Shown piece by piece: positions 1 through 64,000 of a stretch of 64,000 nucleotides of DNA. Both the position numbers and the translations under genes were made by a program. The notes beneath the pieces were generated by a model, which did not search any database, was not told the origin of the DNA, and was given only the letters and a program-made list of their open reading frames with translations. Position 1 is the first letter of the stretch, and each line of letters starts with the position of its first letter. The stretch is taken from positions 1-64,000 of the forward strand of contig CALUZA010000047.1 in NCBI GenBank assembly GCA_944325185.1, in the 5' to 3' direction. The stretch is from Candidatus Gastranaerophilales bacterium. GTDB lineage: Bacteria > Cyanobacteriota > Vampirovibrionia > Gastranaerophilales > Gastranaerophilaceae.

Positions 1-35
1 TTTTGATCAAAATTTTCAGTTATTTGAAGTTTCAT
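1..35 (-). CDS. Start of an unidentified gene, cut by the window edge
   Basis: Only the first eleven codons are inside the window (MKLQITENFDQ). An ATG at 35 is preceded on the minus strand by AAAGGA about eight bases upstream, a good Shine-Dalgarno site, so the start is credible. It lies 88 bases downstream of the 113-residue gene on the same strand and may belong to the same transcript. Too little is visible to name a product. Confidence 0.5.
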   Translation of the reverse strand, partial: MKLQITENFDQ

Positions 36-122
36 CTTTATTTTCCTTTAATTACTGCTTACATATATATAAAGTATATAAAGATTATTGAATTTCAAAT
101 TTAACTTTTTTTGTTACAAAAC

Positions 123-464
123 TTAATCTTCGAGAGAAACTTCCTCGTTATCGTCCTCTTTGGCTTTTTGTTGCTTTTTATTTTTTCCTTTGTTTTCTTC
201 TTCTTTTTCTTTTATTACTTTTTTAAGCATTATAGAACCTGCATTAACAAGCGCCAAACTATCCAAAGAAGCTCTTAACTGTGCAGAACGGTCTTGATAA
301 TTTCTTGAGGCATTTTCCCTATTTTCTTCCTCTTGCATCTCTTGTGCAAAATATTCTCCGCCTTGACCCATTTTTTCATCAGACATCTTATTTGCCATGC
401 CTGATGCATCACCTGATTTAAAATTAAAACTTGGAATTGGAGATATCCCTCTGTTATCGACCAT
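123..464 (-). CDS. Small charged hypothetical protein with an N-terminal SPI...NFK motif
   Basis: I do not recognise this 113-residue protein. The first 20 residues contain ISPI and FNFKSG, resembling short N-terminal motifs in other unknown proteins of this window (SPLI/SPIL at 9.66 and 12.4 kb, FKG at 14.3 and 29.5 kb). A glutamine/glutamate-rich middle is followed by a short apolar helix near residues 67-84 and a strongly Lys/Glu-rich tail ending in acidic residues. There is no signal peptide or clear membrane span. The ATG at 464 has a GAGGG ribosome site about six bases upstream, so it is probably translated. The flanking partial gene lies on the same strand. Confidence 0.6.
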   Translation of the reverse strand: MVDNRGISPIPSFNFKSGDASGMANKMSDEKMGQGGEYFAQEMQEEENRENASRNYQDRSAQLRASLDSLALVNAGSIMLKKVIKEKEEENKGKNKKQQKAKEDDNEEVSLED

Positions 465-571
465 TTTTTACCCTCGTTTTATGTCTGATAGATGATATCA
501 TTTTTTTAAAAAAAAGACAACACTAACAAGTAGTAAAAAACCTGAAAAATATTTTTTTTGCTAGCAATAAT

Positions 572-1297
572 CTAAAAGTAATTTGAAATCTCTATTAAAG
601 CTTCTTGCTCATTAAAACCAACGCTGTTTGGTGCAGTATTTCCCCAAAGAGCAAGTATTGTTTTTATATTTTTATATTTTTCACAAGGAAGAATATTATG
701 AATATTATCATCCACGAAAAGAGCGCTTGAATATCCGTTTAACCTCATATACTCATCCATAAAGTCAGCCTTTGTAGGATAATTGCTTAAAGCTTCACGA
801 GCAAAAATCTTACTCTCATCAATATTTAAACCGTAAAAACTTAATCTTTTTATAATTGAAGATTTATTTTTCTTTGACGCAACAACAAAATCAATTTTCT
901 TATCTTCATATAACCTTTTTATTCCAAAGAAAAATTCATACGGCTTTTCTAAATTTTGCCAAAATTCATTATGATTTTTAATCAAATCTTCTCTAATTTT
1001 CAAAAAATCTTCGCAAAATTCTTCTTCTTTTTGTTTATTTCTTTTTAATAGCGCATTTTCAAAAAGTGAAACAATATTTTCTTCTTTTACTTTATTAAAA
1101 ATCAAAGGATTAAAATAATAAAACATCCAAATATTATAAATAAGAAATTTATACTTATAATATAGTTTATAATTTTCCTCATCAACTTCATCAAAAAAAG
1201 GAATACCTAAATACTGATATCTGCTTACAAGATACACTTCTCTGAGCGTATCAAACAATACTCCATCAAAATCTAAAAATAAAATCTTCTTTTCCAC
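572..1297 (-). CDS. HAD-superfamily hydrolase (phosphatase-like)
   Basis: This is a 241-residue haloacid dehalogenase fold protein. Motif I is DFDGV at residues 9-13, with the nucleophile and acid Asp pair. Motif II is the Ser in VVASKK, near residue 140. Motif III is the Lys in the YPTKADF stretch. Motif IV is FVDDN near residue 195. The insert after motif I is helical, as in cap type C1 enzymes. The substrate cannot be told from sequence; small phosphate esters are usual. The start is GTG at 1297, because an in-frame stop lies just upstream. No Shine-Dalgarno site is present, but TGATATTTT ends six bases before the GTG, so the message may be leaderless. A 55-codon frame lies 21 bases upstream on the same strand. 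Confidence 0.85.
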   Translation of the reverse strand: MEKKILFLDFDGVLFDTLREVYLVSRYQYLGIPFFDEVDEENYKLYYKYKFLIYNIWMFYYFNPLIFNKVKEENIVSLFENALLKRNKQKEEEFCEDFLKIREDLIKNHNEFWQNLEKPYEFFFGIKRLYEDKKIDFVVASKKNKSSIIKRLSFYGLNIDESKIFAREALSNYPTKADFMDEYMRLNGYSSALFVDDNIHNILPCEKYKNIKTILALWGNTAPNSVGFNEQEALIEISNYF

Positions 1298-1318
1298 AAA
1301 TTTAAAATATCATAAAAG

Positions 1319-1486
1319 TTAAAAATTATAAATTCTGGTATTTGGCTTATAATTTTTAGATTTAATCTTATCTGCAAGAGATTTTATTCTCCAATCGTAA
1401 TATTCAAAAGATAAAAAATCGCTGAACAATTCTATATCTTTAGACAGTTCATCATTAAATTTTTCATTCTTTTCCATTTTAGTCAT
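1319..1486 (-). CDS. Possible 55-residue small protein
   Basis: A complete frame on the minus strand runs from ATG 1486 to TAA 1319. The product begins MTKMEKNEKFNDEL and ends NTRIYNF. It is rich in Lys, Asp and aromatic residues (FEYYDWR in the middle) and looks like a compact helical protein, not random translation. GGATG lies just upstream as a possible ribosome site. It precedes the HAD gene by 21 bases on the same strand. I recognise no family. Without it, the 254-base gap between genes would be empty. Confidence 0.45.
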   Translation of the reverse strand: MTKMEKNEKFNDELSKDIELFSDFLSFEYYDWRIKSLADKIKSKNYKPNTRIYNF

Positions 1487-1551
1487 ACTTCATCCATCCA
1501 ATAAATAACATCTAATTATATAAAGTATTTTTTCAACTAAAAATTGCAAAA

Positions 1552-2367
1552 TCAAAAGAAAAATATCATTTTTGTTAATAAAAACAAAGAAATTGTTACA
1601 AAAATTATAAAAATTATATGTTTTAATAATTTGTTTTTATCTTTTTTTTGTTTCTTCTTAACTTTTTTTTGAGGTTTAGGCTGCTTATTAATATGTTCTT
1701 TTATTGTTTTTCTTGCTTGTTTTATTTTTTCTTTAACTCTTTTTTGCGCAGGAGTTAATTCTTTCTTCTTTTTATTCTTGGTTTTATATTGGCTTACTTT
1801 ATTAACATAACTTTCATCTTTTCTGCCATCTATTGTCTTTTCAACATTTGAATTAAATTCACCTTGTTTTAAATTCAAAAGCTCGGCTTTTTCTTCTTGC
1901 GCAAGACGTACATATTCATCAATCAATTTATTTTGTTTTAATGGTTTTTGAGTTATCAAAAGGGTTTCGTCAAATTGTAATTTTTTTATTTTTTCATCCT
2001 TCTTTTTTGCATACGCATAATTTATTGCAATTTCAAAGGCCCTTTTCAAAGATTCTAAAACCTCTGTGCTTGAAATATCCTCACCATGCGCACATTTATT
2101 CCCCGCGCGCTTTATAAAAAATAAATCCTCTACAAATTCTCTTTCTTCCTGCGATTTTATGTTGTCTTTCAAACAATTGACAACATCGTCAAAAGTCATT
2201 TCTTTTGTATCTTTACCAAAGACCTTTTTTGCTGTTTTTTCAGCAAAAATCCTTAATTGTACGGCACATTGATTAAAATATTCATCCCGAAAAAGCTTCT
2301 CACTATCAATAATCAAAGAAAAAAGCTCTTTATCGACACTTTTTAAAAAATCAAAATTACTTGCCAC
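1552..2367 (-). CDS. DUF4145-like domain protein with a C-terminal membrane anchor
   Basis: This 271-residue protein has an N-terminal helical domain (about 1-125) of the DUF4145 type, the fold also found at the N-terminus of some HsdR restriction subunits. It shows the characteristic LRIFAEK and IKRAGNKCAHGE segments, the latter matching the usual GNxAAH motif. A long Lys-rich linker (about 140-245) leads to one strongly hydrophobic terminal helix of about 20 residues, which suggests a tail-anchored membrane protein with its domain in the cytoplasm. The start is GTG at 2367 with GAGGAT six bases upstream. aroA ends four bases before it, so the two are co-transcribed. No restriction partner lies nearby, so its role is unknown. 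Confidence 0.7.
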   Translation of the reverse strand: MASNFDFLKSVDKELFSLIIDSEKLFRDEYFNQCAVQLRIFAEKTAKKVFGKDTKEMTFDDVVNCLKDNIKSQEEREFVEDLFFIKRAGNKCAHGEDISSTEVLESLKRAFEIAINYAYAKKKDEKIKKLQFDETLLITQKPLKQNKLIDEYVRLAQEEKAELLNLKQGEFNSNVEKTIDGRKDESYVNKVSQYKTKNKKKKELTPAQKRVKEKIKQARKTIKEHINKQPKPQKKVKKKQKKDKNKLLKHIIFIIFVTISLFLLTKMIFFF

Positions 2368-2370
2368 AAT

Positions 2371-3693
2371 TTATCCTCTAAAATTTTTAATTTTATCCAT
2401 AAGCTCCAAAAATTCCGGAAATGAAGTATTCACACAACCAAAATCTTTAATTATGGTTTCTTTTTCATTTATTAAAGACAAAATATAATAACTCATTGCA
2501 AGCCTATGATCTAAATGGGTTTCAAGAACAGCCTTCTTATTTACCTTTTTTGCACCGTATATTGTAAAACCGTCATCTTTTTCAATTATTTTAATTCCGA
2601 ATTCACTCAATCCCTCAACCATTGCTTTAATTCTATCCGATTCCTTATTCCTTAAATCAGAAGCATCGGAAATCTCGCTAATTCCATCTGCAACTGTAGC
2701 CAAAACAGCAAGAACAGGGATTTCATCAATTAACCTTGGTATAATATCACCTTTAATTTCAAAAGGCTTAATATTTTTAGTATAGCAAACCTCAATATCT
2801 GCAACCTTTTCGCCCGAAACAGTTCTTTCATTTAAAATTGAAAAATTTATTTCAGCTTGTCGAAAAACGTCTAAAATGCCTGTTCTTGTAGGATTTATTC
2901 CGACATTCTTAATTAATACTTTTGAATTTGGAATGATGGCAGCAGCTACCATAAAAAAAGCACAAGAAGAAATATCGCCTACAACTTCAATTTCTCCTGA
3001 CTTAAACTCACTTTTTTCAATGCTAACCCAAAAACCATTCTCGTCCTTACCTGTCTTAATATTTGCTCCTAAATATTCAAGCATAACTTCCGTATGATTT
3101 CTTGAAAGGTAATTTTCATAAACTTTTGTGATACCGCAAGAATTAAGTCCTGCAAGCAAAATTGCACTTTTAACCTGAGCAGAAGCAATCGGAGAATTAT
3201 AAGTAATAGCCTTTAAATCATTCCCGTATATATCTATAGGCATTTTATTTTCATTTGAATTAATCTTTGCTCCCATTAAACTCAAAGGTTTAATTACCCT
3301 TCCCATTGGTCTTTTTTCAAGACTTTCGTCTCCTGTAAAAGTTGCCCTAAAACCATTTATGGAAGAAAACAACCCCATAAGCAATCTTGCACTTGTTCCG
3401 GAATTACCACAATCCAATTTTTCAAAAGGAGACCTAAAAGCCTCTTTTGCATCAATTTCAAGCTCTCTATTTGAAAAATTAAAAAACTTTACCCCGACAT
3501 TTTTTAAAATATCTAAAGTCGCAAGACAATCCTTGCCTAAAGACAAATTTTTTACTCTGATTTTTTTTCCGGTCTGCTTCGATACAACGGCACCGATTAT
3601 AAGACTTCTGTGCGAAATAGATTTATCAGGAGGAATAATAATTTCTCCTGATAAACATCCGCTAAATTTTACATTTGTTATATCTTTTGACAT
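2371..3693 (-). CDS. aroA: 3-phosphoshikimate 1-carboxyvinyltransferase (EPSP synthase)
   Basis: This enzyme joins shikimate-3-phosphate and phosphoenolpyruvate to give EPSP, the sixth step of the shikimate pathway for aromatic amino acids. The 440-residue length is normal. Visible family motifs are PPDKSISHRS near the N-terminus (substrate-binding Lys, Ser and Arg), the LDCGNSGTSARLL segment near residue 95, GDESLEKRPM, and the DLRNKESDRI and HLDHRLAMS segments of the C-terminal half. It follows speE with a one-base gap, so the two genes form a transcription unit. No obvious Shine-Dalgarno site precedes it, suggesting translational coupling. Confidence 0.97.
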   Translation of the reverse strand: MSKDITNVKFSGCLSGEIIIPPDKSISHRSLIIGAVVSKQTGKKIRVKNLSLGKDCLATLDILKNVGVKFFNFSNRELEIDAKEAFRSPFEKLDCGNSGTSARLLMGLFSSINGFRATFTGDESLEKRPMGRVIKPLSLMGAKINSNENKMPIDIYGNDLKAITYNSPIASAQVKSAILLAGLNSCGITKVYENYLSRNHTEVMLEYLGANIKTGKDENGFWVSIEKSEFKSGEIEVVGDISSCAFFMVAAAIIPNSKVLIKNVGINPTRTGILDVFRQAEINFSILNERTVSGEKVADIEVCYTKNIKPFEIKGDIIPRLIDEIPVLAVLATVADGISEISDASDLRNKESDRIKAMVEGLSEFGIKIIEKDDGFTIYGAKKVNKKAVLETHLDHRLAMSYYILSLINEKETIIKDFGCVNTSFPEFLELMDKIKNFRG

Positions 3694-3694
3694 T

Positions 3695-4546
3695 TTAACC
3701 GTTTAAAAGTTCAGCTACAAAATTCGGAACGCAGAATACTGCACTATGAAGCGCTCTATTATAAATTTTACAAGTTTTTGCAATTTTATTTGATAAAACT
3801 TCATCAATTTCATTTGAGTTCAAAGGAATTTCTACATCATCACTACAGAAACCCCAAGACCAGTATCCACCGGGATATGTCGGCATAGGGCCGCAATATG
3901 GAGCAACATTTTTAAATACTTTTCTTAGAAGTTTATATGTCTTTCTCATATTTTCACTTTGTGCAAACGGGCCTTCTGTTTGAGGAACGACTATTCCGCC
4001 TTTTTTCAATGCACGTTTTACATTATTATAAAAACCTTCATTAAATAATCCTTCTCCCGGTCCTATCGGATCAGTTGAATCAATTAAAACAACATCATAA
4101 ATATTTTCTTTTCCTTTAATAAAATCAATAGCATCTTCTACAAGAACAGATACTCTTTCATCATTTAAACCCGAAGAAACTGTCGGAAAATATTTTTTGG
4201 ATGCTTCAATTACCATTCCGTCAATTTCAACCATATCAATATGTTTAACGGAATCATATTTTAATAATTCACGAACGGTTCCTCCGTCCCCACCGCCAAT
4301 TACAAGAACTGTTTCAGGGTTTTTATGAGTCAACATCGGGATATGAACTATCATTTCATGGTAGAAAAATTCATCACGTTCAGTTACCATCATAAGCCCA
4401 TCCAAGGTCAAAACATTTCCAAAAGCTCTGGAATGAAACACATCAACCGCCTGAAAAGGAGATTTATCCGAAAATAAATCTTTATCATTTTCAATTGCAA
4501 TTCCAAAACCTTCGGGTGTAATTTCATGATACAATTTCTCAGCCAT
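3695..4546 (-). CDS. speE: Spermidine synthase (polyamine aminopropyltransferase)
   Basis: It transfers an aminopropyl group from decarboxylated S-adenosylmethionine to putrescine. Family motifs are present: the VIGGGDGGTVREL nucleotide loop, the acidic MVEID strand end, VEDAIDF, and the catalytic DSTDPIGPGEGLF loop. YPGGYWSWGFCS near the C-terminus is also typical. I chose ATG 4546 because AAAGGA lies six bases upstream and MAEKLYHE matches the family's usual start; an in-frame ATG at 4573 would add nine residues without a ribosome site. No speD or speA/C lies in the window. Divergent from the 89-residue gene, with about 75 bases of shared upstream region. Confidence 0.95.
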   Translation of the reverse strand: MAEKLYHEITPEGFGIAIENDKDLFSDKSPFQAVDVFHSRAFGNVLTLDGLMMVTERDEFFYHEMIVHIPMLTHKNPETVLVIGGGDGGTVRELLKYDSVKHIDMVEIDGMVIEASKKYFPTVSSGLNDERVSVLVEDAIDFIKGKENIYDVVLIDSTDPIGPGEGLFNEGFYNNVKRALKKGGIVVPQTEGPFAQSENMRKTYKLLRKVFKNVAPYCGPMPTYPGGYWSWGFCSDDVEIPLNSNEIDEVLSNKIAKTCKIYNRALHSAVFCVPNFVAELLNG

Positions 4547-4605
4547 TTCTTTTCCTTTATTTAACTTAAACATGTTTCATAATTATACAAAAAAAATTAA
4601 GTATT

Positions 4606-4614
4606 TGTTATAAT
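4606..4614 (+). promoter_or_regulatory. Extended -10 box (TGTTATAAT) directing a leaderless start at 4622
   Basis: TG-T-TATAAT is a perfect extended -10 element. Its last base is seven bases before the ATG at 4622, so transcription should start at or within a base of that ATG. There is no Shine-Dalgarno sequence and no room for one. Confidence 0.7.
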
Positions 4615-4621
4615 TATTTTA

Positions 4622-4891
4622 ATGAAAAGCAAAAACAAAATCATGGATTCATTTGAAGAATTTATTGCCTTACCCTTGTCAATACTTAAAAACAGAATAA
4701 TTCAAATAACAGGGTTTAGGTCTGATTTTGTGTCGAGCAAATCAATTGATGTTGAATTAACGGATGATACTATCCACATTAACGTTATAAACAGTGAAGG
4801 CGCATACAATCTTTTAAGCAGCGTTATATATAAAAAACAAATGTTAAAAAAACAAGCGCAAAAGGAAAAACAGGAAAAAACGGCGGTTTAA
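4622..4891 (+). CDS. Hypothetical 89-residue protein upstream of engB
   Basis: I do not recognise this small protein. The N-terminal two thirds look like an alpha/beta fold: a helix (SFEEFIALPLSILKNRI), then alternating strands (SIDVELTDDTIHINVI). A Lys/Gln/Glu-rich helical tail follows (about 70-89), typical of an RNA- or ribosome-contacting small protein. It lies five bases upstream of engB on the same strand, so the two are surely co-transcribed and it may share a role in ribosome assembly; that is inference from position only. It is predicted to be translated from a leaderless message. Confidence 0.7.
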   Translation: MKSKNKIMDSFEEFIALPLSILKNRIIQITGFRSDFVSSKSIDVELTDDTIHINVINSEGAYNLLSSVIYKKQMLKKQAQKEKQEKTAV

Positions 4892-4896
4892 AATAA

Positions 4897-5475
4897 ATGA
4901 AAATAAAAAATGCAAAATTCATAACAAGTTCCCCGAATTTAAAACTTTGTCCTGATTTCAACATGCCCGAATTTGCCCTTTTGGGTCGTTCTAATGTTGG
5001 AAAATCAAGTTTTATAAATACCCTTGTAAATCAATCCAAACTTGCAAAAACCTCAAATACACCGGGTAAAACTCGCCTGATAAACCTTTTCGAAATTCAA
5101 ACCACAACAAAACCATTTATTCTAGCGGATTTACCGGGATATGGTTTTGCAAAAGTATCCAAAAAAGAACAAGAAATATGGCAAAAAAATCTTGAAGAAT
5201 ATCTTTTAAAAAGAGAAAGCTTGATTTGCACAATCCAATTTATCGATGCAAGGCATGACATTCAAAAGAATGATTTTCAAATGCAAGAATGGTTGAAATA
5301 CAACAATATATCTTGTTTTAATATTTTGACAAAATGTGATTATATTTCAAGAAATGAAATTTCAAAAAAACTAACCCTCATTAAAAAAGAATTTCAAAAT
5401 GACGCTATTCCTTTTTCTTCAAAAGACAAACAATACATTGATATTGTTTTAAAGAAAATTTCAAGTTTAATTTAA
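4897..5475 (+). CDS. engB: Ribosome biogenesis GTP-binding protein EngB/YsxC
   Basis: This small GTPase is needed for late assembly of the large ribosomal subunit. At 192 residues the length is normal. It has the G1 loop GRSNVGKSSFIN near residues 29-40, the G2/switch I stretch TSNTPGKTRLIN, the G3 motif DLPGYGFA, and TKCD as G4 (normally TKxD). The FILADLPGYG strand is diagnostic of the EngB family. It is the second gene of a two-gene unit after the 89-residue protein. Its last nine bases overlap the last nine of rsmG on the opposite strand, so the two stop codons lie inside each other's reading frame. Confidence 0.95.
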   Translation: MKIKNAKFITSSPNLKLCPDFNMPEFALLGRSNVGKSSFINTLVNQSKLAKTSNTPGKTRLINLFEIQTTTKPFILADLPGYGFAKVSKKEQEIWQKNLEEYLLKRESLICTIQFIDARHDIQKNDFQMQEWLKYNNISCFNILTKCDYISRNEISKKLTLIKKEFQNDAIPFSSKDKQYIDIVLKKISSLI

Positions 5476-6108
5476 ACTTTTTAAAATAACTAAATTTCTG
5501 TCATAAATTTCTTCTAAAGGCAGTTTATAAGGTATTATCTCGAATTTTGCGTCTTTATAGTTCTTTTTAAAATTTTTAATTTCTTCATCCGAAGATTTTG
5601 ATTTATAAATTAAAAAACTGCCACCTTTACTTAAATGTTTCTTAGATAATTCAAAAACTTTTTCAATTTTTCCGACAGCTCGAGATACAACTAAATCGAC
5701 CCCTAAAGGAGAAACCTCCTCTATTCTTGAATATAAAATTTCAAGATTATCCAACCCAAGAACATCTTTAATCTCTTTTATAAAATTTATTTTTTTAATT
5801 CTTGAATCATTTGCAATTATTTTTTTATCTGGAAAACAAACAGCCAAAATAACGCTTGGAAACCCACCACCAGTACCAACATCCAGCACTTTTTTCTTTT
5901 CTTTAAATTTATCCCATTTTAAAATCGCAAGCGAATCAAAAACATGTTTTTCAAAAATAAATTTTACATCATTTGAGCTCATCAAATTAGTGTGTTCATT
6001 ATATTGAATAAAAGCTTGATACCAAAGATTAAGCTTTTGTATAGTTTTTTCATTTATATTAAAACTAAATTCATTCTTTAAAATTTCAATTTCTTTGTTG
6101 TTTATCAT
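5467..6108 (-). CDS. rsmG: 16S rRNA (guanine527-N7)-methyltransferase RsmG/GidB
   Basis: It methylates G527 of 16S rRNA using S-adenosylmethionine. The 213-residue length is usual. Visible are the N-terminal helical part (YNEHTNLMSSND), motif I VLDVGTGGGFPSVILA near residue 75, the acidic motif II strand IIANDSRIKK, and VDLVVSRAVG with the conserved Arg-Ala of the family. Its start lies inside the 3' end of the NTPase-TPR gene (23-base overlap), so translation is coupled. Loss of this enzyme commonly gives low-level streptomycin resistance in bacteria (family knowledge). Confidence 0.95.
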   Translation of the reverse strand: MINNKEIEILKNEFSFNINEKTIQKLNLWYQAFIQYNEHTNLMSSNDVKFIFEKHVFDSLAILKWDKFKEKKKVLDVGTGGGFPSVILAVCFPDKKIIANDSRIKKINFIKEIKDVLGLDNLEILYSRIEEVSPLGVDLVVSRAVGKIEKVFELSKKHLSKGGSFLIYKSKSSDEEIKNFKKNYKDAKFEIIPYKLPLEEIYDRNLVILKSLN

Positions 6109-8434
6109 ATTTCTCTATAATTAAATTATAACTAACATCGTCAAGACGCATTTTAATATCTTTTATTCTTTGATTAATTCTTGCTATATTTTCATCATTT
6201 GATCCATTTTTCAACGATGCCTTTGCACTTAAGAAATTAATTAAAGCTTTTTCATCATTTCCTCTATCATAATGAAATTCGCCTGCTTCAAAATAAACCA
6301 ATGCAATTTTAAAATCATCATTTAACTTTTGAGCTGACGATAAAGCTTGCTTAAAGTATCCTATTGCTATAACCTCATCAAATTTTGCGTATAACTTTGC
6401 AAGTTCTTTTTGAGAAAAATACATATTTTCATAATCATTTACCTCGCTGTCATACAATAGCGCAAGCTTTAAAAAATCAATAGCTTCTTTATAATTTTCC
6501 AAATCTATATTTATTAATGCTAAATTTGTTAAAGACGCTGAATAATACTTATTTTCATTTCTTTCCGAGCTTATTGTATAATTTTTTCTATAATATTTTA
6601 TTGCATTTTCAATGTCTTGATTTTCATCATACAAAACACCAAGCTTATAATATATTTTTGCAGTCAATTCTTTGTTTTTTCCTAAAGCAATAGACAAAGC
6701 TTTTTCATAATTTTTTATAGCGTCATGAATTTTTGAATCTGCCTCATCAATTTGAGCTATTTCAATATAAGCACGAATTCTGTAGCTTTTTGAATTATTT
6801 TCATTTTGCACTATAGCTTTATATCTTTCTTTTGCATCATCAATTCTATATAAATTTTTAAAACAATTTGCAATAAAATATTCAAGCTCGCAAACCCTTG
6901 AATCACCGTTTTTTAAAGCAATATCAAGTGCAGTTTCATAAAATTGTTTTGCAACTTTATATTCATTCAAACATTCATGATTTTTTGCAACCAAAGTCAA
7001 AATCTCAATTCTAAATTCACCCTCAAAATCAACCTCGTAAGCTCTTTTAAGCTCCGAAAGAGAATCTTGATATTTATAATTTTTCGAAAATTCACGAGCG
7101 CTATTTATAAGATTAATTATAAATAATCTGTTTTTTTCTTTGTTCTCGTCTATTAATGATTTTTGACCCGAATCTTCCAACCTTTTTTTAATTAATAAAT
7201 CATTTTCTTCTTTTGTTAAAAATTTCTTTCTTTCCTTTATTTTATTTAATTTTTCAGATAATTTAGTTTTTTGATGCAATTTTTCATCATGCCATGAAGA
7301 TGATGTAATTCCCAAATATGAAAAGGTTTTCTGGCTTTTTTCAGGAGAATTTATTGCAGGAATAAGAGAATTAAAAAGCTCAATTTCCTTTCTTATAGAT
7401 TCTCTTGATAATCTTAAAAGCCTATCTTTTGGGCTCTTTGTTAATTCATTTTCATAAATTTCAACTAAATTTTTATAATAAGTTATTTTTTCTTGTATAG
7501 AAAAGGTTTTAACAATATATTGTTTAAAATAATCTTTTACATATATTTCATTTTTAAAATGACTTATTAAAAAGTTTTTAGACAAATATTCTATATGCGA
7601 AACATCGCCAAGTTTATATTCTTTTAAGAAATCTACACTGACAGGATGAGACAATGTACATAAAATTTTAAATAAATCTTGATATACGCTTGGAGTCAAA
7701 GAAACAAACTTTGAAACCATAAATTCTTCAAATCCGATTTTTAAACTTATATTCTTTCTTTCAAACTCAGAAATTAAATCTCTTATTAAAATACCTGTGA
7801 CACTTGAATATTTAACTGCCATTTTTAAATATAACTCAAGCCCCTGAGTAATATTATAAAACTTATCCTTTAAATCATCATCTATATCTTCGGATAATAC
7901 TGAAAGTTTCGACTTAAATTCGCTTTCATCAATCTGTTCTATTTTAATTGTTTTAACTCTAATCTTTTTAAATCTAAAAGCATTAGCACCGGTATTCCTC
8001 GATACGATGATAATTTTAACGTTTTCATAACTTGCAAGATGAGAAAGAAAATCTATAATTTCATTATTTTTTTCAACTTTCTCAAAATTTTCAACAATTA
8101 TTACACAATTTGCATTTATAGTTTTAAAATAATGACTTACTTTTTCTTTGAAATCTCCTTCTGTAAACTTTTTTAAAGAAATTTTTTGTGCCAATGAAAA
8201 ATTTCTCAAAGCATCATAAAAATTTAACAAAAAATCATCGATTACGGAATTTTCAAAGCAAAACTGTTGAAACACAAGGTTTTCATCTTCCAATTGGGGT
8301 ATAATTTTACCTATTGTTTCGCTTTTCGCAGAACCTTTCGGGCCATCCATGTAGAGTAAGTCAAAAGTAGATATGACAAAATTTAAAATTTCATTTATAA
8401 TGGAACTGTTAAATTGAAAAAAGCCTTGAGTCAT
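6086..8434 (-). CDS. STAND-like P-loop NTPase with TPR repeats
   Basis: About 782 residues. The N-terminal region has a P-loop, GPKGSAKS, near residues 31-38; a Walker-B-like strand VIIVENFE near 113; and a sensor-like strand IIIVSRNTG. A winged-helix-like region follows, then from about residue 400 many tetratricopeptide repeats of 35-40 residues (for example YKEAIDFLKLALLYDSEV). This order, NTPase then helical repeats, is that of STAND signalling ATPases such as MalT. No DNA-binding or nuclease effector domain is visible at either end. I chose ATG 8434 because TACAAT ends six bases before it; the ATG five codons upstream has neither a ribosome site nor a spaced -10 box. Confidence 0.75.
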   Translation of the reverse strand: MTQGFFQFNSSIINEILNFVISTFDLLYMDGPKGSAKSETIGKIIPQLEDENLVFQQFCFENSVIDDFLLNFYDALRNFSLAQKISLKKFTEGDFKEKVSHYFKTINANCVIIVENFEKVEKNNEIIDFLSHLASYENVKIIIVSRNTGANAFRFKKIRVKTIKIEQIDESEFKSKLSVLSEDIDDDLKDKFYNITQGLELYLKMAVKYSSVTGILIRDLISEFERKNISLKIGFEEFMVSKFVSLTPSVYQDLFKILCTLSHPVSVDFLKEYKLGDVSHIEYLSKNFLISHFKNEIYVKDYFKQYIVKTFSIQEKITYYKNLVEIYENELTKSPKDRLLRLSRESIRKEIELFNSLIPAINSPEKSQKTFSYLGITSSSWHDEKLHQKTKLSEKLNKIKERKKFLTKEENDLLIKKRLEDSGQKSLIDENKEKNRLFIINLINSAREFSKNYKYQDSLSELKRAYEVDFEGEFRIEILTLVAKNHECLNEYKVAKQFYETALDIALKNGDSRVCELEYFIANCFKNLYRIDDAKERYKAIVQNENNSKSYRIRAYIEIAQIDEADSKIHDAIKNYEKALSIALGKNKELTAKIYYKLGVLYDENQDIENAIKYYRKNYTISSERNENKYYSASLTNLALINIDLENYKEAIDFLKLALLYDSEVNDYENMYFSQKELAKLYAKFDEVIAIGYFKQALSSAQKLNDDFKIALVYFEAGEFHYDRGNDEKALINFLSAKASLKNGSNDENIARINQRIKDIKMRLDDVSYNLIIEKYDKQQRN

Positions 8435-8440
8435 AGTATT

Positions 8441-8446
8441 ATTGTA
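8441..8446 (-). promoter_or_regulatory. -10 box (TACAAT) for a leaderless start at 8434
   Basis: On the minus strand TACAAT ends six bases before ATG 8434, and TTGCAA stands 18 bases further upstream as a possible -35. No Shine-Dalgarno sequence is present. Confidence 0.5.
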
Positions 8447-8564
8447 CATAATTTTTTACATTGTTTGCAATAGTATAAATATTCGAGCATAAATATACAA
8501 AACAATAGTTGTCATAACCAAAAAGCTTACTAGTTGTGCATTTTACGGTTTAAATAATTATTAA

Positions 8565-8608
8565 AAATTGTAAAGAATATTTAACAAAAAAGGCAAATTT
8601 TACAATTT
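8565..8608. repeat. Inverted repeat AAATTGTAAA / TTTACAATTT upstream of the GH13 operon
   Basis: Two perfect 10-base arms at 8565-8574 and 8599-8608 are separated by 24 bases. They lie 44-87 bases upstream of the first gene of the membrane-protein/GH13 operon, a sensible place for a dimeric regulator to bind. The right arm contains TACAAT, which may itself be a -10 box. A regulatory role is inference from symmetry and position. Confidence 0.35.
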
Positions 8609-8651
8609 AGTGTTGTTAATTTAAATGTGTGTTTAGTTGTTTGGGGTAAAA

Positions 8652-9659
8652 ATGCAACAAGTTTCATATAAAAATAATTTTGAAAATCTGCCTGCAATAG
8701 GATATCGCAGCTCAAAAGACGAGAAAAGAGAGAATATATATAAAACAGAATCACACATACCCAAACAAGGACCTCTTACCGGAGCAAAGGTAGGAATACA
8801 TAAATTTACAAATGATATATTAACTTATTTTCCAAAAGGCTTTTCAGGCTCCAAAAACAGCAGTTTTTATGAATATCTTTCATTAGGTATGGTTCCTTAT
8901 GTAATAGGAAGCGCAATGCTTATTGCCCTATATAGCGCAGCCAACAAAGATTTCAATTTGAAAGACAGAAATATAGCCTCAGGAATAGCAAAACAAGTCG
9001 GAGCGGGTGTAGTTTTATACGGTATAGGCAACTGGCTTTCCAAAAAAATCGCTCATATGGGAATACATGCTTCTACGGGAATTAATCTTGATTGGAAACT
9101 TTTGGATAAAGTAAATGAATTTCCGGAAATTGGCCAAGAAAAAGGTCAAATAAGAACTAAATATCCCGGAATTTTTGATTCTGCAGATTTTCCAAGAAAA
9201 GATAAAACTGCTCTATGGGGAGAATTGGAACATGGAAACATCTATGCTTATGAAGATATGATTTTAAAGAAAGCAGGATATAAAGACAAGCAAAATGCAC
9301 CAAACCAAACAGCATGGCCACTTATAAGACAAGTAAAAGTGAGAACAACTGCTCTTGAAAACATAAGCAAATATATTGTTGCAGCAACAGGGGTAGCTTT
9401 AGGTTCTCAAGAAGCATTTGCAAAAATAAAATTGAAACAACCAAAAAGCATACTAACCGCACTCAAAGATGGTTTCAAAGAACTTTGGAAAGGCACCGAA
9501 AGAAATGCCATAACCAAACATTACGGAAAAGCACTCCTTATAGGCTCGGCTATAGCAACATTATTGACTTGGTTAATCCCTACTATAGGATTTAAATCCA
9601 AACCTCAAACCATGAAGTCTAAAGTCGACACAAAAAGAGAATACGAGGTGGTACAATGA
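8652..9659 (+). CDS. Multi-pass membrane protein, first gene of the GH13 operon
   Basis: This 335-residue protein belongs to no family I can name. About four hydrophobic stretches are visible: around MVPYVIGSAMLIALYSA, GAGVVLYGIGNWL, YIVAATGVALGS and a strong terminal one (LLIGSAIATLLTWLIPTIGF). A soluble segment with charged and Trp/Pro residues lies between the second and third. The N-terminus is polar (QQVSYKNNFENLPAIGYR), with no cleavable signal. ATG 8652 has GGGG six bases upstream; an in-frame TTG at 8637 is less likely. Its stop overlaps the next start (ATGA), so the genes are coupled. It may be a distant paralogue of the next gene's N-terminal region. Confidence 0.75.
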   Translation: MQQVSYKNNFENLPAIGYRSSKDEKRENIYKTESHIPKQGPLTGAKVGIHKFTNDILTYFPKGFSGSKNSSFYEYLSLGMVPYVIGSAMLIALYSAANKDFNLKDRNIASGIAKQVGAGVVLYGIGNWLSKKIAHMGIHASTGINLDWKLLDKVNEFPEIGQEKGQIRTKYPGIFDSADFPRKDKTALWGELEHGNIYAYEDMILKKAGYKDKQNAPNQTAWPLIRQVKVRTTALENISKYIVAATGVALGSQEAFAKIKLKQPKSILTALKDGFKELWKGTERNAITKHYGKALLIGSAIATLLTWLIPTIGFKSKPQTMKSKVDTKREYEVVQ

Positions 9660-12373
9660 CAATAACAGTAAGTCCTATCTTGCAAAATCATTTTAATAAT
9701 AAAGCCGACAATAAAAAACTAAATGCTCACCATGAAAAATTATATGAAGATTTAAAACAACATGCAAACGAAGTTAAACCCAATGAAGCAAAAGCAAAAC
9801 TGGTAAAAAGAGGACCCGTTAGGGATACTATTGCAGCTATTGGTGATAACATTAATGACGGTAAAAACTTTTTTACAGCCGTAAAAACAGGCAAAATGAA
9901 CGATAACAGCCTTGGAAGAATAAACGACTTAGGTATGAAGTTTGGCGCTGTTCTTATAGCATCATTTTTAGCGGCAACTCAAGCCAAAACAAAAACCGAA
10001 ACATTAATGAAATTTATAGGTGGCGGAGCATTTTTTGCTTCAATGTCATTATGGCCAAAAATATTCATAAATCTTCCAGCAAGAATTATCCACGGTTTCC
10101 CTATTGACGAAAAATACATAAGCGCACAGGGAGATAAAAAAGACCTATATCTTGATAACCAATTTATTCCCACAGGCATACATTCAAAAGAACAAAAGCT
10201 TCGCGAAATGAAAAGAATGGGAATTGATCCAAACGAGCCAAATGCGGAAGAAAAATGGTTCAGAAAAAGACAAAAAACAGCTTTACAAAATAGAACTTTA
10301 TGGATGGCAACAGCAGGCTTTGCTACTCCTCTTATGACAGCTCTTTTCTGTGACTTTGCTGAACCTAAAATACAAAATGCAATCATAGACCACAATTTCA
10401 AAAAAGCAAAAAACATATTACTTGATAATAATCAATTAAATGAATTTTTATTAAAACAAACAAACACAACAAATAAAAAAGGTATTCAAAGCTTGTTTGC
10501 AGAATTTGCAGGCAAAGATTTAAATGATGAATTTTATAAAAAACTATCCGGCTTGCTTGAAATTTCAGACATTTTTGACAAATTAAAAGATCAAAACGAC
10601 AGAACCGTTCTGCAAGAATTAAAGTCAAATGAATTAATAGAAGCCCTCAAAGCAATGCGAGAAGAAACAGGCGAACTCAATATAGAAGATTTAAAAGAAA
10701 AGCTTGGAAAAATTAAAGTAGCCACATCGAAAGGGCTTCAAGTTGGTGCCAAAAAACAAGGTTTAGATACAGATACAATAGAAGAAATTGTTTCGGAACT
10801 TGGAAACGAAAAAACTCCAAAAAAACTTAGAGAAATTTTAAATAGAAGACAAATAGGAAGACCACAAATAGACGAATTAATGCCGACATTAAAAGTTGAC
10901 AACGAGCCATTCTTTAAAACAGTTATAAATTACAACGATAATATTCTATCAAAAATAAGAGGAAGAATAAAAGCATATCTTGGATTATTAAATCCTATCG
11001 CAGGTTCAAAAGCAGAATCTGTATATACAAGACAATATAGCAATATAATGCAACACATATTTAAAGCATTGGGTCTTGATGACTATAAAGAACTCAAAAG
11101 AATGAAATCTCAAGGTCTAGAAACAACTGTTGATATATTACAGTCAAAAATAGCAGAAATTGTTGAACAAAAAGACAAAGAATACGCATCTAAACTGCAA
11201 GATTTTATTGATATTACAGCAAAATATTTACAAAGCGGAAAAAAAGATCCCGAAAGCTTTAAAAATGGTTTAAGAAATGCTTTTGGAGATAATTTCCCAC
11301 TTCTTAAAAACCAAGGACAACTTGATGAATTTATGAAATTCATTAAACCTGATGCTACGGGTACCAAAGTAGATCCTGAAAACCTAACTTGGTTAATGCA
11401 AATTATGGAAGATTATTCCAAAAACGTAAAAGAAGCCCCAAAAAGAGCTTCAATTGAAATTCTTTGTCCAATTAATCTCAAAAATGAAGAAATAGCAGCA
11501 TCTAAAAAACTCTTTGATACATCAACAATAATGAAATTATTCTCTGTACATACTGACGATAAGGAAGCTTTCAAAAAAATAGATGCTCTTTCAAGCGCTA
11601 TAACCGCATTTATTGACAGCAAAGATAAAAACGACACAGTAAAACAAAATTTAAAAGAAGCACTACAAAAAGTTCTAGGTCAAAACGCTGATGTTGCAAA
11701 CGCAGGATTTGAAAATTTTGCAACACACATAAAAGAAGGCAATTATGTTTGGATTGATGAATTAATAAAAGGCAGCAACGCTAATCAAGCCTTAACTCAT
11801 GAGATTTTAGGCGGAAAAGAAAAACCAAGTCATCTATTCAATATGCTAAGAGAATACATGAGATTTAAAGATGCAGACATTAACTTCACAAGACTAAGAC
11901 CTTTAATATGCGCTAACTTTGAATTTAGATACCAAAAAGGAATGTTTGCCGGCTTTAGCGAAGAAGAAATTAAAGCCGCAAGAAATCTAATCTACAACGG
12001 CAATATTGCATTAATAAACAATAAATTATCACTACCATATGAAGAAAATGCAAGAAACATACTTAATGCAATATTCAATCCGGAAGTCTTTAAATCCGAA
12101 ACAGCAACAGCAGAAAATATTGCAGATGTCATAGGAGAATTAAAAACAATAATTAATCAACCGTATGACACAAATGTTAAAGCAGTTAAAGCTAACAGCT
12201 TTGCTGATCAAGTAAAAAATCATGCAACAAAACTATTTAACAATAAATCTTGGAAGAAAATATTTATTCCAATGGCAATTGGGCTTGTTGCAGTAACACT
12301 TCTAGTGCAACCTTTATTTGGAAATATTAAAAAAGAATACTCTCAAAACAAAAAAACAGGAGGTGCTAAATAA
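9656..12373 (+). CDS. Large membrane protein with a long helical domain, GH13 operon
   Basis: A 905-residue protein I do not recognise. The N-terminal 250 residues hold about three hydrophobic segments (GAVLIASFLAATQA, IGGGAFFASMSLWPKIFINL, TAGFATPLMTALFC). About 600 residues of charged, helix-rich sequence without cysteine pairs follow, and one membrane span lies at the extreme C-terminus (IFIPMAIGLVAVTLLVQPLF) before a basic tail. The soluble domain is thus tethered at both ends. The start MTITVSPILQNHF shares the SPxL motif with the next protein. GAGGTGG precedes the ATG, which overlaps the previous stop; the next gene starts on the last base of its stop codon. It is probably a scaffold or envelope component; the function is unknown. 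Confidence 0.75.
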   Translation: MTITVSPILQNHFNNKADNKKLNAHHEKLYEDLKQHANEVKPNEAKAKLVKRGPVRDTIAAIGDNINDGKNFFTAVKTGKMNDNSLGRINDLGMKFGAVLIASFLAATQAKTKTETLMKFIGGGAFFASMSLWPKIFINLPARIIHGFPIDEKYISAQGDKKDLYLDNQFIPTGIHSKEQKLREMKRMGIDPNEPNAEEKWFRKRQKTALQNRTLWMATAGFATPLMTALFCDFAEPKIQNAIIDHNFKKAKNILLDNNQLNEFLLKQTNTTNKKGIQSLFAEFAGKDLNDEFYKKLSGLLEISDIFDKLKDQNDRTVLQELKSNELIEALKAMREETGELNIEDLKEKLGKIKVATSKGLQVGAKKQGLDTDTIEEIVSELGNEKTPKKLREILNRRQIGRPQIDELMPTLKVDNEPFFKTVINYNDNILSKIRGRIKAYLGLLNPIAGSKAESVYTRQYSNIMQHIFKALGLDDYKELKRMKSQGLETTVDILQSKIAEIVEQKDKEYASKLQDFIDITAKYLQSGKKDPESFKNGLRNAFGDNFPLLKNQGQLDEFMKFIKPDATGTKVDPENLTWLMQIMEDYSKNVKEAPKRASIEILCPINLKNEEIAASKKLFDTSTIMKLFSVHTDDKEAFKKIDALSSAITAFIDSKDKNDTVKQNLKEALQKVLGQNADVANAGFENFATHIKEGNYVWIDELIKGSNANQALTHEILGGKEKPSHLFNMLREYMRFKDADINFTRLRPLICANFEFRYQKGMFAGFSEEEIKAARNLIYNGNIALINNKLSLPYEENARNILNAIFNPEVFKSETATAENIADVIGELKTIINQPYDTNVKAVKANSFADQVKNHATKLFNNKSWKKIFIPMAIGLVAVTLLVQPLFGNIKKEYSQNKKTGGAK

Positions 12374-14283
12374 TGACAAACATAATCATTAGTCCGCTTA
12401 TAGCACAACAATTAAAAATAAATAGTGCTCAAACTAATTATAAAGCACCTGCAAAAAACACTGATATAAAAGCGACCCCAGCTATTAATCAACAATCAAG
12501 CAAACCGTTATTTTTGAGTCCGCTTTTAAGAGAAAGTATTCTCGCTCAATCAAAACAATTGTTAAATAAAACATCTGCAATAACTCCAAGCACTCCATTA
12601 TCAGGAGTTGAAAACTACAAAAACAATTTAAAATCAATGTTTTTGAGTAATGAAGCTCAAGTTTTAGCAGTCATAATAAGAACAATGAATGCTCAAGATA
12701 CAGACGGAAACGAATTAATCCAAGGAGATGAAAAATCAGGAAATTTAATCAACGCAATAGACAGATTGGATGAAATCAAAAATACCGGATTTAACACTCT
12801 ACACATCCTTCCCATTCACCCCACAGGAAAAACACATGCAATGGGAACAGCAGGCTCATTGTACTCACCTCTTGATTTTCTAACTATCGACCCTGAAATT
12901 GTTGATGAAAACCCTCCTGAAAAATATAAAAAAAGAATTGAAGACATATATTTTCAATTAACAGGTAAAAAACTTACAAAAATGGATAAAAATGACCCTG
13001 ATGTTGCAAAAGCACAGTGTAAACTTTTTATAGAAGAATGTCACAAACGTAATATCAAGGCAATGCTTGACTTACCTTCCTGCGGAAGTGTTGATTTTTC
13101 CAAAGCGCATCCTGAAATGATGGCAGTAGATTCAAACGGAAAAGAAAAAGTACCCCAAGGATGGCAAGACATAAGAATGTTAAGACCATTTAAAAATGAA
13201 GAAACACGCGAATTAAACGAATCAGTCCTTGATATGCACAAAAAATATGTTGATATGTGCATTGAATTAGGTTTTGACGGTATAAGAGCAGATGTAGGAA
13301 GAGCTAAACCTGTTGAATTCTGGAATGTAATAATAAAATACTCACACGCAAAAGATCCTGAATTTGCTTGGTTAGCAGAAACATACACCCATGAAGACGC
13401 TTCTCCGCAAGTAAATATGCCATACGACCGACCAAGAGAACTTCTTGAAGTAGGCTTTGATGCATATTATGGACAATATCACATATTTAACGAATGGACT
13501 CAAGCACAACAACTATATGACTACGTTAAAGAAAATATAGATATGAACAATGAAATAGGAGAACCAAAGTCACTTCTAGGTTCATTTGCAACTCACGATG
13601 ATTCTTCTCCTATGTTATATGGCGGAGCTCCTTGGGTAATGTTTACAAGCATTCTGCAAAGTATGCTACCTCAACTAAATCCATATATAGTTGACGGTAC
13701 ACAAACAGGTGATTATTACATCTATCCTTATGACCACGCAAAAGTAAGAGATACTCAAACAGATAACCATGAATGCACTGTTCATACAGGAAGAATAGAC
13801 ATATTCAATAGATCAAGAAAACCGGGAGGAAAATTCCCCGAAATTGAAAATGTTATAAGAACAGCATTTGCACTAAGAGATGGAAGATATAACGAAATCA
13901 ATAAAAATTCCAACATCAAGTTAAACATGCAAAATGCAAAAGATGTAATTACAAAAGGTTCATTTATAATACTTCCATCAAACAACCCCGAAATAATCTC
14001 ATTTGCAAGACATAAAGACGGAAAAACTTTATTATTTATCGGCAACAGGAACGTAAACAGACCTATTGGCGGCACAATTAATATCCCCGGCTTAAAACCG
14101 GATCAAAAATTTAACAACCTTATGCCCAAATACGGTGAACCTTGCAAATTCCAAAATAATCAAAACGGCAGCATAACAGTTGAAATGGATCCTTCAAAAG
14201 CATGTGTATTTGAAATCGATAATGCTGACATTGAAAAATTATCAGATCCAAAAAATGTTATGCAACAAAAATATCTAAATTAA
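12373..14283 (+). CDS. GH13 alpha-amylase-family enzyme, no signal peptide
   Basis: A 636-residue TIM-barrel glycoside hydrolase of the alpha-amylase clan. The four GH13 regions are recognisable: region I with Asp233 (MLDLPS); region II GFDGIRADVG with nucleophile Asp307 and Arg305; region III LAET with acid/base Glu336; region IV FATHDD with His408-Asp409. The catalytic triad is complete, so activity on an alpha-glucan is expected; hydrolysis versus transfer cannot be told. The first 95 residues are a low-complexity, Ala/Gln/Asn-rich leader without a signal sequence but with SPLI (7-10) and SPLL (49-52). A beta-rich C-terminal domain (about 540-620) follows. GGAGGTG precedes the start. Confidence 0.85.
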   Translation: MTNIIISPLIAQQLKINSAQTNYKAPAKNTDIKATPAINQQSSKPLFLSPLLRESILAQSKQLLNKTSAITPSTPLSGVENYKNNLKSMFLSNEAQVLAVIIRTMNAQDTDGNELIQGDEKSGNLINAIDRLDEIKNTGFNTLHILPIHPTGKTHAMGTAGSLYSPLDFLTIDPEIVDENPPEKYKKRIEDIYFQLTGKKLTKMDKNDPDVAKAQCKLFIEECHKRNIKAMLDLPSCGSVDFSKAHPEMMAVDSNGKEKVPQGWQDIRMLRPFKNEETRELNESVLDMHKKYVDMCIELGFDGIRADVGRAKPVEFWNVIIKYSHAKDPEFAWLAETYTHEDASPQVNMPYDRPRELLEVGFDAYYGQYHIFNEWTQAQQLYDYVKENIDMNNEIGEPKSLLGSFATHDDSSPMLYGGAPWVMFTSILQSMLPQLNPYIVDGTQTGDYYIYPYDHAKVRDTQTDNHECTVHTGRIDIFNRSRKPGGKFPEIENVIRTAFALRDGRYNEINKNSNIKLNMQNAKDVITKGSFIILPSNNPEIISFARHKDGKTLLFIGNRNVNRPIGGTINIPGLKPDQKFNNLMPKYGEPCKFQNNQNGSITVEMDPSKACVFEIDNADIEKLSDPKNVMQQKYLN

Positions 14284-14334
14284 TGTTTTAAAAAATAAAC
14301 TAAAGGGAATAATAAAACTATAAAAGGAAAAGTT

Positions 14335-17300
14335 ATGGATTTATCTATTAAAAAAATAAAAGAAAACAACTTAAAATTTAAAGGTATGAAAGGCTCATAT
14401 ATGCCTGATAATACCCCTATATATAAATTCATTGCTCCACCCTTTGACAAAAAAAATGAAAGAGTAGTTCTACAAGTTATTCTAGCGGACAGAAGCGATG
14501 AAACAAACCAATATGTCCCAAAAGAACAAAAACCATTTGAGTACAAATTTAACTCTGACGAACCTGTAATACTGGGACAAAAAGAAGTTAAAAGTTTTGC
14601 CGAAGGATTTGTATACAGATATAAAATTATTAATAAACAAACAAACACAGCAAGGTATACAACCGATGATTCCAAAAAAATAAAACTAAAAGACGGTAGT
14701 GAATATAACTTAATAGAACAAAACAAAAATTACATAATAACTCCAAAAACAGGTACAATGTATCATACCTTTGTAGATTCTGATGCAATTTTAGAACTGG
14801 GTGAAAAATTAAAAACAGCTGACCCTGATTTTGTTAGAAATCACTTTAATAAACTTGGAGGAAGCATAAAAGGTCTTACCTTTTTATTAAAAAATACAGA
14901 CGAACTTAACGGCTTCAGATACATAATCTCAACACCTGACATAGGAAATGACAGCGTTTCAAGTCACAAATACTGGCCAAATAATCAATACCAATGTACA
15001 AATATTGAAGATTTTAAAGAATTTGTATTTGAACTATACAAAAGAGGTAAAGGCTATGTTGCAGATGGTGCTTTTACTTCACAGGGTATAGAATCACCAA
15101 TGATACAACATATTTTAAAATGGGGAAAATCTTCTCCATTCTTTCATATGTTTAAAATTGACGATACACCTGAACTTGGCATTTTGCCTGATAAAACATA
15201 TAACGACAGCAAAGATCCCTATGAATACATAGCTGTTCGTGTAGTAAAACCTTCAAATTTACAAAAAGGCCCTATATACTTACAATTCTTTGATAAACGC
15301 CTTGTAAGTGACGAACAACTTGAAAAAACGGATAAATTAATAACTGCATACGACAAAAATCCTGATGATCATTACGACATAACTACACATCAAGATTCGG
15401 TAATACCATATTATTTTGAAATCAGCCCAGATAGTGAAAAATTAAAAGTTTTCAGAAAGAAAGATTTTGTGCTATTAAAAGACCTGCACGATAATTTGGA
15501 TGATTTTTTAACTTTTGATTATTTCAAAATAGGCAAAAAAATGGGCGCTAAAAGTGCAAATTTCTGGGAAGGCAACAGAGACATCATAAAAATGAATCTT
15601 TCCAACCCAACAAATCAAAAAGAAAACTATCAAGGCTACATAAATGCAAGAAACTACTTATATGGTGTTGCAAGCTTCTGGACTGAAACAATTCAATCCG
15701 ATTTAATCTTGCAAACAGCTTCAATGGACAACAGGGAAAAAGAAAAAATAGCTAATAACAACGGAATTTCAAGTGCTCAACTAAAAGAAATCAAAAAAAC
15801 GCTTGCAGATATGAGATCCCCAATTTTGGAACAAAACAAAACTGTTGACGAATATATAAGAGAATTTCCTCTGCAATCACTTGAAACTAACCCAAATTTA
15901 GGTGCAATTTTTTCAGAACCCGAATTTAACAAAGAATTTTTATCACACGGAACTTTTGAAAAAATTAATTCAATTGTTCAAAACACTATCAATCAATCCA
16001 TTCCTGATGAATATAAAAATAACGAAGATTACAGAAAATACGTTGTAAAATTATACACTCCTACAATAATCAAAAATATCCTTGCAGGAGCACTTGACCC
16101 CAATTCAATTAAACAAGGCGGACAAATTGACCAAAACATACTAAGAAATGTTTCTCTGCAAACTTTAAATGCTGACAAGGAAACCACTGTTCAAAACGAA
16201 AGAACCAAAGTAATAAGAAAAATAAGCAGTGCTATAAATGAAAAAGCTACAAATGAAATCAAAGCCAAAATGACAGAGGAACTAAATAATATTTCCTTGG
16301 ATGATTTCAAACTCGCAGAAAGCATTGTATTACAAGGCAGAGCAGGTCTAAACTGGAGATTTGACGCAGCTAAAGACGTTGGTGATTTTGACAAAATCAA
16401 AAGTAATCAAGCCTCTCTTGAAACGATTATGGAAGGGGATGAAAAAAGACCCGGCGTAAAAGATTTCTGGACCAATTTCATTTCAAATATCAGAAAATAC
16501 AATCCTTCATCATACATAATTGCAGAAGTTACAGAATTCTGGAATTATGTAAATAACGGTGATAAAGTATCAGAAAGAAATTTTGACCGCAAACTATCAA
16601 AAATGAAAGATTTGCTTCCTGACAGTGAAAAAGGAATACAAGAAAACCAGCTTCCTTATATAAAAGAAAACGAATTCATAAGCGAAATAGGTGCTACAAC
16701 AAGCTCCAATTATACCGCATATTTTAACAGCCTATCAGCAATTTTAGGAGTTAATCCAGAAACATACAAACAAGATATATTCCTTGATGCGGGAAATTTA
16801 ACGCAATTAAAAAACAAAACAGAAAACTATATCAAAAGCGTTCAACCAAATAATGCTCTTTTATCTCACATGTTTGTTGAAAACCACGATAAACCTCGTA
16901 TTTTACACACTCTGCCTTTAGATATGAGCATATTTTCCAAAGACACAATGAAAGATTGTTCTCAAGAACAAAAAGATAATGGCGAAATAAAAGAATTAAC
17001 AGAAAACAGAACAGACTACAATAAAATTTCCGCAAAAGCTGTTGCCGTAGGCTTATTAATGCGAAGAACAATATATCAAATCTATGGAAACGACTATACT
17101 AAAAAAGAAGCTCTTATGCGTTCTCTTAAAAATCTTGTAAACGGCAAAGCATCAGATTCTTCAAAACCAAGTTACAAAAGAGCAGAAGCTTTCGGTGTTA
17201 CCTCTTATGAAATTTCAATAAGAGATTTGTTTAAAAACGCAGGATACAATAACGAAGATGAAATATGGAATTTCCACCACACAATGCTTGAAAAATCCTT

Positions 17301-18192
17301 GGAAATGCAAGAAGGCTTGTGGGAAATTATGGGCGCAATTGTAGGTACTCCTACAATGTACTATGGCAATAATTTTGCACAAACAGGCTTTGAAACTCCA
17401 AATAGAAACGTGTATGTCCAAAACAGAAACCAAGCATTACACGAGATAAAAAACAGAAAAGAATACCGAGATTATTATAATAAAATGAATGCAATTTCAG
17501 GTTTATATAAAGAAAATGGACTAAGTGCACTCAGGGACGGGTTTGCTGTTTCTCTTAAATATTCAAGCACAACCGACAACAACCATCCTGCAGCAATTTT
17601 ATATTTAAGAGAAAAAATTGCAGATTATGCAAGAAACACAAATCAAGACTTTAATGGGGTTATTAATACATTAAGAGAAAAAAGAAATACGCCGGATGAA
17701 TTTAACAGATTTGTAACTCAAGATTTGCAAATTAATCCTTCAAACGGCAACGTTGATATTCTTAATAGAACTTTAGATATGATTAACCCAAGTGACCCTT
17801 CATCAAAAGATTTTGTTGATTTATGGCCAGTCTATAAATATGATGAAAGCGGTTCAAAAGTAATTAGTGTTATTACAAACAATGGCATTCCAAGACGTGC
17901 AAAATCTAATGAAGCATATAACTTTACCAATGAATATTCAGTTAAAGGAATACCCATCAAGGACAATCAGAATAACTGTCCTTTGGAAAATGGCACTATA
18001 TTAAAAAGAAAAGTATATAATTCTCAAGCAAAAAGATTTGTTGATGATGAAAAAACTTATATTGTACGAGATGGCAACATTCAAACAAAAGATGGTAGCA
18101 ATATAATAATTAAAGACACTGTTGCAACTTTCTATGTTCCAAAGAATGATGAACAACAAGTTAGATATAAGGCAAGTGCCGGAATATACTAA
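14335..18192 (+). CDS. Very large GH13-like enzyme with a long insertion in the barrel
   Basis: This 1,285-residue protein starts with a polar leader containing KFKG and has a beta-sandwich-like N-terminal region (about 25-140) as in branching or debranching enzymes. The GH13 regions are spread out: region I YVADGAF (Asp244), region II WRFDAAKD (Asp677, Arg675), region III IIAEVTEF (Glu731), region IV FVENHDKPR (Asp852). All three catalytic acids remain, but about 430 residues separate regions I and II, where normal enzymes have about 60-100. The C-terminal part (about 1130-1285) looks beta-rich. There is no signal peptide. AAAGGA lies six bases before the ATG, 51 bases after the previous GH13 gene, so it is in the same operon. 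Confidence 0.8.
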   Translation: MDLSIKKIKENNLKFKGMKGSYMPDNTPIYKFIAPPFDKKNERVVLQVILADRSDETNQYVPKEQKPFEYKFNSDEPVILGQKEVKSFAEGFVYRYKIINKQTNTARYTTDDSKKIKLKDGSEYNLIEQNKNYIITPKTGTMYHTFVDSDAILELGEKLKTADPDFVRNHFNKLGGSIKGLTFLLKNTDELNGFRYIISTPDIGNDSVSSHKYWPNNQYQCTNIEDFKEFVFELYKRGKGYVADGAFTSQGIESPMIQHILKWGKSSPFFHMFKIDDTPELGILPDKTYNDSKDPYEYIAVRVVKPSNLQKGPIYLQFFDKRLVSDEQLEKTDKLITAYDKNPDDHYDITTHQDSVIPYYFEISPDSEKLKVFRKKDFVLLKDLHDNLDDFLTFDYFKIGKKMGAKSANFWEGNRDIIKMNLSNPTNQKENYQGYINARNYLYGVASFWTETIQSDLILQTASMDNREKEKIANNNGISSAQLKEIKKTLADMRSPILEQNKTVDEYIREFPLQSLETNPNLGAIFSEPEFNKEFLSHGTFEKINSIVQNTINQSIPDEYKNNEDYRKYVVKLYTPTIIKNILAGALDPNSIKQGGQIDQNILRNVSLQTLNADKETTVQNERTKVIRKISSAINEKATNEIKAKMTEELNNISLDDFKLAESIVLQGRAGLNWRFDAAKDVGDFDKIKSNQASLETIMEGDEKRPGVKDFWTNFISNIRKYNPSSYIIAEVTEFWNYVNNGDKVSERNFDRKLSKMKDLLPDSEKGIQENQLPYIKENEFISEIGATTSSNYTAYFNSLSAILGVNPETYKQDIFLDAGNLTQLKNKTENYIKSVQPNNALLSHMFVENHDKPRILHTLPLDMSIFSKDTMKDCSQEQKDNGEIKELTENRTDYNKISAKAVAVGLLMRRTIYQIYGNDYTKKEALMRSLKNLVNGKASDSSKPSYKRAEAFGVTSYEISIRDLFKNAGYNNEDEIWNFHHTMLEKSLEMQEGLWEIMGAIVGTPTMYYGNNFAQTGFETPNRNVYVQNRNQALHEIKNRKEYRDYYNKMNAISGLYKENGLSALRDGFAVSLKYSSTTDNNHPAAILYLREKIADYARNTNQDFNGVINTLREKRNTPDEFNRFVTQDLQINPSNGNVDILNRTLDMINPSDPSSKDFVDLWPVYKYDESGSKVISVITNNGIPRRAKSNEAYNFTNEYSVKGIPIKDNQNNCPLENGTILKRKVYNSQAKRFVDDEKTYIVRDGNIQTKDGSNIIIKDTVATFYVPKNDEQQVRYKASAGIY

Positions 18193-18193
18193 G

Positions 18194-19672
18194 CTAAATT
18201 ATTTCAATGTTGAAGTCATCTTTTAAAGCTTCAATTACATGAGGGTTAATAAGCGCTTGTGAACAATTTGCAAGCGCAATATTTATACCTTGATTTAACA
18301 AAGATAAAACCATCAGCAAGCTTACCAAATTGCATTGTGCAAAAAATAAAGTTATTTTTATATTTTTTGCCTTTAATTTTTTAAGCGCATTCAATAAAAT
18401 ATCAGCTTCGCAAGGACAATTTAAATTGATAATTTTTTTATTATCATAAGTACTTAAAGTTTTACCTTCAATTTTACCTGTAACAATTACAATTTCGTTA
18501 TCTTGAAATTCATCCACAATTTTATTAACATCTTCAAAATCATAGTTTATCTCTATTGGTTTTTTATTTTCATTTTTCAAAAACCCGTCAAGTTTAAGCG
18601 CAGAATTTATTAAGGGACTATAATCATTATTTTCAATATCAAAAACTTTATTAAAAGAAATTAATTTACTTGAAAATATTTCTCCACGATATAAACTATC
18701 TATTTTTTGAATAAAGTTTTGAGTAATCAAAATTGAACCCGGAAACACTGAAAAATCATATTCGGCATTATCAGTTCCATAGTGACCCTTTAAAAATTCA
18801 TTATTCTTAAAATAAGGATAAAAATGGGCTAAAAACAAAGCTCCGTTTGTATAGACATTAATATTTTTCTTAATTAAATCTTGTCTTTTCATTTCATCCA
18901 AAGTTTTTAAAAGTTTATCTAATTCATCAAGGTCATCTCCTGAAGCAAGAATACAATGCCCCTTTAAAACATTCATATTAACAGAAGCACTTTCCTTTTT
19001 GCCGAATTTATTTTTATAAACTTCAAACAATTTTTCATGAATTTTTAAAGAAATATCCGAAAATTCCAAGATACGTCTTATAATTTTTTCATCTCTAATT
19101 GAATATCCGTTTGTTAGAGCAAAAAACCTTATAATTTCATAATCAAAATCACAAAATTCCGGTTCAAATTTCTTAATTTTCACAATATCTATAGCACACA
19201 ATCTTGAAAAAATTGTTATTAACTCAAAAAGTCTAAATTTCTTTTTATCACAATTTTTTTGACGATTTACAATATTATTTTGCGAAAATTCAATTAAATC
19301 ATTAATAGTCGTTTTTTCGTTTAATTCAAAATTAGCATTAATAACTTCACAAGGAAGTTGATTTTTTGTGCAATATTCAACATAATTTTCTTTAATCTTA
19401 TTTTTATAAGAATTTAATTTCTTAAAAAGTTCCAAATATTTTTTTTTATTAAAACTTGTATTTATTAAGAAAATTGACAAAACATCAATCAACAAATTCA
19501 TAACTTTTTTATCAAAAATTTTAAATTCTTTCAGCTTAACAAGATAGAAAGCACAAACTCTTGCTTCGCTTAAAAGCAATTCATACAAAGAATTAACACT
19601 CGGGTGAATCGAACACACACCCGATAATTGACAAGCATTTTTATCCGCAATATTTTTAAAAAATTCAAACAT
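18194..19672 (-). CDS. Degenerate hybrid-cluster protein (HCP/prismane) homologue
   Basis: The 492-residue chain aligns by eye with hydroxylamine reductase/HCP along its length: ACQLSGVC (14-20) with the HCP N-terminal cysteine pair, ILASGDDLDEL (241-251) with its SGHDL segment, VYTNGALFLAHFYP with its THGEMLPAH segment, FPGSILITQNF with its FPGAIVMTTNC segment, and NPHVIEALKDDFNI at the end. The cluster ligands are mostly replaced: first two N-terminal Cys by Glu3/Lys6, the His by Asp246, the Glu by Ala278 and the Cys by Phe320. It probably cannot bind the hybrid Fe-S-O cluster and may serve another role. No Shine-Dalgarno site is seen. It ends two bases from the convergent GH13 gene. Confidence 0.65.
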   Translation of the reverse strand: MFEFFKNIADKNACQLSGVCSIHPSVNSLYELLLSEARVCAFYLVKLKEFKIFDKKVMNLLIDVLSIFLINTSFNKKKYLELFKKLNSYKNKIKENYVEYCTKNQLPCEVINANFELNEKTTINDLIEFSQNNIVNRQKNCDKKKFRLFELITIFSRLCAIDIVKIKKFEPEFCDFDYEIIRFFALTNGYSIRDEKIIRRILEFSDISLKIHEKLFEVYKNKFGKKESASVNMNVLKGHCILASGDDLDELDKLLKTLDEMKRQDLIKKNINVYTNGALFLAHFYPYFKNNEFLKGHYGTDNAEYDFSVFPGSILITQNFIQKIDSLYRGEIFSSKLISFNKVFDIENNDYSPLINSALKLDGFLKNENKKPIEINYDFEDVNKIVDEFQDNEIVIVTGKIEGKTLSTYDNKKIINLNCPCEADILLNALKKLKAKNIKITLFFAQCNLVSLLMVLSLLNQGINIALANCSQALINPHVIEALKDDFNIEII

Positions 19673-19842
19673 ATTAAAAGGATATTTTATTTTTCAAAAA
19701 AATTAATCGCCAAATAGTTTAATCTTTAAAATATAATACAAATTATTTATGCTACTACATTTATAGGATTAATTTGAAAAATTTTTAAACATGACGCATA
19801 ATAAGATTATATAAGATTTACTACGACTTAAAGGGGAAAATA

Positions 19843-20109
19843 TTGTTTAAAAGTTATGGGTTCGATTTTGACGACGAACAATTTATCTGCCAAACAAACG
19901 GTGTAATATCTGACTCTATAGTACAAAACTGGACAATTAGTGCACTTGAATGCTATAAAATCAACTGCAACTGCGCAATCTGCCCTATAACAAAAGCAAA
20001 ATACTCCTTTAAATGCCAAATGAAGCACATTGTTGATATTCTTTTAAAAACACGTGGAATACCTGATGAGAAGGCAATAATGAATGTAAATGACGACATA
20101 GTTGCCTAA
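19843..20109 (+). CDS. Small cysteine-rich protein (CYx4CxCxxC...KCQMK)
   Basis: An 88-residue protein with a metal-site-like cluster, ECYKINCNCAICPI near residues 36-49, then KCQMK about ten residues on. I recall the same Cys spacing and KCQMK in small conserved Firmicute proteins whose exact function is not known to me. The stretch SDSIVQNWTISALECYK looks like a helix-turn-helix or helical hairpin. TTG at 19843 is preceded by AAGGGGA at a usual distance; no better start exists upstream. It stands alone between two minus-strand genes. A zinc- or nucleic-acid-binding role is inference. Confidence 0.65.
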   Translation: MFKSYGFDFDDEQFICQTNGVISDSIVQNWTISALECYKINCNCAICPITKAKYSFKCQMKHIVDILLKTRGIPDEKAIMNVNDDIVA

Positions 20110-20133
20110 ATCAAGGTATTCTACGGTTTTTTA

Positions 20134-20562
20134 TTATTTTGTTTTATTTAAAAATGATTTAAGCGCCTCGACTTTATTTGTTGGAGTGCCTAAATCCAAT
20201 ACTTCCAATTCTTCATAATCATTTGAAACAAATGCACTTCCATAATATTTTTTAACGAAAATAAGTATTACATATAAAATCACTGCACAAAAAGCAACAG
20301 CCATCATTGTTTTTAAAAACAATCTGATAACTTTTTTACCTTCCTGTTTAGCATCGGGAACAACTGATTTTCTCACTTTCTCCGTATTTAAAGGATCTAT
20401 ATCCAAATCTTTAACACTCACTTCATTTGTAACTAAATCCATTTGTGAAGAAGTGGCACTTTCAACAGCCAAAGAAGGCTCTTGAAGCATAACTGCACAC
20501 GGAAATATTAAGCAACAAAATACAATACTACTCAAAACAAACTTATGAAGTTGTTTTCGCAC
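20134..20562 (-). CDS. Hypothetical protein with two hydrophobic segments, downstream of rne
   Basis: 142 residues with a basic N-terminus and a hydrophobic stretch (about 9-30) that reads as a signal sequence or membrane anchor. An extracytoplasmic polar region follows, then a second strong membrane span (about 88-108, MAVAFCAVILYVILIFV) and a short tail. This bitopic layout resembles FliO-like or envelope accessory proteins in outline, but I see no diagnostic motif. Its start lies 20 bases inside the 3' end of the RNase E/G gene, so the two are translationally coupled. The function is unknown. Confidence 0.6.
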   Translation of the reverse strand: MRKQLHKFVLSSIVFCCLIFPCAVMLQEPSLAVESATSSQMDLVTNEVSVKDLDIDPLNTEKVRKSVVPDAKQEGKKVIRLFLKTMMAVAFCAVILYVILIFVKKYYGSAFVSNDYEELEVLDLGTPTNKVEALKSFLNKTK

Positions 20563-22363
20563 TTTTTGTTCTCCTTGTTCTTTTCTTTGGTTTTTCTTCG
20601 GTATCAGACTGATTTTCAGAATCCGTTTCTTTTTTCTTAGTCTTTTTTGCTTTTCTTGAAAGCTTTTTAGGTTCTTCTTTTATTTCAGAAGTTTCCGATG
20701 TTTCAGAAGCTTTGGAAATTGTTTGATTTTCTTGTTGAATTTCCTTTTGATTTTCTTCAAGATTTAATTTATTCTCTTCGGTTATTTCTTCTATTGCTTG
20801 CGCAACAGCTGTTTTTATTTCGGAATTTTCTTCGATACCTTCTGAAATTACCGTTCCTCTTTCCTCTATGGCATCTTTAGCCCCATCCATTACAACATCT
20901 TTTATTAAATCGTCAATCATTTCATTAACTTCAACTTTAGTCAATTCAAGTTTATTTTCGGAATTTTCAAATAAATTTTGTTGATTTTGTTCTTTATTTT
21001 GACGATTTTTATTTTTATCACGTCTTTGATTTTTATCAAATTTATGATTTTTTTGATTTAAATTTGGCGCACTTTCGTTATTAGAGCTAAAATTAGAACC
21101 AAAAGGACCCTTAATTTTATTCATTTTTGCCCTATTCTCGCCTACAGACGTAGGAGTAGCAAACTTTAATTCATCAATTACGAAACCTTGACCTCCGCAT
21201 TTATCGCACTTTTTCGTAAAAATTTCAGATAAACTTTGACCTTGCCTATGTCTTGTTAATTCTACAAGCCCCAAATCCGACAATTGTCCTATTTGAGGTT
21301 TTGCTTTATCTTTTTCAAGTACAAGCTCAAAATGCTCTAATAATGCCAATTTATCCATTCTGCTTGCCATATCGATAAAATCTATTACAACCATTCCGCC
21401 AATATTTCTTAATTTCAACTGACGAGCAATTTCATCCGCAGCTTGCATGTTTGTTTTTAATATTGTTTCAGCCTGATTAGACGAGCTTGTAAATTTACCG
21501 GAATTTACATCTACGACAGTCAATGCTTCTGTTTGCTGAATAAATAAATATCCACCAAGAGGAAGATTAACTTTAGTATTTAAAGAATTAATTATCTCTT
21601 TATTTACACCTGTTGCAACAAGTAAGGGTTCATTTCCCTTATGCATTGTAACTTTTACCTGCATATTCCAATGTTGCAACAATTGAGTAGTACGATGAAG
21701 CGCAAAAGCAGTATCTACAATAATTTCATCAACATTTGAATCACAAGCTTCTCTTATGACTCTATATAACAAATCTTGATCTCTATATAAAAGCGTTGGT
21801 GGATTTGCGCTATCTGCAGCATTTACTATTGAATTCCATTTCTCAAGCAAAATTTCCAAATCTTCCTGAATTTCTGCATCGGTCTGACCTTCTGCTTCTG
21901 TTCTTACAATAACGCCAACTCCCACAGGTTTAAGCAAACTTACTATTGATTTTAATCTTGCTCTTTCTTTTTGAGAAGTAATTTTTTTAGAAACATTTAC
22001 ACCTTTTTCATCAGGCAACAACACTAAAAATCTTCCCGGCAATGATAGCGCAGTTGTAACCCTGGGGCCTTTATGCCCTGTAGGTTCTTTAACAACTTGA
22101 ACAATTAATTTTTGATTTGGCTTAACTTTTTCTTTTAATGTGCCTTTTCCCATAATATCATCAGTATGAATAAAGCCCATTTTATCACTCATACCCACAT
22201 CAACAAAAGCTGCCTCAATCGAAGGAAGAATATTATCCACACGAGATAAATATACATCCCCCAGTAGCACATCTCCTTTTGACACAAAAAATTCAGAAAC
22301 CTTATTATCCTCGATTAGAGCTGCGATATTATCTTTTTCCGAAATAACAATCTTTTTTGCCAT
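20543..22363 (-). CDS. rne: Ribonuclease E/G family endoribonuclease
   Basis: A single-strand-specific endonuclease of mRNA decay and rRNA/tRNA maturation. The 606-residue chain has the S1 RNA-binding domain near the N-terminus (DVYLSRVDNILPSIEAAFVDVG), the catalytic DNase-I-like part with VVIDFIDM (metal-binding Asp), and CDKCGGQG forming the Zn-link (CPxCxG in relatives). After about residue 410 comes a charged, Gln/Asn/Glu/Lys-rich tail, likely a disordered platform for partner proteins as in cyanobacterial RNase E. AAAGGA precedes the ATG. The DUF2344 gene ends 17 bases upstream, a pairing seen in other bacteria. RNase G would be the alternative name. Confidence 0.93.
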   Translation of the reverse strand: MAKKIVISEKDNIAALIEDNKVSEFFVSKGDVLLGDVYLSRVDNILPSIEAAFVDVGMSDKMGFIHTDDIMGKGTLKEKVKPNQKLIVQVVKEPTGHKGPRVTTALSLPGRFLVLLPDEKGVNVSKKITSQKERARLKSIVSLLKPVGVGVIVRTEAEGQTDAEIQEDLEILLEKWNSIVNAADSANPPTLLYRDQDLLYRVIREACDSNVDEIIVDTAFALHRTTQLLQHWNMQVKVTMHKGNEPLLVATGVNKEIINSLNTKVNLPLGGYLFIQQTEALTVVDVNSGKFTSSSNQAETILKTNMQAADEIARQLKLRNIGGMVVIDFIDMASRMDKLALLEHFELVLEKDKAKPQIGQLSDLGLVELTRHRQGQSLSEIFTKKCDKCGGQGFVIDELKFATPTSVGENRAKMNKIKGPFGSNFSSNNESAPNLNQKNHKFDKNQRRDKNKNRQNKEQNQQNLFENSENKLELTKVEVNEMIDDLIKDVVMDGAKDAIEERGTVISEGIEENSEIKTAVAQAIEEITEENKLNLEENQKEIQQENQTISKASETSETSEIKEEPKKLSRKAKKTKKKETDSENQSDTEEKPKKRTRRTKSAKTTS

Positions 22364-22380
22364 GTTAAAATCCTTTAAAC

Positions 22381-23061
22381 TTATATAACTCTCATGTCAG
22401 TATCGAAAAAATTTACCCTTTTAATTCTAAAAATTAAATCATCCTCAAATAGAGCCTTCAGAAATTCATCTGCACGTAAAGAAGGAATTTCACTACTCTG
22501 ACCTGTTTTTAAAACAAAAACAAGACAATCATCCTTAATCTCTATTGATTTTAGGGAATTTCGATAATTTACAATTTTTTCTATACCTTTTTTAGTTTTC
22601 TTCTTGATTAATAATTCATCAGAAGATAAACACTTTTCTATAATATATCTTATTTTTTCCAAATTGTAAACATGATTTTTTTCAAAATCAATTTTTGCTT
22701 CATACAATGCCCATTGAACATAATTTTCCAAAGATTTAGGTTCATTTTCATTCTGAACTTCTAACGAAACAACCTTTATACCTTTTGGAGAATATTTTTC
22801 AAATTCATTTATAAAATCATCTTTTAATGGTTCATAAGTCTGAAAATTAACAAGTTCACACTCAGATTCAATAAAAATAGGCAAAGCGGGAGAATATGAA
22901 ACTTTCGGCATTTTGTTGAAACCTTCTGACAACACTAATTTCAACTCCAACCTTCTAAACACTTTTAAAATTAAACTCTGCCAATCAAGATGAGATATAA
23001 ATCTTAATTCGCCCTTTTTAGTAATTTTTAATCTATGCTTGTAAATTTTGTCGTTTTGCAT
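22381..23061 (-). CDS. DUF2344 (TIGR03936) radical-SAM-associated protein
   Basis: 226 residues with the hallmark start of this family: RLKITKKGELRFISHLDW, then KMPKVSYSPALP. In most genomes it is fused to, or sits beside, a B12-binding radical SAM protein (TIGR03960), often next to rne/rng. Here the adjacency to rne is kept, but no radical SAM gene is in the window; the upstream slot holds only a 74-residue frame. The biochemical role is unknown; tRNA or rRNA modification is a common guess. The start overlaps the upstream small gene by 29 bases. Confidence 0.85.
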   Translation of the reverse strand: MQNDKIYKHRLKITKKGELRFISHLDWQSLILKVFRRLELKLVLSEGFNKMPKVSYSPALPIFIESECELVNFQTYEPLKDDFINEFEKYSPKGIKVVSLEVQNENEPKSLENYVQWALYEAKIDFEKNHVYNLEKIRYIIEKCLSSDELLIKKKTKKGIEKIVNYRNSLKSIEIKDDCLVFVLKTGQSSEIPSLRADEFLKALFEDDLIFRIKRVNFFDTDMRVI

Positions 23062-23257
23062 TATTTACTTTTTTTATAAAATCCAGTTGACTGTTTTGAG
23101 AATCTGTAAAATCGCATCTGCAAAGAACATGAGCTTGTAATTCATTCAAATAATCAATTTCATTTATTGTTCTTTCAAGCTGTTCTTTTTTTATTTCTCT
23201 TGTAATTCTTGACAAGAGTTTTTTATTCATAAATTCATCTTGGAAAAAAGTCTTCAT
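23033..23257 (-). CDS. Hypothetical 74-residue protein upstream of DUF2344
   Basis: Charged and helical (KKLLSRITREIKKEQLERTINEIDYLNELQ), with a Cys pair in LCRCDF and a basic tail. No family is recognised. TGTTAAATT ends six bases before the ATG, so it could be leaderless like others here; an internal ATG nine codons on is the alternative. It overlaps the next gene by 29 bases, which supports real coupling but could also mean the frame is spurious. Confidence 0.45.
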   Translation of the reverse strand: MKTFFQDEFMNKKLLSRITREIKKEQLERTINEIDYLNELQAHVLCRCDFTDSQNSQLDFIKKVNNAKRQNLQA

Positions 23258-23314
23258 AAAATAAATTTAACATATTTTAAATTTATCGGCATAAATTTAA
23301 AAATACGTAACATT

Positions 23315-24001
23315 CTATGAAAAGAAATGACCTCTTTTTGAATTTAAAGTTATGTTATCAAAAGAATACAAAGCAGCAGGTCTTTTTGAAACAGATTTTG
23401 TATATTCATTTGTTTCAACCAAAATATTTGAAGAAAGCATTTTCTTTCTAAAATTACGCTTATCCAAATTCTTCTTTAAAATCAATTCATAAGACTTCTG
23501 TAACTCTGTCAAAGTGAACTTTTTAGGCAAAAGCTGGAATGCAATTGGGCACAACTCCAATCTTTCGCGTGTTCTTTTTAATGAATATTCAATAATTTCC
23601 TTGTGGTCAAACGCAAGAGGCGGTAATTTTTCAACCTCATGCCATTGAATATCTGCAACACCTTCGGTATTTTTAATATCCAATTTAATATCTTCCGCCC
23701 TTAAAAGAGCAAAATAAGCACAAGTTATGACACGAGCATTCGGATAACGCAAAGGATCACCAAATGTATACAACTGCTCAAGATAAATATTTTGAACTGT
23801 AGTTTTTTCTTTTAAAACACGCAAAGCCGCATCATCAATATTTTCTGACAATCTTATAAATCCGCCGGGAATAGCCCACCTGCCCCTAAACGGTTCATTT
23901 TCACGCTTAACTAAAAGCACTTTTAGTTTATTATTATGAATTGTTAAAATTACAACGTCGACCGTAACTTCATGTGTTTTTGTTTCAGCGAATGTTCTCA
24001 T
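23315..24001 (-). CDS. NrtR-like regulator: Nudix domain plus winged helix
   Basis: About 228 residues. The N-terminal Nudix domain (ADP-ribose-pyrophosphatase-like) carries WAIPGGFI followed by a Nudix box whose catalytic core is altered: RVLKEKT stands where active enzymes have RExxEE. A C-terminal winged-helix part (FTLTELQKSYELILKKN, then RNFRKKML) matches NrtR, a repressor of NAD or sugar-metabolism genes that senses ADP-ribose. Degenerate catalysis with retained ligand binding is typical of that family. I chose ATG 24001 because TATTAT ends exactly six bases before it; an upstream in-frame TTG at 24019 would overlap that promoter. No NAD-pathway gene is nearby, so its targets are probably elsewhere. 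Confidence 0.8.
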   Translation of the reverse strand: MRTFAETKTHEVTVDVVILTIHNNKLKVLLVKRENEPFRGRWAIPGGFIRLSENIDDAALRVLKEKTTVQNIYLEQLYTFGDPLRYPNARVITCAYFALLRAEDIKLDIKNTEGVADIQWHEVEKLPPLAFDHKEIIEYSLKRTRERLELCPIAFQLLPKKFTLTELQKSYELILKKNLDKRNFRKKMLSSNILVETNEYTKSVSKRPAALYSFDNITLNSKRGHFFS

Positions 24002-24007
24002 ATGCCT

Positions 24008-24013
24008 ATAATA
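24008..24013 (-). promoter_or_regulatory. -10 box (TATTAT) for a leaderless start at 24001
   Basis: TATTAT on the minus strand, six bases before ATG 24001. No Shine-Dalgarno sequence lies between. Confidence 0.55.
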
Positions 24014-24059
24014 TGACAAATACAGATTAAAGGCAATAAGTACACTTATTATTTTTTAA

Positions 24060-24335
24060 CTAAACCGAAACCTGAGATTTTTGAGCCTCAATATATTCTA
24101 AAAGACAAACAGCAAGCTGGTCAGGGCAACTTGTAGACCTTGCTCCGCAAGTAATACCTCTTAATTTTGCAGAAACATCATTTATGTTCATGCCAATTAC
24201 AAGATTTCTAATACCCTTGTGATTGCCGTCACATCCGCCCATAAATTGAACATCTTTGATTATATTATCTTCAATTTCAACAATCATTTGTTTGCAACAA
24301 ACGCCGGATGGCAAATAATTAATAGTTTCTCTCAT
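24060..24335 (-). CDS. TSCPD-domain protein (TIGR03905, four-cysteine type)
   Basis: This 91-residue protein matches the small TSCPD family, whose domain also forms the C-terminus of some vitamin B12-dependent ribonucleotide reductases. Conserved features are GVCCKQ near the N-terminus, FMGGCDGNHKG, and CGARSTSCPDQLA at the C-terminus. The five cysteines suggest metal or redox chemistry. The function of the stand-alone form is not established. GAGGAT precedes the ATG. It is 40 bases from the divergent pgeF, so the two promoters are back to back. Confidence 0.85.
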   Translation of the reverse strand: MRETINYLPSGVCCKQMIVEIEDNIIKDVQFMGGCDGNHKGIRNLVIGMNINDVSAKLRGITCGARSTSCPDQLAVCLLEYIEAQKSQVSV

Positions 24336-24359
24336 AAAATTAAATCCTCTTTTTTAATA

Positions 24360-24368
24360 TGATATAAT
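24360..24368 (+). promoter_or_regulatory. Extended -10 box (TGATATAAT) for a leaderless pgeF message
   Basis: TG-A-TATAAT, perfect in all six -10 positions, ends six bases before ATG 24375. The intervening bases are all T, so no ribosome-binding site exists. Confidence 0.7.
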
Positions 24369-24374
24369 TTTTTT

Positions 24375-25067
24375 ATGTTTTATGTCAAACAAATAAAAGA
24401 TAAAAATATATATTGTTCAGATTTACTTGAAAATCTTGAACACTTTTTTACAACAAGAGATTTAATTGTCAAAGAAAATATCAATATAGTAAGCGATTTT
24501 TTAAATATTAAACCGGAAAACTTACTACACCCAAATCAAACACATAGCGACAATATCGAAATAGCCAAAGAAAATCAAAAAGAATATAAAAACACTGATG
24601 CACTTATCTTAAAAGATAAAAATATTGCAATTTATCTGAATTTTGCAGATTGCACACCTGTAATACTATATGATTACAAACAAAATATAGGAGCAATAGC
24701 CCATGCAGGCTGGCGAGGAACAGCACAACAAATTGCTCCCAAAACTGTACACAAAATGAAAAATTTGTATGATTCAAAACCGGAAAATATCCTTGCAGTC
24801 ATTGGTCCTTGCATTTCTTTTGATTGTTTTGAAACATCAGACGAAGCAATCAAAGAACTTTCAAAAACCGTTTCCGATACAAAAGGCCTTTTTAAAGGTA
24901 ATTATGCAGATTTAAAAAGAATTAACGAAAGACAACTAAAAGAAATTGGAATAAAAAAAATCGACATTTGCCCCTTTTGCACAGTAAAAGATAATGATAA
25001 ATTTTTCTCTTACAGAAAAGAAAATGCAACAACACTAAGACACAGCGCGGTAATAAAACTAAAATAA
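24375..25067 (+). CDS. pgeF: Laccase-domain protein PgeF/YfiH (purine nucleoside phosphorylase fold)
   Basis: A 230-residue member of the multicopper-oxidase-like DUF152 family. It has the zinc-site residues in HPNQTHSD, the NFADCTPVILYD strand, AHAGWRGT, VIGPCIS and CPFCTV. Relatives edit peptidoglycan precursors (PgeF) or act on purine nucleosides; which one cannot be told here. Its stop codon is immediately followed by the stop of the convergent sigma-like gene, with no base between. Confidence 0.9.
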   Translation: MFYVKQIKDKNIYCSDLLENLEHFFTTRDLIVKENINIVSDFLNIKPENLLHPNQTHSDNIEIAKENQKEYKNTDALILKDKNIAIYLNFADCTPVILYDYKQNIGAIAHAGWRGTAQQIAPKTVHKMKNLYDSKPENILAVIGPCISFDCFETSDEAIKELSKTVSDTKGLFKGNYADLKRINERQLKEIGIKKIDICPFCTVKDNDKFFSYRKENATTLRHSAVIKLK

Positions 25068-25733
25068 TTAAATATTTTCACGAGTCAATTTTATTAATTC
25101 AACAAACCTTTTAGAAAGCTCGACTTGAGAAATCTTCATTTCACGGGCAATTTCCATTTGATTATACCTTCTTAAATATCTCAAAGAAAATATTTCATAA
25201 TAACGTTTTTTAGGATACTGTTCACTAATCATTTTTACTATTTGAATTAATTTTTCAACAGTATGCTCAGAAACTCTTTTTTGAGGACAAAATTCCAAAG
25301 GATCAATTAACATATCAACTGCATCATATTTCTCGCTTCTTTGAATTTCTTCCTTTAAGTTAACAATGTCTTCTTTAATTTTATGTCTTTCAAACTCCTG
25401 CTCAAGTTCTTCCCTTTCTTCAAGAGGAGTTTTTTTGACACTTACAATATCTTCTTTTAATTTAGAATTTTGCTCAATTTGCCTGTATAAACGAGTTTCA
25501 TCAAATTTTTTCTTTTCTTTTATAATTTGTTCCATGCAAGAATCGCAAATCATAGCCAAATGACGTCTTAACCTTGACATATCTCGAATTGCGTCAATTA
25601 AAAGATAAGATTTTTTATAAATTGCATCACAAAACAATTCTATCAATTCCTCATGCCCTTTGAATTTAGGGCTTTCTCTGATGACGGACTCTATTAGGGC
25701 TCTATGTTCTTTATTGATTTGTAATTTTTTCAT
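25068..25733 (-). CDS. Sigma-70 region-4-like DNA-binding protein without region 2
   Basis: 221 residues. The C-terminal 50 residues read as sigma-factor region 4: YYEIFSLRYLRRYNQMEIAREMKI, a turn, then a recognition helix (QVELSKRFVEL). The N-terminal and middle parts are helical and charged, with ESPKFKGHEELIELF and coiled-coil-like Lys/Glu runs. I see no region 2 core-binding or -10 recognition motif, so it is not a complete sigma factor. It could be an anti-sigma-like or sigma-derived regulator, or a diverged sigma factor with an unusual N-terminus. The start ATG at 25733 has GGA upstream. Confidence 0.6.
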   Translation of the reverse strand: MKKLQINKEHRALIESVIRESPKFKGHEELIELFCDAIYKKSYLLIDAIRDMSRLRRHLAMICDSCMEQIIKEKKKFDETRLYRQIEQNSKLKEDIVSVKKTPLEEREELEQEFERHKIKEDIVNLKEEIQRSEKYDAVDMLIDPLEFCPQKRVSEHTVEKLIQIVKMISEQYPKKRYYEIFSLRYLRRYNQMEIAREMKISQVELSKRFVELIKLTRENI

Positions 25734-25851
25734 TTTTTTTCCAACTTTAATAAAATACTAGTATAAATAATTACTTTTTTAAACTTTCTTAATAATTTTG
25801 TAACAATTTTACATGTATTTGTCGGGTAAATGACTGATTTTGTTAATTTAT

Positions 25852-25880
25852 TTGGACTTACTTAATTTTAGAGATATAAT
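25852..25880 (+). promoter_or_regulatory. Sigma-70-type promoter of the Omp85 gene
   Basis: TTGGAC at 25852-25857, a 17-base spacer and a perfect TATAAT at 25875-25880 give start near 25887, leaving a leader of about 35 bases before ATG 25922. Confidence 0.6.
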
Positions 25881-25921
25881 GTTATTCATAAGCATTATTG
25901 TCTTAACTTGACTTGGAATAA

Positions 25922-28096
25922 ATGAAAAAAATTTATATAAAACTTTTATCAATATTTATGTTTCTATCTTTGTTTATGGGGCAAGGTGCCTATTGCGCTG
26001 AAGGAATTGACATAAATGAACTTAAAAAAATCAAAAACGTAAAAAGTTTATTTAAGAAAAAACCAAAAGAAAATAAAGCTCCAAAAGAACTAAAACTTGA
26101 AGAAGTGCCGATTGATAAATCAACATTTTCTTCATTTGAAGACATAGATGATGATATGTATTCAAATTCTATTGGAGAAAATGAAGTAAAAGTCAATAAT
26201 AAACCAAAAAAGAAAAGAAATTTCTTTAATTTCAAGCGCAAAAATAAAGAAGAACAGCAACAACAAGACGAAATAATACAAGAAGAAACAACTGAAGAAA
26301 ACCCTATCACGACTAATGAAGTAGAACAAGGAACATATATAAACGATACTGATTTAGTTTATATAAAAGAAGTCGAAATATACGGAAATAACCTGCTTGA
26401 TGCAAGTTATATAAAAGATCAAATTAAATCCAAAGAAGGTTATCAATACATACGCTCCGAAGTTTCAAACGATTTAAGAGCGTTATATGGCACAGGTTTC
26501 TTTACACAAAACATTAGAGCTCTCCCTATTAAAATAGACAATAATAACGTAAGATTAAGAATTATCTTAGAAGAAAACCCGCCTGTTGCAGGCTTTAATG
26601 TTTCAGGAAATAACAGTATTCCAACATCAGAAATATTAAATATCTTAAATGAATACAAAGGTTTACCGCAAAATATTCTAAGTCTAAATAATGCAATAAA
26701 TCAAATCCAAGAATTATATTCTTCAAGAGGATATATTTTAGCTCGTGTATCCAAAGTTTCTGACGACCCTGACGGCTACATTAATGTTGAAATTGATGAA
26801 GGAGTTATTGGAGATATCATTGTTGAAGGCAACAACAAAACAAAAGACTTTATAGTCAAAAGAAACATCTTCTTACAACCCGGATGTGTATATAATGAAA
26901 ATACAATGCGTTCTGATATATTAAGATTAATGGGAACGCAAGCTTTTAAAGATGTACAACGTGAGCTAAAACAAGATGAACGTACAGGTCTTTACGATGT
27001 ATATATCGCGCTTGAAGAGCAAAGAACCGGAAGAATTTCCCTTGGGGTCGGTATTGACTCTGCTTCAGGATTTTTCGGCTCGGTAGGTTTTGGTGAAAAC
27101 AATTTCAGAGGACTCGGACAAAAACTTAATTTAAATCTTCTTGCAGGTACAGGTATATTAATGAACGACAGCTCAGTTATCAATAAAGCCAACCTGCAAG
27201 GTGAAATCAGTTTCCTTGAACCGATGTTTAAACGTGAAAATCAATCTCTTGCTATTAGAGGCTTTGCAAGATACTACGGAAGTTACCAAGTTCCTTTGGC
27301 AATTGAAAAAAGATTTGGCGCAGAAGCCACAATTTCAAGAAAATTCATAACTTATAAGAATTTATCGGGTTCAATCGGCTTTGGTGTTGAAAGCGTAAAT
27401 TTATCTGAAGGTGACGAAGGAACGATCAGAAGAAAATATGCTGAAAACGGTGTTCCTTGGGAACTCAGAGCTAAAGAATTGGACGGCGGTTTCTTTGTTA
27501 AAATTACTCCTGCTTTAACTTATGACACAAGAGATAGTGCAGTTAATGCCCGCAAAGGGGTTTTGGCAAGAGCAATGTTTGAAGAAAACCTTGGTATATC
27601 AGGTGAAACATTTGGTAAATTACACGGTATGATTAGAAAATTCACCCCTTTGGGTAAAAAATCTTCAATTGTACTTACTGCAAAAGCTGGAGGAAAACTC
27701 CATGGCGACATGCCTGAATTTGCAAGTTTTGCACTTGGCGGTCCATACACAATAAGAGGTTTCAATATATCTGAAGTCGGCGTAGGTGACGGTTATATGA
27801 TGGGAAGTGCAGAAGTCAGAGTACCAATTCCATTCATAGACAGACTTACATCCAATTCATTCTTAAACAATTTAAGACTTGCCGCTTTTGTTGATGCAGG
27901 TACATTATTCAACAAATCAATCGGAACAGAAGTATATGACAAACCTGGATATGCAATTACTGCAGGGGTCGGTTTAAGAGTATTTATTCCAGGACTTGGT
28001 CCAATCAATCTTGACTATGGTATACCACTTACAAATACCTATGGAGTTGACAGAAAATCCGGATTCTTCACTTTCGGTATGGGCGAAATGTATTAG
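25922..28096 (+). CDS. Omp85/BamA-family outer-membrane assembly protein
   Basis: 724 residues. A signal peptide (about 1-26, ending near YCAEG) is followed by a Lys/Glu/Asn-rich linker (about 30-140) unlike standard BamA. Three POTRA-type domains come next (about 143-365; for example VYIKEVEIYGNNLLDASYI and GDIIVEGNNKTKDFIV). The C-terminal half is a 16-strand-type barrel with GSVGFGENNFRGLGQKL, the L6 motif IRGF near residue 610, and a terminal aromatic residue. It inserts beta-barrel proteins into the outer membrane, so the cell has two membranes. Three POTRAs are typical of cyanobacterial-type Omp85. No other Bam gene or LPS gene is adjacent. Confidence 0.9.
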   Translation: MKKIYIKLLSIFMFLSLFMGQGAYCAEGIDINELKKIKNVKSLFKKKPKENKAPKELKLEEVPIDKSTFSSFEDIDDDMYSNSIGENEVKVNNKPKKKRNFFNFKRKNKEEQQQQDEIIQEETTEENPITTNEVEQGTYINDTDLVYIKEVEIYGNNLLDASYIKDQIKSKEGYQYIRSEVSNDLRALYGTGFFTQNIRALPIKIDNNNVRLRIILEENPPVAGFNVSGNNSIPTSEILNILNEYKGLPQNILSLNNAINQIQELYSSRGYILARVSKVSDDPDGYINVEIDEGVIGDIIVEGNNKTKDFIVKRNIFLQPGCVYNENTMRSDILRLMGTQAFKDVQRELKQDERTGLYDVYIALEEQRTGRISLGVGIDSASGFFGSVGFGENNFRGLGQKLNLNLLAGTGILMNDSSVINKANLQGEISFLEPMFKRENQSLAIRGFARYYGSYQVPLAIEKRFGAEATISRKFITYKNLSGSIGFGVESVNLSEGDEGTIRRKYAENGVPWELRAKELDGGFFVKITPALTYDTRDSAVNARKGVLARAMFEENLGISGETFGKLHGMIRKFTPLGKKSSIVLTAKAGGKLHGDMPEFASFALGGPYTIRGFNISEVGVGDGYMMGSAEVRVPIPFIDRLTSNSFLNNLRLAAFVDAGTLFNKSIGTEVYDKPGYAITAGVGLRVFIPGLGPINLDYGIPLTNTYGVDRKSGFFTFGMGEMY

Positions 28097-28135
28097 TTTA
28101 AATAATTAAAAATAAAATAAGAACAAGTAAACTAA

Positions 28136-28855
28136 TTATATCTTCATGCCATTTTTACCGCCGCTTTTTGCATAGGCCATAAAATTAGTCATAGATAATG
28201 GTTGTCTTCTATTATAAATACCCGTACCTACACGAGAAGGATCGTAATATGGTCTATATGGCTTCTCTGCTAATTCAGGATTTTTCTTTTCCATTTTCTT
28301 TTGCATAAAATATGCTCCAATATCCCTGATTAAAGGAGTTAAAATAGAACAACCAATAACAGCACCAATAAAAGCACCTGCTACACTGGATGCAGCTTTA
28401 ACATTGTCTTTATATAAATTTATTGCAGCATCAGTTACATTTCCGTCTTTAAAGAAATTTTGCTTCATAGATTCTGCAAGTTTAGGGTTTTTAAATAAAC
28501 CTTTTTCCGTTTTTTTAATAGTTCTTTCTGCAAAATCAAAGGCTTTTTTAGATAATTCCTTTGGGTCCATTTTATCAACAAAGCTTTTAGCAGATTTTTC
28601 CAGTCCGTCCATTATTTTCTTTGTCATAAGAAAATAAATACCGATATTTGCAACTCCCGTTGCAACTCCTGCAGGAATTAAGAACTTTTTATCTTCTGCT
28701 GAAGTATTCTTGTCTATTGCAGCAGCAGCCGTATTACTTGCAGCAGCAAAAACCATGCCTAATGCATTCAAATAGAGCAAAGTTTTACCGGCTTTTTGAG
28801 GATCCGGAGAAAGAGATTTAACTAAATTTACTAATTTATCACTTGTAAATCCCAT
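28136..28855 (-). CDS. Membrane protein, second of a paired set
   Basis: 239 residues with about three hydrophobic segments: around LLYLNALGMVFAAASNTAAAA, FLIPAGVATGVANIGIYFLM and SVAGAFIGAVIGCSILTPLI. They are separated by an amphipathic, Lys-rich stretch (about 85-140). The C-terminus is basic and Tyr/Arg/Pro-rich. No family is recognised. A near-perfect AAAGGAGG precedes the ATG, which overlaps the last base of the upstream stop, so both are strongly co-translated. It probably forms a complex with the upstream protein. Confidence 0.7.
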   Translation of the reverse strand: MGFTSDKLVNLVKSLSPDPQKAGKTLLYLNALGMVFAAASNTAAAAIDKNTSAEDKKFLIPAGVATGVANIGIYFLMTKKIMDGLEKSAKSFVDKMDPKELSKKAFDFAERTIKKTEKGLFKNPKLAESMKQNFFKDGNVTDAAINLYKDNVKAASSVAGAFIGAVIGCSILTPLIRDIGAYFMQKKMEKKNPELAEKPYRPYYDPSRVGTGIYNRRQPLSMTNFMAYAKSGGKNGMKI

Positions 28856-29502
28856 TATTTAACCTCCTTTGCCTGATTTTCTTGAGAGGTTTTTTGAGCC
28901 TTATTATGCGCGCCCTTAACAAAATTCATTGCCTTTTTATTAATCCAATTTATAAATGGTGCGTCAATTACAAAATTTGTTACAAGCATAACCAATAAAG
29001 CAACAGCACCGCCTATATTTTTGCCCCATGCGGCAGCATTTTGAGAGGCTTCATATAAATTTTTAGAATCAATAAACCCACTACCTTTAGAATTTACTTC
29101 ATTTGCAATTCTATCAGATAAGCTATTTCCTATTGCTTTTCCAGCTTTTTCACCAAGCTTAGCACACGCTGCAGTTGCAGCTGCTATACAAAGACCTCTA
29201 ACTATAACGCCAACAATTGTTCCGCCAACTGCTTGTGAAAAAGTTCTAACTGCCTGAACTTTAGAACTTTTATTAGTTCTTCCATCCTTTTCATCAGTAA
29301 CTTTTGTAATTGTTTTTCCGATTGCAATATCCATAGCAGGACCGATTGTGGCCTCTGAAGCAGACATTACAACCTTTTGAGCGATAACTGAAGAACCCGC
29401 TAAACCTGCTAACAGCGCAGGCTTTTCGGTGATAAATTTTACCGCTCTTTCACCCAAATTTCCTTTAAAATTCTGTTGTTTGCTAATGCTGTTTATTTTC
29501 AT
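28855..29502 (-). CDS. Membrane protein with N-terminal QNFKG motif
   Basis: 215 residues. The first 15 residues (KINSISKQQNFKG) form a polar tag like those of other unknown proteins here. Alanine/glycine-rich hydrophobic segments follow around LLAGLAGSSVIAQKVV, VGGTIVGVIVRGLCIAAATAA and GGAVALLVMLVTNFVI, and the tail is Lys/Gln-rich. There is no cleavable signal. Small-residue packing (Ala, Gly, Ser) suggests tightly packed helices. It heads a two-gene unit. From memory, proteins with a short xNFKG N-terminus are common in Gastranaerophilales genomes; I cannot check this here. Confidence 0.7.
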   Translation of the reverse strand: MKINSISKQQNFKGNLGERAVKFITEKPALLAGLAGSSVIAQKVVMSASEATIGPAMDIAIGKTITKVTDEKDGRTNKSSKVQAVRTFSQAVGGTIVGVIVRGLCIAAATAACAKLGEKAGKAIGNSLSDRIANEVNSKGSGFIDSKNLYEASQNAAAWGKNIGGAVALLVMLVTNFVIDAPFINWINKKAMNFVKGAHNKAQKTSQENQAKEVK

Positions 29503-29678
29503 AAAAATTTCTACTGTTAACCAATACTTTTAAAAATGCTCAATAAATTATTTTGCTAATTAAATAACTCGCTTTTACATTTTTTTACATAATCCCCGTT
29601 GACCGCACAAGTCTTTTTAGAATAAAATTTATTATAACAAAAAAGATAAAAAATAAAACTATATTGGATATTAAGATT

Positions 29679-31226
29679 ATGCAAAGAAATGAACAGACTG
29701 AAAACAACTTAAAAAAACCTTTTTTCTATGATATCACTTTAAGAGACGGAAATCAGTCCTTAAAAAAACCTTGGAGTCTGGAAGAAAAAGAGTTTATTTT
29801 TGATAAAATAACAGCACTAAATATTCCAGCTGTAGAAATCGGTTTTCCTGCTTCATCTCAAATGGATTTTATATCCTGCAAAACTCTTGCAGAACGTGCT
29901 CAAAATACTCTTGTTTCGGTTCTTGCAAGAGCACACAAAGAAGATATAGATAAAGCAATCCTTGCAGTCAAAAACGCTAAAAAACCTCGTCTACACACAT
30001 TTATAACTCTTTCACCATTTCATATGGAAAATGTTTTAAACAAAAAACCGGATGAGGCTGCAACTTTAGCAATTGAAGCTGTTGAATACGGATATAAAAG
30101 TCTATTAAAAGAAAATAAAAACGGAGATATTGAATTTTCAGTCGAACACTTTGGAGACTGTTTTGAAAATCTGGATTTTGTAATAGATGTCCTAAAAGAC
30201 ATTGTAAAAAATGGTGCAACTACAATAAATTTACCTAATACAGTAGAAAGATACCGTCCTAAAAGATTTTTAGACATGATTTCAAAAGTTAAAGAAAATC
30301 TGCCCGAAAACGTGATTATTTCCGTACATAACCATAATGACCTTGGAATGGCAACAGCTACAACGGTTGAAAGCTACTTTAGAGGTGCCGGTCAATTAGA
30401 ATGCTGCTTGAACGGACTTGGAGAACGTGCAGGCAATACAGATTTTACACAAGTTGCCGTTGCGCTGCATAATTCAGGAGTAGATACAGGAATTAAGCTT
30501 GATAAATTATACGAAACAGCTTTAATTATTTCGCAAATGTCAAAAATAAAAATATACGAAAAAGCACCGCTAATTGGACCAGAGGCATTAGCACACAGAA
30601 GCGGTATACACCAAGACGGCGCTATTAAAACAAAAAATATGAATTTTGGAGCATACAGACCAATTCATCCTGATTTAATAGGCAGATCAGACGACGAAAA
30701 AATCGGATTTACTTCCCAATCAGGAAAAACAGCTATATATGACATTATCAAAGCTCTTAAATACCCGATTACAATTCAAGAATCAGTATATCTCACTCCA
30801 ATTGCGAAAAAAATCGCAGAAACAAAAGGTGAGCTATCAGAAAGTGAAATTTTGGAACTTTATTTCGATAAAATTTGCAACATTGAAGGGGCTTTTGAGC
30901 TTATATCCTTAAAAGAAATTGAAAAAGGCATTTTTGACTTATTCTTTAACTTTAAAGGAGAAAGAAAAGAAGTAATAGGCAAAGGAAACGGTCCATTAGA
31001 CGCTTGCTTAAACGGTTTAAAGAAATTAGGATTTGAAACCAAACTTTCATACTATAAACAATACTCTCTGGATGGCGACACAGAAGGTTCATCTTCAAGA
31101 GCAATGAGTATGATTTCTATGCTTGATGAAAACGGAAAAGAAATCATCGGACGCGCAATAGACACTTCAACCGCACAAGCCAACGTAAAAGCAATATTTA
31201 ACGCCTTAAATCAAATTTATGTTTAA
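29679..31226 (+). CDS. leuA: 2-isopropylmalate synthase
   Basis: It condenses acetyl-CoA with 2-oxoisovalerate, the first step of leucine synthesis. About 515 residues. The catalytic TIM barrel has DITLRDGNQ (metal-binding Asp), VEIGFPASS and [12 protein letters not shown] with the HxH metal pair, plus [10 protein letters not shown]. The C-terminal regulatory domain (about 390-515) is present, so feedback inhibition by leucine is likely. Homocitrate synthase or citramalate synthase are less likely alternatives. ATG 29679 with GGAT upstream is preferred; TTG 29664 is possible. No leuBCD lies nearby. The last four bases overlap the end of the convergent ATPase gene. Confidence 0.88.
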
Positions 31227-32317
31227 ATACTGAAATTCATTGTCTTGTACAACGGTTCTTTGGTTTCTACATCAAAAAAGTGTAAATCCCTTGGATTAAT
31301 AGAAAATTTAACTTCTTTTTCTATGGGAATTTGCGAACTCATAGTAGCACAAAATTCACTATTTGCAATTTTAAAATAAACATTTTTATAAGCACCCAAG
31401 TTCTCTTCAAAAATTACCTTAGCACTAAATTTAATAAGATTAAAAGGATAAAGGGGATTTCCCTCAGGCACAATATCCTCGGGTCTTACTCCCACCAAAA
31501 CTTGTTCTTTATTCTTTATTACAACAGGCATCGAATTTAAGCTTAAAGATATATTCCCTAAAACCATAATCTCATTTTTTATATCTGCTTGTGCTATATT
31601 CATAGGATTTGCACCCATAAAGGTCGCAACAAAAACGTTGCTCGGATGATTGTAAATATTATGCGCAGTGTCCGTTTGCTGTATTTCGCCATTATTTAAT
31701 ACAACAATTTTATCCCCCATTGTGAGCGCTTCTGTTTGATCATGAGTAACATAAATAAAAGTCGTTTTAAGCTTATTATGCAATTTTTTAATTTCGGAGC
31801 GCATCTGACTTCTTAATTTTGCATCAAGATTTGACAAAGGCTCATCCATTAAAAAAACTTTAGGCTCACGAACAATAGCTCTAGCCAAAGCAACACGCTG
31901 GCGTTGACCGCCCGATAATTCTTTCGGCTTTGAATTTATATAATCTTCTAATTTTAATATTTCAACAGCACGACTTACTCGCCTGTTAATTTCACATTTT
32001 GCAACATTTCTAACTTTTAAACCAAGTGCTATATTGTCTTTAACCGAAAGATGAGGATATAGTGCATAACTTTGAAAAACCATGGCAATATCTCTGTCTT
32101 TAGGCGCAACATTATTAACCATTTTGTCATCAATAAAAATTTTACCCGACGTCGGAACTTCAAGCCCGGCAATCATCCTTAAAAGAGTAGATTTTCCGCA
32201 ACCCGACGCACCAACAAGCACAACAAACTCGCCATCTTTAATTTCCAAATTGATATTTTTTAATATTTCTTTCTTACCAAAACTTTTTGAAATATTCTCT
32301 AAAACTACTTTTGCCAT
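31223..32317 (-). CDS. MalK/UgpC-type ABC transporter ATP-binding protein
   Basis: 364 residues. The nucleotide-binding domain carries Walker [10 protein letters not shown], the Q-loop in [12 protein letters not shown], signature LSGGQRQR, Walker [12 protein letters not shown] and the switch histidine in VTHDQ. The C-terminal TOBE/MOBE-type domain (about 235-364, with VGVRPEDI) marks the carbohydrate-importer class (MalK, UgpC, MsmK). No permease or binding protein is in the window, so it probably energises several sugar importers encoded elsewhere. The GH13 enzymes upstream fit a glucan-using lifestyle, but a link is inference. Confidence 0.93.
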
Positions 32318-32341
32318 TAAAACTCTGCTCTTTTAATCCAT

Positions 32342-33469
32342 CTATCTTAAAGGTAGCACAAATGTAACCATCGTACCAAAGTTTTCTTTAGAATATACCC
32401 AAATTCCGCCCCTAAAATCCGTTATATAATTTCTTAAAAGATTTAAAGAAGCCTTTAGTCCGATGGGGCGCTTAACCGAACCCTTATAATATGTATCAAA
32501 AATATTATCTAATTCATCTTTATTAAACACTAAATCTGCTATTTTTGCCTCAAAAAGAACATACTTTTTCGTATCATAAGAATCATTTGCCAAAAATTCC
32601 CTCTCTTTAAGAAATTCCAATGGAGGATGCCCTATGTTTAAAGAACATTTACCAAAATTTGCAAATCTTGAAAAAATATCCATAATTGAACGCAAAATAT
32701 ACTCAACAATTTCGCAGTCTAAAAAACAATCTCTTTCGGTTAAAGTTGAATAATCCAAAGAGAAAATTATCTTTTTATCTTTAAAATCTTTTTGATATAA
32801 TCTTTCAATTGATTTAATTAAACCGATTAAATCAAACAACTTATTATTATATTGAATTTTTCCCGATTCGGTTTTAAAAAGCATAAACAATTTTTCTAAA
32901 TCATAATTCAAATCTCTTGCATTAAGATTAATAATATTTAGATATTTTTGCTGTTTTTCAGATAATGCACCACCAATACCATCAAGCAATGCACGCGAAA
33001 ATCCGCTAATTGAAACAAGATTAGACAAAATCACACCTGACGAATCCAAAAGAAAATCGTTTTTTTCATCAATAATCTTTTGTGCGGTCGAAAATTTTTC
33101 TTTTATAATTTTGTGTTCACTCAGTCTTTCCGTAGCATTTCTTATAACTACATAAACTTTATTAGTTTCAATATTCCTTTTTGCAGTTATTTCAAGAGAT
33201 AAAGAAGGTTTTTCTTCGCCTTTAATATATCCTTTAACCATTTGAGATGAAGAATTTTGAACAACTTCATTCAAAATTGCCGTACCGTTTTCAACAAAAT
33301 CCGAAAAATATCTTCCCAAAATATTAAATCTTGTCGTTTTATAAATCTCAAGAACTTTATCATTTACATCGATTATTTTACCGTCTTGCTCCAGTGTAAA
33401 AATCCCGTCTGGCAATAAATTAAAATTGTTATCTTCTTTTTGACTTTTTAAATATTCTAGTATCTTCAT
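32342..33469 (-). CDS. PAS-domain histidine-kinase-like protein lacking the phospho-accepting His
   Basis: 375 residues. The N-terminal PAS domain (about 18-115; LPDGIFTLEQDGKIIDVN) is followed by a dimerisation helix pair. Where a kinase has SHELRTPL the sequence reads SSGVILSNLVSISGFSR, with no His. The ATPase-like C-terminus ends with GGIWVYSKENFGTMVTFVLPL, the shape of the last HATPase strands, but the N-box Asn and the DxGxG loop are not recognisable. It is probably a pseudo-kinase sensor. TATGAT ends six bases before ATG 33469, so the message is probably leaderless. Divergent from a STAS-like gene. Confidence 0.7.
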   Translation of the reverse strand: MKILEYLKSQKEDNNFNLLPDGIFTLEQDGKIIDVNDKVLEIYKTTRFNILGRYFSDFVENGTAILNEVVQNSSSQMVKGYIKGEEKPSLSLEITAKRNIETNKVYVVIRNATERLSEHKIIKEKFSTAQKIIDEKNDFLLDSSGVILSNLVSISGFSRALLDGIGGALSEKQQKYLNIINLNARDLNYDLEKLFMLFKTESGKIQYNNKLFDLIGLIKSIERLYQKDFKDKKIIFSLDYSTLTERDCFLDCEIVEYILRSIMDIFSRFANFGKCSLNIGHPPLEFLKEREFLANDSYDTKKYVLFEAKIADLVFNKDELDNIFDTYYKGSVKRPIGLKASLNLLRNYITDFRGGIWVYSKENFGTMVTFVLPLR

Positions 33470-33475
33470 CTATTT

Positions 33476-33481
33476 ATCATA
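33476..33481 (-). promoter_or_regulatory. -10 box (TATGAT) for a leaderless start at 33469
   Basis: TATGAT on the minus strand ends six bases before the ATG at 33469; no ribosome-binding site is seen. Confidence 0.5.
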
Positions 33482-33596
33482 AATCTTTCTTAAAGATATA
33501 CTATCATGATTTTTTATCAAACAAAAGTTATAACAACCTTATTCTTTGTAATAATTAACATTTGCCATAAAACAGCATAAAATGTAGTAAACTGGG

Positions 33597-33938
33597 ATGA
33601 TAAATATAATGACTTTACTTAAATCGAGCAACACAAATAAAAATATTTTAATTATAAATAGCGAAATTATTGACGATGCTTTAACATGCCGAATTTTAAA
33701 AATAATTAAAAACCGCAAAAAAATAGGATTGGACATGAAAAACGTCCAAACCATAAAATCTAAAAAATTTATAATTTCACTTTTAGAGAATAAATTTAAA
33801 CTTTTCAACCTCAAAAATGAAATTCTCACATATCTTTCAATAATTTTAAAAGACGGATATTTAAAATCTTACATAAATAAAAATGATTTTATAAAAAATA
33901 AAAGAGAACTGATTAAAAGACGCTTTTTGGTTGCCTAA
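33597..33938 (+). CDS. STAS-like (anti-sigma antagonist-type) small protein
   Basis: 113 residues with the STAS layout. A strand (NILIINSEI), helix (DALTCRILKIIKNR), strand (KIGLDMKNVQTI), helix (SKKFIISLLE) and strand/helix (KLFNLKNEILTYLSII) follow one another. The LDMKNVxxIxSKxF stretch matches the usual LDLSxVxxIDSxG phospho-serine loop, with Lys where the phosphorylatable Ser/Thr often is. The rest is basic. It is divergent from the PAS-kinase-like gene, and both may belong to one signalling pathway. An ATG four codons on (33609) is an alternative start. Confidence 0.55.
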   Translation: MINIMTLLKSSNTNKNILIINSEIIDDALTCRILKIIKNRKKIGLDMKNVQTIKSKKFIISLLENKFKLFNLKNEILTYLSIILKDGYLKSYINKNDFIKNKRELIKRRFLVA

Positions 33939-33953
33939 TTTTTATTTAATTTG

Positions 33954-33959
33954 TAAAAT
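33954..33959 (+). promoter_or_regulatory. -10 box (TAAAAT) for a leaderless start at 33966
   Basis: TAAAAT, preceded by TG, ends six bases before ATG 33966. It lies in the 27-base gap after the STAS-like gene, so the following gene may have its own promoter. No Shine-Dalgarno sequence is present. Confidence 0.5.
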
Positions 33960-33965
33960 TAAATT

Positions 33966-36059
33966 ATGCTTTTTTTGGGAGTTTTTTTAAACCTTTTTTG
34001 CTCATACATTGTTTCTTGTTTAATAAAAAACAGATTAATTTTCTTTGTCGTATTTTATGCTTTTATTATTTTAAATATTGAAATTTTATCTTTATTTAGT
34101 GCAATAACTGCAAAAAATATTATTTTTCTAAATCTTGCAGAATTAATTATCCTAATTTTTTTATGGAAAAAAAAGAACTTTTCAACTCCAAATTTTAAAA
34201 ATTTAATCAATTTTACTAAACTACAAAATGCTTTAAAACTAGATAAATCACTCATTTTATTAAGTATTTCATTCATAATTTTAATTTCAACAACTCTTTT
34301 TTTAGCTTTGGTTATGCCGCCTTTAGAACCTGACAGCCAAACATATCACTTTTACAGAGCTGTTATGTTTTATTTACAAAAAAATCTTATGCACTTTGAA
34401 ACAAACGACATAAGAGCTTTAATAATGCCAATTAACACTGAAATTTTTTACACTTGGTTGTTAGCATTAAAGAAAAATTTCACAGGGTACGGAATTTTAT
34501 CATATTTTTCATATATTTTAGCAATAATTTCAACTTGGAAAATTTTATCCGAATTTAAAATAACATATAGAAAAAGACTCTGGACAATTTTTCTTTTTTC
34601 TTCCTTGTCTGCAATTATTATCCAAATTCCAAGCCTTCAAACAGATATCGTCGTTGGTTCACTTTTGATAAACTCAATAGCTCTTTATCTTGGTAAAAAC
34701 AAACAAAGCTTATATTTCTCTTCCCTTTGTCTTGCAATAGCTCTTGGAGCAAAAAGCACAGCATTTATAGCATTCTTAGGATTTATGACTTTAATTTTAG
34801 GAATTACATATTTCATCAAAAAAGAAAAAAACATAAATAGCATAGGATTATTCTTGGGATTTCTTGCAATTAATTTTATCATTTTTTCTTCATATAACTA
34901 TATTTTAAACATAATTGATTTTCACAATCCTTTTTCTAACCATGCTGCTTACTTAGGGCATAGATTTTGGGGAGGATACAAAGGTTTTATCGCAAATATA
35001 ATACATTTTCTATTTCAATCTCTTGATTTTACGGGTTTTAAATGGGGATTTTATCTGAACGAAACAATATTGAACTTTAAAAATGCAGTTTTTCAAGCAA
35101 TAAACATAAATCCAAAAATCGGCTGCAACGTTGCAATGGAAAAAGTTAATATTATAACTGATGAACAAACAATAGGTTTTGGCATACTTGGATTTCTTGT
35201 ATTTTTACCTTGTATAGCTATATCGATTTTAAAATTATTTTCAAATAAAAACAAAAGAACAATTTTTCTCTTTTTAGCTGCCACAGCGTTTATTATAAAC
35301 ATTTTAATGCTGTCTTTGAGTATAGCTTATATGATTTTTTCAATAAGATTTATTGTCGCTTTTGTTTGCCTTTCAAGTGCCTGCCTTGTATATTCCTACA
35401 GGAAAAAAAGCTTCATAAAACCTTTCATTGTTTTCTTTATGATATTTTATATGGTTTTAATTCCAACGCACATAAGAAGAATGCCTTTTTTTAAAATTAT
35501 TGATAATTTAAAAAAGAATAATTTTAATATTCAGAAATTTAGCGAAGATTGTTTCAGAGGAAAAATCACAAACGTATATCAGCTTGCAGTCGAAATATAT
35601 GACACAATTAAATCAAAATACCCAAATGCCAATAAAATTGCCGTTATAAAAACAAGTGATTCGCCTTTGTTATATTTGAAAATCCTAAACAGAAACAAAG
35701 AATTTGATTTTTTAAATGCCGCAAATTTGGAAAAAAATAACCTGAATAAATACGATTTAATTGTGATTGAAGGAGAAATTCAAAATGATAACGTTTTCAA
35801 TCCCGAAGATGTTGAAATTAACTATACAATCCAAAATAATAAAATAATTTTTAACAAGAATAACAAGCTTAATTGTTACTATAACGCCCTAAACACAAGT
35901 CCAAACGAAATACTTTCAAGAGATTGCCTTGGATATCACTACATTTTAAATAATAAAATTTTTAAAAAAGACTACACAAAAAAATTCAAATCAAACATCT
36001 CTAACACAGAAATTGAAATTCACTACTTTAAGAATATCAAATTTTCTGTTAATATATAA
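33966..36059 (+). CDS. GT-C-like multi-pass membrane protein (glycosyltransferase candidate)
   Basis: 697 residues with ten or more membrane spans, then a soluble C-terminal region (about 510-697). After the third or fourth span comes MPPLEPDSQTYHFYRAVMFY. This is the first-loop Asp-containing motif of GT-C glycosyltransferases that use lipid-linked sugars, in which an Asp near DSxTYH is catalytic. The soluble region has a DLIVIEGE strand. It probably transfers sugar to an envelope polymer or protein outside the membrane; the acceptor is unknown. Alternatives are a polymerase or flippase of surface polysaccharide. Confidence 0.65.
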   Translation: MLFLGVFLNLFCSYIVSCLIKNRLIFFVVFYAFIILNIEILSLFSAITAKNIIFLNLAELIILIFLWKKKNFSTPNFKNLINFTKLQNALKLDKSLILLSISFIILISTTLFLALVMPPLEPDSQTYHFYRAVMFYLQKNLMHFETNDIRALIMPINTEIFYTWLLALKKNFTGYGILSYFSYILAIISTWKILSEFKITYRKRLWTIFLFSSLSAIIIQIPSLQTDIVVGSLLINSIALYLGKNKQSLYFSSLCLAIALGAKSTAFIAFLGFMTLILGITYFIKKEKNINSIGLFLGFLAINFIIFSSYNYILNIIDFHNPFSNHAAYLGHRFWGGYKGFIANIIHFLFQSLDFTGFKWGFYLNETILNFKNAVFQAININPKIGCNVAMEKVNIITDEQTIGFGILGFLVFLPCIAISILKLFSNKNKRTIFLFLAATAFIINILMLSLSIAYMIFSIRFIVAFVCLSSACLVYSYRKKSFIKPFIVFFMIFYMVLIPTHIRRMPFFKIIDNLKKNNFNIQKFSEDCFRGKITNVYQLAVEIYDTIKSKYPNANKIAVIKTSDSPLLYLKILNRNKEFDFLNAANLEKNNLNKYDLIVIEGEIQNDNVFNPEDVEINYTIQNNKIIFNKNNKLNCYYNALNTSPNEILSRDCLGYHYILNNKIFKKDYTKKFKSNISNTEIEIHYFKNIKFSVNI

Positions 36060-36090
36060 AAGTTGAATAAAGATTTACGAGGATATTTTT

Positions 36091-36792
36091 ATGTTTAAAA
36101 AAGTTTTATCAATGACTTTGCTGTCTGTAATTGTTGCTTCAACATCAATGCAAGCTTTTGCATATACATATCAAGACACTGATGTAGAACATCTGCAAAC
36201 AACAAAAAATGCAAAAATTGACCTTGTTAAAATAACCCCAAGCGGAAATGTAATTCAAAAAGAAAACAACCTTGTTGTAAATTTTGCACAAAATTTTAAT
36301 TCAAAATACTATAAAACAGGTGATTATGTGCAATTTGTTTTTGAAAATGACTTAAAAACTACCGAAGGAACTCTTTTAATCCCTTGCAACTCATCACTTA
36401 TTGCAAAAATAACCTGCATAGAATCTCCGAAATGGTTTTCAAGAAATGCAAAAGTATACATGGAATTTACTCATATCGTGCTGCCTGACGGACAAAACAT
36501 ACCCGTTTGCGTTGAACTTGCAAACAAAAAATATCTGCAAGAAGGCGCAAAAGAAACAGCAGGTAAAATCGCAGCTTATACTTTATCAATCGGCGGTGTA
36601 GGCTCCGGACTGGGTGCTGCTATCGGTGTTGCTGCAGGTCACACTATTACAGGTTTAATTATAGGCGGCTCAATCGGTGGCGGCGTAGGACTTGTCACAG
36701 GCGTTGTTTCTCCGGGGCTACATTATAAAGCCAAAAAAGGAGAAAAAGTTATGCTTGAATTGCAAGATAATTTAAAACTTCCTGTAAAATAA
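36091..36792 (+). CDS. Secreted or envelope protein with glycine-zipper segment
   Basis: 233 residues. A signal peptide (about 1-25, cleavage near AFA-YTY) precedes a beta-rich domain (about 40-155, with two Cys that could pair). A glycine-zipper hydrophobic hairpin follows (about 165-210, repeated GxxxG in GGVGSGLGAAIG and GGSIGGGVGLVTG), then a terminal KAKKGEKVMLELQDN. The last segment resembles the end of TraB/TrbI-type or periplasmic barrel proteins. Glycine zippers insert in the outer membrane or oligomerise. The function is unknown. GAGG precedes the ATG. Confidence 0.7.
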   Translation: MFKKVLSMTLLSVIVASTSMQAFAYTYQDTDVEHLQTTKNAKIDLVKITPSGNVIQKENNLVVNFAQNFNSKYYKTGDYVQFVFENDLKTTEGTLLIPCNSSLIAKITCIESPKWFSRNAKVYMEFTHIVLPDGQNIPVCVELANKKYLQEGAKETAGKIAAYTLSIGGVGSGLGAAIGVAAGHTITGLIIGGSIGGGVGLVTGVVSPGLHYKAKKGEKVMLELQDNLKLPVK

Positions 36793-36865
36793 GCCTTTAA
36801 ATAATAACAAACAATTGAATTACCTTCTTCAATATGCTATAATTATAGTAGAAGAAAGTAATTTT

Positions 36866-37126
36866 ATGTCATTTGATATAAATCCAAGCAGAAATTTATC
36901 TAACGTGCAAGCATCTTCTAAAACCACCTCCGGAGGAGGCGGTAATACAGGCTATTTCCAAAGAGGACAAGCAGAAGAAGAAACTATAGAATTTCCAAAG
37001 GATTATCCTGAGGATAGTTTTGAAAAAGAAAACGTTGAAACAATACAAGAAGATAGTTTCATTGATATTATAAAAGGTCTTTTTTTGGATTTTATAGCTG
37101 CAATTAAAAAGTTATTCACTAAATAA
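36866..37126 (+). CDS. Hypothetical 86-residue protein with C-terminal amphipathic helix
   Basis: The start MSFDINPSRN at 36866 is preferred: TATAAT lies at 36837-36842 and a weak GAAAG site lies upstream, whereas an ATG at 36815 would place the promoter inside the coding sequence. The N-terminal 30 residues are polar with a run of four glycines and GYFQRG; the middle is acidic; the last 25 residues form an amphipathic helix (FIDIIKGLFLDFIAAIKKLF) suited to membrane-surface binding. No family is recognised. It sits between the glycine-zipper gene and pgk, each with its own promoter. Confidence 0.55.
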   Translation: MSFDINPSRNLSNVQASSKTTSGGGGNTGYFQRGQAEEETIEFPKDYPEDSFEKENVETIQEDSFIDIIKGLFLDFIAAIKKLFTK

Positions 37127-37128
37127 AG

Positions 37129-37157
37129 TTGAAGTATGTTTATATTTATTCTAAAAT
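37129..37157 (+). promoter_or_regulatory. Sigma-70-type promoter of pgk
   Basis: TTGAAG at 37129-37134, a 17-base spacer and TAAAAT at 37152-37157 predict a start near 37164, about 28 bases before ATG 37192. Confidence 0.6.
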
Positions 37158-37159
37158 TA

Positions 37160-37181
37160 CCTTATGTTGTGATACATAAGG
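37160..37181. repeat. Palindrome CCTTATGT-(6)-ACATAAGG at the pgk start site
   Basis: Two perfect 8-base arms around a 6-base centre. The right arm supplies the AAGG of the AAGGAG ribosome site. Because transcription is predicted to begin inside the left arm, a DNA operator is more likely than an RNA hairpin. Confidence 0.45.
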
Positions 37182-37191
37182 AGTTTGAGAT

Positions 37192-38391
37192 ATGAAAAAA
37201 TCAATCAAAGATTTAGGCGACATCAAAGGAAAACGAGCTCTTGTAAGAGTTGATGTTAATGTTCCTTTAGATGAAAACAACAACGTATCAGATGATACAA
37301 GAATTCAAGCAATTATTCCGACTGTTAAATATTTAACGGAACGTGGTGCAAAAGTTATTTTAATGGCACATCTTGGACGTCCAAAAGGAGAAGTCAAACC
37401 CGAATTTTCTCTTGAACCTGTTGCTCGTCACATGTCAAAAGTTTTAGGTCAAGATGTTTTATTTGTTAAATCTCTAGTTGGCGAAGGTGCAGACAAAGAA
37501 CTTGAAGCTTTAAAAGACGGTCAAGTAGCACTTTTGGAAAATATCAGATTCTACAAAGCAGAAGAAGCTAAAGACGATGATATGACATTTGCAAATGAAC
37601 TTGCAAAGCTTGGCGATTTTTATGTTAATGATGCATTTGGTGCAGCACACAGAAAACATACATCAACAGCTAAATTAGCGCACGTTCTAAAACCTGCAGT
37701 ATCAGGACTTTTAATGGAAAAAGAATTAAGATGTTTGGGTGATGCACTAAATAGCCCTGCACATCCTTTCTGTGCTATTGTTGGCGGTGCTAAAGTTTCA
37801 ACAAAAATCGGCGTTCTTGAAAACTTGATTGATAAAGTAGACAATTTAATAATTGGTGGCGGCATGGCATATACTTTTGTCAAAGCTAACGGCGGCAAAA
37901 TCGGAAATTCAATTTGCGAAGACGACCAACTTGAAACAGCAAAAGCAATCGAAGCAAAAGCAAAAGCAAAAGGGGTTAACCTTGTTCTTGCTTCAGATGT
38001 TCTTGTTACAAACGATTTTTCAGGTAACGGCGAAAACAAAGTTGTAGATGTAAACAATATTCCTGACGGTTTTGAAGGAGTTGATGCAGGACCAAACACA
38101 CAAAAAGCATTCGCTGATGTTATTAAATCATCAAAAACAATCTTAATGAATGGACCTGTAGGTGCTTTCGAAAATCCAAAATTTGCGGAAGGTACAAAAG
38201 CAGTACTAAAAGCTATTGTTGAAGCAACAAAAGAAGGTGCAACTTCTGTAATTGGCGGCGGTGATTCAGTTTCTGCAGCTAAAAAATTCGCAAAAGCAGA
38301 AGACTTTACACATGTTTCAACAGGCGGCGGAGCTTCATTAGAATTTATTGAAGGAAAAATTCTTCCTGGGGTTGATGCATTAGATGATTAA
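37192..38391 (+). CDS. pgk: Phosphoglycerate kinase
   Basis: It catalyses ATP formation from 1,3-bisphosphoglycerate in glycolysis and the reverse in gluconeogenesis. The 399-residue length is standard. Motifs are RVDVNVPLD near the N-terminus (substrate-binding Arg/Asp/Asn), HLGRPKG, YVNDAFGAAHR, GGAKVSTKI, MNGPVGAFE and the nucleotide-binding GGGDSVSAAKKF, with STGGGASLEF near the end. AAGGAG precedes the ATG by eight bases. It is monocistronic, with its own promoter, operator-like palindrome and terminator; gap and tpi are absent here. Confidence 0.98.
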   Translation: MKKSIKDLGDIKGKRALVRVDVNVPLDENNNVSDDTRIQAIIPTVKYLTERGAKVILMAHLGRPKGEVKPEFSLEPVARHMSKVLGQDVLFVKSLVGEGADKELEALKDGQVALLENIRFYKAEEAKDDDMTFANELAKLGDFYVNDAFGAAHRKHTSTAKLAHVLKPAVSGLLMEKELRCLGDALNSPAHPFCAIVGGAKVSTKIGVLENLIDKVDNLIIGGGMAYTFVKANGGKIGNSICEDDQLETAKAIEAKAKAKGVNLVLASDVLVTNDFSGNGENKVVDVNNIPDGFEGVDAGPNTQKAFADVIKSSKTILMNGPVGAFENPKFAEGTKAVLKAIVEATKEGATSVIGGGDSVSAAKKFAKAEDFTHVSTGGGASLEFIEGKILPGVDALDD

Positions 38392-38410
38392 TTTAATCTA
38401 AAAATAATTT

Positions 38411-38437
38411 AAAAGCCGTCAAATTGACGGCTTTTTT
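38411..38437 (+). terminator. Intrinsic terminator of pgk
   Basis: AAAAGCCGTC - AAATT - GACGGCTTTT forms a 10-pair stem with a 5-base loop, followed by T residues. It lies 20 bases after the pgk stop. Confidence 0.9.
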
Positions 38438-38542
38438 AATTTCATACATATAGATGATTTTTTGTCGTGAATATTAAAGCATAATCATGTAAAATCGATA
38501 GCTAGATAGTATGATATTTTTCTATCAAAGCAAGGATTATCA

Positions 38543-40210
38543 ATGTTAAAACAAAAAACTAAATTTCCCCAAAAAGAAGACGATACTAAAATGACAAATT
38601 CAGAAAAAACACTGGAGTTAGCTGTTGCAGCACATCAAAGATATCTTCTAAAAGCAACAAATGAAGATTTAACCACTGCAATAAACTGCTATATAGAAAC
38701 AATAAAAGAAAACCCCGAGCAAACAAGCGCTTATTATCGACTTGCGACACTTTTACACAAAAACGGTCAAATAGGAGTACAAAGCGCTATTGAACAATGC
38801 TCAAAAGCGGTAAGGATAAACCCTGAAGATGCTAACGCACATATGTATTTAGGATATTTCCTATCCTTAAATTCCGAATTTGAAAGAGCAAAAGAAGAAT
38901 TTAAAATAGCAATCAAATTAAAACCCGCAACCTCCAGAACTCGTCTTGTTCTTGCTTTAACATGTCTTGAAAAAATTAAAAATTCAGCAGGTAAAAACAC
39001 AATAAAAGATTTGACAGGTGCTCTCTATTACGGAATTACCGGCACATTAATGAGCCTTTTTGACAAAGCAAGCATAAAAATGCTTGCAAGAAACATTGCA
39101 GACGATATCAACTTTGCAAAATATAAAGCAGCAGGCGAATTTTTTGAAAAAATCAATTCAGAAAAAAAAGCCTACGATATATACTTGAGCGCAGTCGATA
39201 ACTCTAAAAAATCCATAGGTCTATATGAAAGAATGGCAAATATAGCAATCAAGAAAAACCGCTTTGACATTGCCTTTGATTGCTTAAATAATGTAGTAAT
39301 ATTATCAGACAACGACCCTATGAAAGTTGTTAACGCTATTGAATACCTTGAACAGTATCAAAGCGACAAAACAGACGAATTAATAGACTATTACACAATC
39401 CTAGCAAACAAATACCCCGAACTTTCCAAATGTTATTACGAATTAGGGCATTTATATCTAAAAAAAGACGAAAAAATAAATGCCCTAAGTGCGTTCAAGT
39501 TAGCTTTAAAATATGATGAAAACAACCCATACTATCAAAATTCGCTTGCTTATGCTTATGTGCAATTAGAACAATATGATAGCGCTATTGAACTATACAA
39601 AAAAGCGCTTGAAACAAATCCAAATGACGAATGGTCATCTGTTGTAGCGCAAGCATTAGCGGCAATTTATCACCAAATAAAAGGTAATTCGGAAGCTGCT
39701 ATTTCAATGTTGCAAAACAGTTTATTATTAACAAAAAACAAAGCACAAATCCATGAAGCAATAGCAGATATTTATTACGATATAGAAAATCTTGACAACG
39801 CTATTGAATACTACAATTTAGCTTTAAATGACGATTCAGACAATCCAAAAATATATTCTCGTCTTGCTATGGCATATTGGGAAAAAGATTGCATCGAAAA
39901 AGCAATTATTTTCTACTCAAAAGCAATAGAACTCGATCCAAGTTACGATATAGCATATAATAACCTTGGGGTTGTATTCTTAGATGGACTTGGAGATGCC
40001 GCAAGAGCAGCAGAATACTTTAAAACAGCAGTTGAAATAAATCCAGACTACGTTTTAGCTCATTTCAACCTTGCAAGAAGCCACGAAATGCTTGGAGAAA
40101 AAATTACTGCTGCTAAACAATATCAAAAGGCTTTAAATCTCAACAAAGAAAAAAATGAACTGGAAAATAGCATTATAGAAGAAAGACTCTACAAGCTATT
40201 TGAAGCTTAA
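38543..40210 (+). CDS. TPR-repeat protein
   Basis: 555 residues, cytoplasmic, built almost wholly of tetratricopeptide repeats from about residue 60 on (for example YDSAIELYKKALETNPNDEW and IEKAIIFYSKAIELDPSYD). No enzyme domain is visible. AAGGA precedes ATG 38543; a second ATG at codon 17 is possible. It heads an operon with a membrane-anchored TPR protein and a GGDEF protein, so it is probably a scaffold in that signalling or envelope module. Confidence 0.8.
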   Translation: MLKQKTKFPQKEDDTKMTNSEKTLELAVAAHQRYLLKATNEDLTTAINCYIETIKENPEQTSAYYRLATLLHKNGQIGVQSAIEQCSKAVRINPEDANAHMYLGYFLSLNSEFERAKEEFKIAIKLKPATSRTRLVLALTCLEKIKNSAGKNTIKDLTGALYYGITGTLMSLFDKASIKMLARNIADDINFAKYKAAGEFFEKINSEKKAYDIYLSAVDNSKKSIGLYERMANIAIKKNRFDIAFDCLNNVVILSDNDPMKVVNAIEYLEQYQSDKTDELIDYYTILANKYPELSKCYYELGHLYLKKDEKINALSAFKLALKYDENNPYYQNSLAYAYVQLEQYDSAIELYKKALETNPNDEWSSVVAQALAAIYHQIKGNSEAAISMLQNSLLLTKNKAQIHEAIADIYYDIENLDNAIEYYNLALNDDSDNPKIYSRLAMAYWEKDCIEKAIIFYSKAIELDPSYDIAYNNLGVVFLDGLGDAARAAEYFKTAVEINPDYVLAHFNLARSHEMLGEKITAAKQYQKALNLNKEKNELENSIIEERLYKLFEA

Positions 40211-40230
40211 ATACAAAAACCGTCACCAAA

Positions 40231-41295
40231 ATGAAAAAATTAAAAAAGATATTTGAATCAACCTTAGCAAAAGTGATAAGTGCTACTCTTATCATACTTT
40301 TTGCTTTAAGCATTTTTTTATTTTTTGATTTTTACAAAAGAGAAATTAACAAAATTCAAGGATATTATTGGGTATATAAAGGTGATAAAGCCTTAAAAAA
40401 ACAGGATTTATCAAGGGCAATATTCTTTTACGAAAAGGGAATAAAACTTCATCCAAAACACTACAAAGCAATGTATAATCTTGCAAACATCTATGTAGTG
40501 TATGAAGATTACTATTCCGCACTAAAAAATTATGAAAAAGCGCTTCTGGTTAATCCTGATTATGAAGTTGCAAGAATAGATTATGCAATTATTCTTGCCG
40601 AAACATACAAAACAGATGAGGCAATTGAACAATATAAAAAAGTTATTGCAAACAAACCCCACTTTATAAAAATTCCTTTTTTAGTAGACAGCAAAAAATC
40701 ATATATACACAACAGAGGCGTCGCATACTATAATATGGGGATTGCATACCGTACAAAATCACTCCTTGCAGGATTAAACAAAAGTTCAAGCAGGTATTAT
40801 CTGCAAAAAGCAAGTAATTCCTACGAAGAAGCAGTAAGTATACTAAAATCATACAATTCTAACTATAATTTAGGGCTCATACACCAACTTCTAAGAAACC
40901 AAAATCAAGCAGGTTATTACTACTGTAAAGCAATGGAAATAGAACCCTTTGAATATGAAGCTCATTTTAATTTAGCAATAATTTTGAAAGATATGAAAGA
41001 CTACAGAGGAGCTGCTGAAGAATTTAAAAAAGCAGCCCTAATACTTAACCTTAAAGGAGATCCGGATAAAACAAAATATTTATTTGATGTTTTATCCGAA
41101 GTAAACCAAAAAATCGCCATTTTTAGCGATGAAAAATATTTCGAAAAATTAAGAGAAGAAGAAGAAAATAAAACAAACTCAAAATATAAAGCAGGAAAAT
41201 TAATACTGGATGATTCAGATAAAATATCCGAACAAGAATTAATCAATGACTTCAAAATTTGTGAAGGCAGGAAAGTTTTTATGGGAGATATGTAA
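40231..41295 (+). CDS. Membrane-anchored TPR protein
   Basis: 354 residues. One N-terminal membrane span (about 14-34, KVISATLIILFALSIFLFFDF) is followed by TPRs from about residue 45 (LSRAIFFYEKGIKLHPKHYKA, YYSALKNYEKALLVNPDYE), most likely in the periplasm. The C-terminus is charged and has no repeats. It lies 20 bases after the first TPR gene and abuts the GGDEF gene, with no base between its stop codon and the next ATG. Confidence 0.8.
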   Translation: MKKLKKIFESTLAKVISATLIILFALSIFLFFDFYKREINKIQGYYWVYKGDKALKKQDLSRAIFFYEKGIKLHPKHYKAMYNLANIYVVYEDYYSALKNYEKALLVNPDYEVARIDYAIILAETYKTDEAIEQYKKVIANKPHFIKIPFLVDSKKSYIHNRGVAYYNMGIAYRTKSLLAGLNKSSSRYYLQKASNSYEEAVSILKSYNSNYNLGLIHQLLRNQNQAGYYYCKAMEIEPFEYEAHFNLAIILKDMKDYRGAAEEFKKAALILNLKGDPDKTKYLFDVLSEVNQKIAIFSDEKYFEKLREEEENKTNSKYKAGKLILDDSDKISEQELINDFKICEGRKVFMGDM

Positions 41296-42678
41296 ATGGA
41301 AATGGAAACCTTATACAACTTTTCATATACTCTTGTTAAATCTTTTGAAAATGCAGAAGATAGAAAGGAACTTTTAGAAAATTTTTCAAAAGCGTTAAGG
41401 TTATTTTTCACAATCGAAGAATTAAAAATATATATGATGGATGAATATTCATTCCTTCTAAAAGACTTCACAAAGCCCTGGGAAAATCTCTCCCACAGCC
41501 CCGAAAACGAAGAAATAAAAAAACAATTTGACAATTTTCTTATACAAAAAAGCACATTTATAATTAATGAAAATATTTTGTATTTTCCAATTTGCCAAAA
41601 AAATAAAACGCTTGGAATAGTAAAATTAAAATCAAGTCAAAATATTGACCCCAAAAACAGTTTCTTTAAAATTTTACCTTTAGTTATAGCGCAAATTTCA
41701 ATGCTTACTGCAACTTTAAAAAACAAAGAAATGATTAAAATAAGTTCAAAATTCCACCAAACAGTAAGAAATATCGCAAAAATTACCGAAACTCAATATG
41801 AATTAGACTATATACTTCCTATCATGGGCGAAATGATAGACCAATTTATATCCGAACATTTAATATATATTTTTATAAAAAACAAAAACAAAAAAGAATA
41901 CAAACTAATTTGGCCAAAAAATTGTTCAGACAACAAAATATACAGCTATTTAGAAGAAATTACCCCAAAATCTTCAACAATAATTAAACAAGAAGGAAAA
42001 ATGGGAATTTTTCCCTTAATCGTTGATTCAAAAGCTTATGGAGCAATTGTTGCGTATAATCATTTCGATAAAATAACAGAAAAAGAAATGGAATATCTCG
42101 AAGAAATTAAACAACAAGCTCAAATCACTCTATCGCGAGCAAAATCATACATAGAAGTATTAGAATATGCAACTTTAGACGCTCTTACGGGTTACAACAA
42201 CAGACATCAATTTGAAAAAAGGCTAAAAGAAACAACCGCCGCAGCAAAAAGGCAAAACCAACCGCTTTGTTGTATTATGTCCGACATTGATTTCTTTAAA
42301 AAAGTTAATGACACATACGGGCATGCAGTAGGCGATTATGTCTTAAAAACCGTTGCAAAAACAATCAAAAAAGAACTCAGAGAGGAAGATATAGCTTCAA
42401 GATACGGCGGAGAAGAATTTATTTTCCTTCTTCCACACACAAAACTGGAAGAAGCAATGACTGTTGCAGAGAGATTAAGAAAACAAGTTGAAAACAAGAA
42501 AATCAACATAGAAGAATACAATATTCAAGGAATTAAAGAGATTTCAGTAACAATTTCCATTGGAGTAAGTGAATACAATAAAAACGAAAAAGACCCGCAA
42601 ACCTTGTATAAAAAAGCAGACAAAGCACTATACAAAGCAAAAGAAAGCGGAAGAAATAAAGTTGTAATGTTTGAATAA
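41296..42678 (+). CDS. GAF-like plus GGDEF diguanylate cyclase
   Basis: 460 residues. Residues about 1-285 hold two GAF-like sensory regions without membrane spans. The C-terminal GGDEF domain has DALTGYNNRHQF, the metal-binding DIDFFKKVNDTYGH, an intact RYGGEEF active site, and REED five residues before it, matching the RxxD product-inhibition site. So it should make cyclic di-GMP under feedback control. A c-di-GMP phosphodiesterase (HD-GYP) is encoded about 2 kb on. It ends one base before the convergent membrane gene. Confidence 0.9.
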   Translation: MEMETLYNFSYTLVKSFENAEDRKELLENFSKALRLFFTIEELKIYMMDEYSFLLKDFTKPWENLSHSPENEEIKKQFDNFLIQKSTFIINENILYFPICQKNKTLGIVKLKSSQNIDPKNSFFKILPLVIAQISMLTATLKNKEMIKISSKFHQTVRNIAKITETQYELDYILPIMGEMIDQFISEHLIYIFIKNKNKKEYKLIWPKNCSDNKIYSYLEEITPKSSTIIKQEGKMGIFPLIVDSKAYGAIVAYNHFDKITEKEMEYLEEIKQQAQITLSRAKSYIEVLEYATLDALTGYNNRHQFEKRLKETTAAAKRQNQPLCCIMSDIDFFKKVNDTYGHAVGDYVLKTVAKTIKKELREEDIASRYGGEEFIFLLPHTKLEEAMTVAERLRKQVENKKINIEEYNIQGIKEISVTISIGVSEYNKNEKDPQTLYKKADKALYKAKESGRNKVVMFE

Positions 42679-42679
42679 A

Positions 42680-43420
42680 TTATTTTTCAGAATTTTTTCC
42701 GGCCCACCAAAACATATTAAGACCATAAATAAACACATTAAAAAATAAAGTTAATATTATCAATAAAGAATTAGAAGTCAGTATAAAACCGCCTATAATA
42801 ACCAATAAAGCGATAAAATATCCTTGCATATCAATTTTTTTATAACAATTTAAAACTAAATTCAAAAATTTTTCCTGTGGTTTTTTAAAATAAAAAACTT
42901 GTTGTGAATAATTCAAAAACGGAACCAAAACAAAAGTATTCAAAATATAAACCAGCATAATCTTAAATGACATAAAATTTTGAAGAAAATTCATCGTACC
43001 GTTAGGAAAATTAAAAATTTCAAAAAACGAAACAGGTGTAAACATAAACGAAAATATAAACGATGGAAGATAGCCCAAAACAGACAATAAAGCAACATAA
43101 CTAATCCATAAAGCCAAATCTTTTTCGTTCTTTTTTGTAAGAACAAAAAGCTCCTTTAAAGAATGATTTGAACCTTTTTTATACATATTATAGGCAGCAT
43201 AATTTAATGTATAGGTTATCATTATGCCACGCCAAAAAGAATAAAAAATACAAGGTATGGTAATAAAAAGTCCTAAAATTGAAAAAAGAGGATTAATCAA
43301 CATAAACCCCATAACAAAAAAGCCCAAAATTCCTATTAATATAGGTTTAACAAGCAAACGTAAATATTCTTTTATATATTTTCTAAAAAATTCAAAACTT
43401 GATTTTAACAATAATTCCAT
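42680..43420 (-). CDS. Multi-pass membrane protein
   Basis: 246 residues with about five or six hydrophobic segments (PILIGILGFFVMGFMLI, LFSILGLFITIPCIFYSFW, ALLSVLGYLPSFIFSF, MLVYILNTFVLVPFL, GYFIALLVIIGGFILTS). The layout, with an N-terminal amphipathic helix, is like that of the upstream gene, and they may be distant paralogues. No functional motif is seen. GAGGA precedes the ATG; the upstream gene ends one base away. A stress or envelope role is possible but unsupported. Confidence 0.65.
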   Translation of the reverse strand: MELLLKSSFEFFRKYIKEYLRLLVKPILIGILGFFVMGFMLINPLFSILGLFITIPCIFYSFWRGIMITYTLNYAAYNMYKKGSNHSLKELFVLTKKNEKDLALWISYVALLSVLGYLPSFIFSFMFTPVSFFEIFNFPNGTMNFLQNFMSFKIMLVYILNTFVLVPFLNYSQQVFYFKKPQEKFLNLVLNCYKKIDMQGYFIALLVIIGGFILTSNSLLIILTLFFNVFIYGLNMFWWAGKNSEK

Positions 43421-43421
43421 T

Positions 43422-44186
43422 TTATTTTTCCTCTGTTTTTCTTATTATACCAACCTGAACTCCAAGATATAATGTAGCAAAAAAGTATATCGAAAGCACG
43501 CTTAATATTGAATCAAAAAAACTTACAACTTGAATTAATGAAGTTAATTTCAAAACTAAAAATAAGTATATACATATTGTTAAAATTAAAAATTTAAGCG
43601 CAAATGCAATAATATAAACCATTATCATTAAAGGAAGAGAATATGGGAAATTTTTAAAGAAAATTTTAATAGAATTGAAAACCGATAAAAATAAATTTCT
43701 TTTTTGCCTTGCAATTTCAGCAATAGAAAAACTTAAAGAAAAATAAAAAACAATTGAAAAAATATTAACAATTCTTTGTAAAACAATTGTTAAATCAGGG
43801 AAAAATTTTGAAGTTAAAATCCCCAAGGCAAAAACTAAAAGAGGAATTAAATTAAACAAAGCCAAAACTAAAAGTGCCTTAAAAGTTTTTAAAAAAGAAA
43901 AATTATTACAATCAAATTCATCTGATAAAAAGGAAAAAATCTTTTTAAACATAAAAAATAGGCCACACAAATATAAAATTGAAGAAAAAATTAATTTCAA
44001 AATATTCAAAACATCATATAAACCGCTCTCAAAAGATAAAAAAGAAAATAATATTCCCATATATCCGACAATCTGCAAAATAATCATTGCCCAAGTATAT
44101 GGCATTATTTTTTTGAAATTTTTAAAAGAAAACTTAAAAGAATCGCAAAAAAGCTTGAATAAATCTTGAAAATAATTAACAAACAT
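43422..44186 (-). CDS. Multi-pass membrane protein
   Basis: 254 residues, Phe- and Leu-rich, with about six membrane spans. The N-terminus is amphipathic (LFKLFCDSFKFSFKNFKKI), as in bacterial glycerophosphodiesterase-membrane-type or DUF975-type proteins, but the match is by overall look only. AAAGGAG precedes the ATG. It heads a two-gene unit with the next membrane protein and is divergent from the PHP gene. Confidence 0.65.
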   Translation of the reverse strand: MFVNYFQDLFKLFCDSFKFSFKNFKKIMPYTWAMIILQIVGYMGILFSFLSFESGLYDVLNILKLIFSSILYLCGLFFMFKKIFSFLSDEFDCNNFSFLKTFKALLVLALFNLIPLLVFALGILTSKFFPDLTIVLQRIVNIFSIVFYFSLSFSIAEIARQKRNLFLSVFNSIKIFFKNFPYSLPLMIMVYIIAFALKFLILTICIYLFLVLKLTSLIQVVSFFDSILSVLSIYFFATLYLGVQVGIIRKTEEK

Positions 44187-44239
44187 ATTAAAATCTCCTT
44201 TATTGGATTATACTATTTTTAAGAATGTTTAGGCAATAA

Positions 44240-44884
44240 ATGAATATTAAAGATTTATTTTTAACCTTCAAAAAAGAAGATTTTTACTCAAAAATAAATT
44301 TACATATACACTCAAACTTATCGGACGGTAATAAAGATTTTGATTTTCTTGTTGAACAAGCAAAAAAATTAAATATGAAATATATCTCAATAACCGACCA
44401 CAACACAGTTGAAGGCTATAAGAACTCAAAATACAAAAATGATCCAATTTTAATTAAAGGAGTTGAATTCGACTGTTTTTACAGAATGTCCTTATTACAC
44501 ATCTTGGGTTATGGGATTGATATTGAAAATAAAGATTTAAAAGAAATTTGCGCTAAAAACGAAAAAGAAACAAAAGACGATTTAATAAGACTTTTTAAAT
44601 CAAGGCATCCTAAAAAAGTCATTGAAACAATCCACAAAGCAGGCGGAATAGCAATTTTAGCCCATCCATGCTGCTGTAATGTTATTTCACTAAAACATTT
44701 CATCAAATGCCTTAAAAACTACGGTTTAGACGGTATTGAAACACATTACCCTTATGACAGATTTAGGGGAATTATAAAATTCAGCTCAAGACAACTGCCA
44801 TTCAAAATTGCAAAAGAACTAAACTTAATACAAACAGGCGGCTCAGACGAACATAAAGACCTTCTTAATCATATCGATTGTTAA
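44240..44884 (+). CDS. PHP-domain phosphoesterase
   Basis: 214 residues of the polymerase and histidinol phosphatase (PHP) type. Metal-site motifs are in order: NLHIHSNLSDG, ISITDHNTVEG, GVEFDC, AILAHPC and GGSDEH. It probably removes phosphate from a nucleotide or acts as a 5'-3' exonuclease, as RNase AM/TrpH relatives do. It ends only about ten residues after GGSDEH, where relatives usually run on for 30-60 residues, and its last 20 bases overlap the 3' end of the opposite-strand HD-GYP gene. All visible metal ligands are kept. Confidence 0.85.
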   Translation: MNIKDLFLTFKKEDFYSKINLHIHSNLSDGNKDFDFLVEQAKKLNMKYISITDHNTVEGYKNSKYKNDPILIKGVEFDCFYRMSLLHILGYGIDIENKDLKEICAKNEKETKDDLIRLFKSRHPKKVIETIHKAGGIAILAHPCCCNVISLKHFIKCLKNYGLDGIETHYPYDRFRGIIKFSSRQLPFKIAKELNLIQTGGSDEHKDLLNHIDC

Positions 44885-45980
44885 TTTCTTTGTATAAAGT
44901 TGAATATTTCATATAATATTCTTCAGGATTTTCTTTTGCGGCCTTAATTATATCTTGAATTTCAATAAATTTTTTGGCTAAATTAGGGTCAAATTGTGCG
45001 CCTGCACATTTTTCAATTTCGTTTATTGCAGTTTCATGGCTTAGCGCAACCCTATATGATCGAGTTGAAGTCATTGCATCATAAGTATCCGCAAGAGCTA
45101 TTATTCTCGCAGAAAAAGGAATTTCCTCACCTTTTAAACCATCAGGATAGCCTCTGCCGTCCCATCTTTCATGATGATGTTTAACCCCCGGAGAAACTTC
45201 GTGTAATTTTTTTATACTGGCTATAAGCTTTTCAGAATTAGAAGGATGTGATTTCATAACCACAAACTCGCTATCCGTAAGCTTTCCCGGTTTACACAAA
45301 ATAGCTTGAGGAATTGCAATTTTACCTATATCATGTAAAAGTCCGGCTGTTTCAATTAATTCGAGCTGATCATCAGGAACATTTAATTCCTTTGCAAGTA
45401 TAATTGAATATAAAGTCACTCTCATGCTATGCCCATGGGTATAAGGATCTTTTGCATCTAATGCCGAAGCTATTGATTTAATGGTCTTATAAAATAATTC
45501 CTTTAAATCTTTTAAAATCATCGACTTTGAACTTGCTAAATCAAATTTATCTAATCCGTTTTTAACAACTTCCTGCAATTCTTCAGGATCAAAAGGTTTT
45601 AAAATATATTGAAATAAATTACACTTATTAACAGCATCAGTTATAATTTCAATATCGGAAAAACCCGTAAGAAGAACCTTTATAACATCAGGAGCAATAT
45701 GATTTGCTTCTTCTAAAAATTTTGTTCCTTCCATAATAGGCATTTTATGGTCAGAAACAATTAATGAAACATCATTAATATTTCTTTTTAAAACTTCCAG
45801 CCCCTCAAGCCCGTTAGAAGCTGTTAAAATATTATATTTACCTCGAAATGTTCTTTTTAAAAGCTGTAAATTATTAATTTCATCATCCACAATTAAAATA
45901 GTATGTTCATTATGCAAAGAAGTTGCACTGATTAAATCACCCACACTATTTAATAATAAATCATTTTTAACATTTAACAC
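44865..45980 (-). CDS. Response regulator with HD-GYP cyclic di-GMP phosphodiesterase domain
   Basis: 371 residues. Residues about 27-145 form a receiver domain with the acidic pair VDDE, phospho-acceptor Asp in IVSDHKMP, and Lys in ILKPFD. The HD-GYP domain has LLHDIGKIAIP and HHERWDGRGYPDGLKG, complete for metal binding and the GYP loop. It should degrade cyclic di-GMP when phosphorylated. The start is GTG at 45980 with GAGGAT six bases upstream. No partner kinase is adjacent. Confidence 0.93.
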   Translation of the reverse strand: MLNVKNDLLLNSVGDLISATSLHNEHTILIVDDEINNLQLLKRTFRGKYNILTASNGLEGLEVLKRNINDVSLIVSDHKMPIMEGTKFLEEANHIAPDVIKVLLTGFSDIEIITDAVNKCNLFQYILKPFDPEELQEVVKNGLDKFDLASSKSMILKDLKELFYKTIKSIASALDAKDPYTHGHSMRVTLYSIILAKELNVPDDQLELIETAGLLHDIGKIAIPQAILCKPGKLTDSEFVVMKSHPSNSEKLIASIKKLHEVSPGVKHHHERWDGRGYPDGLKGEEIPFSARIIALADTYDAMTSTRSYRVALSHETAINEIEKCAGAQFDPNLAKKFIEIQDIIKAAKENPEEYYMKYSTLYKEINNRYD

Positions 45981-46103
45981 AATAATATCCTCTTAAGCTG
46001 CCTTTCACAGCTTCCTCTTTTTTATCGGCATTATTTTGAAATTCTTTAATATTTTGATTAAGTTTTGTTAACAATATAATATCAGATTTTTTTATTTTTT
46101 ACA

Positions 46104-46134
46104 TCAAAAAGCCCTCTCTACTTGAGCAGGGCTT
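46104..46134 (-). terminator. Intrinsic terminator of the coiled-coil gene
   Basis: On the minus strand AAGCCCT ... AGGGCTT with a 12-base centre, then TTTTT. It lies 21 bases past the stop of the 139-residue gene. Confidence 0.75.
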
Positions 46135-46154
46135 AAAATTTATCTATTCTCTCT

Positions 46155-46574
46155 CTATTTAAAATATCCGAAACTGCTTTCAATATTCTGTTGATGCATT
46201 TCTTTTAAAGATTCATTATCTGCTTTCAGAGCTTCTAATCTTGATGTAATACTGTCATTTTGAACCTGAAGCGCTGTTTCATAATCACTTGATTCATTTT
46301 CTTCAGCTTCAACTTCTCTTTCTTCGGCATCTTTTAATTCATTTAATTCTGCCATTAAATCTTGATATTCATCACTTGAAGCATCCTCATCAAGACTATT
46401 TATTTCGCTTCTTATTCTTTCTTTTTCAACATCATATTTTGCATGAATTTCACTAATTTTTGATGAAGATTGCTTTTGTCTTAAACGAATGGATTCTTGA
46501 TTTTTTAATACTTGAAGTTCCATATCGCTTGCAGCGGCATCGTTATTAAAAATTCCCAATAAATCTGCTAACAT
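46155..46574 (-). CDS. Coiled-coil protein, 139 residues
   Basis: The sequence is almost entirely helical and charged, with heptad-like stretches (SKISEIHAKYDVEKERIRSEI, ELNELKDAEEREVEAEE, SRLEALKADNESL), and ends with FGYFK. It has no Cys, no signal peptide and no membrane span. It is probably a rod-like cytoplasmic or exported filament protein. AAAGGA precedes the ATG, and it has its own terminator. Divergent from the EF-hand gene, which could be functionally related only by position. Confidence 0.65.
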   Translation of the reverse strand: MLADLLGIFNNDAAASDMELQVLKNQESIRLRQKQSSSKISEIHAKYDVEKERIRSEINSLDEDASSDEYQDLMAELNELKDAEEREVEAEENESSDYETALQVQNDSITSRLEALKADNESLKEMHQQNIESSFGYFK

Positions 46575-46729
46575 AATTTGAAGTCCTTTTTTTCTTACAT
46601 ATTAATAAAAACAAATATATAAACTTGATTTCAAAAATATATAAATTAGTTACATTTCTTAACATAAATATCAATATTTTTTATATAAATTTTTTTATTA
46701 ACTTATAAAAACAAAAAGGAGAAGTAAAA

Positions 46730-47950
46730 ATGACAAACCCCATCAACAATTCAACATTCAAAAATATGGAAACACTTTACAACTTACAAAGAAATGAAAA
46801 ATATTATACAAAATGGATAGAAAGAGAAAAGGACAGCTTTTATCAAGATGAAATAGATTGGTTTAAAAATAGCATTAGCACAGAAGGCATAAACTTTGAT
46901 TATAACTTCATGGAAGGTAAAGACCCGAATAATCAAAAAGAATACGATGAACAAACACTTTTACTTGGGCAAGGTCAACTGGCAGAACTGGATACAAATC
47001 AAGATGGAGAAATCAGTTTTGATGAATACGTTTATGATCAAAACGCTTATATGCTAGAAGATCCTGAATTATATACTAAGGAAGACGTGCTTGAAGCACA
47101 TACTAATTCTGCGCTTTTATTTTCAATCATAGATAACGGTATGGGTAATTCCGATTCATCAGGAACACTCAGCGCAGAAGAATTTGCAAGTTTTTATAAA
47201 AATTTAGACCAGTTTGCTGTAGATGAAAATTCACAAGGCTATTTAACCGGTGAATTTGATGGTGTAGTAAACGTCAAAAATACCGATAATATGATTTCAT
47301 TTTTAATTGATAATCTTGTTCCACAATCATTGCAAGATCAAGAAAAAAATCTTTTAGATCAAATACTCACATTAAAAAATATGGAAAAACAACAAGTGAG
47401 CCAATTATATAAAAATATGATAAATTGGCAACAACAACACACAGATGCGATAAATAATGCCCTAGAAGCTTCTTATTTAGCAGAAACAGATGCTCAAAAA
47501 GATGAAATAGCACAGCAATATAACGACGAAGCCACAAAAATAGGTTATGAATTTGATTTTATGGAAGGTAAAGACCCCAATAATAAAGAAGAATATAATG
47601 AACAAACTCTAAAACTGGGTCAAGGTGATGTAATATCAATGGATACAAACGGAGATGGAGAAGTTAGCTACGAAGAATATCTTAATTACGAACTAAACGG
47701 CTTAACAGAAGAAGAATACGAAATAGCAAGACCCATCGCAGGAGAATTATTCCACATAATTGATGAAAATTTAGAAAATTCAGATTTCTCAGGAACACTT
47801 AGCGCAAAAGAATTTGCAAGTTTTTATAAAAATTTAGACCAACTAAAGATAGATGAGAACTTCCAAGGGCAACTAACAGGAGAATTTGACGGCAAACTCA
47901 ATATTGACAGCGTTGATATGATTACATTTATTGAACAATTTGCAAATTAA
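46730..47950 (+). CDS. EF-hand protein with an internal duplication
   Basis: 406 residues, acidic, without signal peptide. It consists of two similar halves. Each has a FMEGKDPNN segment, a canonical EF-hand loop (DTNQDGEISFDE at 88-99 and DTNGDGEVSYEE at 305-316), then a second acidic loop and SGTLSA(E/K)EFASFYKNLDQ. The loops have Asp/Asn at positions 1, 3 and 5, Gly at 6 and Glu at 12, so calcium binding is likely. A helical linker (about 210-290) joins the halves. The role is unknown; calcium-buffer or surface-attached roles are possible. AAAGGAG precedes the ATG. Confidence 0.85.
   Translation: MTNPINNSTFKNMETLYNLQRNEKYYTKWIEREKDSFYQDEIDWFKNSISTEGINFDYNFMEGKDPNNQKEYDEQTLLLGQGQLAELDTNQDGEISFDEYVYDQNAYMLEDPELYTKEDVLEAHTNSALLFSIIDNGMGNSDSSGTLSAEEFASFYKNLDQFAVDENSQGYLTGEFDGVVNVKNTDNMISFLIDNLVPQSLQDQEKNLLDQILTLKNMEKQQVSQLYKNMINWQQQHTDAINNALEASYLAETDAQKDEIAQQYNDEATKIGYEFDFMEGKDPNNKEEYNEQTLKLGQGDVISMDTNGDGEVSYEEYLNYELNGLTEEEYEIARPIAGELFHIIDENLENSDFSGTLSAKEFASFYKNLDQLKIDENFQGQLTGEFDGKLNIDSVDMITFIEQFAN
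47159..47841 (+). repeat. Near-identical direct repeat inside the EF-hand gene
   Basis: The 53 bases at 47159-47211 and 47789-47841 differ at only two positions (both leaving or minimally changing the protein), far closer than the surrounding halves. This points to recent duplication or gene conversion. Confidence 0.85.
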
Positions 47951-47954
47951 AAAA

Positions 47955-48704
47955 CTATAGTAATTGAGTCATAATTAAAGGACCGTCCTCACTTGCAACG
48001 ACAGTATGCTCAAAATGTGCGGACGGTTTTTTATCATCCGTTACAACCGTCCAACCGTCAGCCAAAGAATGAACTTCATCACAGCCTAAATTTAACATAG
48101 GCTCAATTGCAATTGCGCAATTTTTCTTTATCATCGTAGAGCAATTTGTACGATAATTAAACAAAAACGGGTCTTCATGCATTTCTCTACCAACGCCATG
48201 TCCGCCATATTGGCGAACTATTCCAAGTTTATTTTCGAGCGCAACATCTTCTATTGCAGCAGAAACATTTTCAAGCAAAGTATCTGGTATCATTTTTTCA
48301 ATTCCTGCATACAAAGCTTTTTCAGTTGCAGTTAAAAGATTTTGGACTTCAGAAGAAATTTTACCCACAGGATAAGTCCAAGCACCATCACCCACCATAC
48401 CTCTATAAGTAGCTCCGACATCAATAGAAACAACATCTCCTTCTTTTAAAATTCTATCTTTTGAAGGAATACCATGGACCACTTCTTCATTAATAGAAGC
48501 ACAAATTGAAGCCGGAAAACCTTGATAACCAAGGAAAGTAGGGTAGGCTTTATTTTTCTTTATTATATCAAAAGCAATTTTATCTAATTCAAGAGTTGAA
48601 ATCCCCGGCTCTATAACTTTTGCCATCTCCTGATGAACTAACGCTACAATTGAACCTGCATGACGCATTATTTTAATTTCTTCTCTTGATTTTTTATTTA
48701 TCAT
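47955..48704 (-). CDS. map: Methionine aminopeptidase, type I
   Basis: It removes the initiator methionine from nascent proteins. 249 residues, the usual length. Metal ligands are in VSIDVGAT and GDGAWT (two Asp), GHGVGREMHEDP (His) and IAIEPML, with a further Glu near the C-terminus. AAAGGA precedes the ATG. In many bacteria map directly follows adk in the spc operon; here an AbrB-like gene, a palindrome and a terminator intervene. Confidence 0.97.
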   Translation of the reverse strand: MINKKSREEIKIMRHAGSIVALVHQEMAKVIEPGISTLELDKIAFDIIKKNKAYPTFLGYQGFPASICASINEEVVHGIPSKDRILKEGDVVSIDVGATYRGMVGDGAWTYPVGKISSEVQNLLTATEKALYAGIEKMIPDTLLENVSAAIEDVALENKLGIVRQYGGHGVGREMHEDPFLFNYRTNCSTMIKKNCAIAIEPMLNLGCDEVHSLADGWTVVTDDKKPSAHFEHTVVASEDGPLIMTQLL

Positions 48705-48748
48705 AACTTTTCCTTTTCTTTAAGAACATTATACAACCAAAAGGAAAA

Positions 48749-49069
48749 TTATTGCGCTTTTTTAACTAAAACAGTATTTTCATTAATTTCGACATTAATA
48801 TAATCCGATGCAGGATCAATTTCCAATATATCTATCAAAGCCGAAGGTAGGTATATTCCATATCCGCAACCGCTTTTTTGAAAATTTCTCACCATATTAT
48901 TTTTGTATTTATCGAGTTCTTCAGGATTTACCGGCGAAAAATGAAGACTTGAATTTTTGGCAACAATTAAAATTTTAACTTCATCTGGCTTATAGCCTAA
49001 AAGCTTCAATAAAGACTTTTGAAAATAGAGCACCCAACCATTTCCGCTTGGTTTTAATTTTTTCTTCAT
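48749..49069 (-). CDS. Tandem AbrB-like (swapped-hairpin) regulator
   Basis: 106 residues with two similar halves. Residues about 3-35 (LKPSGNGWVLYFQKSLLKLLGYKPDE) and 59-106 (RNFQKSGCGYGIYLPSALIDILEI) each match the SpoVT/AbrB antitoxin layout: a basic strand, a SGN/SGC-type turn, LYFQK/IYLPS, a short helix and closing strands. Two halves in one chain would make a pseudo-dimer that could bind DNA alone. A toxin partner is not adjacent. A 33-base-arm palindrome just upstream is a plausible operator. AAGGGC precedes the ATG. Confidence 0.6.
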   Translation of the reverse strand: MKKKLKPSGNGWVLYFQKSLLKLLGYKPDEVKILIVAKNSSLHFSPVNPEELDKYKNNMVRNFQKSGCGYGIYLPSALIDILEIDPASDYINVEINENTVLVKKAQ

Positions 49070-49087
49070 ATATGCCCTTTAAAATGT

Positions 49088-49171
49088 TAATATAATTCCA
49101 ATAAAATGTATTATTGACTAGATTATAAAAAAATTGTATAGTCAATAATACATTACAATGGAATTATATTA
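49088..49171. repeat. Long inverted repeat (33-base arms, 18-base centre)
   Basis: Arms at 49088-49120 and 49139-49171 match in 30 of 33 positions. TTGACT (49114-49119), a 17-base spacer and TATAGT (49137-49142) form a plus-strand promoter inside it; the mirror on the minus strand is TTGACT-17-TCTAGT. It lies between the AbrB-like gene and the adk terminator. It may be an autoregulatory operator or a small mobile (MITE-like) relic. Confidence 0.6.
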
Positions 49172-49205
49172 GATATATAATTATGCTCAGACTGTTTGGT
49201 TTATT

Positions 49206-49232
49206 AAAAAAGCTCCCAAATAAGGGAGCTTT
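49206..49232 (-). terminator. Intrinsic terminator after adk
   Basis: On the minus strand AAAGCTCCC - TTATTT - GGGAGCTTT, a 9-pair stem, followed by a run of T. It closes the rpsE-rpmD-rplO-secY-adk unit. Confidence 0.9.
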
Positions 49233-49249
49233 CAAACAAGATTAAAGAT

Positions 49250-49918
49250 TTATTTCTCTTCAAAGATTATATTTTTTAAATTTTCCCAAATTTCACTTAT
49301 GGGCTTATTCGCGTCCAACTCTTTTAGTATTCCCATCTGCTTGAAATAGTCATACAAAGGAGCAGTTTCTTTTTCATAAGTCTCAAAACGAAGACGAGCA
49401 GTTTCTTCGTTATCATCTTTTCTTTGAGTTAATTTTGTATCGCAAATATCACAATAATCCATAATTTTTGGAGGATTAGAGATTAAATTGTATATTGTAC
49501 CACATTTTGGACAGCTTCTTCTATTTACCAGTCTTTGAACTAAAACTTCTGTCGGAATATCGAAATATACAGCAAGAGTGTCTTCTTTAAGATTAAATGT
49601 GTTTATTTCGTCCATGATTTCTTTCAAAGCTTCAGCCTGTTCAACCGAACGAGGAAAACCGTCTAAAATATAGCCATTCAAGCAATCATCCTTTTGAAGT
49701 CTGTCTTTTATGACATCAGACACAACCTTAAGCGGAACTAATTGCCCTTTATCAATATATCCTTTTGCAATAACACCAAGCTCTGTGCCATCTTGAATAT
49801 TTTTTCTCAAAAGAGAACCAGTATCAATGTGAGGTATTGAAAGCTTGTCTGCAAGTCTTGAAGTTTGTGTACCTTTACCTGAACCCGGAGGTCCTAAAAA
49901 TATAAATACTTTCTTCAT
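49250..49918 (-). CDS. adk: Adenylate kinase with zinc lid
   Basis: Interconverts AMP, ADP and ATP. 222 residues. P-loop GPPGSGKGTQ near the N-terminus; AMP-binding DTGSLLR and LDGFPRSVEQA; lid CPKC-x16-CDIC, four Cys holding zinc as in Gram-positive adenylate kinases (most Gram-negative ones lack it); and the ARLRFETY segment. AAGGA precedes the ATG. It is the last gene of the ribosomal unit and is followed by a terminator. Confidence 0.97.
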   Translation of the reverse strand: MKKVFIFLGPPGSGKGTQTSRLADKLSIPHIDTGSLLRKNIQDGTELGVIAKGYIDKGQLVPLKVVSDVIKDRLQKDDCLNGYILDGFPRSVEQAEALKEIMDEINTFNLKEDTLAVYFDIPTEVLVQRLVNRRSCPKCGTIYNLISNPPKIMDYCDICDTKLTQRKDDNEETARLRFETYEKETAPLYDYFKQMGILKELDANKPISEIWENLKNIIFEEK

Positions 49919-49928
49919 TTTTTATCCT

Positions 49929-51269
49929 TTATTGTTGTAAGAAACTTTCATAGTTCTTAGCTAACATGTGAGTTTTAATTTGATTAATAAAATCTAACGC
50001 AACACCGACAAGAATGATTAAGCTTGTCGCACCAATACCTTGAAAAGTAGTTATATTGGTAATTTTTGTAGCAACAGTAGGAATTAATGCAATAATACCC
50101 AATGCTAAAGCACCAATCAAGGTAATTCTGGTTAAGATTTCATTTAACTTATCAGCGGTAGGCTTGCCAGGTTTTACGCCTGGAATAGCTGAACCATATT
50201 TCTTTAAATTATTTGCAATTTCTTTTGGTTGCATTGAAGGAATAATTGACGCATAGAAAAATGTCAAAGTAACTATTAACACAAAATAAATTACATAATA
50301 GCTTAAAGAATTAGCACTAAACAGCAAATTTAGTCTTTCAAATATACCCGCCAAAACAGGGTTTTCAACATGCATTTGTTGTACAAATCCAAGCACCGTC
50401 GCAGGGAACAACAAAATTGCAACAGCAAAGATTATAGGCATAACCCCGCCGGGATTTAATTTAAAAGGAATATTTGTATTTTGTCCGCCATATACTTTAT
50501 TTCCAACCTGACGTCTTGCAGATACTATGGGAACTTTTCTTGCAGCTTCATGAAGAACTATGATGAATATAATTGTTGCAAGAAATATTGCAATCAAAGC
50601 CACAAGCCCAAGTTGAAGCATGGCATCTTGTCTGACTAAAGTTGCCGTTCTATCGCAATATAGAGGGATACCCGCAATAATACCCACAAAGATTAATAAA
50701 GAAGCCCCGTTTCCAACGCCTTTTTCTGTTATTAACTCTGCAAGCCACATAACAATCATAGCACCTGCAGTAAGAGAAACGGCAGATCCTACAAAGAACA
50801 TCACAGGATTAACCCCATGTATAATCGCTCCGGGAAGCTTATACAAAGCAAGAGCAAAAATAACCGATTGAAACAACGCTAAAAATACAGAGAAAACTCT
50901 TGTTAATTGTTGTATTTTTCTGCGGCCTGCTTCGCCTTCTTCCTTTTGCGCTTTTTCCAAACTTGGAACAATAACGGCCATTAATTGCATAATAATTGAA
51001 GATGTAATATAAGGACCAATACCAAGAGCAAAAATAGAAACTTTACCCAAAGCACCGCCCGAAAACATATCCAAAAAACCAATTAAATTATTGCCGCTAG
51101 CCAAATTTAAAAACACTTCATTATTTATGCCATAAATTGGCAACTGTGCGCCAAATCTAAACAATGCAATTATGGCAAAAGTGAATATCAGCTTTTGCTT
51201 TAATCCACTTGCTTGCCAACTTGCCATTAAATTTTGCACAACTTTTTCTGAATCGATATTTTGTTGCAT
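49929..51269 (-). CDS. secY: Protein translocase subunit SecY
   Basis: The channel subunit of the general secretion pathway. 446 residues with ten membrane spans; family signatures include FRFGAQLPIYGIN, the plug region with GGALGKVSIFALGIGPYI, QQLTRVFSVFLALFQS, and NPGGVMPIIFA. ATG overlaps the last base of the rplO stop. No SecE or SecG gene is in the window. An atypical start context without a close ribosome site suggests coupling to rplO. Confidence 0.97.
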   Translation of the reverse strand: MQQNIDSEKVVQNLMASWQASGLKQKLIFTFAIIALFRFGAQLPIYGINNEVFLNLASGNNLIGFLDMFSGGALGKVSIFALGIGPYITSSIIMQLMAVIVPSLEKAQKEEGEAGRRKIQQLTRVFSVFLALFQSVIFALALYKLPGAIIHGVNPVMFFVGSAVSLTAGAMIVMWLAELITEKGVGNGASLLIFVGIIAGIPLYCDRTATLVRQDAMLQLGLVALIAIFLATIIFIIVLHEAARKVPIVSARRQVGNKVYGGQNTNIPFKLNPGGVMPIIFAVAILLFPATVLGFVQQMHVENPVLAGIFERLNLLFSANSLSYYVIYFVLIVTLTFFYASIIPSMQPKEIANNLKKYGSAIPGVKPGKPTADKLNEILTRITLIGALALGIIALIPTVATKITNITTFQGIGATSLIILVGVALDFINQIKTHMLAKNYESFLQQ

Positions 51270-51712
51270 TATACTAATTCTGCCTTTCCACCAGCACGTT
51301 CTATTTTTTCTTTTGCACTCGGGCTAAAGTAAGAAGCTCTTACAACTATAGCCTTTGAAATTTCACCATTTCCGAGTATTCTTAACGCGACAGCAGAAGA
51401 GGAAGCTTTTTTATTTTCTTGTAAATAAGCTAAATCTACAGTTTCTACATCTAATTCAGCTAATCTTGCAATGTTAATTGCACAAGATTCTTCTCTAAAT
51501 TTATTTTTAAAGCCTTTCAATTTAGGCATTTGTCTGTATGAAGGCATTTGACCACCTTCGAAACCACGTTTATGAGAATTCCCGGATCTTTGTCCTTCGC
51601 CGTTGTTTCCACGACAAGATGTTTTACCATGACCTGAAGCTATGCCTCTACCTTTACGTTTTTTAGCATGAGTAGCGCCTTCAGCGGGTCTTATATCTTC
51701 TAAACTTAACAT
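51269..51712 (-). CDS. rplO: 50S ribosomal protein L15
   Basis: 147 residues, an early-assembling protein of the large subunit. The basic Gly-rich N-terminal arm (KKRKGRGIASGHGKTSCRG) and GFEGGQMPSYRQMPKLKGF are diagnostic. It sits between rpmD and secY, the order usual in bacteria. Confidence 0.98.
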   Translation of the reverse strand: MLSLEDIRPAEGATHAKKRKGRGIASGHGKTSCRGNNGEGQRSGNSHKRGFEGGQMPSYRQMPKLKGFKNKFREESCAINIARLAELDVETVDLAYLQENKKASSSAVALRILGNGEISKAIVVRASYFSPSAKEKIERAGGKAELV

Positions 51713-51727
51713 TTATTCTTACCTTTC

Positions 51728-51910
51728 TTATTCAACAATTTCAACAATGTGAGGTACTTTATTTACCATACCTAAAATTGTAGCACTAGCCATGTGCTCT
51801 ACTACTTGATCTTTTTTAGTCAAACCAAGCGCACGAACCACTCTGATTTGTTTTTCGCTTGCGCCGATTGTACTTCTTACTTGTTTAATTTTTATTTTTT
51901 TATCTGCCAT
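51728..51910 (-). CDS. rpmD: 50S ribosomal protein L30
   Basis: 60 residues, small single-domain protein. IKIKQVRSTIGASEKQIRVVRALGL matches the conserved L30 N-terminus. It sits 16 bases downstream of rpsE and 15 upstream of rplO. Some cyanobacterial genomes lack rpmD, so its presence is a mild argument against a true cyanobacterium. Confidence 0.97.
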   Translation of the reverse strand: MADKKIKIKQVRSTIGASEKQIRVVRALGLTKKDQVVEHMASATILGMVNKVPHIVEIVE

Positions 51911-51926
51911 TTCTATATACCTTTAA

Positions 51927-52565
51927 TTATTTTTGTAACATATCTTTTACGCTGATACCTCTAACAGCAGCAACATCTTTAAATGTTCTTAGTGATTTTA
52001 GCGCATTTAATGTTGCATTAGCTGCATTAAGAGGAGATTTGGAACCTAAAGATTTAGATAAAATATTTTCAACACCTGCAAGTTCCAATACTGCACGAAC
52101 AGCACCACCGGCGATAACACCTGTACCTTTTGAAGCAGGTCTCAATATAACCGAACCGGCACCTGAACGTCCTGTAATCATATGAGGAATTGTTGCATTA
52201 AACAAAGGAACTGAAACAAGATTTTTTCTTGCATCAGCAACAGCTTTTTGAATTGCAATAATAACTTCAGCCGCTTTTGCAACGCCCATTCCAACCATAC
52301 CTTTTTTGTTTCCGACAATAACAATAGCTCTAAAAGAAAGCTTTTTACCACCTTTTACAACTTTTGTTACACGACGAATTTGAACAACTTGTTCTTTCCA
52401 TTCTGATTCAGTCGGTTCAACCGTTTCAATTTTTCTTCTTCTGCCTTTTCTTTGAGGCTTCTTTTCTTCTTTTACTTCTTCCTGAGCTTCTTGATTAACA
52501 GTTTCTTCAACAACTTCAACTGTTTCAACAACTTCTTGCTCTTGGATTTCTTTGTTTTCTTCCAC
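51927..52565 (-). CDS. rpsE: 30S ribosomal protein S5 with an acidic N-terminal extension
   Basis: 212 residues against a usual 160-175. The S5 core begins near residue 57 ([19 protein letters not shown]), with [16 protein letters not shown] and the [18 protein letters not shown] segment following. The preceding 50 residues are Glu/Val/Gln-rich and then basic (RKGRRRK), an extension also seen in some cyanobacterial relatives. The start is GTG at 52565 with AAAGG upstream. rplR, normally immediately upstream, is missing: the unit begins here with its own promoter. Confidence 0.96.
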
Positions 52566-52735
52566 GTTTATTACCTTTCTTAATGTGAATTATTATACTT
52601 CTCTGTTCCCATAAACTAAAAAAGAACAACAAAACCGACCTTATTTAAAAAGCCTGATTTATATGTTCGATGTTGGGATTTCTGACATGGATTATTTTAT
52701 AATAAGCAAAATTTTTTGCAACCGTTTTTTTAAAA

Positions 52736-53350
52736 TTACTTTATACCGTTTTTTCCTATCGCAACTATATATTGATCAATCCCCAGTACATTTGGAATTT
52801 TATCACCGTTTACATCATAGAAAAACAACCCGCAACTATTCAATCTATCTCTTTTTTGAGTTTGTAATGGGCTATAAATATAACTTTCCGTTGTTGTACA
52901 ATTTTTATTTAATTTAATTGCAACATAAGTACCATTATTTAAACTAAAGCCATACTTAAAGATTGAAGGATTAACATTATTTATTTTTGTACTAGTTTCA
53001 TCCACTAAATCACCCGATAAATATGCAGGAGCTAAATCTACATTTCTCAAACCCTTTAAATAATTTCTGTACAAATTCATTAATTTTTCATCCGCATCAT
53101 CGTCAGTAATCAAAAATTCAGTACCATCAAGCGTTTTTAAATTATACAAGGTGTAATTAATGGTATTTTTTGCAAGAATTTGTTTTGAAGCAAAATCCAG
53201 CTGATATAGCATATTCGCACCAGATTTTTTTAAAACATCCCTTCTAAAATCACTTGGTCGCAAAACATCAGCTATAGCAGCATAAATTATAGCAATTACA
53301 ATCATTGTAATTAAAGATTCTACTAAAGTGAATGCTGATTTAACCTTCAA
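52736..53350 (-). CDS. Prepilin-like protein, third of a three-gene set
   Basis: 204 residues. KSA-FTLVESL at the N-terminus followed by a hydrophobic helix is the type IV prepilin/pseudopilin signature, with Ala instead of Gly just before the cleavage point and Glu at position +5. The C-terminus has FFYDVNGDKIPNVLGIDQYIV, a motif shared with the neighbours. Two Cys may pair. The start is TTG at 53350 with AGGAG upstream. It follows its sister gene by 20 bases. Probably a minor pilin or secretion pseudopilin; pilB/pilC and the prepilin peptidase are not in the window. Confidence 0.8.
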   Translation of the reverse strand: MKVKSAFTLVESLITMIVIAIIYAAIADVLRPSDFRRDVLKKSGANMLYQLDFASKQILAKNTINYTLYNLKTLDGTEFLITDDDADEKLMNLYRNYLKGLRNVDLAPAYLSGDLVDETSTKINNVNPSIFKYGFSLNNGTYVAIKLNKNCTTTESYIYSPLQTQKRDRLNSCGLFFYDVNGDKIPNVLGIDQYIVAIGKNGIK

Positions 53351-53370
53351 TGCCTCTGCTCCTTTGAAGA

Positions 53371-53946
53371 TTAATCAGTAGCATACTGAACACCTTCAGA
53401 ACCCATAGGCAAAATAAATTGATCTTTACCCATTACATTTGGTTCATCTTCTCCATTTGTATCAAAGAAAATTATCCCATGTGAAGGCTGCATGCTTGTA
53501 AAATTAGTTTCCCCCGGAAACCAAGTATTAACATTTGCAGCAGGAACACCTGTAGTTATGCCCATACAAGCACCATCTTTTAAGTAAAACTTATTCAAAT
53601 ATGAATTACAAGGACAATTGGCATCATTACATTCTTGCCTTGTAGCGGTTAAATATCTCTTATAAAGCTTGCCGATTTTATCATCTTGTGCGCTTGTAGC
53701 AAGGGAAAACACCGTAGAAGTACCAGGTTCATACAAAGTAGAGGTATTTCCTGCTGCAGAATTATTAATTAAAATTTGAGTAGTTGCAGTATCTATTTCA
53801 GATAAAACCTTTCTTGCCATAATTGCAAGACCTTTATCTTTATATTCGGCAGGCTTCAAGGTGGTTATCATGATTGTTGCAATAATACCCAATATTGTCA
53901 TAACCAATATTGCTTCCGCCATTGTAAACGCCTTTTTAATCTTCAT
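53371..53946 (-). CDS. Prepilin-like protein, second of three
   Basis: 191 residues. KKA-FTMAEAILVM leads the hydrophobic helix. After it come a Ser/Thr-rich region, a Cys-rich loop (ECNDANCPCN), and the shared motif FFDTNGEDEPNVMGKDQFIL near the C-terminus. AAAGGAG precedes the ATG. It lies between two related genes in the same direction, so the three are co-expressed. Confidence 0.85.
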   Translation of the reverse strand: MKIKKAFTMAEAILVMTILGIIATIMITTLKPAEYKDKGLAIMARKVLSEIDTATTQILINNSAAGNTSTLYEPGTSTVFSLATSAQDDKIGKLYKRYLTATRQECNDANCPCNSYLNKFYLKDGACMGITTGVPAANVNTWFPGETNFTSMQPSHGIIFFDTNGEDEPNVMGKDQFILPMGSEGVQYATD

Positions 53947-53957
53947 TATTAGCTCCT

Positions 53958-54596
53958 TTATTCATTATTATATTTAATTCCACGTTTTCCCACAGGTAAT
54001 ATATATTGATCTGATCCAAGTTTATTTGGCCCTTTAAAAGAATTAATATCGTAGAAAATAGAACCACAAACATTATCTATAGAAAATCTTCCTTTATGCT
54101 CAGGAGGAGTTGAATTTTTTTCAGTTGCAGAACAACTCTTATAAAATCTAAATCCTATAAGCATACCATCTGTAACATAAAAGAAATTTGAATAAGCATC
54201 TTGTAGTTTTTCTCCTGTTGAAACTCTATCATAATCAATTATTTCACCCGCAAAATACTCATCTTTTAAATTAACGTTATAATTAATATCCGACAAATAT
54301 TTTGAATATAATTTCGACATTCTTTCTGTAATATTATTGTCTTCTATAGAAAAATATCCGTTTTCATCCTTGATTCTTTTAAAATCATCATAACTTGAAT
54401 GATTTAAAAGAATCTGTAAAGTTGCAGATTCAATATTTTCTGCCATCTTCCATGATAAAGTTCTTTGTCCTTTTTCTGTCGGATTGTACAGCTTAACTCC
54501 CGAAATAATAAGCGACATAACAATGCCTAAAATAAGCATTGTAATCAATGCTTCTGCAAGCGAAAACGCGCTACTTTTTTCAAAACACTTTATCAC
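53958..54596 (-). CDS. Prepilin-like protein, first of three
   Basis: 212 residues. SSA-FSLAEALITM leads the hydrophobic helix, after a longer leader (MIKCFEK). The C-terminal motif FYDINSFKGPNKLGSDQYIL matches its sisters. The start is GTG at 54596, with a perfect TATAAT ending six bases before it, so the operon mRNA is probably leaderless at a GTG, which is unusual. Divergent from the fourth prepilin-like gene. Confidence 0.8.
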   Translation of the reverse strand: MIKCFEKSSAFSLAEALITMLILGIVMSLIISGVKLYNPTEKGQRTLSWKMAENIESATLQILLNHSSYDDFKRIKDENGYFSIEDNNITERMSKLYSKYLSDINYNVNLKDEYFAGEIIDYDRVSTGEKLQDAYSNFFYVTDGMLIGFRFYKSCSATEKNSTPPEHKGRFSIDNVCGSIFYDINSFKGPNKLGSDQYILPVGKRGIKYNNE

Positions 54597-54602
54597 AAGA
54601 AT

Positions 54603-54608
54603 ATTATA
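54603..54608 (-). promoter_or_regulatory. -10 box (TATAAT) for the prepilin-like operon, leaderless GTG
   Basis: TATAAT on the minus strand ends six bases before GTG 54596; no ribosome-binding site is visible between. Confidence 0.65.
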
Positions 54609-54724
54609 TCCAATTTCACTGAATATTCAACGAAAAAAAGCCAAAAGCTCCACTATATGTATGAGTTTTTTGAAATATAAACAAAAAAAATGTATATTAG
54701 AATAAGAAACTGTGGAAAAAATAT

Positions 54725-55297
54725 ATGAAAAATAAAATATCAGCTTTTACCCTAGCAGAAACCCTTATTGTCATAGTTGTTTTAGCAATAATTATGATGA
54801 TTACTGTTTTGTCTACATTTAATTTTGATAAAGCCAGAGAAAAGAAAATTTTATCTTTGAGCCAGAGTTTTTATACAAATATCCAAAACACTTATCTGCA
54901 AATTTTATTTAAATATTCTACAAACGGCTCAATTACAGGCTTAACCGATAAAAACGGCGACGGGGATGTTGATTCAAAAGATTTGCGAGATTATTTCTTA
55001 AAGCACATAGACGGCGAGGAAACACCTTGCTCAGATCTTTCGGGAAAGTCGGAATTTGCAACTGATAATTTTGAAAATGCTGAATGTGCAATGTTTTCCC
55101 CTGATATTGTAGCGGGTTTCTATCTTGATGATACTTGTTCACTTGAAGTATATACTAAAGAATATCTATCAGACAGCCACAATCCAAGAATTATAGAAAA
55201 TGCTTGCGGCAGAGTAGTATACGGTCTAAGGGATTCCAAAGGTGAATTTACTTATGACCTTTTTACAATAGCTCTTGGAAAAAGTAACGTAAGATAA
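54725..55297 (+). CDS. Prepilin-like protein with a dockerin/EF-like calcium loop
   Basis: 190 residues. ISA-FTLAETLIVIVV is the pilin signature, again with Ala at the cleavage point. After the hydrophobic helix is DKNGDGDVDSKDL (75-87), a textbook calcium loop with Asp at 75, 79, 83 and 86 and Asn at 77, as in dockerins. Four Cys may form two disulfides. The C-terminal VVYGLRDSKGEFTYDLFTIALG is a looser version of the neighbours' motif. GTGGAAA lies upstream of the ATG. Divergent from the three-gene set. Confidence 0.8.
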   Translation: MKNKISAFTLAETLIVIVVLAIIMMITVLSTFNFDKAREKKILSLSQSFYTNIQNTYLQILFKYSTNGSITGLTDKNGDGDVDSKDLRDYFLKHIDGEETPCSDLSGKSEFATDNFENAECAMFSPDIVAGFYLDDTCSLEVYTKEYLSDSHNPRIIENACGRVVYGLRDSKGEFTYDLFTIALGKSNVR

Positions 55298-55298
55298 A

Positions 55299-56219
55299 TT
55301 ACAAAGATTTTACAAGATATAAGTTTATATCTAAATCCTCGCCGGATGACAAAGCGTCAATTAATTTTGAAGCACCCAAAGGAATAAATTCAAGTGCGTT
55401 TTTTTCGTGTTCTTCAATATATCTAAAATAAATTCCACTTGCTACAACAACCTTATTAATATAATTAAGTTCATTAATCTTACTTAAAATATTATAAGTG
55501 CCCTTCGCATTTGTATTTTTATCCCCCGCCCAATAAGAAAAAGACATTTCCGTTTTTATGCCTTTTTTATTCCCTATATTTAAAAAACCTTTAAATAATT
55601 TAAATATATCCCTTGTCACACTTGAAAAAACAGAAAAATCGTCACAAATAAAATACAATTTTTCTGCAGACAAAAATTTTATTTTAGGATATTTATCTTT
55701 CAACTTATTTACTATCATCAAGCAATATTCAACTTTTAGTTTTCTTAATTCTTGAACATCGCTTTTAAATTTTCCATAGTAATTAACATAATCAAGTTTA
55801 AACTCAAAAAGACCAAAAAACACATTTCTTTTGCATATTTTTGCAACTTTTTGCTTTTCTTTATTTTTTTTAAGTTCTTTTTGAGCCAAGACGCGCCTTT
55901 CAAGCTCTTTATTTTCATATAATCTTTGAATTTTATTCAAATTAATTAAAACTTTTCCTGAAATAAACATTAAAATTATAAGTAAACAAGCAAAATGAAT
56001 ATAGCTCATTGAAACATCTTTGCCCATTATATCTGATTCAACATATACAACTTTTTCAATAATATGCGGAAAAAGCCCCAAAATCTTATCTATATATACA
56101 AAATAACCATCAAAAAAAATCCCAAAACCCCAGGCAGCAAGATAAACAAATGCTGCACATGGAGCAAAAATCTTCAAGAATTTAAAGAAAGTTATTAAAT
56201 TTTTTACATTGCGTCCCAT
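55299..56219 (-). CDS. Membrane protein with a degenerate nucleotide-cyclase-like domain
   Basis: 306 residues. Two N-terminal membrane spans (about 16-32 and 71-89) flank an extracytoplasmic loop. A Lys-rich coiled-coil linker precedes a C-terminal region (about 130-306) whose strand order and ending (FIPLGASKLID, then INLYLV) resemble class III adenylate/guanylate cyclases, but the metal-binding Asp residues and substrate motifs are not visible. It is at best an inactive relative; I hold this weakly. The start overlaps panC by 16 bases. Confidence 0.45.
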   Translation of the reverse strand: MGRNVKNLITFFKFLKIFAPCAAFVYLAAWGFGIFFDGYFVYIDKILGLFPHIIEKVVYVESDIMGKDVSMSYIHFACLLIILMFISGKVLINLNKIQRLYENKELERRVLAQKELKKNKEKQKVAKICKRNVFFGLFEFKLDYVNYYGKFKSDVQELRKLKVEYCLMIVNKLKDKYPKIKFLSAEKLYFICDDFSVFSSVTRDIFKLFKGFLNIGNKKGIKTEMSFSYWAGDKNTNAKGTYNILSKINELNYINKVVVASGIYFRYIEEHEKNALEFIPLGASKLIDALSSGEDLDINLYLVKSL

Positions 56220-57052
56220 AAAAGAATATTATCAATTAGTCTTGTATTAGATTCAGGCACTCTTGCCGCAATTAAAACAAGCGTATTTTTATCTGCAGCA
56301 GTTTGAAAATTGAATGTATTTTTGTCAACAAATTCAATATATTCTACATCCAAACCTTCCATAATCTTTAAAGCGGAATCAACAAGCGCTCTTACATCAT
56401 CTATCCCATCATTAAATAATTTTTTAATATTAAACAATGCTTTTGAAATATTCAAAGCAAGCTTTCTGTCGCTTTGGGTTAAATATTGATTTCTGCTAGA
56501 TAAAGCCAAATTATCAGTCTCTCTTACTATAGGACAAGCGACTATTTCTATATCAAAATTTAAATCTCGGACCATTTTTTTGATTATAAAAAGTTGTTGA
56601 GCGTCCTTTTGTCCAAAATACGCCTTATTTGCCTTAGTTAAATTAAATAACTTTGCAACAACCGAACACACGCCGTCAAAATGCCCCGGACGAGATTTTC
56701 CGCATAACTTGTCTACAACCTCGTATGGCGGACAAATTAAAGTAAGATTTTTCTTATCCTCCTGATACATTTCAGAAACCATAGGAGCAAATAAAATTTT
56801 TACCCCCTCGTTTTGGCATAATTCAGTATCTTTTTGAAGTTGTCTGGGGTATTTATCTAAATCCTCTCCGATACCAAACTGAATAGGATTAACAAAAACA
56901 GAAACCACAACATTGTCATTTTCACTAACTGCTTTTTTAATTAAAGATAAATGCCCGTTATGTAAAGCACCCATTGTAGGGACAAGACCCAAAGTGCCAT
57001 CAATTTTTTTTAATTCTTCTTTTAATTCTTTAATGTTATCTATAATTTTCAA
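56204..57052 (-). CDS. panC: Pantothenate synthetase (pantoate-beta-alanine ligase)
   Basis: It joins pantoate and beta-alanine using ATP, the last step of pantothenate synthesis. 282 residues. LVPTMGALHNGHLSLI (ATP-binding HxGH) near the N-terminus, FVNPIQFG, YFGQKDAQQLF, and ALSSRNQYL (KMSKS-like loop) are all present. The start is TTG at 57052, with GGAG about ten bases upstream. It overlaps panB by 17 bases. panD is not in the window. Confidence 0.96.
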   Translation of the reverse strand: MKIIDNIKELKEELKKIDGTLGLVPTMGALHNGHLSLIKKAVSENDNVVVSVFVNPIQFGIGEDLDKYPRQLQKDTELCQNEGVKILFAPMVSEMYQEDKKNLTLICPPYEVVDKLCGKSRPGHFDGVCSVVAKLFNLTKANKAYFGQKDAQQLFIIKKMVRDLNFDIEIVACPIVRETDNLALSSRNQYLTQSDRKLALNISKALFNIKKLFNDGIDDVRALVDSALKIMEGLDVEYIEFVDKNTFNFQTAADKNTLVLIAARVPESNTRLIDNILLWDAM

Positions 57053-57872
57053 GTTTCTCTATCTCCTTAATATCAAGCGCAAAAGACTCATTTACATTTG
57101 GAAAATTACCTTCCTCTACATCTGAACAAAATGCTTTTGCAACATTAAATATTATATCCTTCAAGCTTGAGTATTGTCGTGCAAACTTTGGTTTAAATCT
57201 ATCATATTTTCCGAAAATGTCGTCCGAAACAAGCACCTGACCATCACAAAATTTGCCTCCGCCAATTCCAATTGTCGGAATTCTTAATCTTTGAGAAATA
57301 AATTGACCCGACTGTAATGGCACCATTTCAAGAACAATTGCAAAACACCCTGCATTTTGAAGCCTTAGTGCATCTTTTAAAATTTCAATTGTCCTGTCTG
57401 CATCTTTTCCTTGTATTTTGTGTCCGCCCAAAGTATTTATACTCAATGGTGTAAAACCTAAATGTCCCATAACAGGAATACCGTTTTGAGTTAAGTGTTT
57501 AATACTTTCAATTATAAAATCAGAACTGCCTTCTATTTTAACAGCATTAGCTCCAGCCTTAATTAATTCACATGCATTCTTCATTGTTTCAACTTTATCC
57601 AACTGAAAACTCATGAAAGGCATATCTGCAACCAAAAGCGCTTTTTCTACAGCACGAGATACCGCACGAACAAAAACCAACATCTCATCCATTCCAATAT
57701 CAGTAGTACTGTTATAACCAAGAGCAACCTGAGCAAGAGAGTCACCAACCAAAATCATATCAACACCGGCATTATCGATGTATTTTGCGGTTGAATAATC
57801 ATAAGCAGTCAAAACTGTTATTTTCTTCCCCTCTTTTTTATAATTTTGTATTTTTTGAATACTTTTTCTCAT
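57036..57872 (-). CDS. panB: 3-methyl-2-oxobutanoate hydroxymethyltransferase
   Basis: It makes ketopantoate from 2-oxoisovalerate, the first committed step of pantothenate (and so coenzyme A) synthesis. 278 residues. VLTAYDYSTAKY, ILVGDSLAQVALGY (metal-binding Asp), VKIEGS, GHLGFTPLS and IGIGGGKFCDGQVLV are family motifs. The order panB-panC is conserved in many bacteria. It follows the YvcK-like gene by 19 bases. Confidence 0.97.
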   Translation of the reverse strand: MRKSIQKIQNYKKEGKKITVLTAYDYSTAKYIDNAGVDMILVGDSLAQVALGYNSTTDIGMDEMLVFVRAVSRAVEKALLVADMPFMSFQLDKVETMKNACELIKAGANAVKIEGSSDFIIESIKHLTQNGIPVMGHLGFTPLSINTLGGHKIQGKDADRTIEILKDALRLQNAGCFAIVLEMVPLQSGQFISQRLRIPTIGIGGGKFCDGQVLVSDDIFGKYDRFKPKFARQYSSLKDIIFNVAKAFCSDVEEGNFPNVNESFALDIKEIEKLENYR

Positions 57873-57891
57873 CTTTTAGATACTAATTCTT

Positions 57892-59229
57892 TTATTTTTT
57901 TGATGCTCTTTTATACCAATAGTATATTGCTTTTGCTACTTTTGAACAATTATGACGTACTAATCCTTCTTTATTATCTTCAAGCAAATTACGCTCTACA
58001 ACTTCAACTTTAAGCCTTCTCAGCTCTGTTATATCGATTTCAACGGGTAGTGAACCTGCTTGTTCATATTTTTCAGCCAAATTACGAGGCATATAGTTAT
58101 TAACCAAAACCGCGTCAAAAAAGTTCTTATTACTATCATCCACATCAGGCAAACGCACATGATCAAATATAGTTTTAACATGATCAGACACAGAATAATT
58201 ATCCGTTTCGCCAACCTGAGTCATTGCATTACATACATATATCTTTTTAGCTTTAGACTGCCAAACTGCTCGAGTAATATCTTTTACCAAAAAATTAGAA
58301 ATGACTGAAGTATATAAACTTCCAGGTCCCATTATTATTAAATCTGCATTATGAATTGCCTCAACAACGTCGGGAGTCGGCTTACAATCAGAAGGTTCGC
58401 AACATAATTGCATAATTCTTTTTCCTGCTTCAGGAATATTGCTTTCCCCTCTTACTATAGAATCGTCTTCCATTTTTGCATATAATTTCATATCATCGCA
58501 TGTCGCAGGCAAAACTCTGCCCCTAATTAAAAGAACCTTGGAAGATTCCTTAATTGCAGTAACCATATCGCCGCATATTGCAGTCATTGCAGTAATAAAA
58601 AGATTACCGAAACTATGCCCTTCAAGCCCTACGCCATCTTTAAAACGATATTGAAAAAGCTTTGTAACTATATCATCATCATCAGCCAAAGCTGCTATAC
58701 AATTTCTTATATCTCCGGGAGGCAATACGCCCATTTGTTCACGCAAACGACCCGAAGAACCACCGTCATCACCAACAGTAACAACTGCGGTTATATTATT
58801 TGTGATTTTCTTTATGCCTCTTAATAGCATTGAAAGACCCGTGCCACCGCCAATTGCAACAATTTTGGGTCCATGATCCAATTTCATTCTGCGGTATAAA
58901 ACCTCGCCCATTGATTGTTTTTTTCGTCTTTCATCAACGCTATCTGCGTCCAATATTGAAATATTTGTTTTTTTCCAAGCTAAAATAAATAAAACTGCGC
59001 CAACAATTACAAATAAAGCTCCTACAGGCTCAGGAGGAACAACATGGAACAATTCTTTAGCCGTTTGAACAATGTAATATAAAGGTTCTAATTTAAAAAC
59101 AAAAGTTACCCCAATAGCTGCCAAAGTAGAACCTATAACACTCAAAGCAAACCAACGTTTAATTCTTAACCCCGGAACAAGCCAAATCGCATCTTTTGGC
59201 ATTTTAACTTTTTTATTAAACATTTTCAT
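57892..59229 (-). CDS. YvcK/CofD-family protein with N-terminal membrane anchor
   Basis: 445 residues. Residues about 28-50 and 70-86 are membrane spans, unlike the soluble YvcK of Bacillus. The CofD-like domain starts IVAIGGGTGLSMLL, with VGDDGGSSGRLR and LPPGDIRNC. YvcK proteins bind UDP-sugars and are needed for peptidoglycan synthesis and gluconeogenic growth (family knowledge). GAGGC precedes the ATG; the PxpA-like gene ends 12 bases upstream. Confidence 0.88.
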   Translation of the reverse strand: MKMFNKKVKMPKDAIWLVPGLRIKRWFALSVIGSTLAAIGVTFVFKLEPLYYIVQTAKELFHVVPPEPVGALFVIVGAVLFILAWKKTNISILDADSVDERRKKQSMGEVLYRRMKLDHGPKIVAIGGGTGLSMLLRGIKKITNNITAVVTVGDDGGSSGRLREQMGVLPPGDIRNCIAALADDDDIVTKLFQYRFKDGVGLEGHSFGNLFITAMTAICGDMVTAIKESSKVLLIRGRVLPATCDDMKLYAKMEDDSIVRGESNIPEAGKRIMQLCCEPSDCKPTPDVVEAIHNADLIIMGPGSLYTSVISNFLVKDITRAVWQSKAKKIYVCNAMTQVGETDNYSVSDHVKTIFDHVRLPDVDDSNKNFFDAVLVNNYMPRNLAEKYEQAGSLPVEIDITELRRLKVEVVERNLLEDNKEGLVRHNCSKVAKAIYYWYKRASKK

Positions 59230-59241
59230 ACTTTTTTGCCT

Positions 59242-59880
59242 CTATATCTGACTTTGAACCCGATTGTAATTTATAGGAGTAGGTTTTATAACATCATAAG
59301 CTCTTTGAATATCCTCTAATTTCCTAAAATGAATTGTATCGGGTTTATTTGGAAGCTCTCTTATTTGTCTTATTGAAGTTGTCTCATCAAAATCAACTTC
59401 ATAAGCAGCTTTCAAACCTTCTTTTTCTATTAATTCTTTTGTTTCATAATTTTGCACAATCAAATTTAACCAAGGATTTACTTTTTTTATCGCATTAGCA
59501 ACAACAACAGCTGCTTCATTATCTTGATTTATTTTATCTTTAAGAGCTCCGTGACATCTTACATGCTCAAGAACTAAATCCATAGTCTCTGCATAAGATT
59601 CTATTGCTCCAACCTGATATATAACAACAGCTTCAAGTTCTTCAGGCGACAAATCCATTTTTCTCTTACCAAAACCTTGAATATCAGGATATCCAATATG
59701 AGCACCTATTGTAATATTTCTTTCTTTTGCAAAAAGCAACGCTTCTCTTATATTTATAGGATCTCCTGAATGTAAACCGGCAGAAACGTTAATAGAACTG
59801 GCATATTTAGCAATTTCAAGCTCGTCATTATTTCTATACACGCCGTAGCTTTGAGCTACGTCAGAATTAAAATCAAACAA
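59242..59880 (-). CDS. LamB/YcsF (PxpA)-family protein, short form
   Basis: 212 residues against about 250 in PxpA, the subunit of 5-oxoprolinase that helps open pyroglutamate. Conserved pieces are FDFNSDVAQSYG, INVSAGLHSGDP, IGAHIGYPDIQGFG and HVRCHGAL (HVKPHGAL in the family). Partner genes pxpB and pxpC are absent, so it may be a stand-alone form with another substrate. The start is TTG at 59880 with AAGGAAG upstream. It heads the operon with yvcK-like, panB and panC. Confidence 0.8.
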   Translation of the reverse strand: MFDFNSDVAQSYGVYRNNDELEIAKYASSINVSAGLHSGDPINIREALLFAKERNITIGAHIGYPDIQGFGKRKMDLSPEELEAVVIYQVGAIESYAETMDLVLEHVRCHGALKDKINQDNEAAVVVANAIKKVNPWLNLIVQNYETKELIEKEGLKAAYEVDFDETTSIRQIRELPNKPDTIHFRKLEDIQRAYDVIKPTPINYNRVQSQI

Positions 59881-60067
59881 TTTATATCTTCCTTACGTCT
59901 AATATCACTATTTTAACGGACATCAACCTCTCACAAGGTCATTCCACCTAAATTATACAATAGAATATATAAAATAAGATAGTGTTAAAAAAAATTAATA
60001 TAATTTAATTAGAAAAAAAAGAAAAATCATTCAAATAAACCAGTCAAAAAACATTTCAATTAAAAAA

Positions 60068-60076
60068 TGATATAAT
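60068..60076 (+). promoter_or_regulatory. Extended -10 box (TGATATAAT) for a leaderless start at 60084
   Basis: TG-A-TATAAT ends seven bases before ATG 60084. The 200-base gap upstream (59881-60067) shows no other feature. Confidence 0.65.
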
Positions 60077-60083
60077 TAACTTG

Positions 60084-61430
60084 ATGAACGAAGAATTAGA
60101 ATACAAAATTCATAATTTAAAACAAAAAGCCTTCACAACGATTGAAAATACTAACCTTTATAAATACAAAGGAGTTGTATCAAAGCTTTTGGGGCTTACT
60201 GTCGAGGTAAAACTTCCGGGGCTTAAAATTGGCGATTTATGTTATATACAAACCTACACAGGAGAAAAAAAAGCAGCTGAAGTCCAAGCTTTCAAGGGTG
60301 ATGTGGCGCAATTGCTCCTTCTATATGATGGCGAAGGAATAGGTCAAGGTTCGTTAGTTGAAACTACAGGTGCTCCAATTCTTTTCCCCGTAGGAGATTT
60401 TTTACTTGGAAGGTTAGTAAATCCTCTGGGAGAACCTATGGATTCAAAACCGCTTGATACAACAAATGCAAAATATATGAATATAAACGGCACCATCCCC
60501 GACGCATTTCACAGACCAATTATCACGGAACAAATGTCAACAGGCATACGTGCAATCGACGGTCTTTTAACTATGGGGACAGGGCAGCGTATGGGGCTTT
60601 TTGCAGGTTCAGGGGTCGGGAAATCAACTCTTTTAGGTATGATTGCTCGAAATTCGGATGCCGATGTTAATGTTGTTGCGCTAATCGGAGAACGTGGCAG
60701 GGAAGTTAAAGAATTTATTGTAGATGCTCTAAAAGAGGAAGGAATGAAAAAATCCGTTCTTGTCTGCGCAACAGGTGATCAACCCCCTCTAATCAGAATG
60801 AAATGCCTGCTTGCAGCCACAACGGTATGCGAATATTTCAGAGATCAAGGTAAAAAGGTTTTCTTGATGACAGATACAATAACCCGTTGTGCAATGGCAG
60901 GTCGTGAAGTAGGCTTATCACTCGGTGAACCGCCAACAATGAAAGGTTATCCTCCAAGTATATTTTCTTGGCTTCAAAGAGCACTTGAAAGAACAGGAAA
61001 TTCTGAAAAAGGCTCAATAACTGCACTTTATACGGTTTTAATGGAAGGAGATGACATAACAGATCCGATAGTCGATATTGTAAGGGGTATTGTTGACGGT
61101 CATATATTCCTTTCAAGAAAAGTAGCAGAACAAAATCACTATCCTGCTATCGATGCACTTGGTTCAATATCAAGATTAATGAGCGCAATAGCCGACCCCG
61201 AGCATAAAGAAGCTGCAGGAAAAATGAGAAATTTAATGGCACTGTATCGGGAAAATAAAGACTTAATTGATGTCGGTATGTATCAAATGGGAACAAACCC
61301 GAAATTAGATGTTGCAATAGAACTCATGCCAAAAATAAATGCATTCTTACAGCAAAAAACAACGGATATAGTTTCTATGGATACCACAATTCAAGCCCTC
61401 AAAGATATGATGAGAAATGTAGAACTATAA
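60084..61430 (+). CDS. FliI/YscN-type rotary ATPase without flagellar or T3SS neighbours
   Basis: About 448 residues. P-loop GSGVGKST near residue 175, ALIGERGREVKEF, Walker B FLMTDTITR, and GYPPSIFSWLQRALERTG are diagnostic of flagellar/type III export ATPases; SISRLM near the end likewise. Such enzymes energise export of flagellar or injectisome proteins. No fli, flh or sct gene is within the window, so the remaining parts must lie elsewhere, or the ATPase has been kept for something else. ATG 60084 is chosen over TTG 60081 by promoter spacing. Confidence 0.9.
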   Translation: MNEELEYKIHNLKQKAFTTIENTNLYKYKGVVSKLLGLTVEVKLPGLKIGDLCYIQTYTGEKKAAEVQAFKGDVAQLLLLYDGEGIGQGSLVETTGAPILFPVGDFLLGRLVNPLGEPMDSKPLDTTNAKYMNINGTIPDAFHRPIITEQMSTGIRAIDGLLTMGTGQRMGLFAGSGVGKSTLLGMIARNSDADVNVVALIGERGREVKEFIVDALKEEGMKKSVLVCATGDQPPLIRMKCLLAATTVCEYFRDQGKKVFLMTDTITRCAMAGREVGLSLGEPPTMKGYPPSIFSWLQRALERTGNSEKGSITALYTVLMEGDDITDPIVDIVRGIVDGHIFLSRKVAEQNHYPAIDALGSISRLMSAIADPEHKEAAGKMRNLMALYRENKDLIDVGMYQMGTNPKLDVAIELMPKINAFLQQKTTDIVSMDTTIQALKDMMRNVEL

Positions 61431-61431
61431 A

Positions 61432-62247
61432 TTAACAATATTCTATACCCAGTTCTTCACATAGAGAGTTAAAATATTCTACAGATTCAAATAAATCATC
61501 CTTATCGAAAATTTCAAAAGTAATCGTAGGAAAAAGTCTTAATTCTTTTAAGGTTAAAAGAATTTCCTTAATATTCACACTACCCTTCAACAAACTTGAA
61601 TGAGAATCTTCGTCTTTAAAATTGTTATGAAAATGCATGTGTTTTAGCATAATACCATACTCTTTTATCCAATTTGAAGGCGAAATTTCAGAATGCAAAT
61701 TGCAATGCCCAATATCAATAGTTGCACCAAAATATGGCGAATTTATCGCTCCAATCAAATTTCTGATAAAATCAGGGTTAGCCTCATGCACATTTTCAAT
61801 CGTAATAGTAGTTCCAAGTCGTTCAAAATTCTTCACAAATTCCTTAAAAAATTCAATATTTTTTAAAAAGAACATTTCTTGATATTGCTTGTGTTTTAAA
61901 AGATTATTATAACAAGTATGAAAAACAACAACAGAAACATCAAATTCCTGCGCCAATTCCAAACTTTGAAAATATCGTTTTTTGCTTATTTCAGATATCA
62001 AAGGGTCTTTTGCCGCAATATTTAAATTGGAAAAAAATCCATGAAGCGCAACTTCATTATCAAAATCAGCCAAAATTGCCTTATATTCAACCTTATTTTT
62101 TTCAAAATTATTTTCAATGTCAGCCAATCGCCCAAAACGCGAAATTTCAATACCGCACCCTAACTTAGAAGCAACATCACAAGCTTCTTTAAAATTATGA
62201 TATGATACAGTTGAGGATATAAATCTTTGCAATTTATTTTTCATCAC
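61432..62247 (-). CDS. Sugar phosphate isomerase/epimerase-type TIM-barrel protein
   Basis: 271 residues of the xylose-isomerase-like AP-endonuclease-2 fold. Metal-site segments are TIENVHE, ATIDIGHCN and HMHFHNN, with a Glu in TITFEIFD. The substrate is unknown; family members act on sugars, inositols and hydroxypyruvate. GTG at 62247 lies six bases from TATAAT on the minus strand; ATG 62244 is next. Its stop is two bases from the convergent FliI-type gene. Confidence 0.85.
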   Translation of the reverse strand: MMKNKLQRFISSTVSYHNFKEACDVASKLGCGIEISRFGRLADIENNFEKNKVEYKAILADFDNEVALHGFFSNLNIAAKDPLISEISKKRYFQSLELAQEFDVSVVVFHTCYNNLLKHKQYQEMFFLKNIEFFKEFVKNFERLGTTITIENVHEANPDFIRNLIGAINSPYFGATIDIGHCNLHSEISPSNWIKEYGIMLKHMHFHNNFKDEDSHSSLLKGSVNIKEILLTLKELRLFPTITFEIFDKDDLFESVEYFNSLCEELGIEYC

Positions 62248-62253
62248 AATTAA

Positions 62254-62259
62254 ATTATA
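62254..62259 (-). promoter_or_regulatory. -10 box (TATAAT) for a leaderless GTG at 62247
   Basis: TATAAT on the minus strand, six bases before GTG 62247. Overlaps the upstream region of the divergent 70-residue gene. Confidence 0.55.
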
Positions 62260-62270
62260 GTTTAAAAACG

Positions 62271-62483
62271 TTGAATTTTAAAATGTATATAATTGAATTA
62301 TTTATAAAATTAAAAAACGAGTTAAAAAACAGAAAAAATAAAAAAATTACAACTCAACAAAATGAAGTTGAAAAATGCGACCATCTATTTGTTCCAATTG
62401 ATTCAACAGGAAGAATTTTGGCTTGTTCTAAATGTGGTGAAATTTATAAATTGAAAAAAGGAGAAATAAATCCTTTTAAATAA
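62271..62483 (+). CDS. Small zinc-ribbon-like protein
   Basis: 70 residues. A basic N-terminal helix (residues 5-25) precedes KCDHLFVP and ACSKCGEIYKL, giving CxH ... CxxC, a likely zinc knuckle. The pattern is common in small nucleic-acid-binding or adaptor proteins. The TTG start at 62271 is uncertain; ATG at 62283 would give a 66-residue protein. No ribosome site is obvious. Divergent from the isomerase. Confidence 0.55.
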   Translation: MNFKMYIIELFIKLKNELKNRKNKKITTQQNEVEKCDHLFVPIDSTGRILACSKCGEIYKLKKGEINPFK

Positions 62484-62665
62484 ACCTCTTATTATATCAT
62501 AAACTCCCAAAAATTTCACCAAAACCCCGAAAAAATTGCAATACCTTCCAAACTTTTGCCCCAAAAAAAGCTTTTTTATAAAAAACCTGATATATTTGAA
62601 ATATATTTCACCCATTAAATATGTGTCCGGAAGGAGGGGATGGTCAAGGCAAGATAAAAAAAGAA
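62484..62665. other. Gap between zinc-ribbon gene and trmD end
   Basis: 182 bases without a supported gene. It holds a perfect 14-base palindrome TGAAATATATTTCA at 62597-62610 and, at 62629-62640, a purine-rich GGAAGGAGGGG followed at once by an ATG that opens only a five-codon frame. I see no terminator hairpin. Confidence 0.4.
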
Positions 62666-63355
62666 CTAATTTAACAAATCAGGGCGCCTTGCTTTTGTTC
62701 TTTTTAAACTTTCCTGTTTTCTAAATTCTTCAATTTCTTTATGATTTCCACTCAACAAAACCTCGGGAACAAGCATATTCATATACTCTCTCGGCTTTGT
62801 ATAATGAGGATATTCGAGTAATCCTTTTAAACCTTCCGAAAAACTATCATTATGCGCAGATTCATCATGTCCAAGATAATTTTTAATATTTCTTGAAATA
62901 CTGTCAATCAAAACCAAACAAGCCAACTCTCCACCCGTCAAAACATAGTCTCCAATTGAAATTTCTCTGGGTTTCAAACCTATTCTTATTCTTTCATCAA
63001 ATCCTTCATAATGACCGCATAAAAAAACTATTTGCTTCTTTTGAGCCAATTTGCAAGCTATTTCTTGATTATATTTTTCGCCTTGCGGAGAAAGCATTAT
63101 AAATTCAAAATCTTCTTTTTTATCAATTTTTTCAATACTGTTGTAACAATCAAAAATAGGCTGGCATGCAAGCACCATACCCTCACCTCCGCCATAGGGA
63201 GTATCATCAACTTTTTTATGTTTATCTTTTGAAAAATCCCTTGGATTATAAGTATTAACTGTTATAATACCATTTTCAATCCCACGCTTCGTAATTGATT
63301 GAGAACAATATGCCTCAATTATTTCAGGAAAAAGAGTCATTACATCGTATCTCAA
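62666..63355 (-). CDS. trmD: tRNA (guanine37-N1)-methyltransferase
   Basis: It methylates G37 of tRNAs to keep the reading frame. 229 residues. The knotted SAM site is visible in LCGHYEGFDERI and IGDYVLTGGELA; VDDTPYGGGEGMV is also diagnostic. The start is TTG at 63355 with AAGGA upstream, giving MRYDVMTLFPEI, the usual family start. It overlaps the rimM stop codon. rplS, normally next, is absent. Confidence 0.96.
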   Translation of the reverse strand: MRYDVMTLFPEIIEAYCSQSITKRGIENGIITVNTYNPRDFSKDKHKKVDDTPYGGGEGMVLACQPIFDCYNSIEKIDKKEDFEFIMLSPQGEKYNQEIACKLAQKKQIVFLCGHYEGFDERIRIGLKPREISIGDYVLTGGELACLVLIDSISRNIKNYLGHDESAHNDSFSEGLKGLLEYPHYTKPREYMNMLVPEVLLSGNHKEIEEFRKQESLKRTKARRPDLLN

Positions 63356-63864
63356 TTCAAAAGTCCTTCTATGGGTTTTATTATAATTTTTTTATTTTTA
63401 ATATCTACTTCGGGGAAAAATTCATTTACAAAAGGAACAAGGCTAATCTGACCCAAGTAATTTTTAATATTCAATAAATCCTGCGAGGAATTATTTGAAA
63501 TATTAACAACCACGCCTATTTTTTCTCCGTCTTCAGTATAAACTTCACAATCAATTAAATCAGAAATCAAATATTCATCTTTTTCCAATTTATTTAAAGC
63601 ATCAGACTTTGAAACAAATATTCTCTGTCCTTTATATTGAATAAGCTCATTAATGTCATTAATTTGAGCAAACTTAACTATAGCAAAATTTTTATGAAAT
63701 CTAATTGATTGTACGTCTAACTCCCGTTTTGAATCATCATCCAAAAGAAAAACTCTTTTGGCGCTTTTCAATTGATTTTGATTATCATAACCAACTTTTG
63801 CTTCGCCTTTTATTCCAAAAAAATTTGTAATTTTACCGATTGAAATATATTCTTTATTTTCCAT
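63352..63864 (-). CDS. rimM: Ribosome maturation factor RimM
   Basis: 170 residues; it binds ribosomal protein S19 during 30S assembly. SIGKITNFFGIKGEAKV near the N-terminus and the C-terminal PRC-barrel part (LISDLIDCEVYTEDGEKIGVV, then LVPFVNEFFPEVDIKNKKI) are typical. It leads rimM-trmD. Its promoter is an extended -10 box six bases from the ATG, lying just past the stop of the upstream helicase gene. rpsP is absent from its usual upstream place. Confidence 0.95.
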   Translation of the reverse strand: MENKEYISIGKITNFFGIKGEAKVGYDNQNQLKSAKRVFLLDDDSKRELDVQSIRFHKNFAIVKFAQINDINELIQYKGQRIFVSKSDALNKLEKDEYLISDLIDCEVYTEDGEKIGVVVNISNNSSQDLLNIKNYLGQISLVPFVNEFFPEVDIKNKKIIIKPIEGLLN

Positions 63865-63870
63865 AAAAAA

Positions 63871-63879
63871 ATTATAACA
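63871..63879 (-). promoter_or_regulatory. Extended -10 box (TGTTATAAT) for leaderless rimM
   Basis: On the minus strand TG-T-TATAAT ends six bases before ATG 63864. The six spacer bases are all T. Confidence 0.7.
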
Positions 63880-63886
63880 TAAAAAA

Positions 63887-64000
63887 CTATGCTTCTTCCT
63901 CTATGTCCCAAGGTTCAAGCAAATCCTCACCAATATCATCCAAAAACCTTGAAGGCTTTGATAATATCATGCCGGAAGCATAATCATACATATCAATCGG
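63887..64000 (-). CDS. C-terminal end of a UvrD/PcrA-type helicase, cut by the window edge
   Basis: The final 37 codons are visible, ending at TAG 63887. The segment SKPSRFLDDIGEDLLEPW matches the PSRFLxDIP...L stretch near the C-terminus of UvrD, PcrA and Rep DNA helicases, followed by an acidic tail. The bulk lies beyond base 64000. The frame is open to the window end. Confidence 0.7.
   Translation of the reverse strand, partial: PIDMYDYASGMILSKPSRFLDDIGEDLLEPWDIEEEA

Follow-up and report, generated by a model that had tools for sequence, protein, structure and literature searches.

Gene organisation of the locus

The window (the whole stretch of 64,000 nucleotides analysed) comes from a member of the Gastranaerophilales, the non-photosynthetic relatives of the Cyanobacteria, and carries four consecutive genes on the forward strand, here called A to D. 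Gene A (8652-9659) encodes a predicted membrane protein of 335 aa with four hydrophobic helices, which belongs to no known family and is a paralogue of the N-terminal domain of B, while gene B (9656-12373) encodes a predicted membrane protein of 905 aa made up of a three-helix N-terminal core, a variable centre and a single C-terminal helix. Gene C (12373-14283) encodes a GH13-type enzyme of 636 aa with a low-complexity N-terminal tail, nearest to the AmyB/3DHU/GlgE group, and gene D (14335-18192) a GH13-type enzyme of 1285 aa with large insertions in its barrel, nearest in sequence to neopullulanase and cyclomaltodextrinase; both lack a signal peptide. The A/B junction is an ATGA at 9656-9659, the B/C junction a TAATG at 12371-12375 in which the stop codon of B overlaps the start of C, and 51 bases lie between the stop of C and the start of D, so that the four-gene operon of the original prediction was exact in coordinates, order, strand and junctions. 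Across the other loci read, the junctions within A-B-C are likewise mostly overlaps or gaps of a few bases. Divergently oriented next to the operon is a gene on the reverse strand (6086-8449) for a 787-aa protein with an ATPase-like start, TPR repeats and a weak PADLOC TPR match; a gene of similar size occupies this site in close relatives only.

Predicted membrane proteins A and B

Insertion of A and B into the membrane is predicted from hydropathy, which places hydrophobic helices at about residues 74-94, 112-133, 229-250 and 293-313 of A (of which the second and third emerge from the family average alone) and at about 91-111, 119-139, 213-233 and 868-888 of B. Both proteins had been described as large and multi-pass; several hydrophobic helices are indeed present in each, and "large" suits B but not A. 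The soluble part of some 600 residues held between membrane spans that had been noted in B corresponds to the roughly 635 residues separating its third and fourth hydropathy helices. The helices are moderately hydrophobic, and a topology could not be derived from charge bias, as positively charged segments flank most helices on both sides and the pattern gives no clear orientation. The three-helix core of B (about residues 77-240) is conserved, whereas its centre evolves fast and ranges from 330 to 693 residues in length; identity to a congener is 44% in this part, against 86% in the helical core of B and 88% in the GH13 domain of C.

Profile-profile comparison showed A and B to be paralogues, with residues 40-236 of the B profile aligning with A (probability 97, E 8e-11). 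A search of ten genomes with the A profile gave at most one A and one B in each, except in G138 (family f9), which has two cassettes. No credible Pfam family was found for A or B of the window, nothing consistent matched in Pfam when their relatives were scanned singly, and no Pfam or NCBIfam transporter or membrane family scored above cut-off. PDB sequence searches with the A and B profiles returned only chance matches, mostly to helical proteins or haemagglutinin, and the PADLOC models of anti-phage defence gave zero matches for A to D. A confident AlphaFold model of A (pLDDT 85, pTM 0.79) contains four long hydrophobic helices; Foldseek found nothing in the PDB below E 0.001 for this model, and its best VIA Z, 5.6, is a value that ordinary helix packings also reach. 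Judged by sequence, the predicted A/B membrane module is a new protein family.

GH13 enzymes C and D

The original prediction had assigned complete catalytic triads to both enzymes, and the Asp, Glu and Asp of GH13 regions II-IV are present in each. In C, R305, D307 and E336 are found in 30/30 relatives and D409 in 29/30, while in D the residues R675, D677, E731 and D852 are each conserved in 24/24. The proteins of the window are themselves poorly recognised by Pfam, with sub-threshold hints only for C and no credible family for D, and PF00128 is matched at E<=0.01 by 25/30 relatives of C and by 13/24 relatives of D (best 4e-25). D is accordingly placed in GH13 as a candidate member, by the alpha-amylase domain match together with the catalytic residues. 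No curated subfamily fits either enzyme; against the curated NCBIfam model of cyclomaltodextrinase (GH13_20), the best relative of D reached 34 bits where the cut-off is 540.

The profile of C is closest in the PDB to AmyB of Thermotoga neapolitana (4GKL, E 1e-32) and the alpha-amylase of Lactobacillus plantarum (3DHU, 1e-25), followed by the maltosyltransferase of Thermotoga maritima (1GJU, 3e-25) and by GlgE, the alpha-1,4-glucan:maltose-1-phosphate maltosyltransferase (3ZSS, 9e-18). In a model of a relative in which C is fused to B (residues 526-986), the GH13 barrel and the C-terminal beta domain of the alpha-amylase fold are both predicted, with Z 34.3 to 3DHU and about 33 to AmyB and GlgE (3ZSS, 4U33) over 400-411 residues, and Z 30 to 1GJU. 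AmyB and 3DHU share the catalytic residues of C, but only about 22% identity, and have DxxxNH in region I where C has DLPSCAS; to our knowledge they have no membrane partner. The T. maritima enzyme differs in being soluble as solved, at 19% identity. Regions II and III of C (KPVxFW, LAE) resemble those of GlgE, which suggested that C could itself be a GlgE, and both proteins lack the Asn-His of region I. Assignment of C to GlgE was rejected, as NPPKKY, the maltose-1-phosphate-binding motif of GlgE, is not conserved and aligns to a KTPQGW-like stretch (ektPqgW in the C profile). C also lacks a counterpart of the N-terminal region of GlgE, having a short low-complexity tail in its place, and the alignment begins at GlgE residue 249.

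The D profile is nearest to the cyclomaltodextrinase, neopullulanase and maltogenic amylase group (1EA9, 1SMA, 1J0H; E 3e-33), with the start and end of the barrel covered, but D is about twice as long and has insertions of about 150 and 200 residues before the region II strand. In region I most relatives of D have DGAFVNEG, against DAVFNH in that group, and thus lack the usual Asn-His; in C, DLPSCAS or close variants are present in nearly all relatives, with only the Asp kept. The DxxxNH of region I is usual but not universal in GH13, and its loss in both enzymes hints at an unusual reaction or subsite. Genome G070 has a partial second D-like gene (G070:C17:10-2427) that is 44-45% identical to D of the window, compared with about 26-32% for that genome's own D (on C7), and horizontal transfer between genera is a possible origin.

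C and D show no signal peptide, and neither do their relatives where read, which bears out the earlier description of both enzymes as lacking a secretion signal. A paralogue of C of about 515 aa that does have one, here called C2, is encoded elsewhere in the genome in most species of the family (L079 (G000:C18) 8554-10101, and likewise at L081, L082, L083, L084 and L086).

Distribution and linkage of the cassette

The order was represented by 117 species genomes, of which 109 were found to have A, 110 B, 111 C and 108 D. In 108 of the 109 genomes A and B share a contig at a distance of no more than 6 kb, and so do B and C in 109 of 110; the single exception in each case is at a contig end. The association is not due to chance. 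When 386 genomes of the phylum were searched with the A profile, it was found in all but one of the genomes sampled from the family of the window, in those sampled from two further families of the order and in one f9 genome; there was no match outside the class and none in photosynthetic cyanobacteria, and the matches listed included no member of f10 or f12. A search for C in 194 genomes of the class indicated the families f9 and f15 as additional carriers, and in the f9 and f15 loci read, A, B and C are in the same order.

D is usually retained, but its linkage to A-B-C is looser, and where it adjoins them it does so in two arrangements. In the Gastranaerophilales it can be directly downstream of C on the same strand, as in the genus of the window, in G091 and G115 and in the deep families f3, f5 and f7, whereas most f1 genera have it at a separate site in the genome. 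In f9 it is upstream and divergent, beside A but on the other strand at five loci, and on another contig in G142. Two genomes that keep A-B-C and are each 99% complete, G045 and G112, have no D, while G020 (66% complete) has C and a fragment of D at a contig edge.

A, B and C are all missing from six species (G002, G009, G011, G015, G022 and G024), in which searches with the D profile gave nothing or weak general GH13 matches, without a D orthologue. As other sampled species of the genera of G015 and G022 keep the set, the genes were probably lost together, and cleanly, on at least two occasions; family f2 (G002, G009) is likely to represent a further loss, while the joint absence in G011 and G024 is less certain, these genomes being 88% complete. 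The co-occurrence of the membrane genes with the GH13 genes, by which the original prediction was to be judged, is thus nearly constant in relatives, D being the looser member, and the finding that was to refute it, membrane genes lacking the GH13 pair in the majority of relatives, did not emerge.

Fusion of B and C

At three f9 loci (L103, L105 and L107), B and C form a single protein of 986, 1082 and 1030 aa, respectively, which matches both the C profile (6e-151, 7e-125 and 1e-134) and the B profile (8e-47, 1e-38 and 6e-40); at other f9 loci they are separate. A single protein in these relatives ties C physically to the membrane protein, and the three fusions are the strongest evidence for a physical attachment of C to B. 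Of the two cassettes in G138, the one at L103 has the fused gene with D adjacent and the one at L106 is unfused.

Glucan metabolism in the same genome

The genome also encodes a canonical GlgA, a GlgX-like debranching enzyme and a secreted SusG-like amylase, as well as a second GT5 synthase of 959 aa (L120 (G000:C30:10000-27000) 5999-8878; PF08323 E 1e-18, PF00534), which has an INFKS start and two N-terminal hydrophobic helices, and of which similar long forms are present in several relatives. Together with C2, these genes indicate that alpha-glucan metabolism is present, and the canonical GlgA and the helix-bearing GT5 make alpha-glucan and membrane-linked glucan enzymes plausible in this genome; besides the cassette, at least one further glucan enzyme looks membrane-linked. 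A tie between the cassette and this GT5 was rejected, since the distribution of the synthase does not strictly follow that of the cassette. GlgA is present in the cassette-less G002 and G009, and the cassette is therefore not needed for glycogen synthesis as such.

Proposed function and alternatives

We propose, with a probability of roughly 0.55, that the cassette is a membrane-tethered alpha-glucan-processing complex on the cytoplasmic side. Tethering of enzyme to membrane is the part that is well supported by the sequences, and glucan processing in these bacteria would probably take place at the membrane. The paralogous proteins A and B would form the anchor, probably together, in what we take to be an A-B pair, and C, as a relative of the maltose-acting AmyB/maltosyltransferase/GlgE group, would sit at the C-terminal end of B. 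D would be a more distant GH13 partner in function, kept usually but not always, and only perhaps anchored to the membrane itself. The substrate may be an alpha-1,4/1,6-glucan or maltodextrin, derived from stored glycogen or imported oligosaccharide, and the reactions of C and D could be either hydrolysis or transfer. Because C alone lacks a signal peptide in most species and C2 has one, C is most simply placed in the cytoplasm, and the C-terminal end of B to which it is fused would then be cytoplasmic as well. The linkage of A, B and C in the order and two families, the three fusions and the joint absence in six species support this reading. Of the possibilities raised in the original prediction, the membrane-tethered glucan-processing machine is supported in part, mainly through A-B-C; D is the looser partner, unlinked in most genera and missing from two near-complete genomes.

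The strict linkage of two paralogous multi-helix proteins to glucan enzymes could also be explained if A and B were a channel or gate for the import of alpha-glucan or maltodextrin, where C and D would act on the incoming sugar from the cytoplasmic side, and the secreted GH13 enzymes of the same genome would supply maltodextrins outside. We consider this unlikely, as A and B match no transporter family and no transporter fold stands out, the cassette has neither an ATPase nor a binding protein, and ordinary permeases could serve. As a speculative option to which we give little weight, A and B could be a dedicated machine for passing alpha-glucan chains through the inner membrane, working in concert with C and D attached to it; no transporter is known to serve the mycobacterial capsule, the best studied of the exported alpha-glucans.

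The opposite direction, in which A-B exports an internally made alpha-glucan to the surface and C and D trim or transfer the polymer, draws on the modelled closeness of C to GlgE and on the membrane-linked GT5 synthase. In mycobacteria, GlgE belongs to the metabolism of exported glucans. For the capsular glucan of mycobacteria, the exporter is given as unknown in a recent review (PMC11046441). The lack of the GlgE maltose-1-phosphate motif in C, the absence of evidence for a surface glucan in these bacteria and the imperfect match between GT5 and cassette distribution make export improbable.

Similarly, C and D might act outside the cytoplasm as a surface starch-degrading complex that uses an unrecognised export route, and an exported complex had been among the original suggestions. 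The fast-evolving centre of B, with its range of lengths, behaves as exposed domains often do, and the charge bias is compatible with an outward C-terminus of B, but as C and D have no signal peptide in any relative read, and the secreted C2 does, we regard this as a poor candidate. Alternatively, the tether may bring C and D to a lipid-linked substrate, such as another alpha-linked glycan or a membrane glycolipid. The missing region I Asn-His in both enzymes and the lack of a fitting curated subfamily would agree with an unusual substrate, but the enzymes of closest structure all use alpha-glucans or maltose derivatives, and we think it quite improbable. Nothing supports the closed intracellular glycogen compartment that had also been suggested, and no shell protein was identified.

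The enzymes of bacterial glycogen and maltodextrin metabolism are usually regarded either as soluble in the cytoplasm or as secreted. Within the open-licence literature no described system of this make-up was found, in agreement with the initial impression: genome studies report, in the portions accessible, starch and glycogen use and no such system (PMC3787301, PMC4040986), and the terms membrane-bound, membrane-associated and transmembrane are not used in the accessible part of the review of prokaryotic alpha-glucan enzymes from 2024 (PMC11046441). The cassette is real and, within that literature, previously undescribed; its enzymes belong to a known superfamily, and the membrane module and the physical coupling are what is new. 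An order of animal-gut and environmental bacteria and two related families keep a cassette tying GH13 enzymes to a new membrane family. If the proposed complex is correct, glucan metabolism would be organised at the membrane, two structurally uncharacterised protein families would be defined, and there would be a handle on the physiology of a non-photosynthetic cyanobacterial lineage known mostly from genomes.

Minor sequence features

The N-terminus of D carries an FKG-like motif. Many unrelated lineage-specific proteins have a polar start with an ISFKG-, INFKS- or VTFTG-like motif in the first 5-25 residues, as seen in D itself (14335-18192) and at L120 4366, 5076, 11510 and 12183, L122 3689, L095 7636 and L111 13690. 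A role as a lineage-wide sorting tag was rejected, since the motif was enriched only 1.2-4.2-fold at residues 1-20 in a crude test on about 500 proteins, and in D it is a conserved part of the D family itself. A small conserved protein of 113-115 aa with an MVDNR...FKS start, encoded at 123-464 of the window and at L095 2696-3043 (G013), is also present in distant families of the order.
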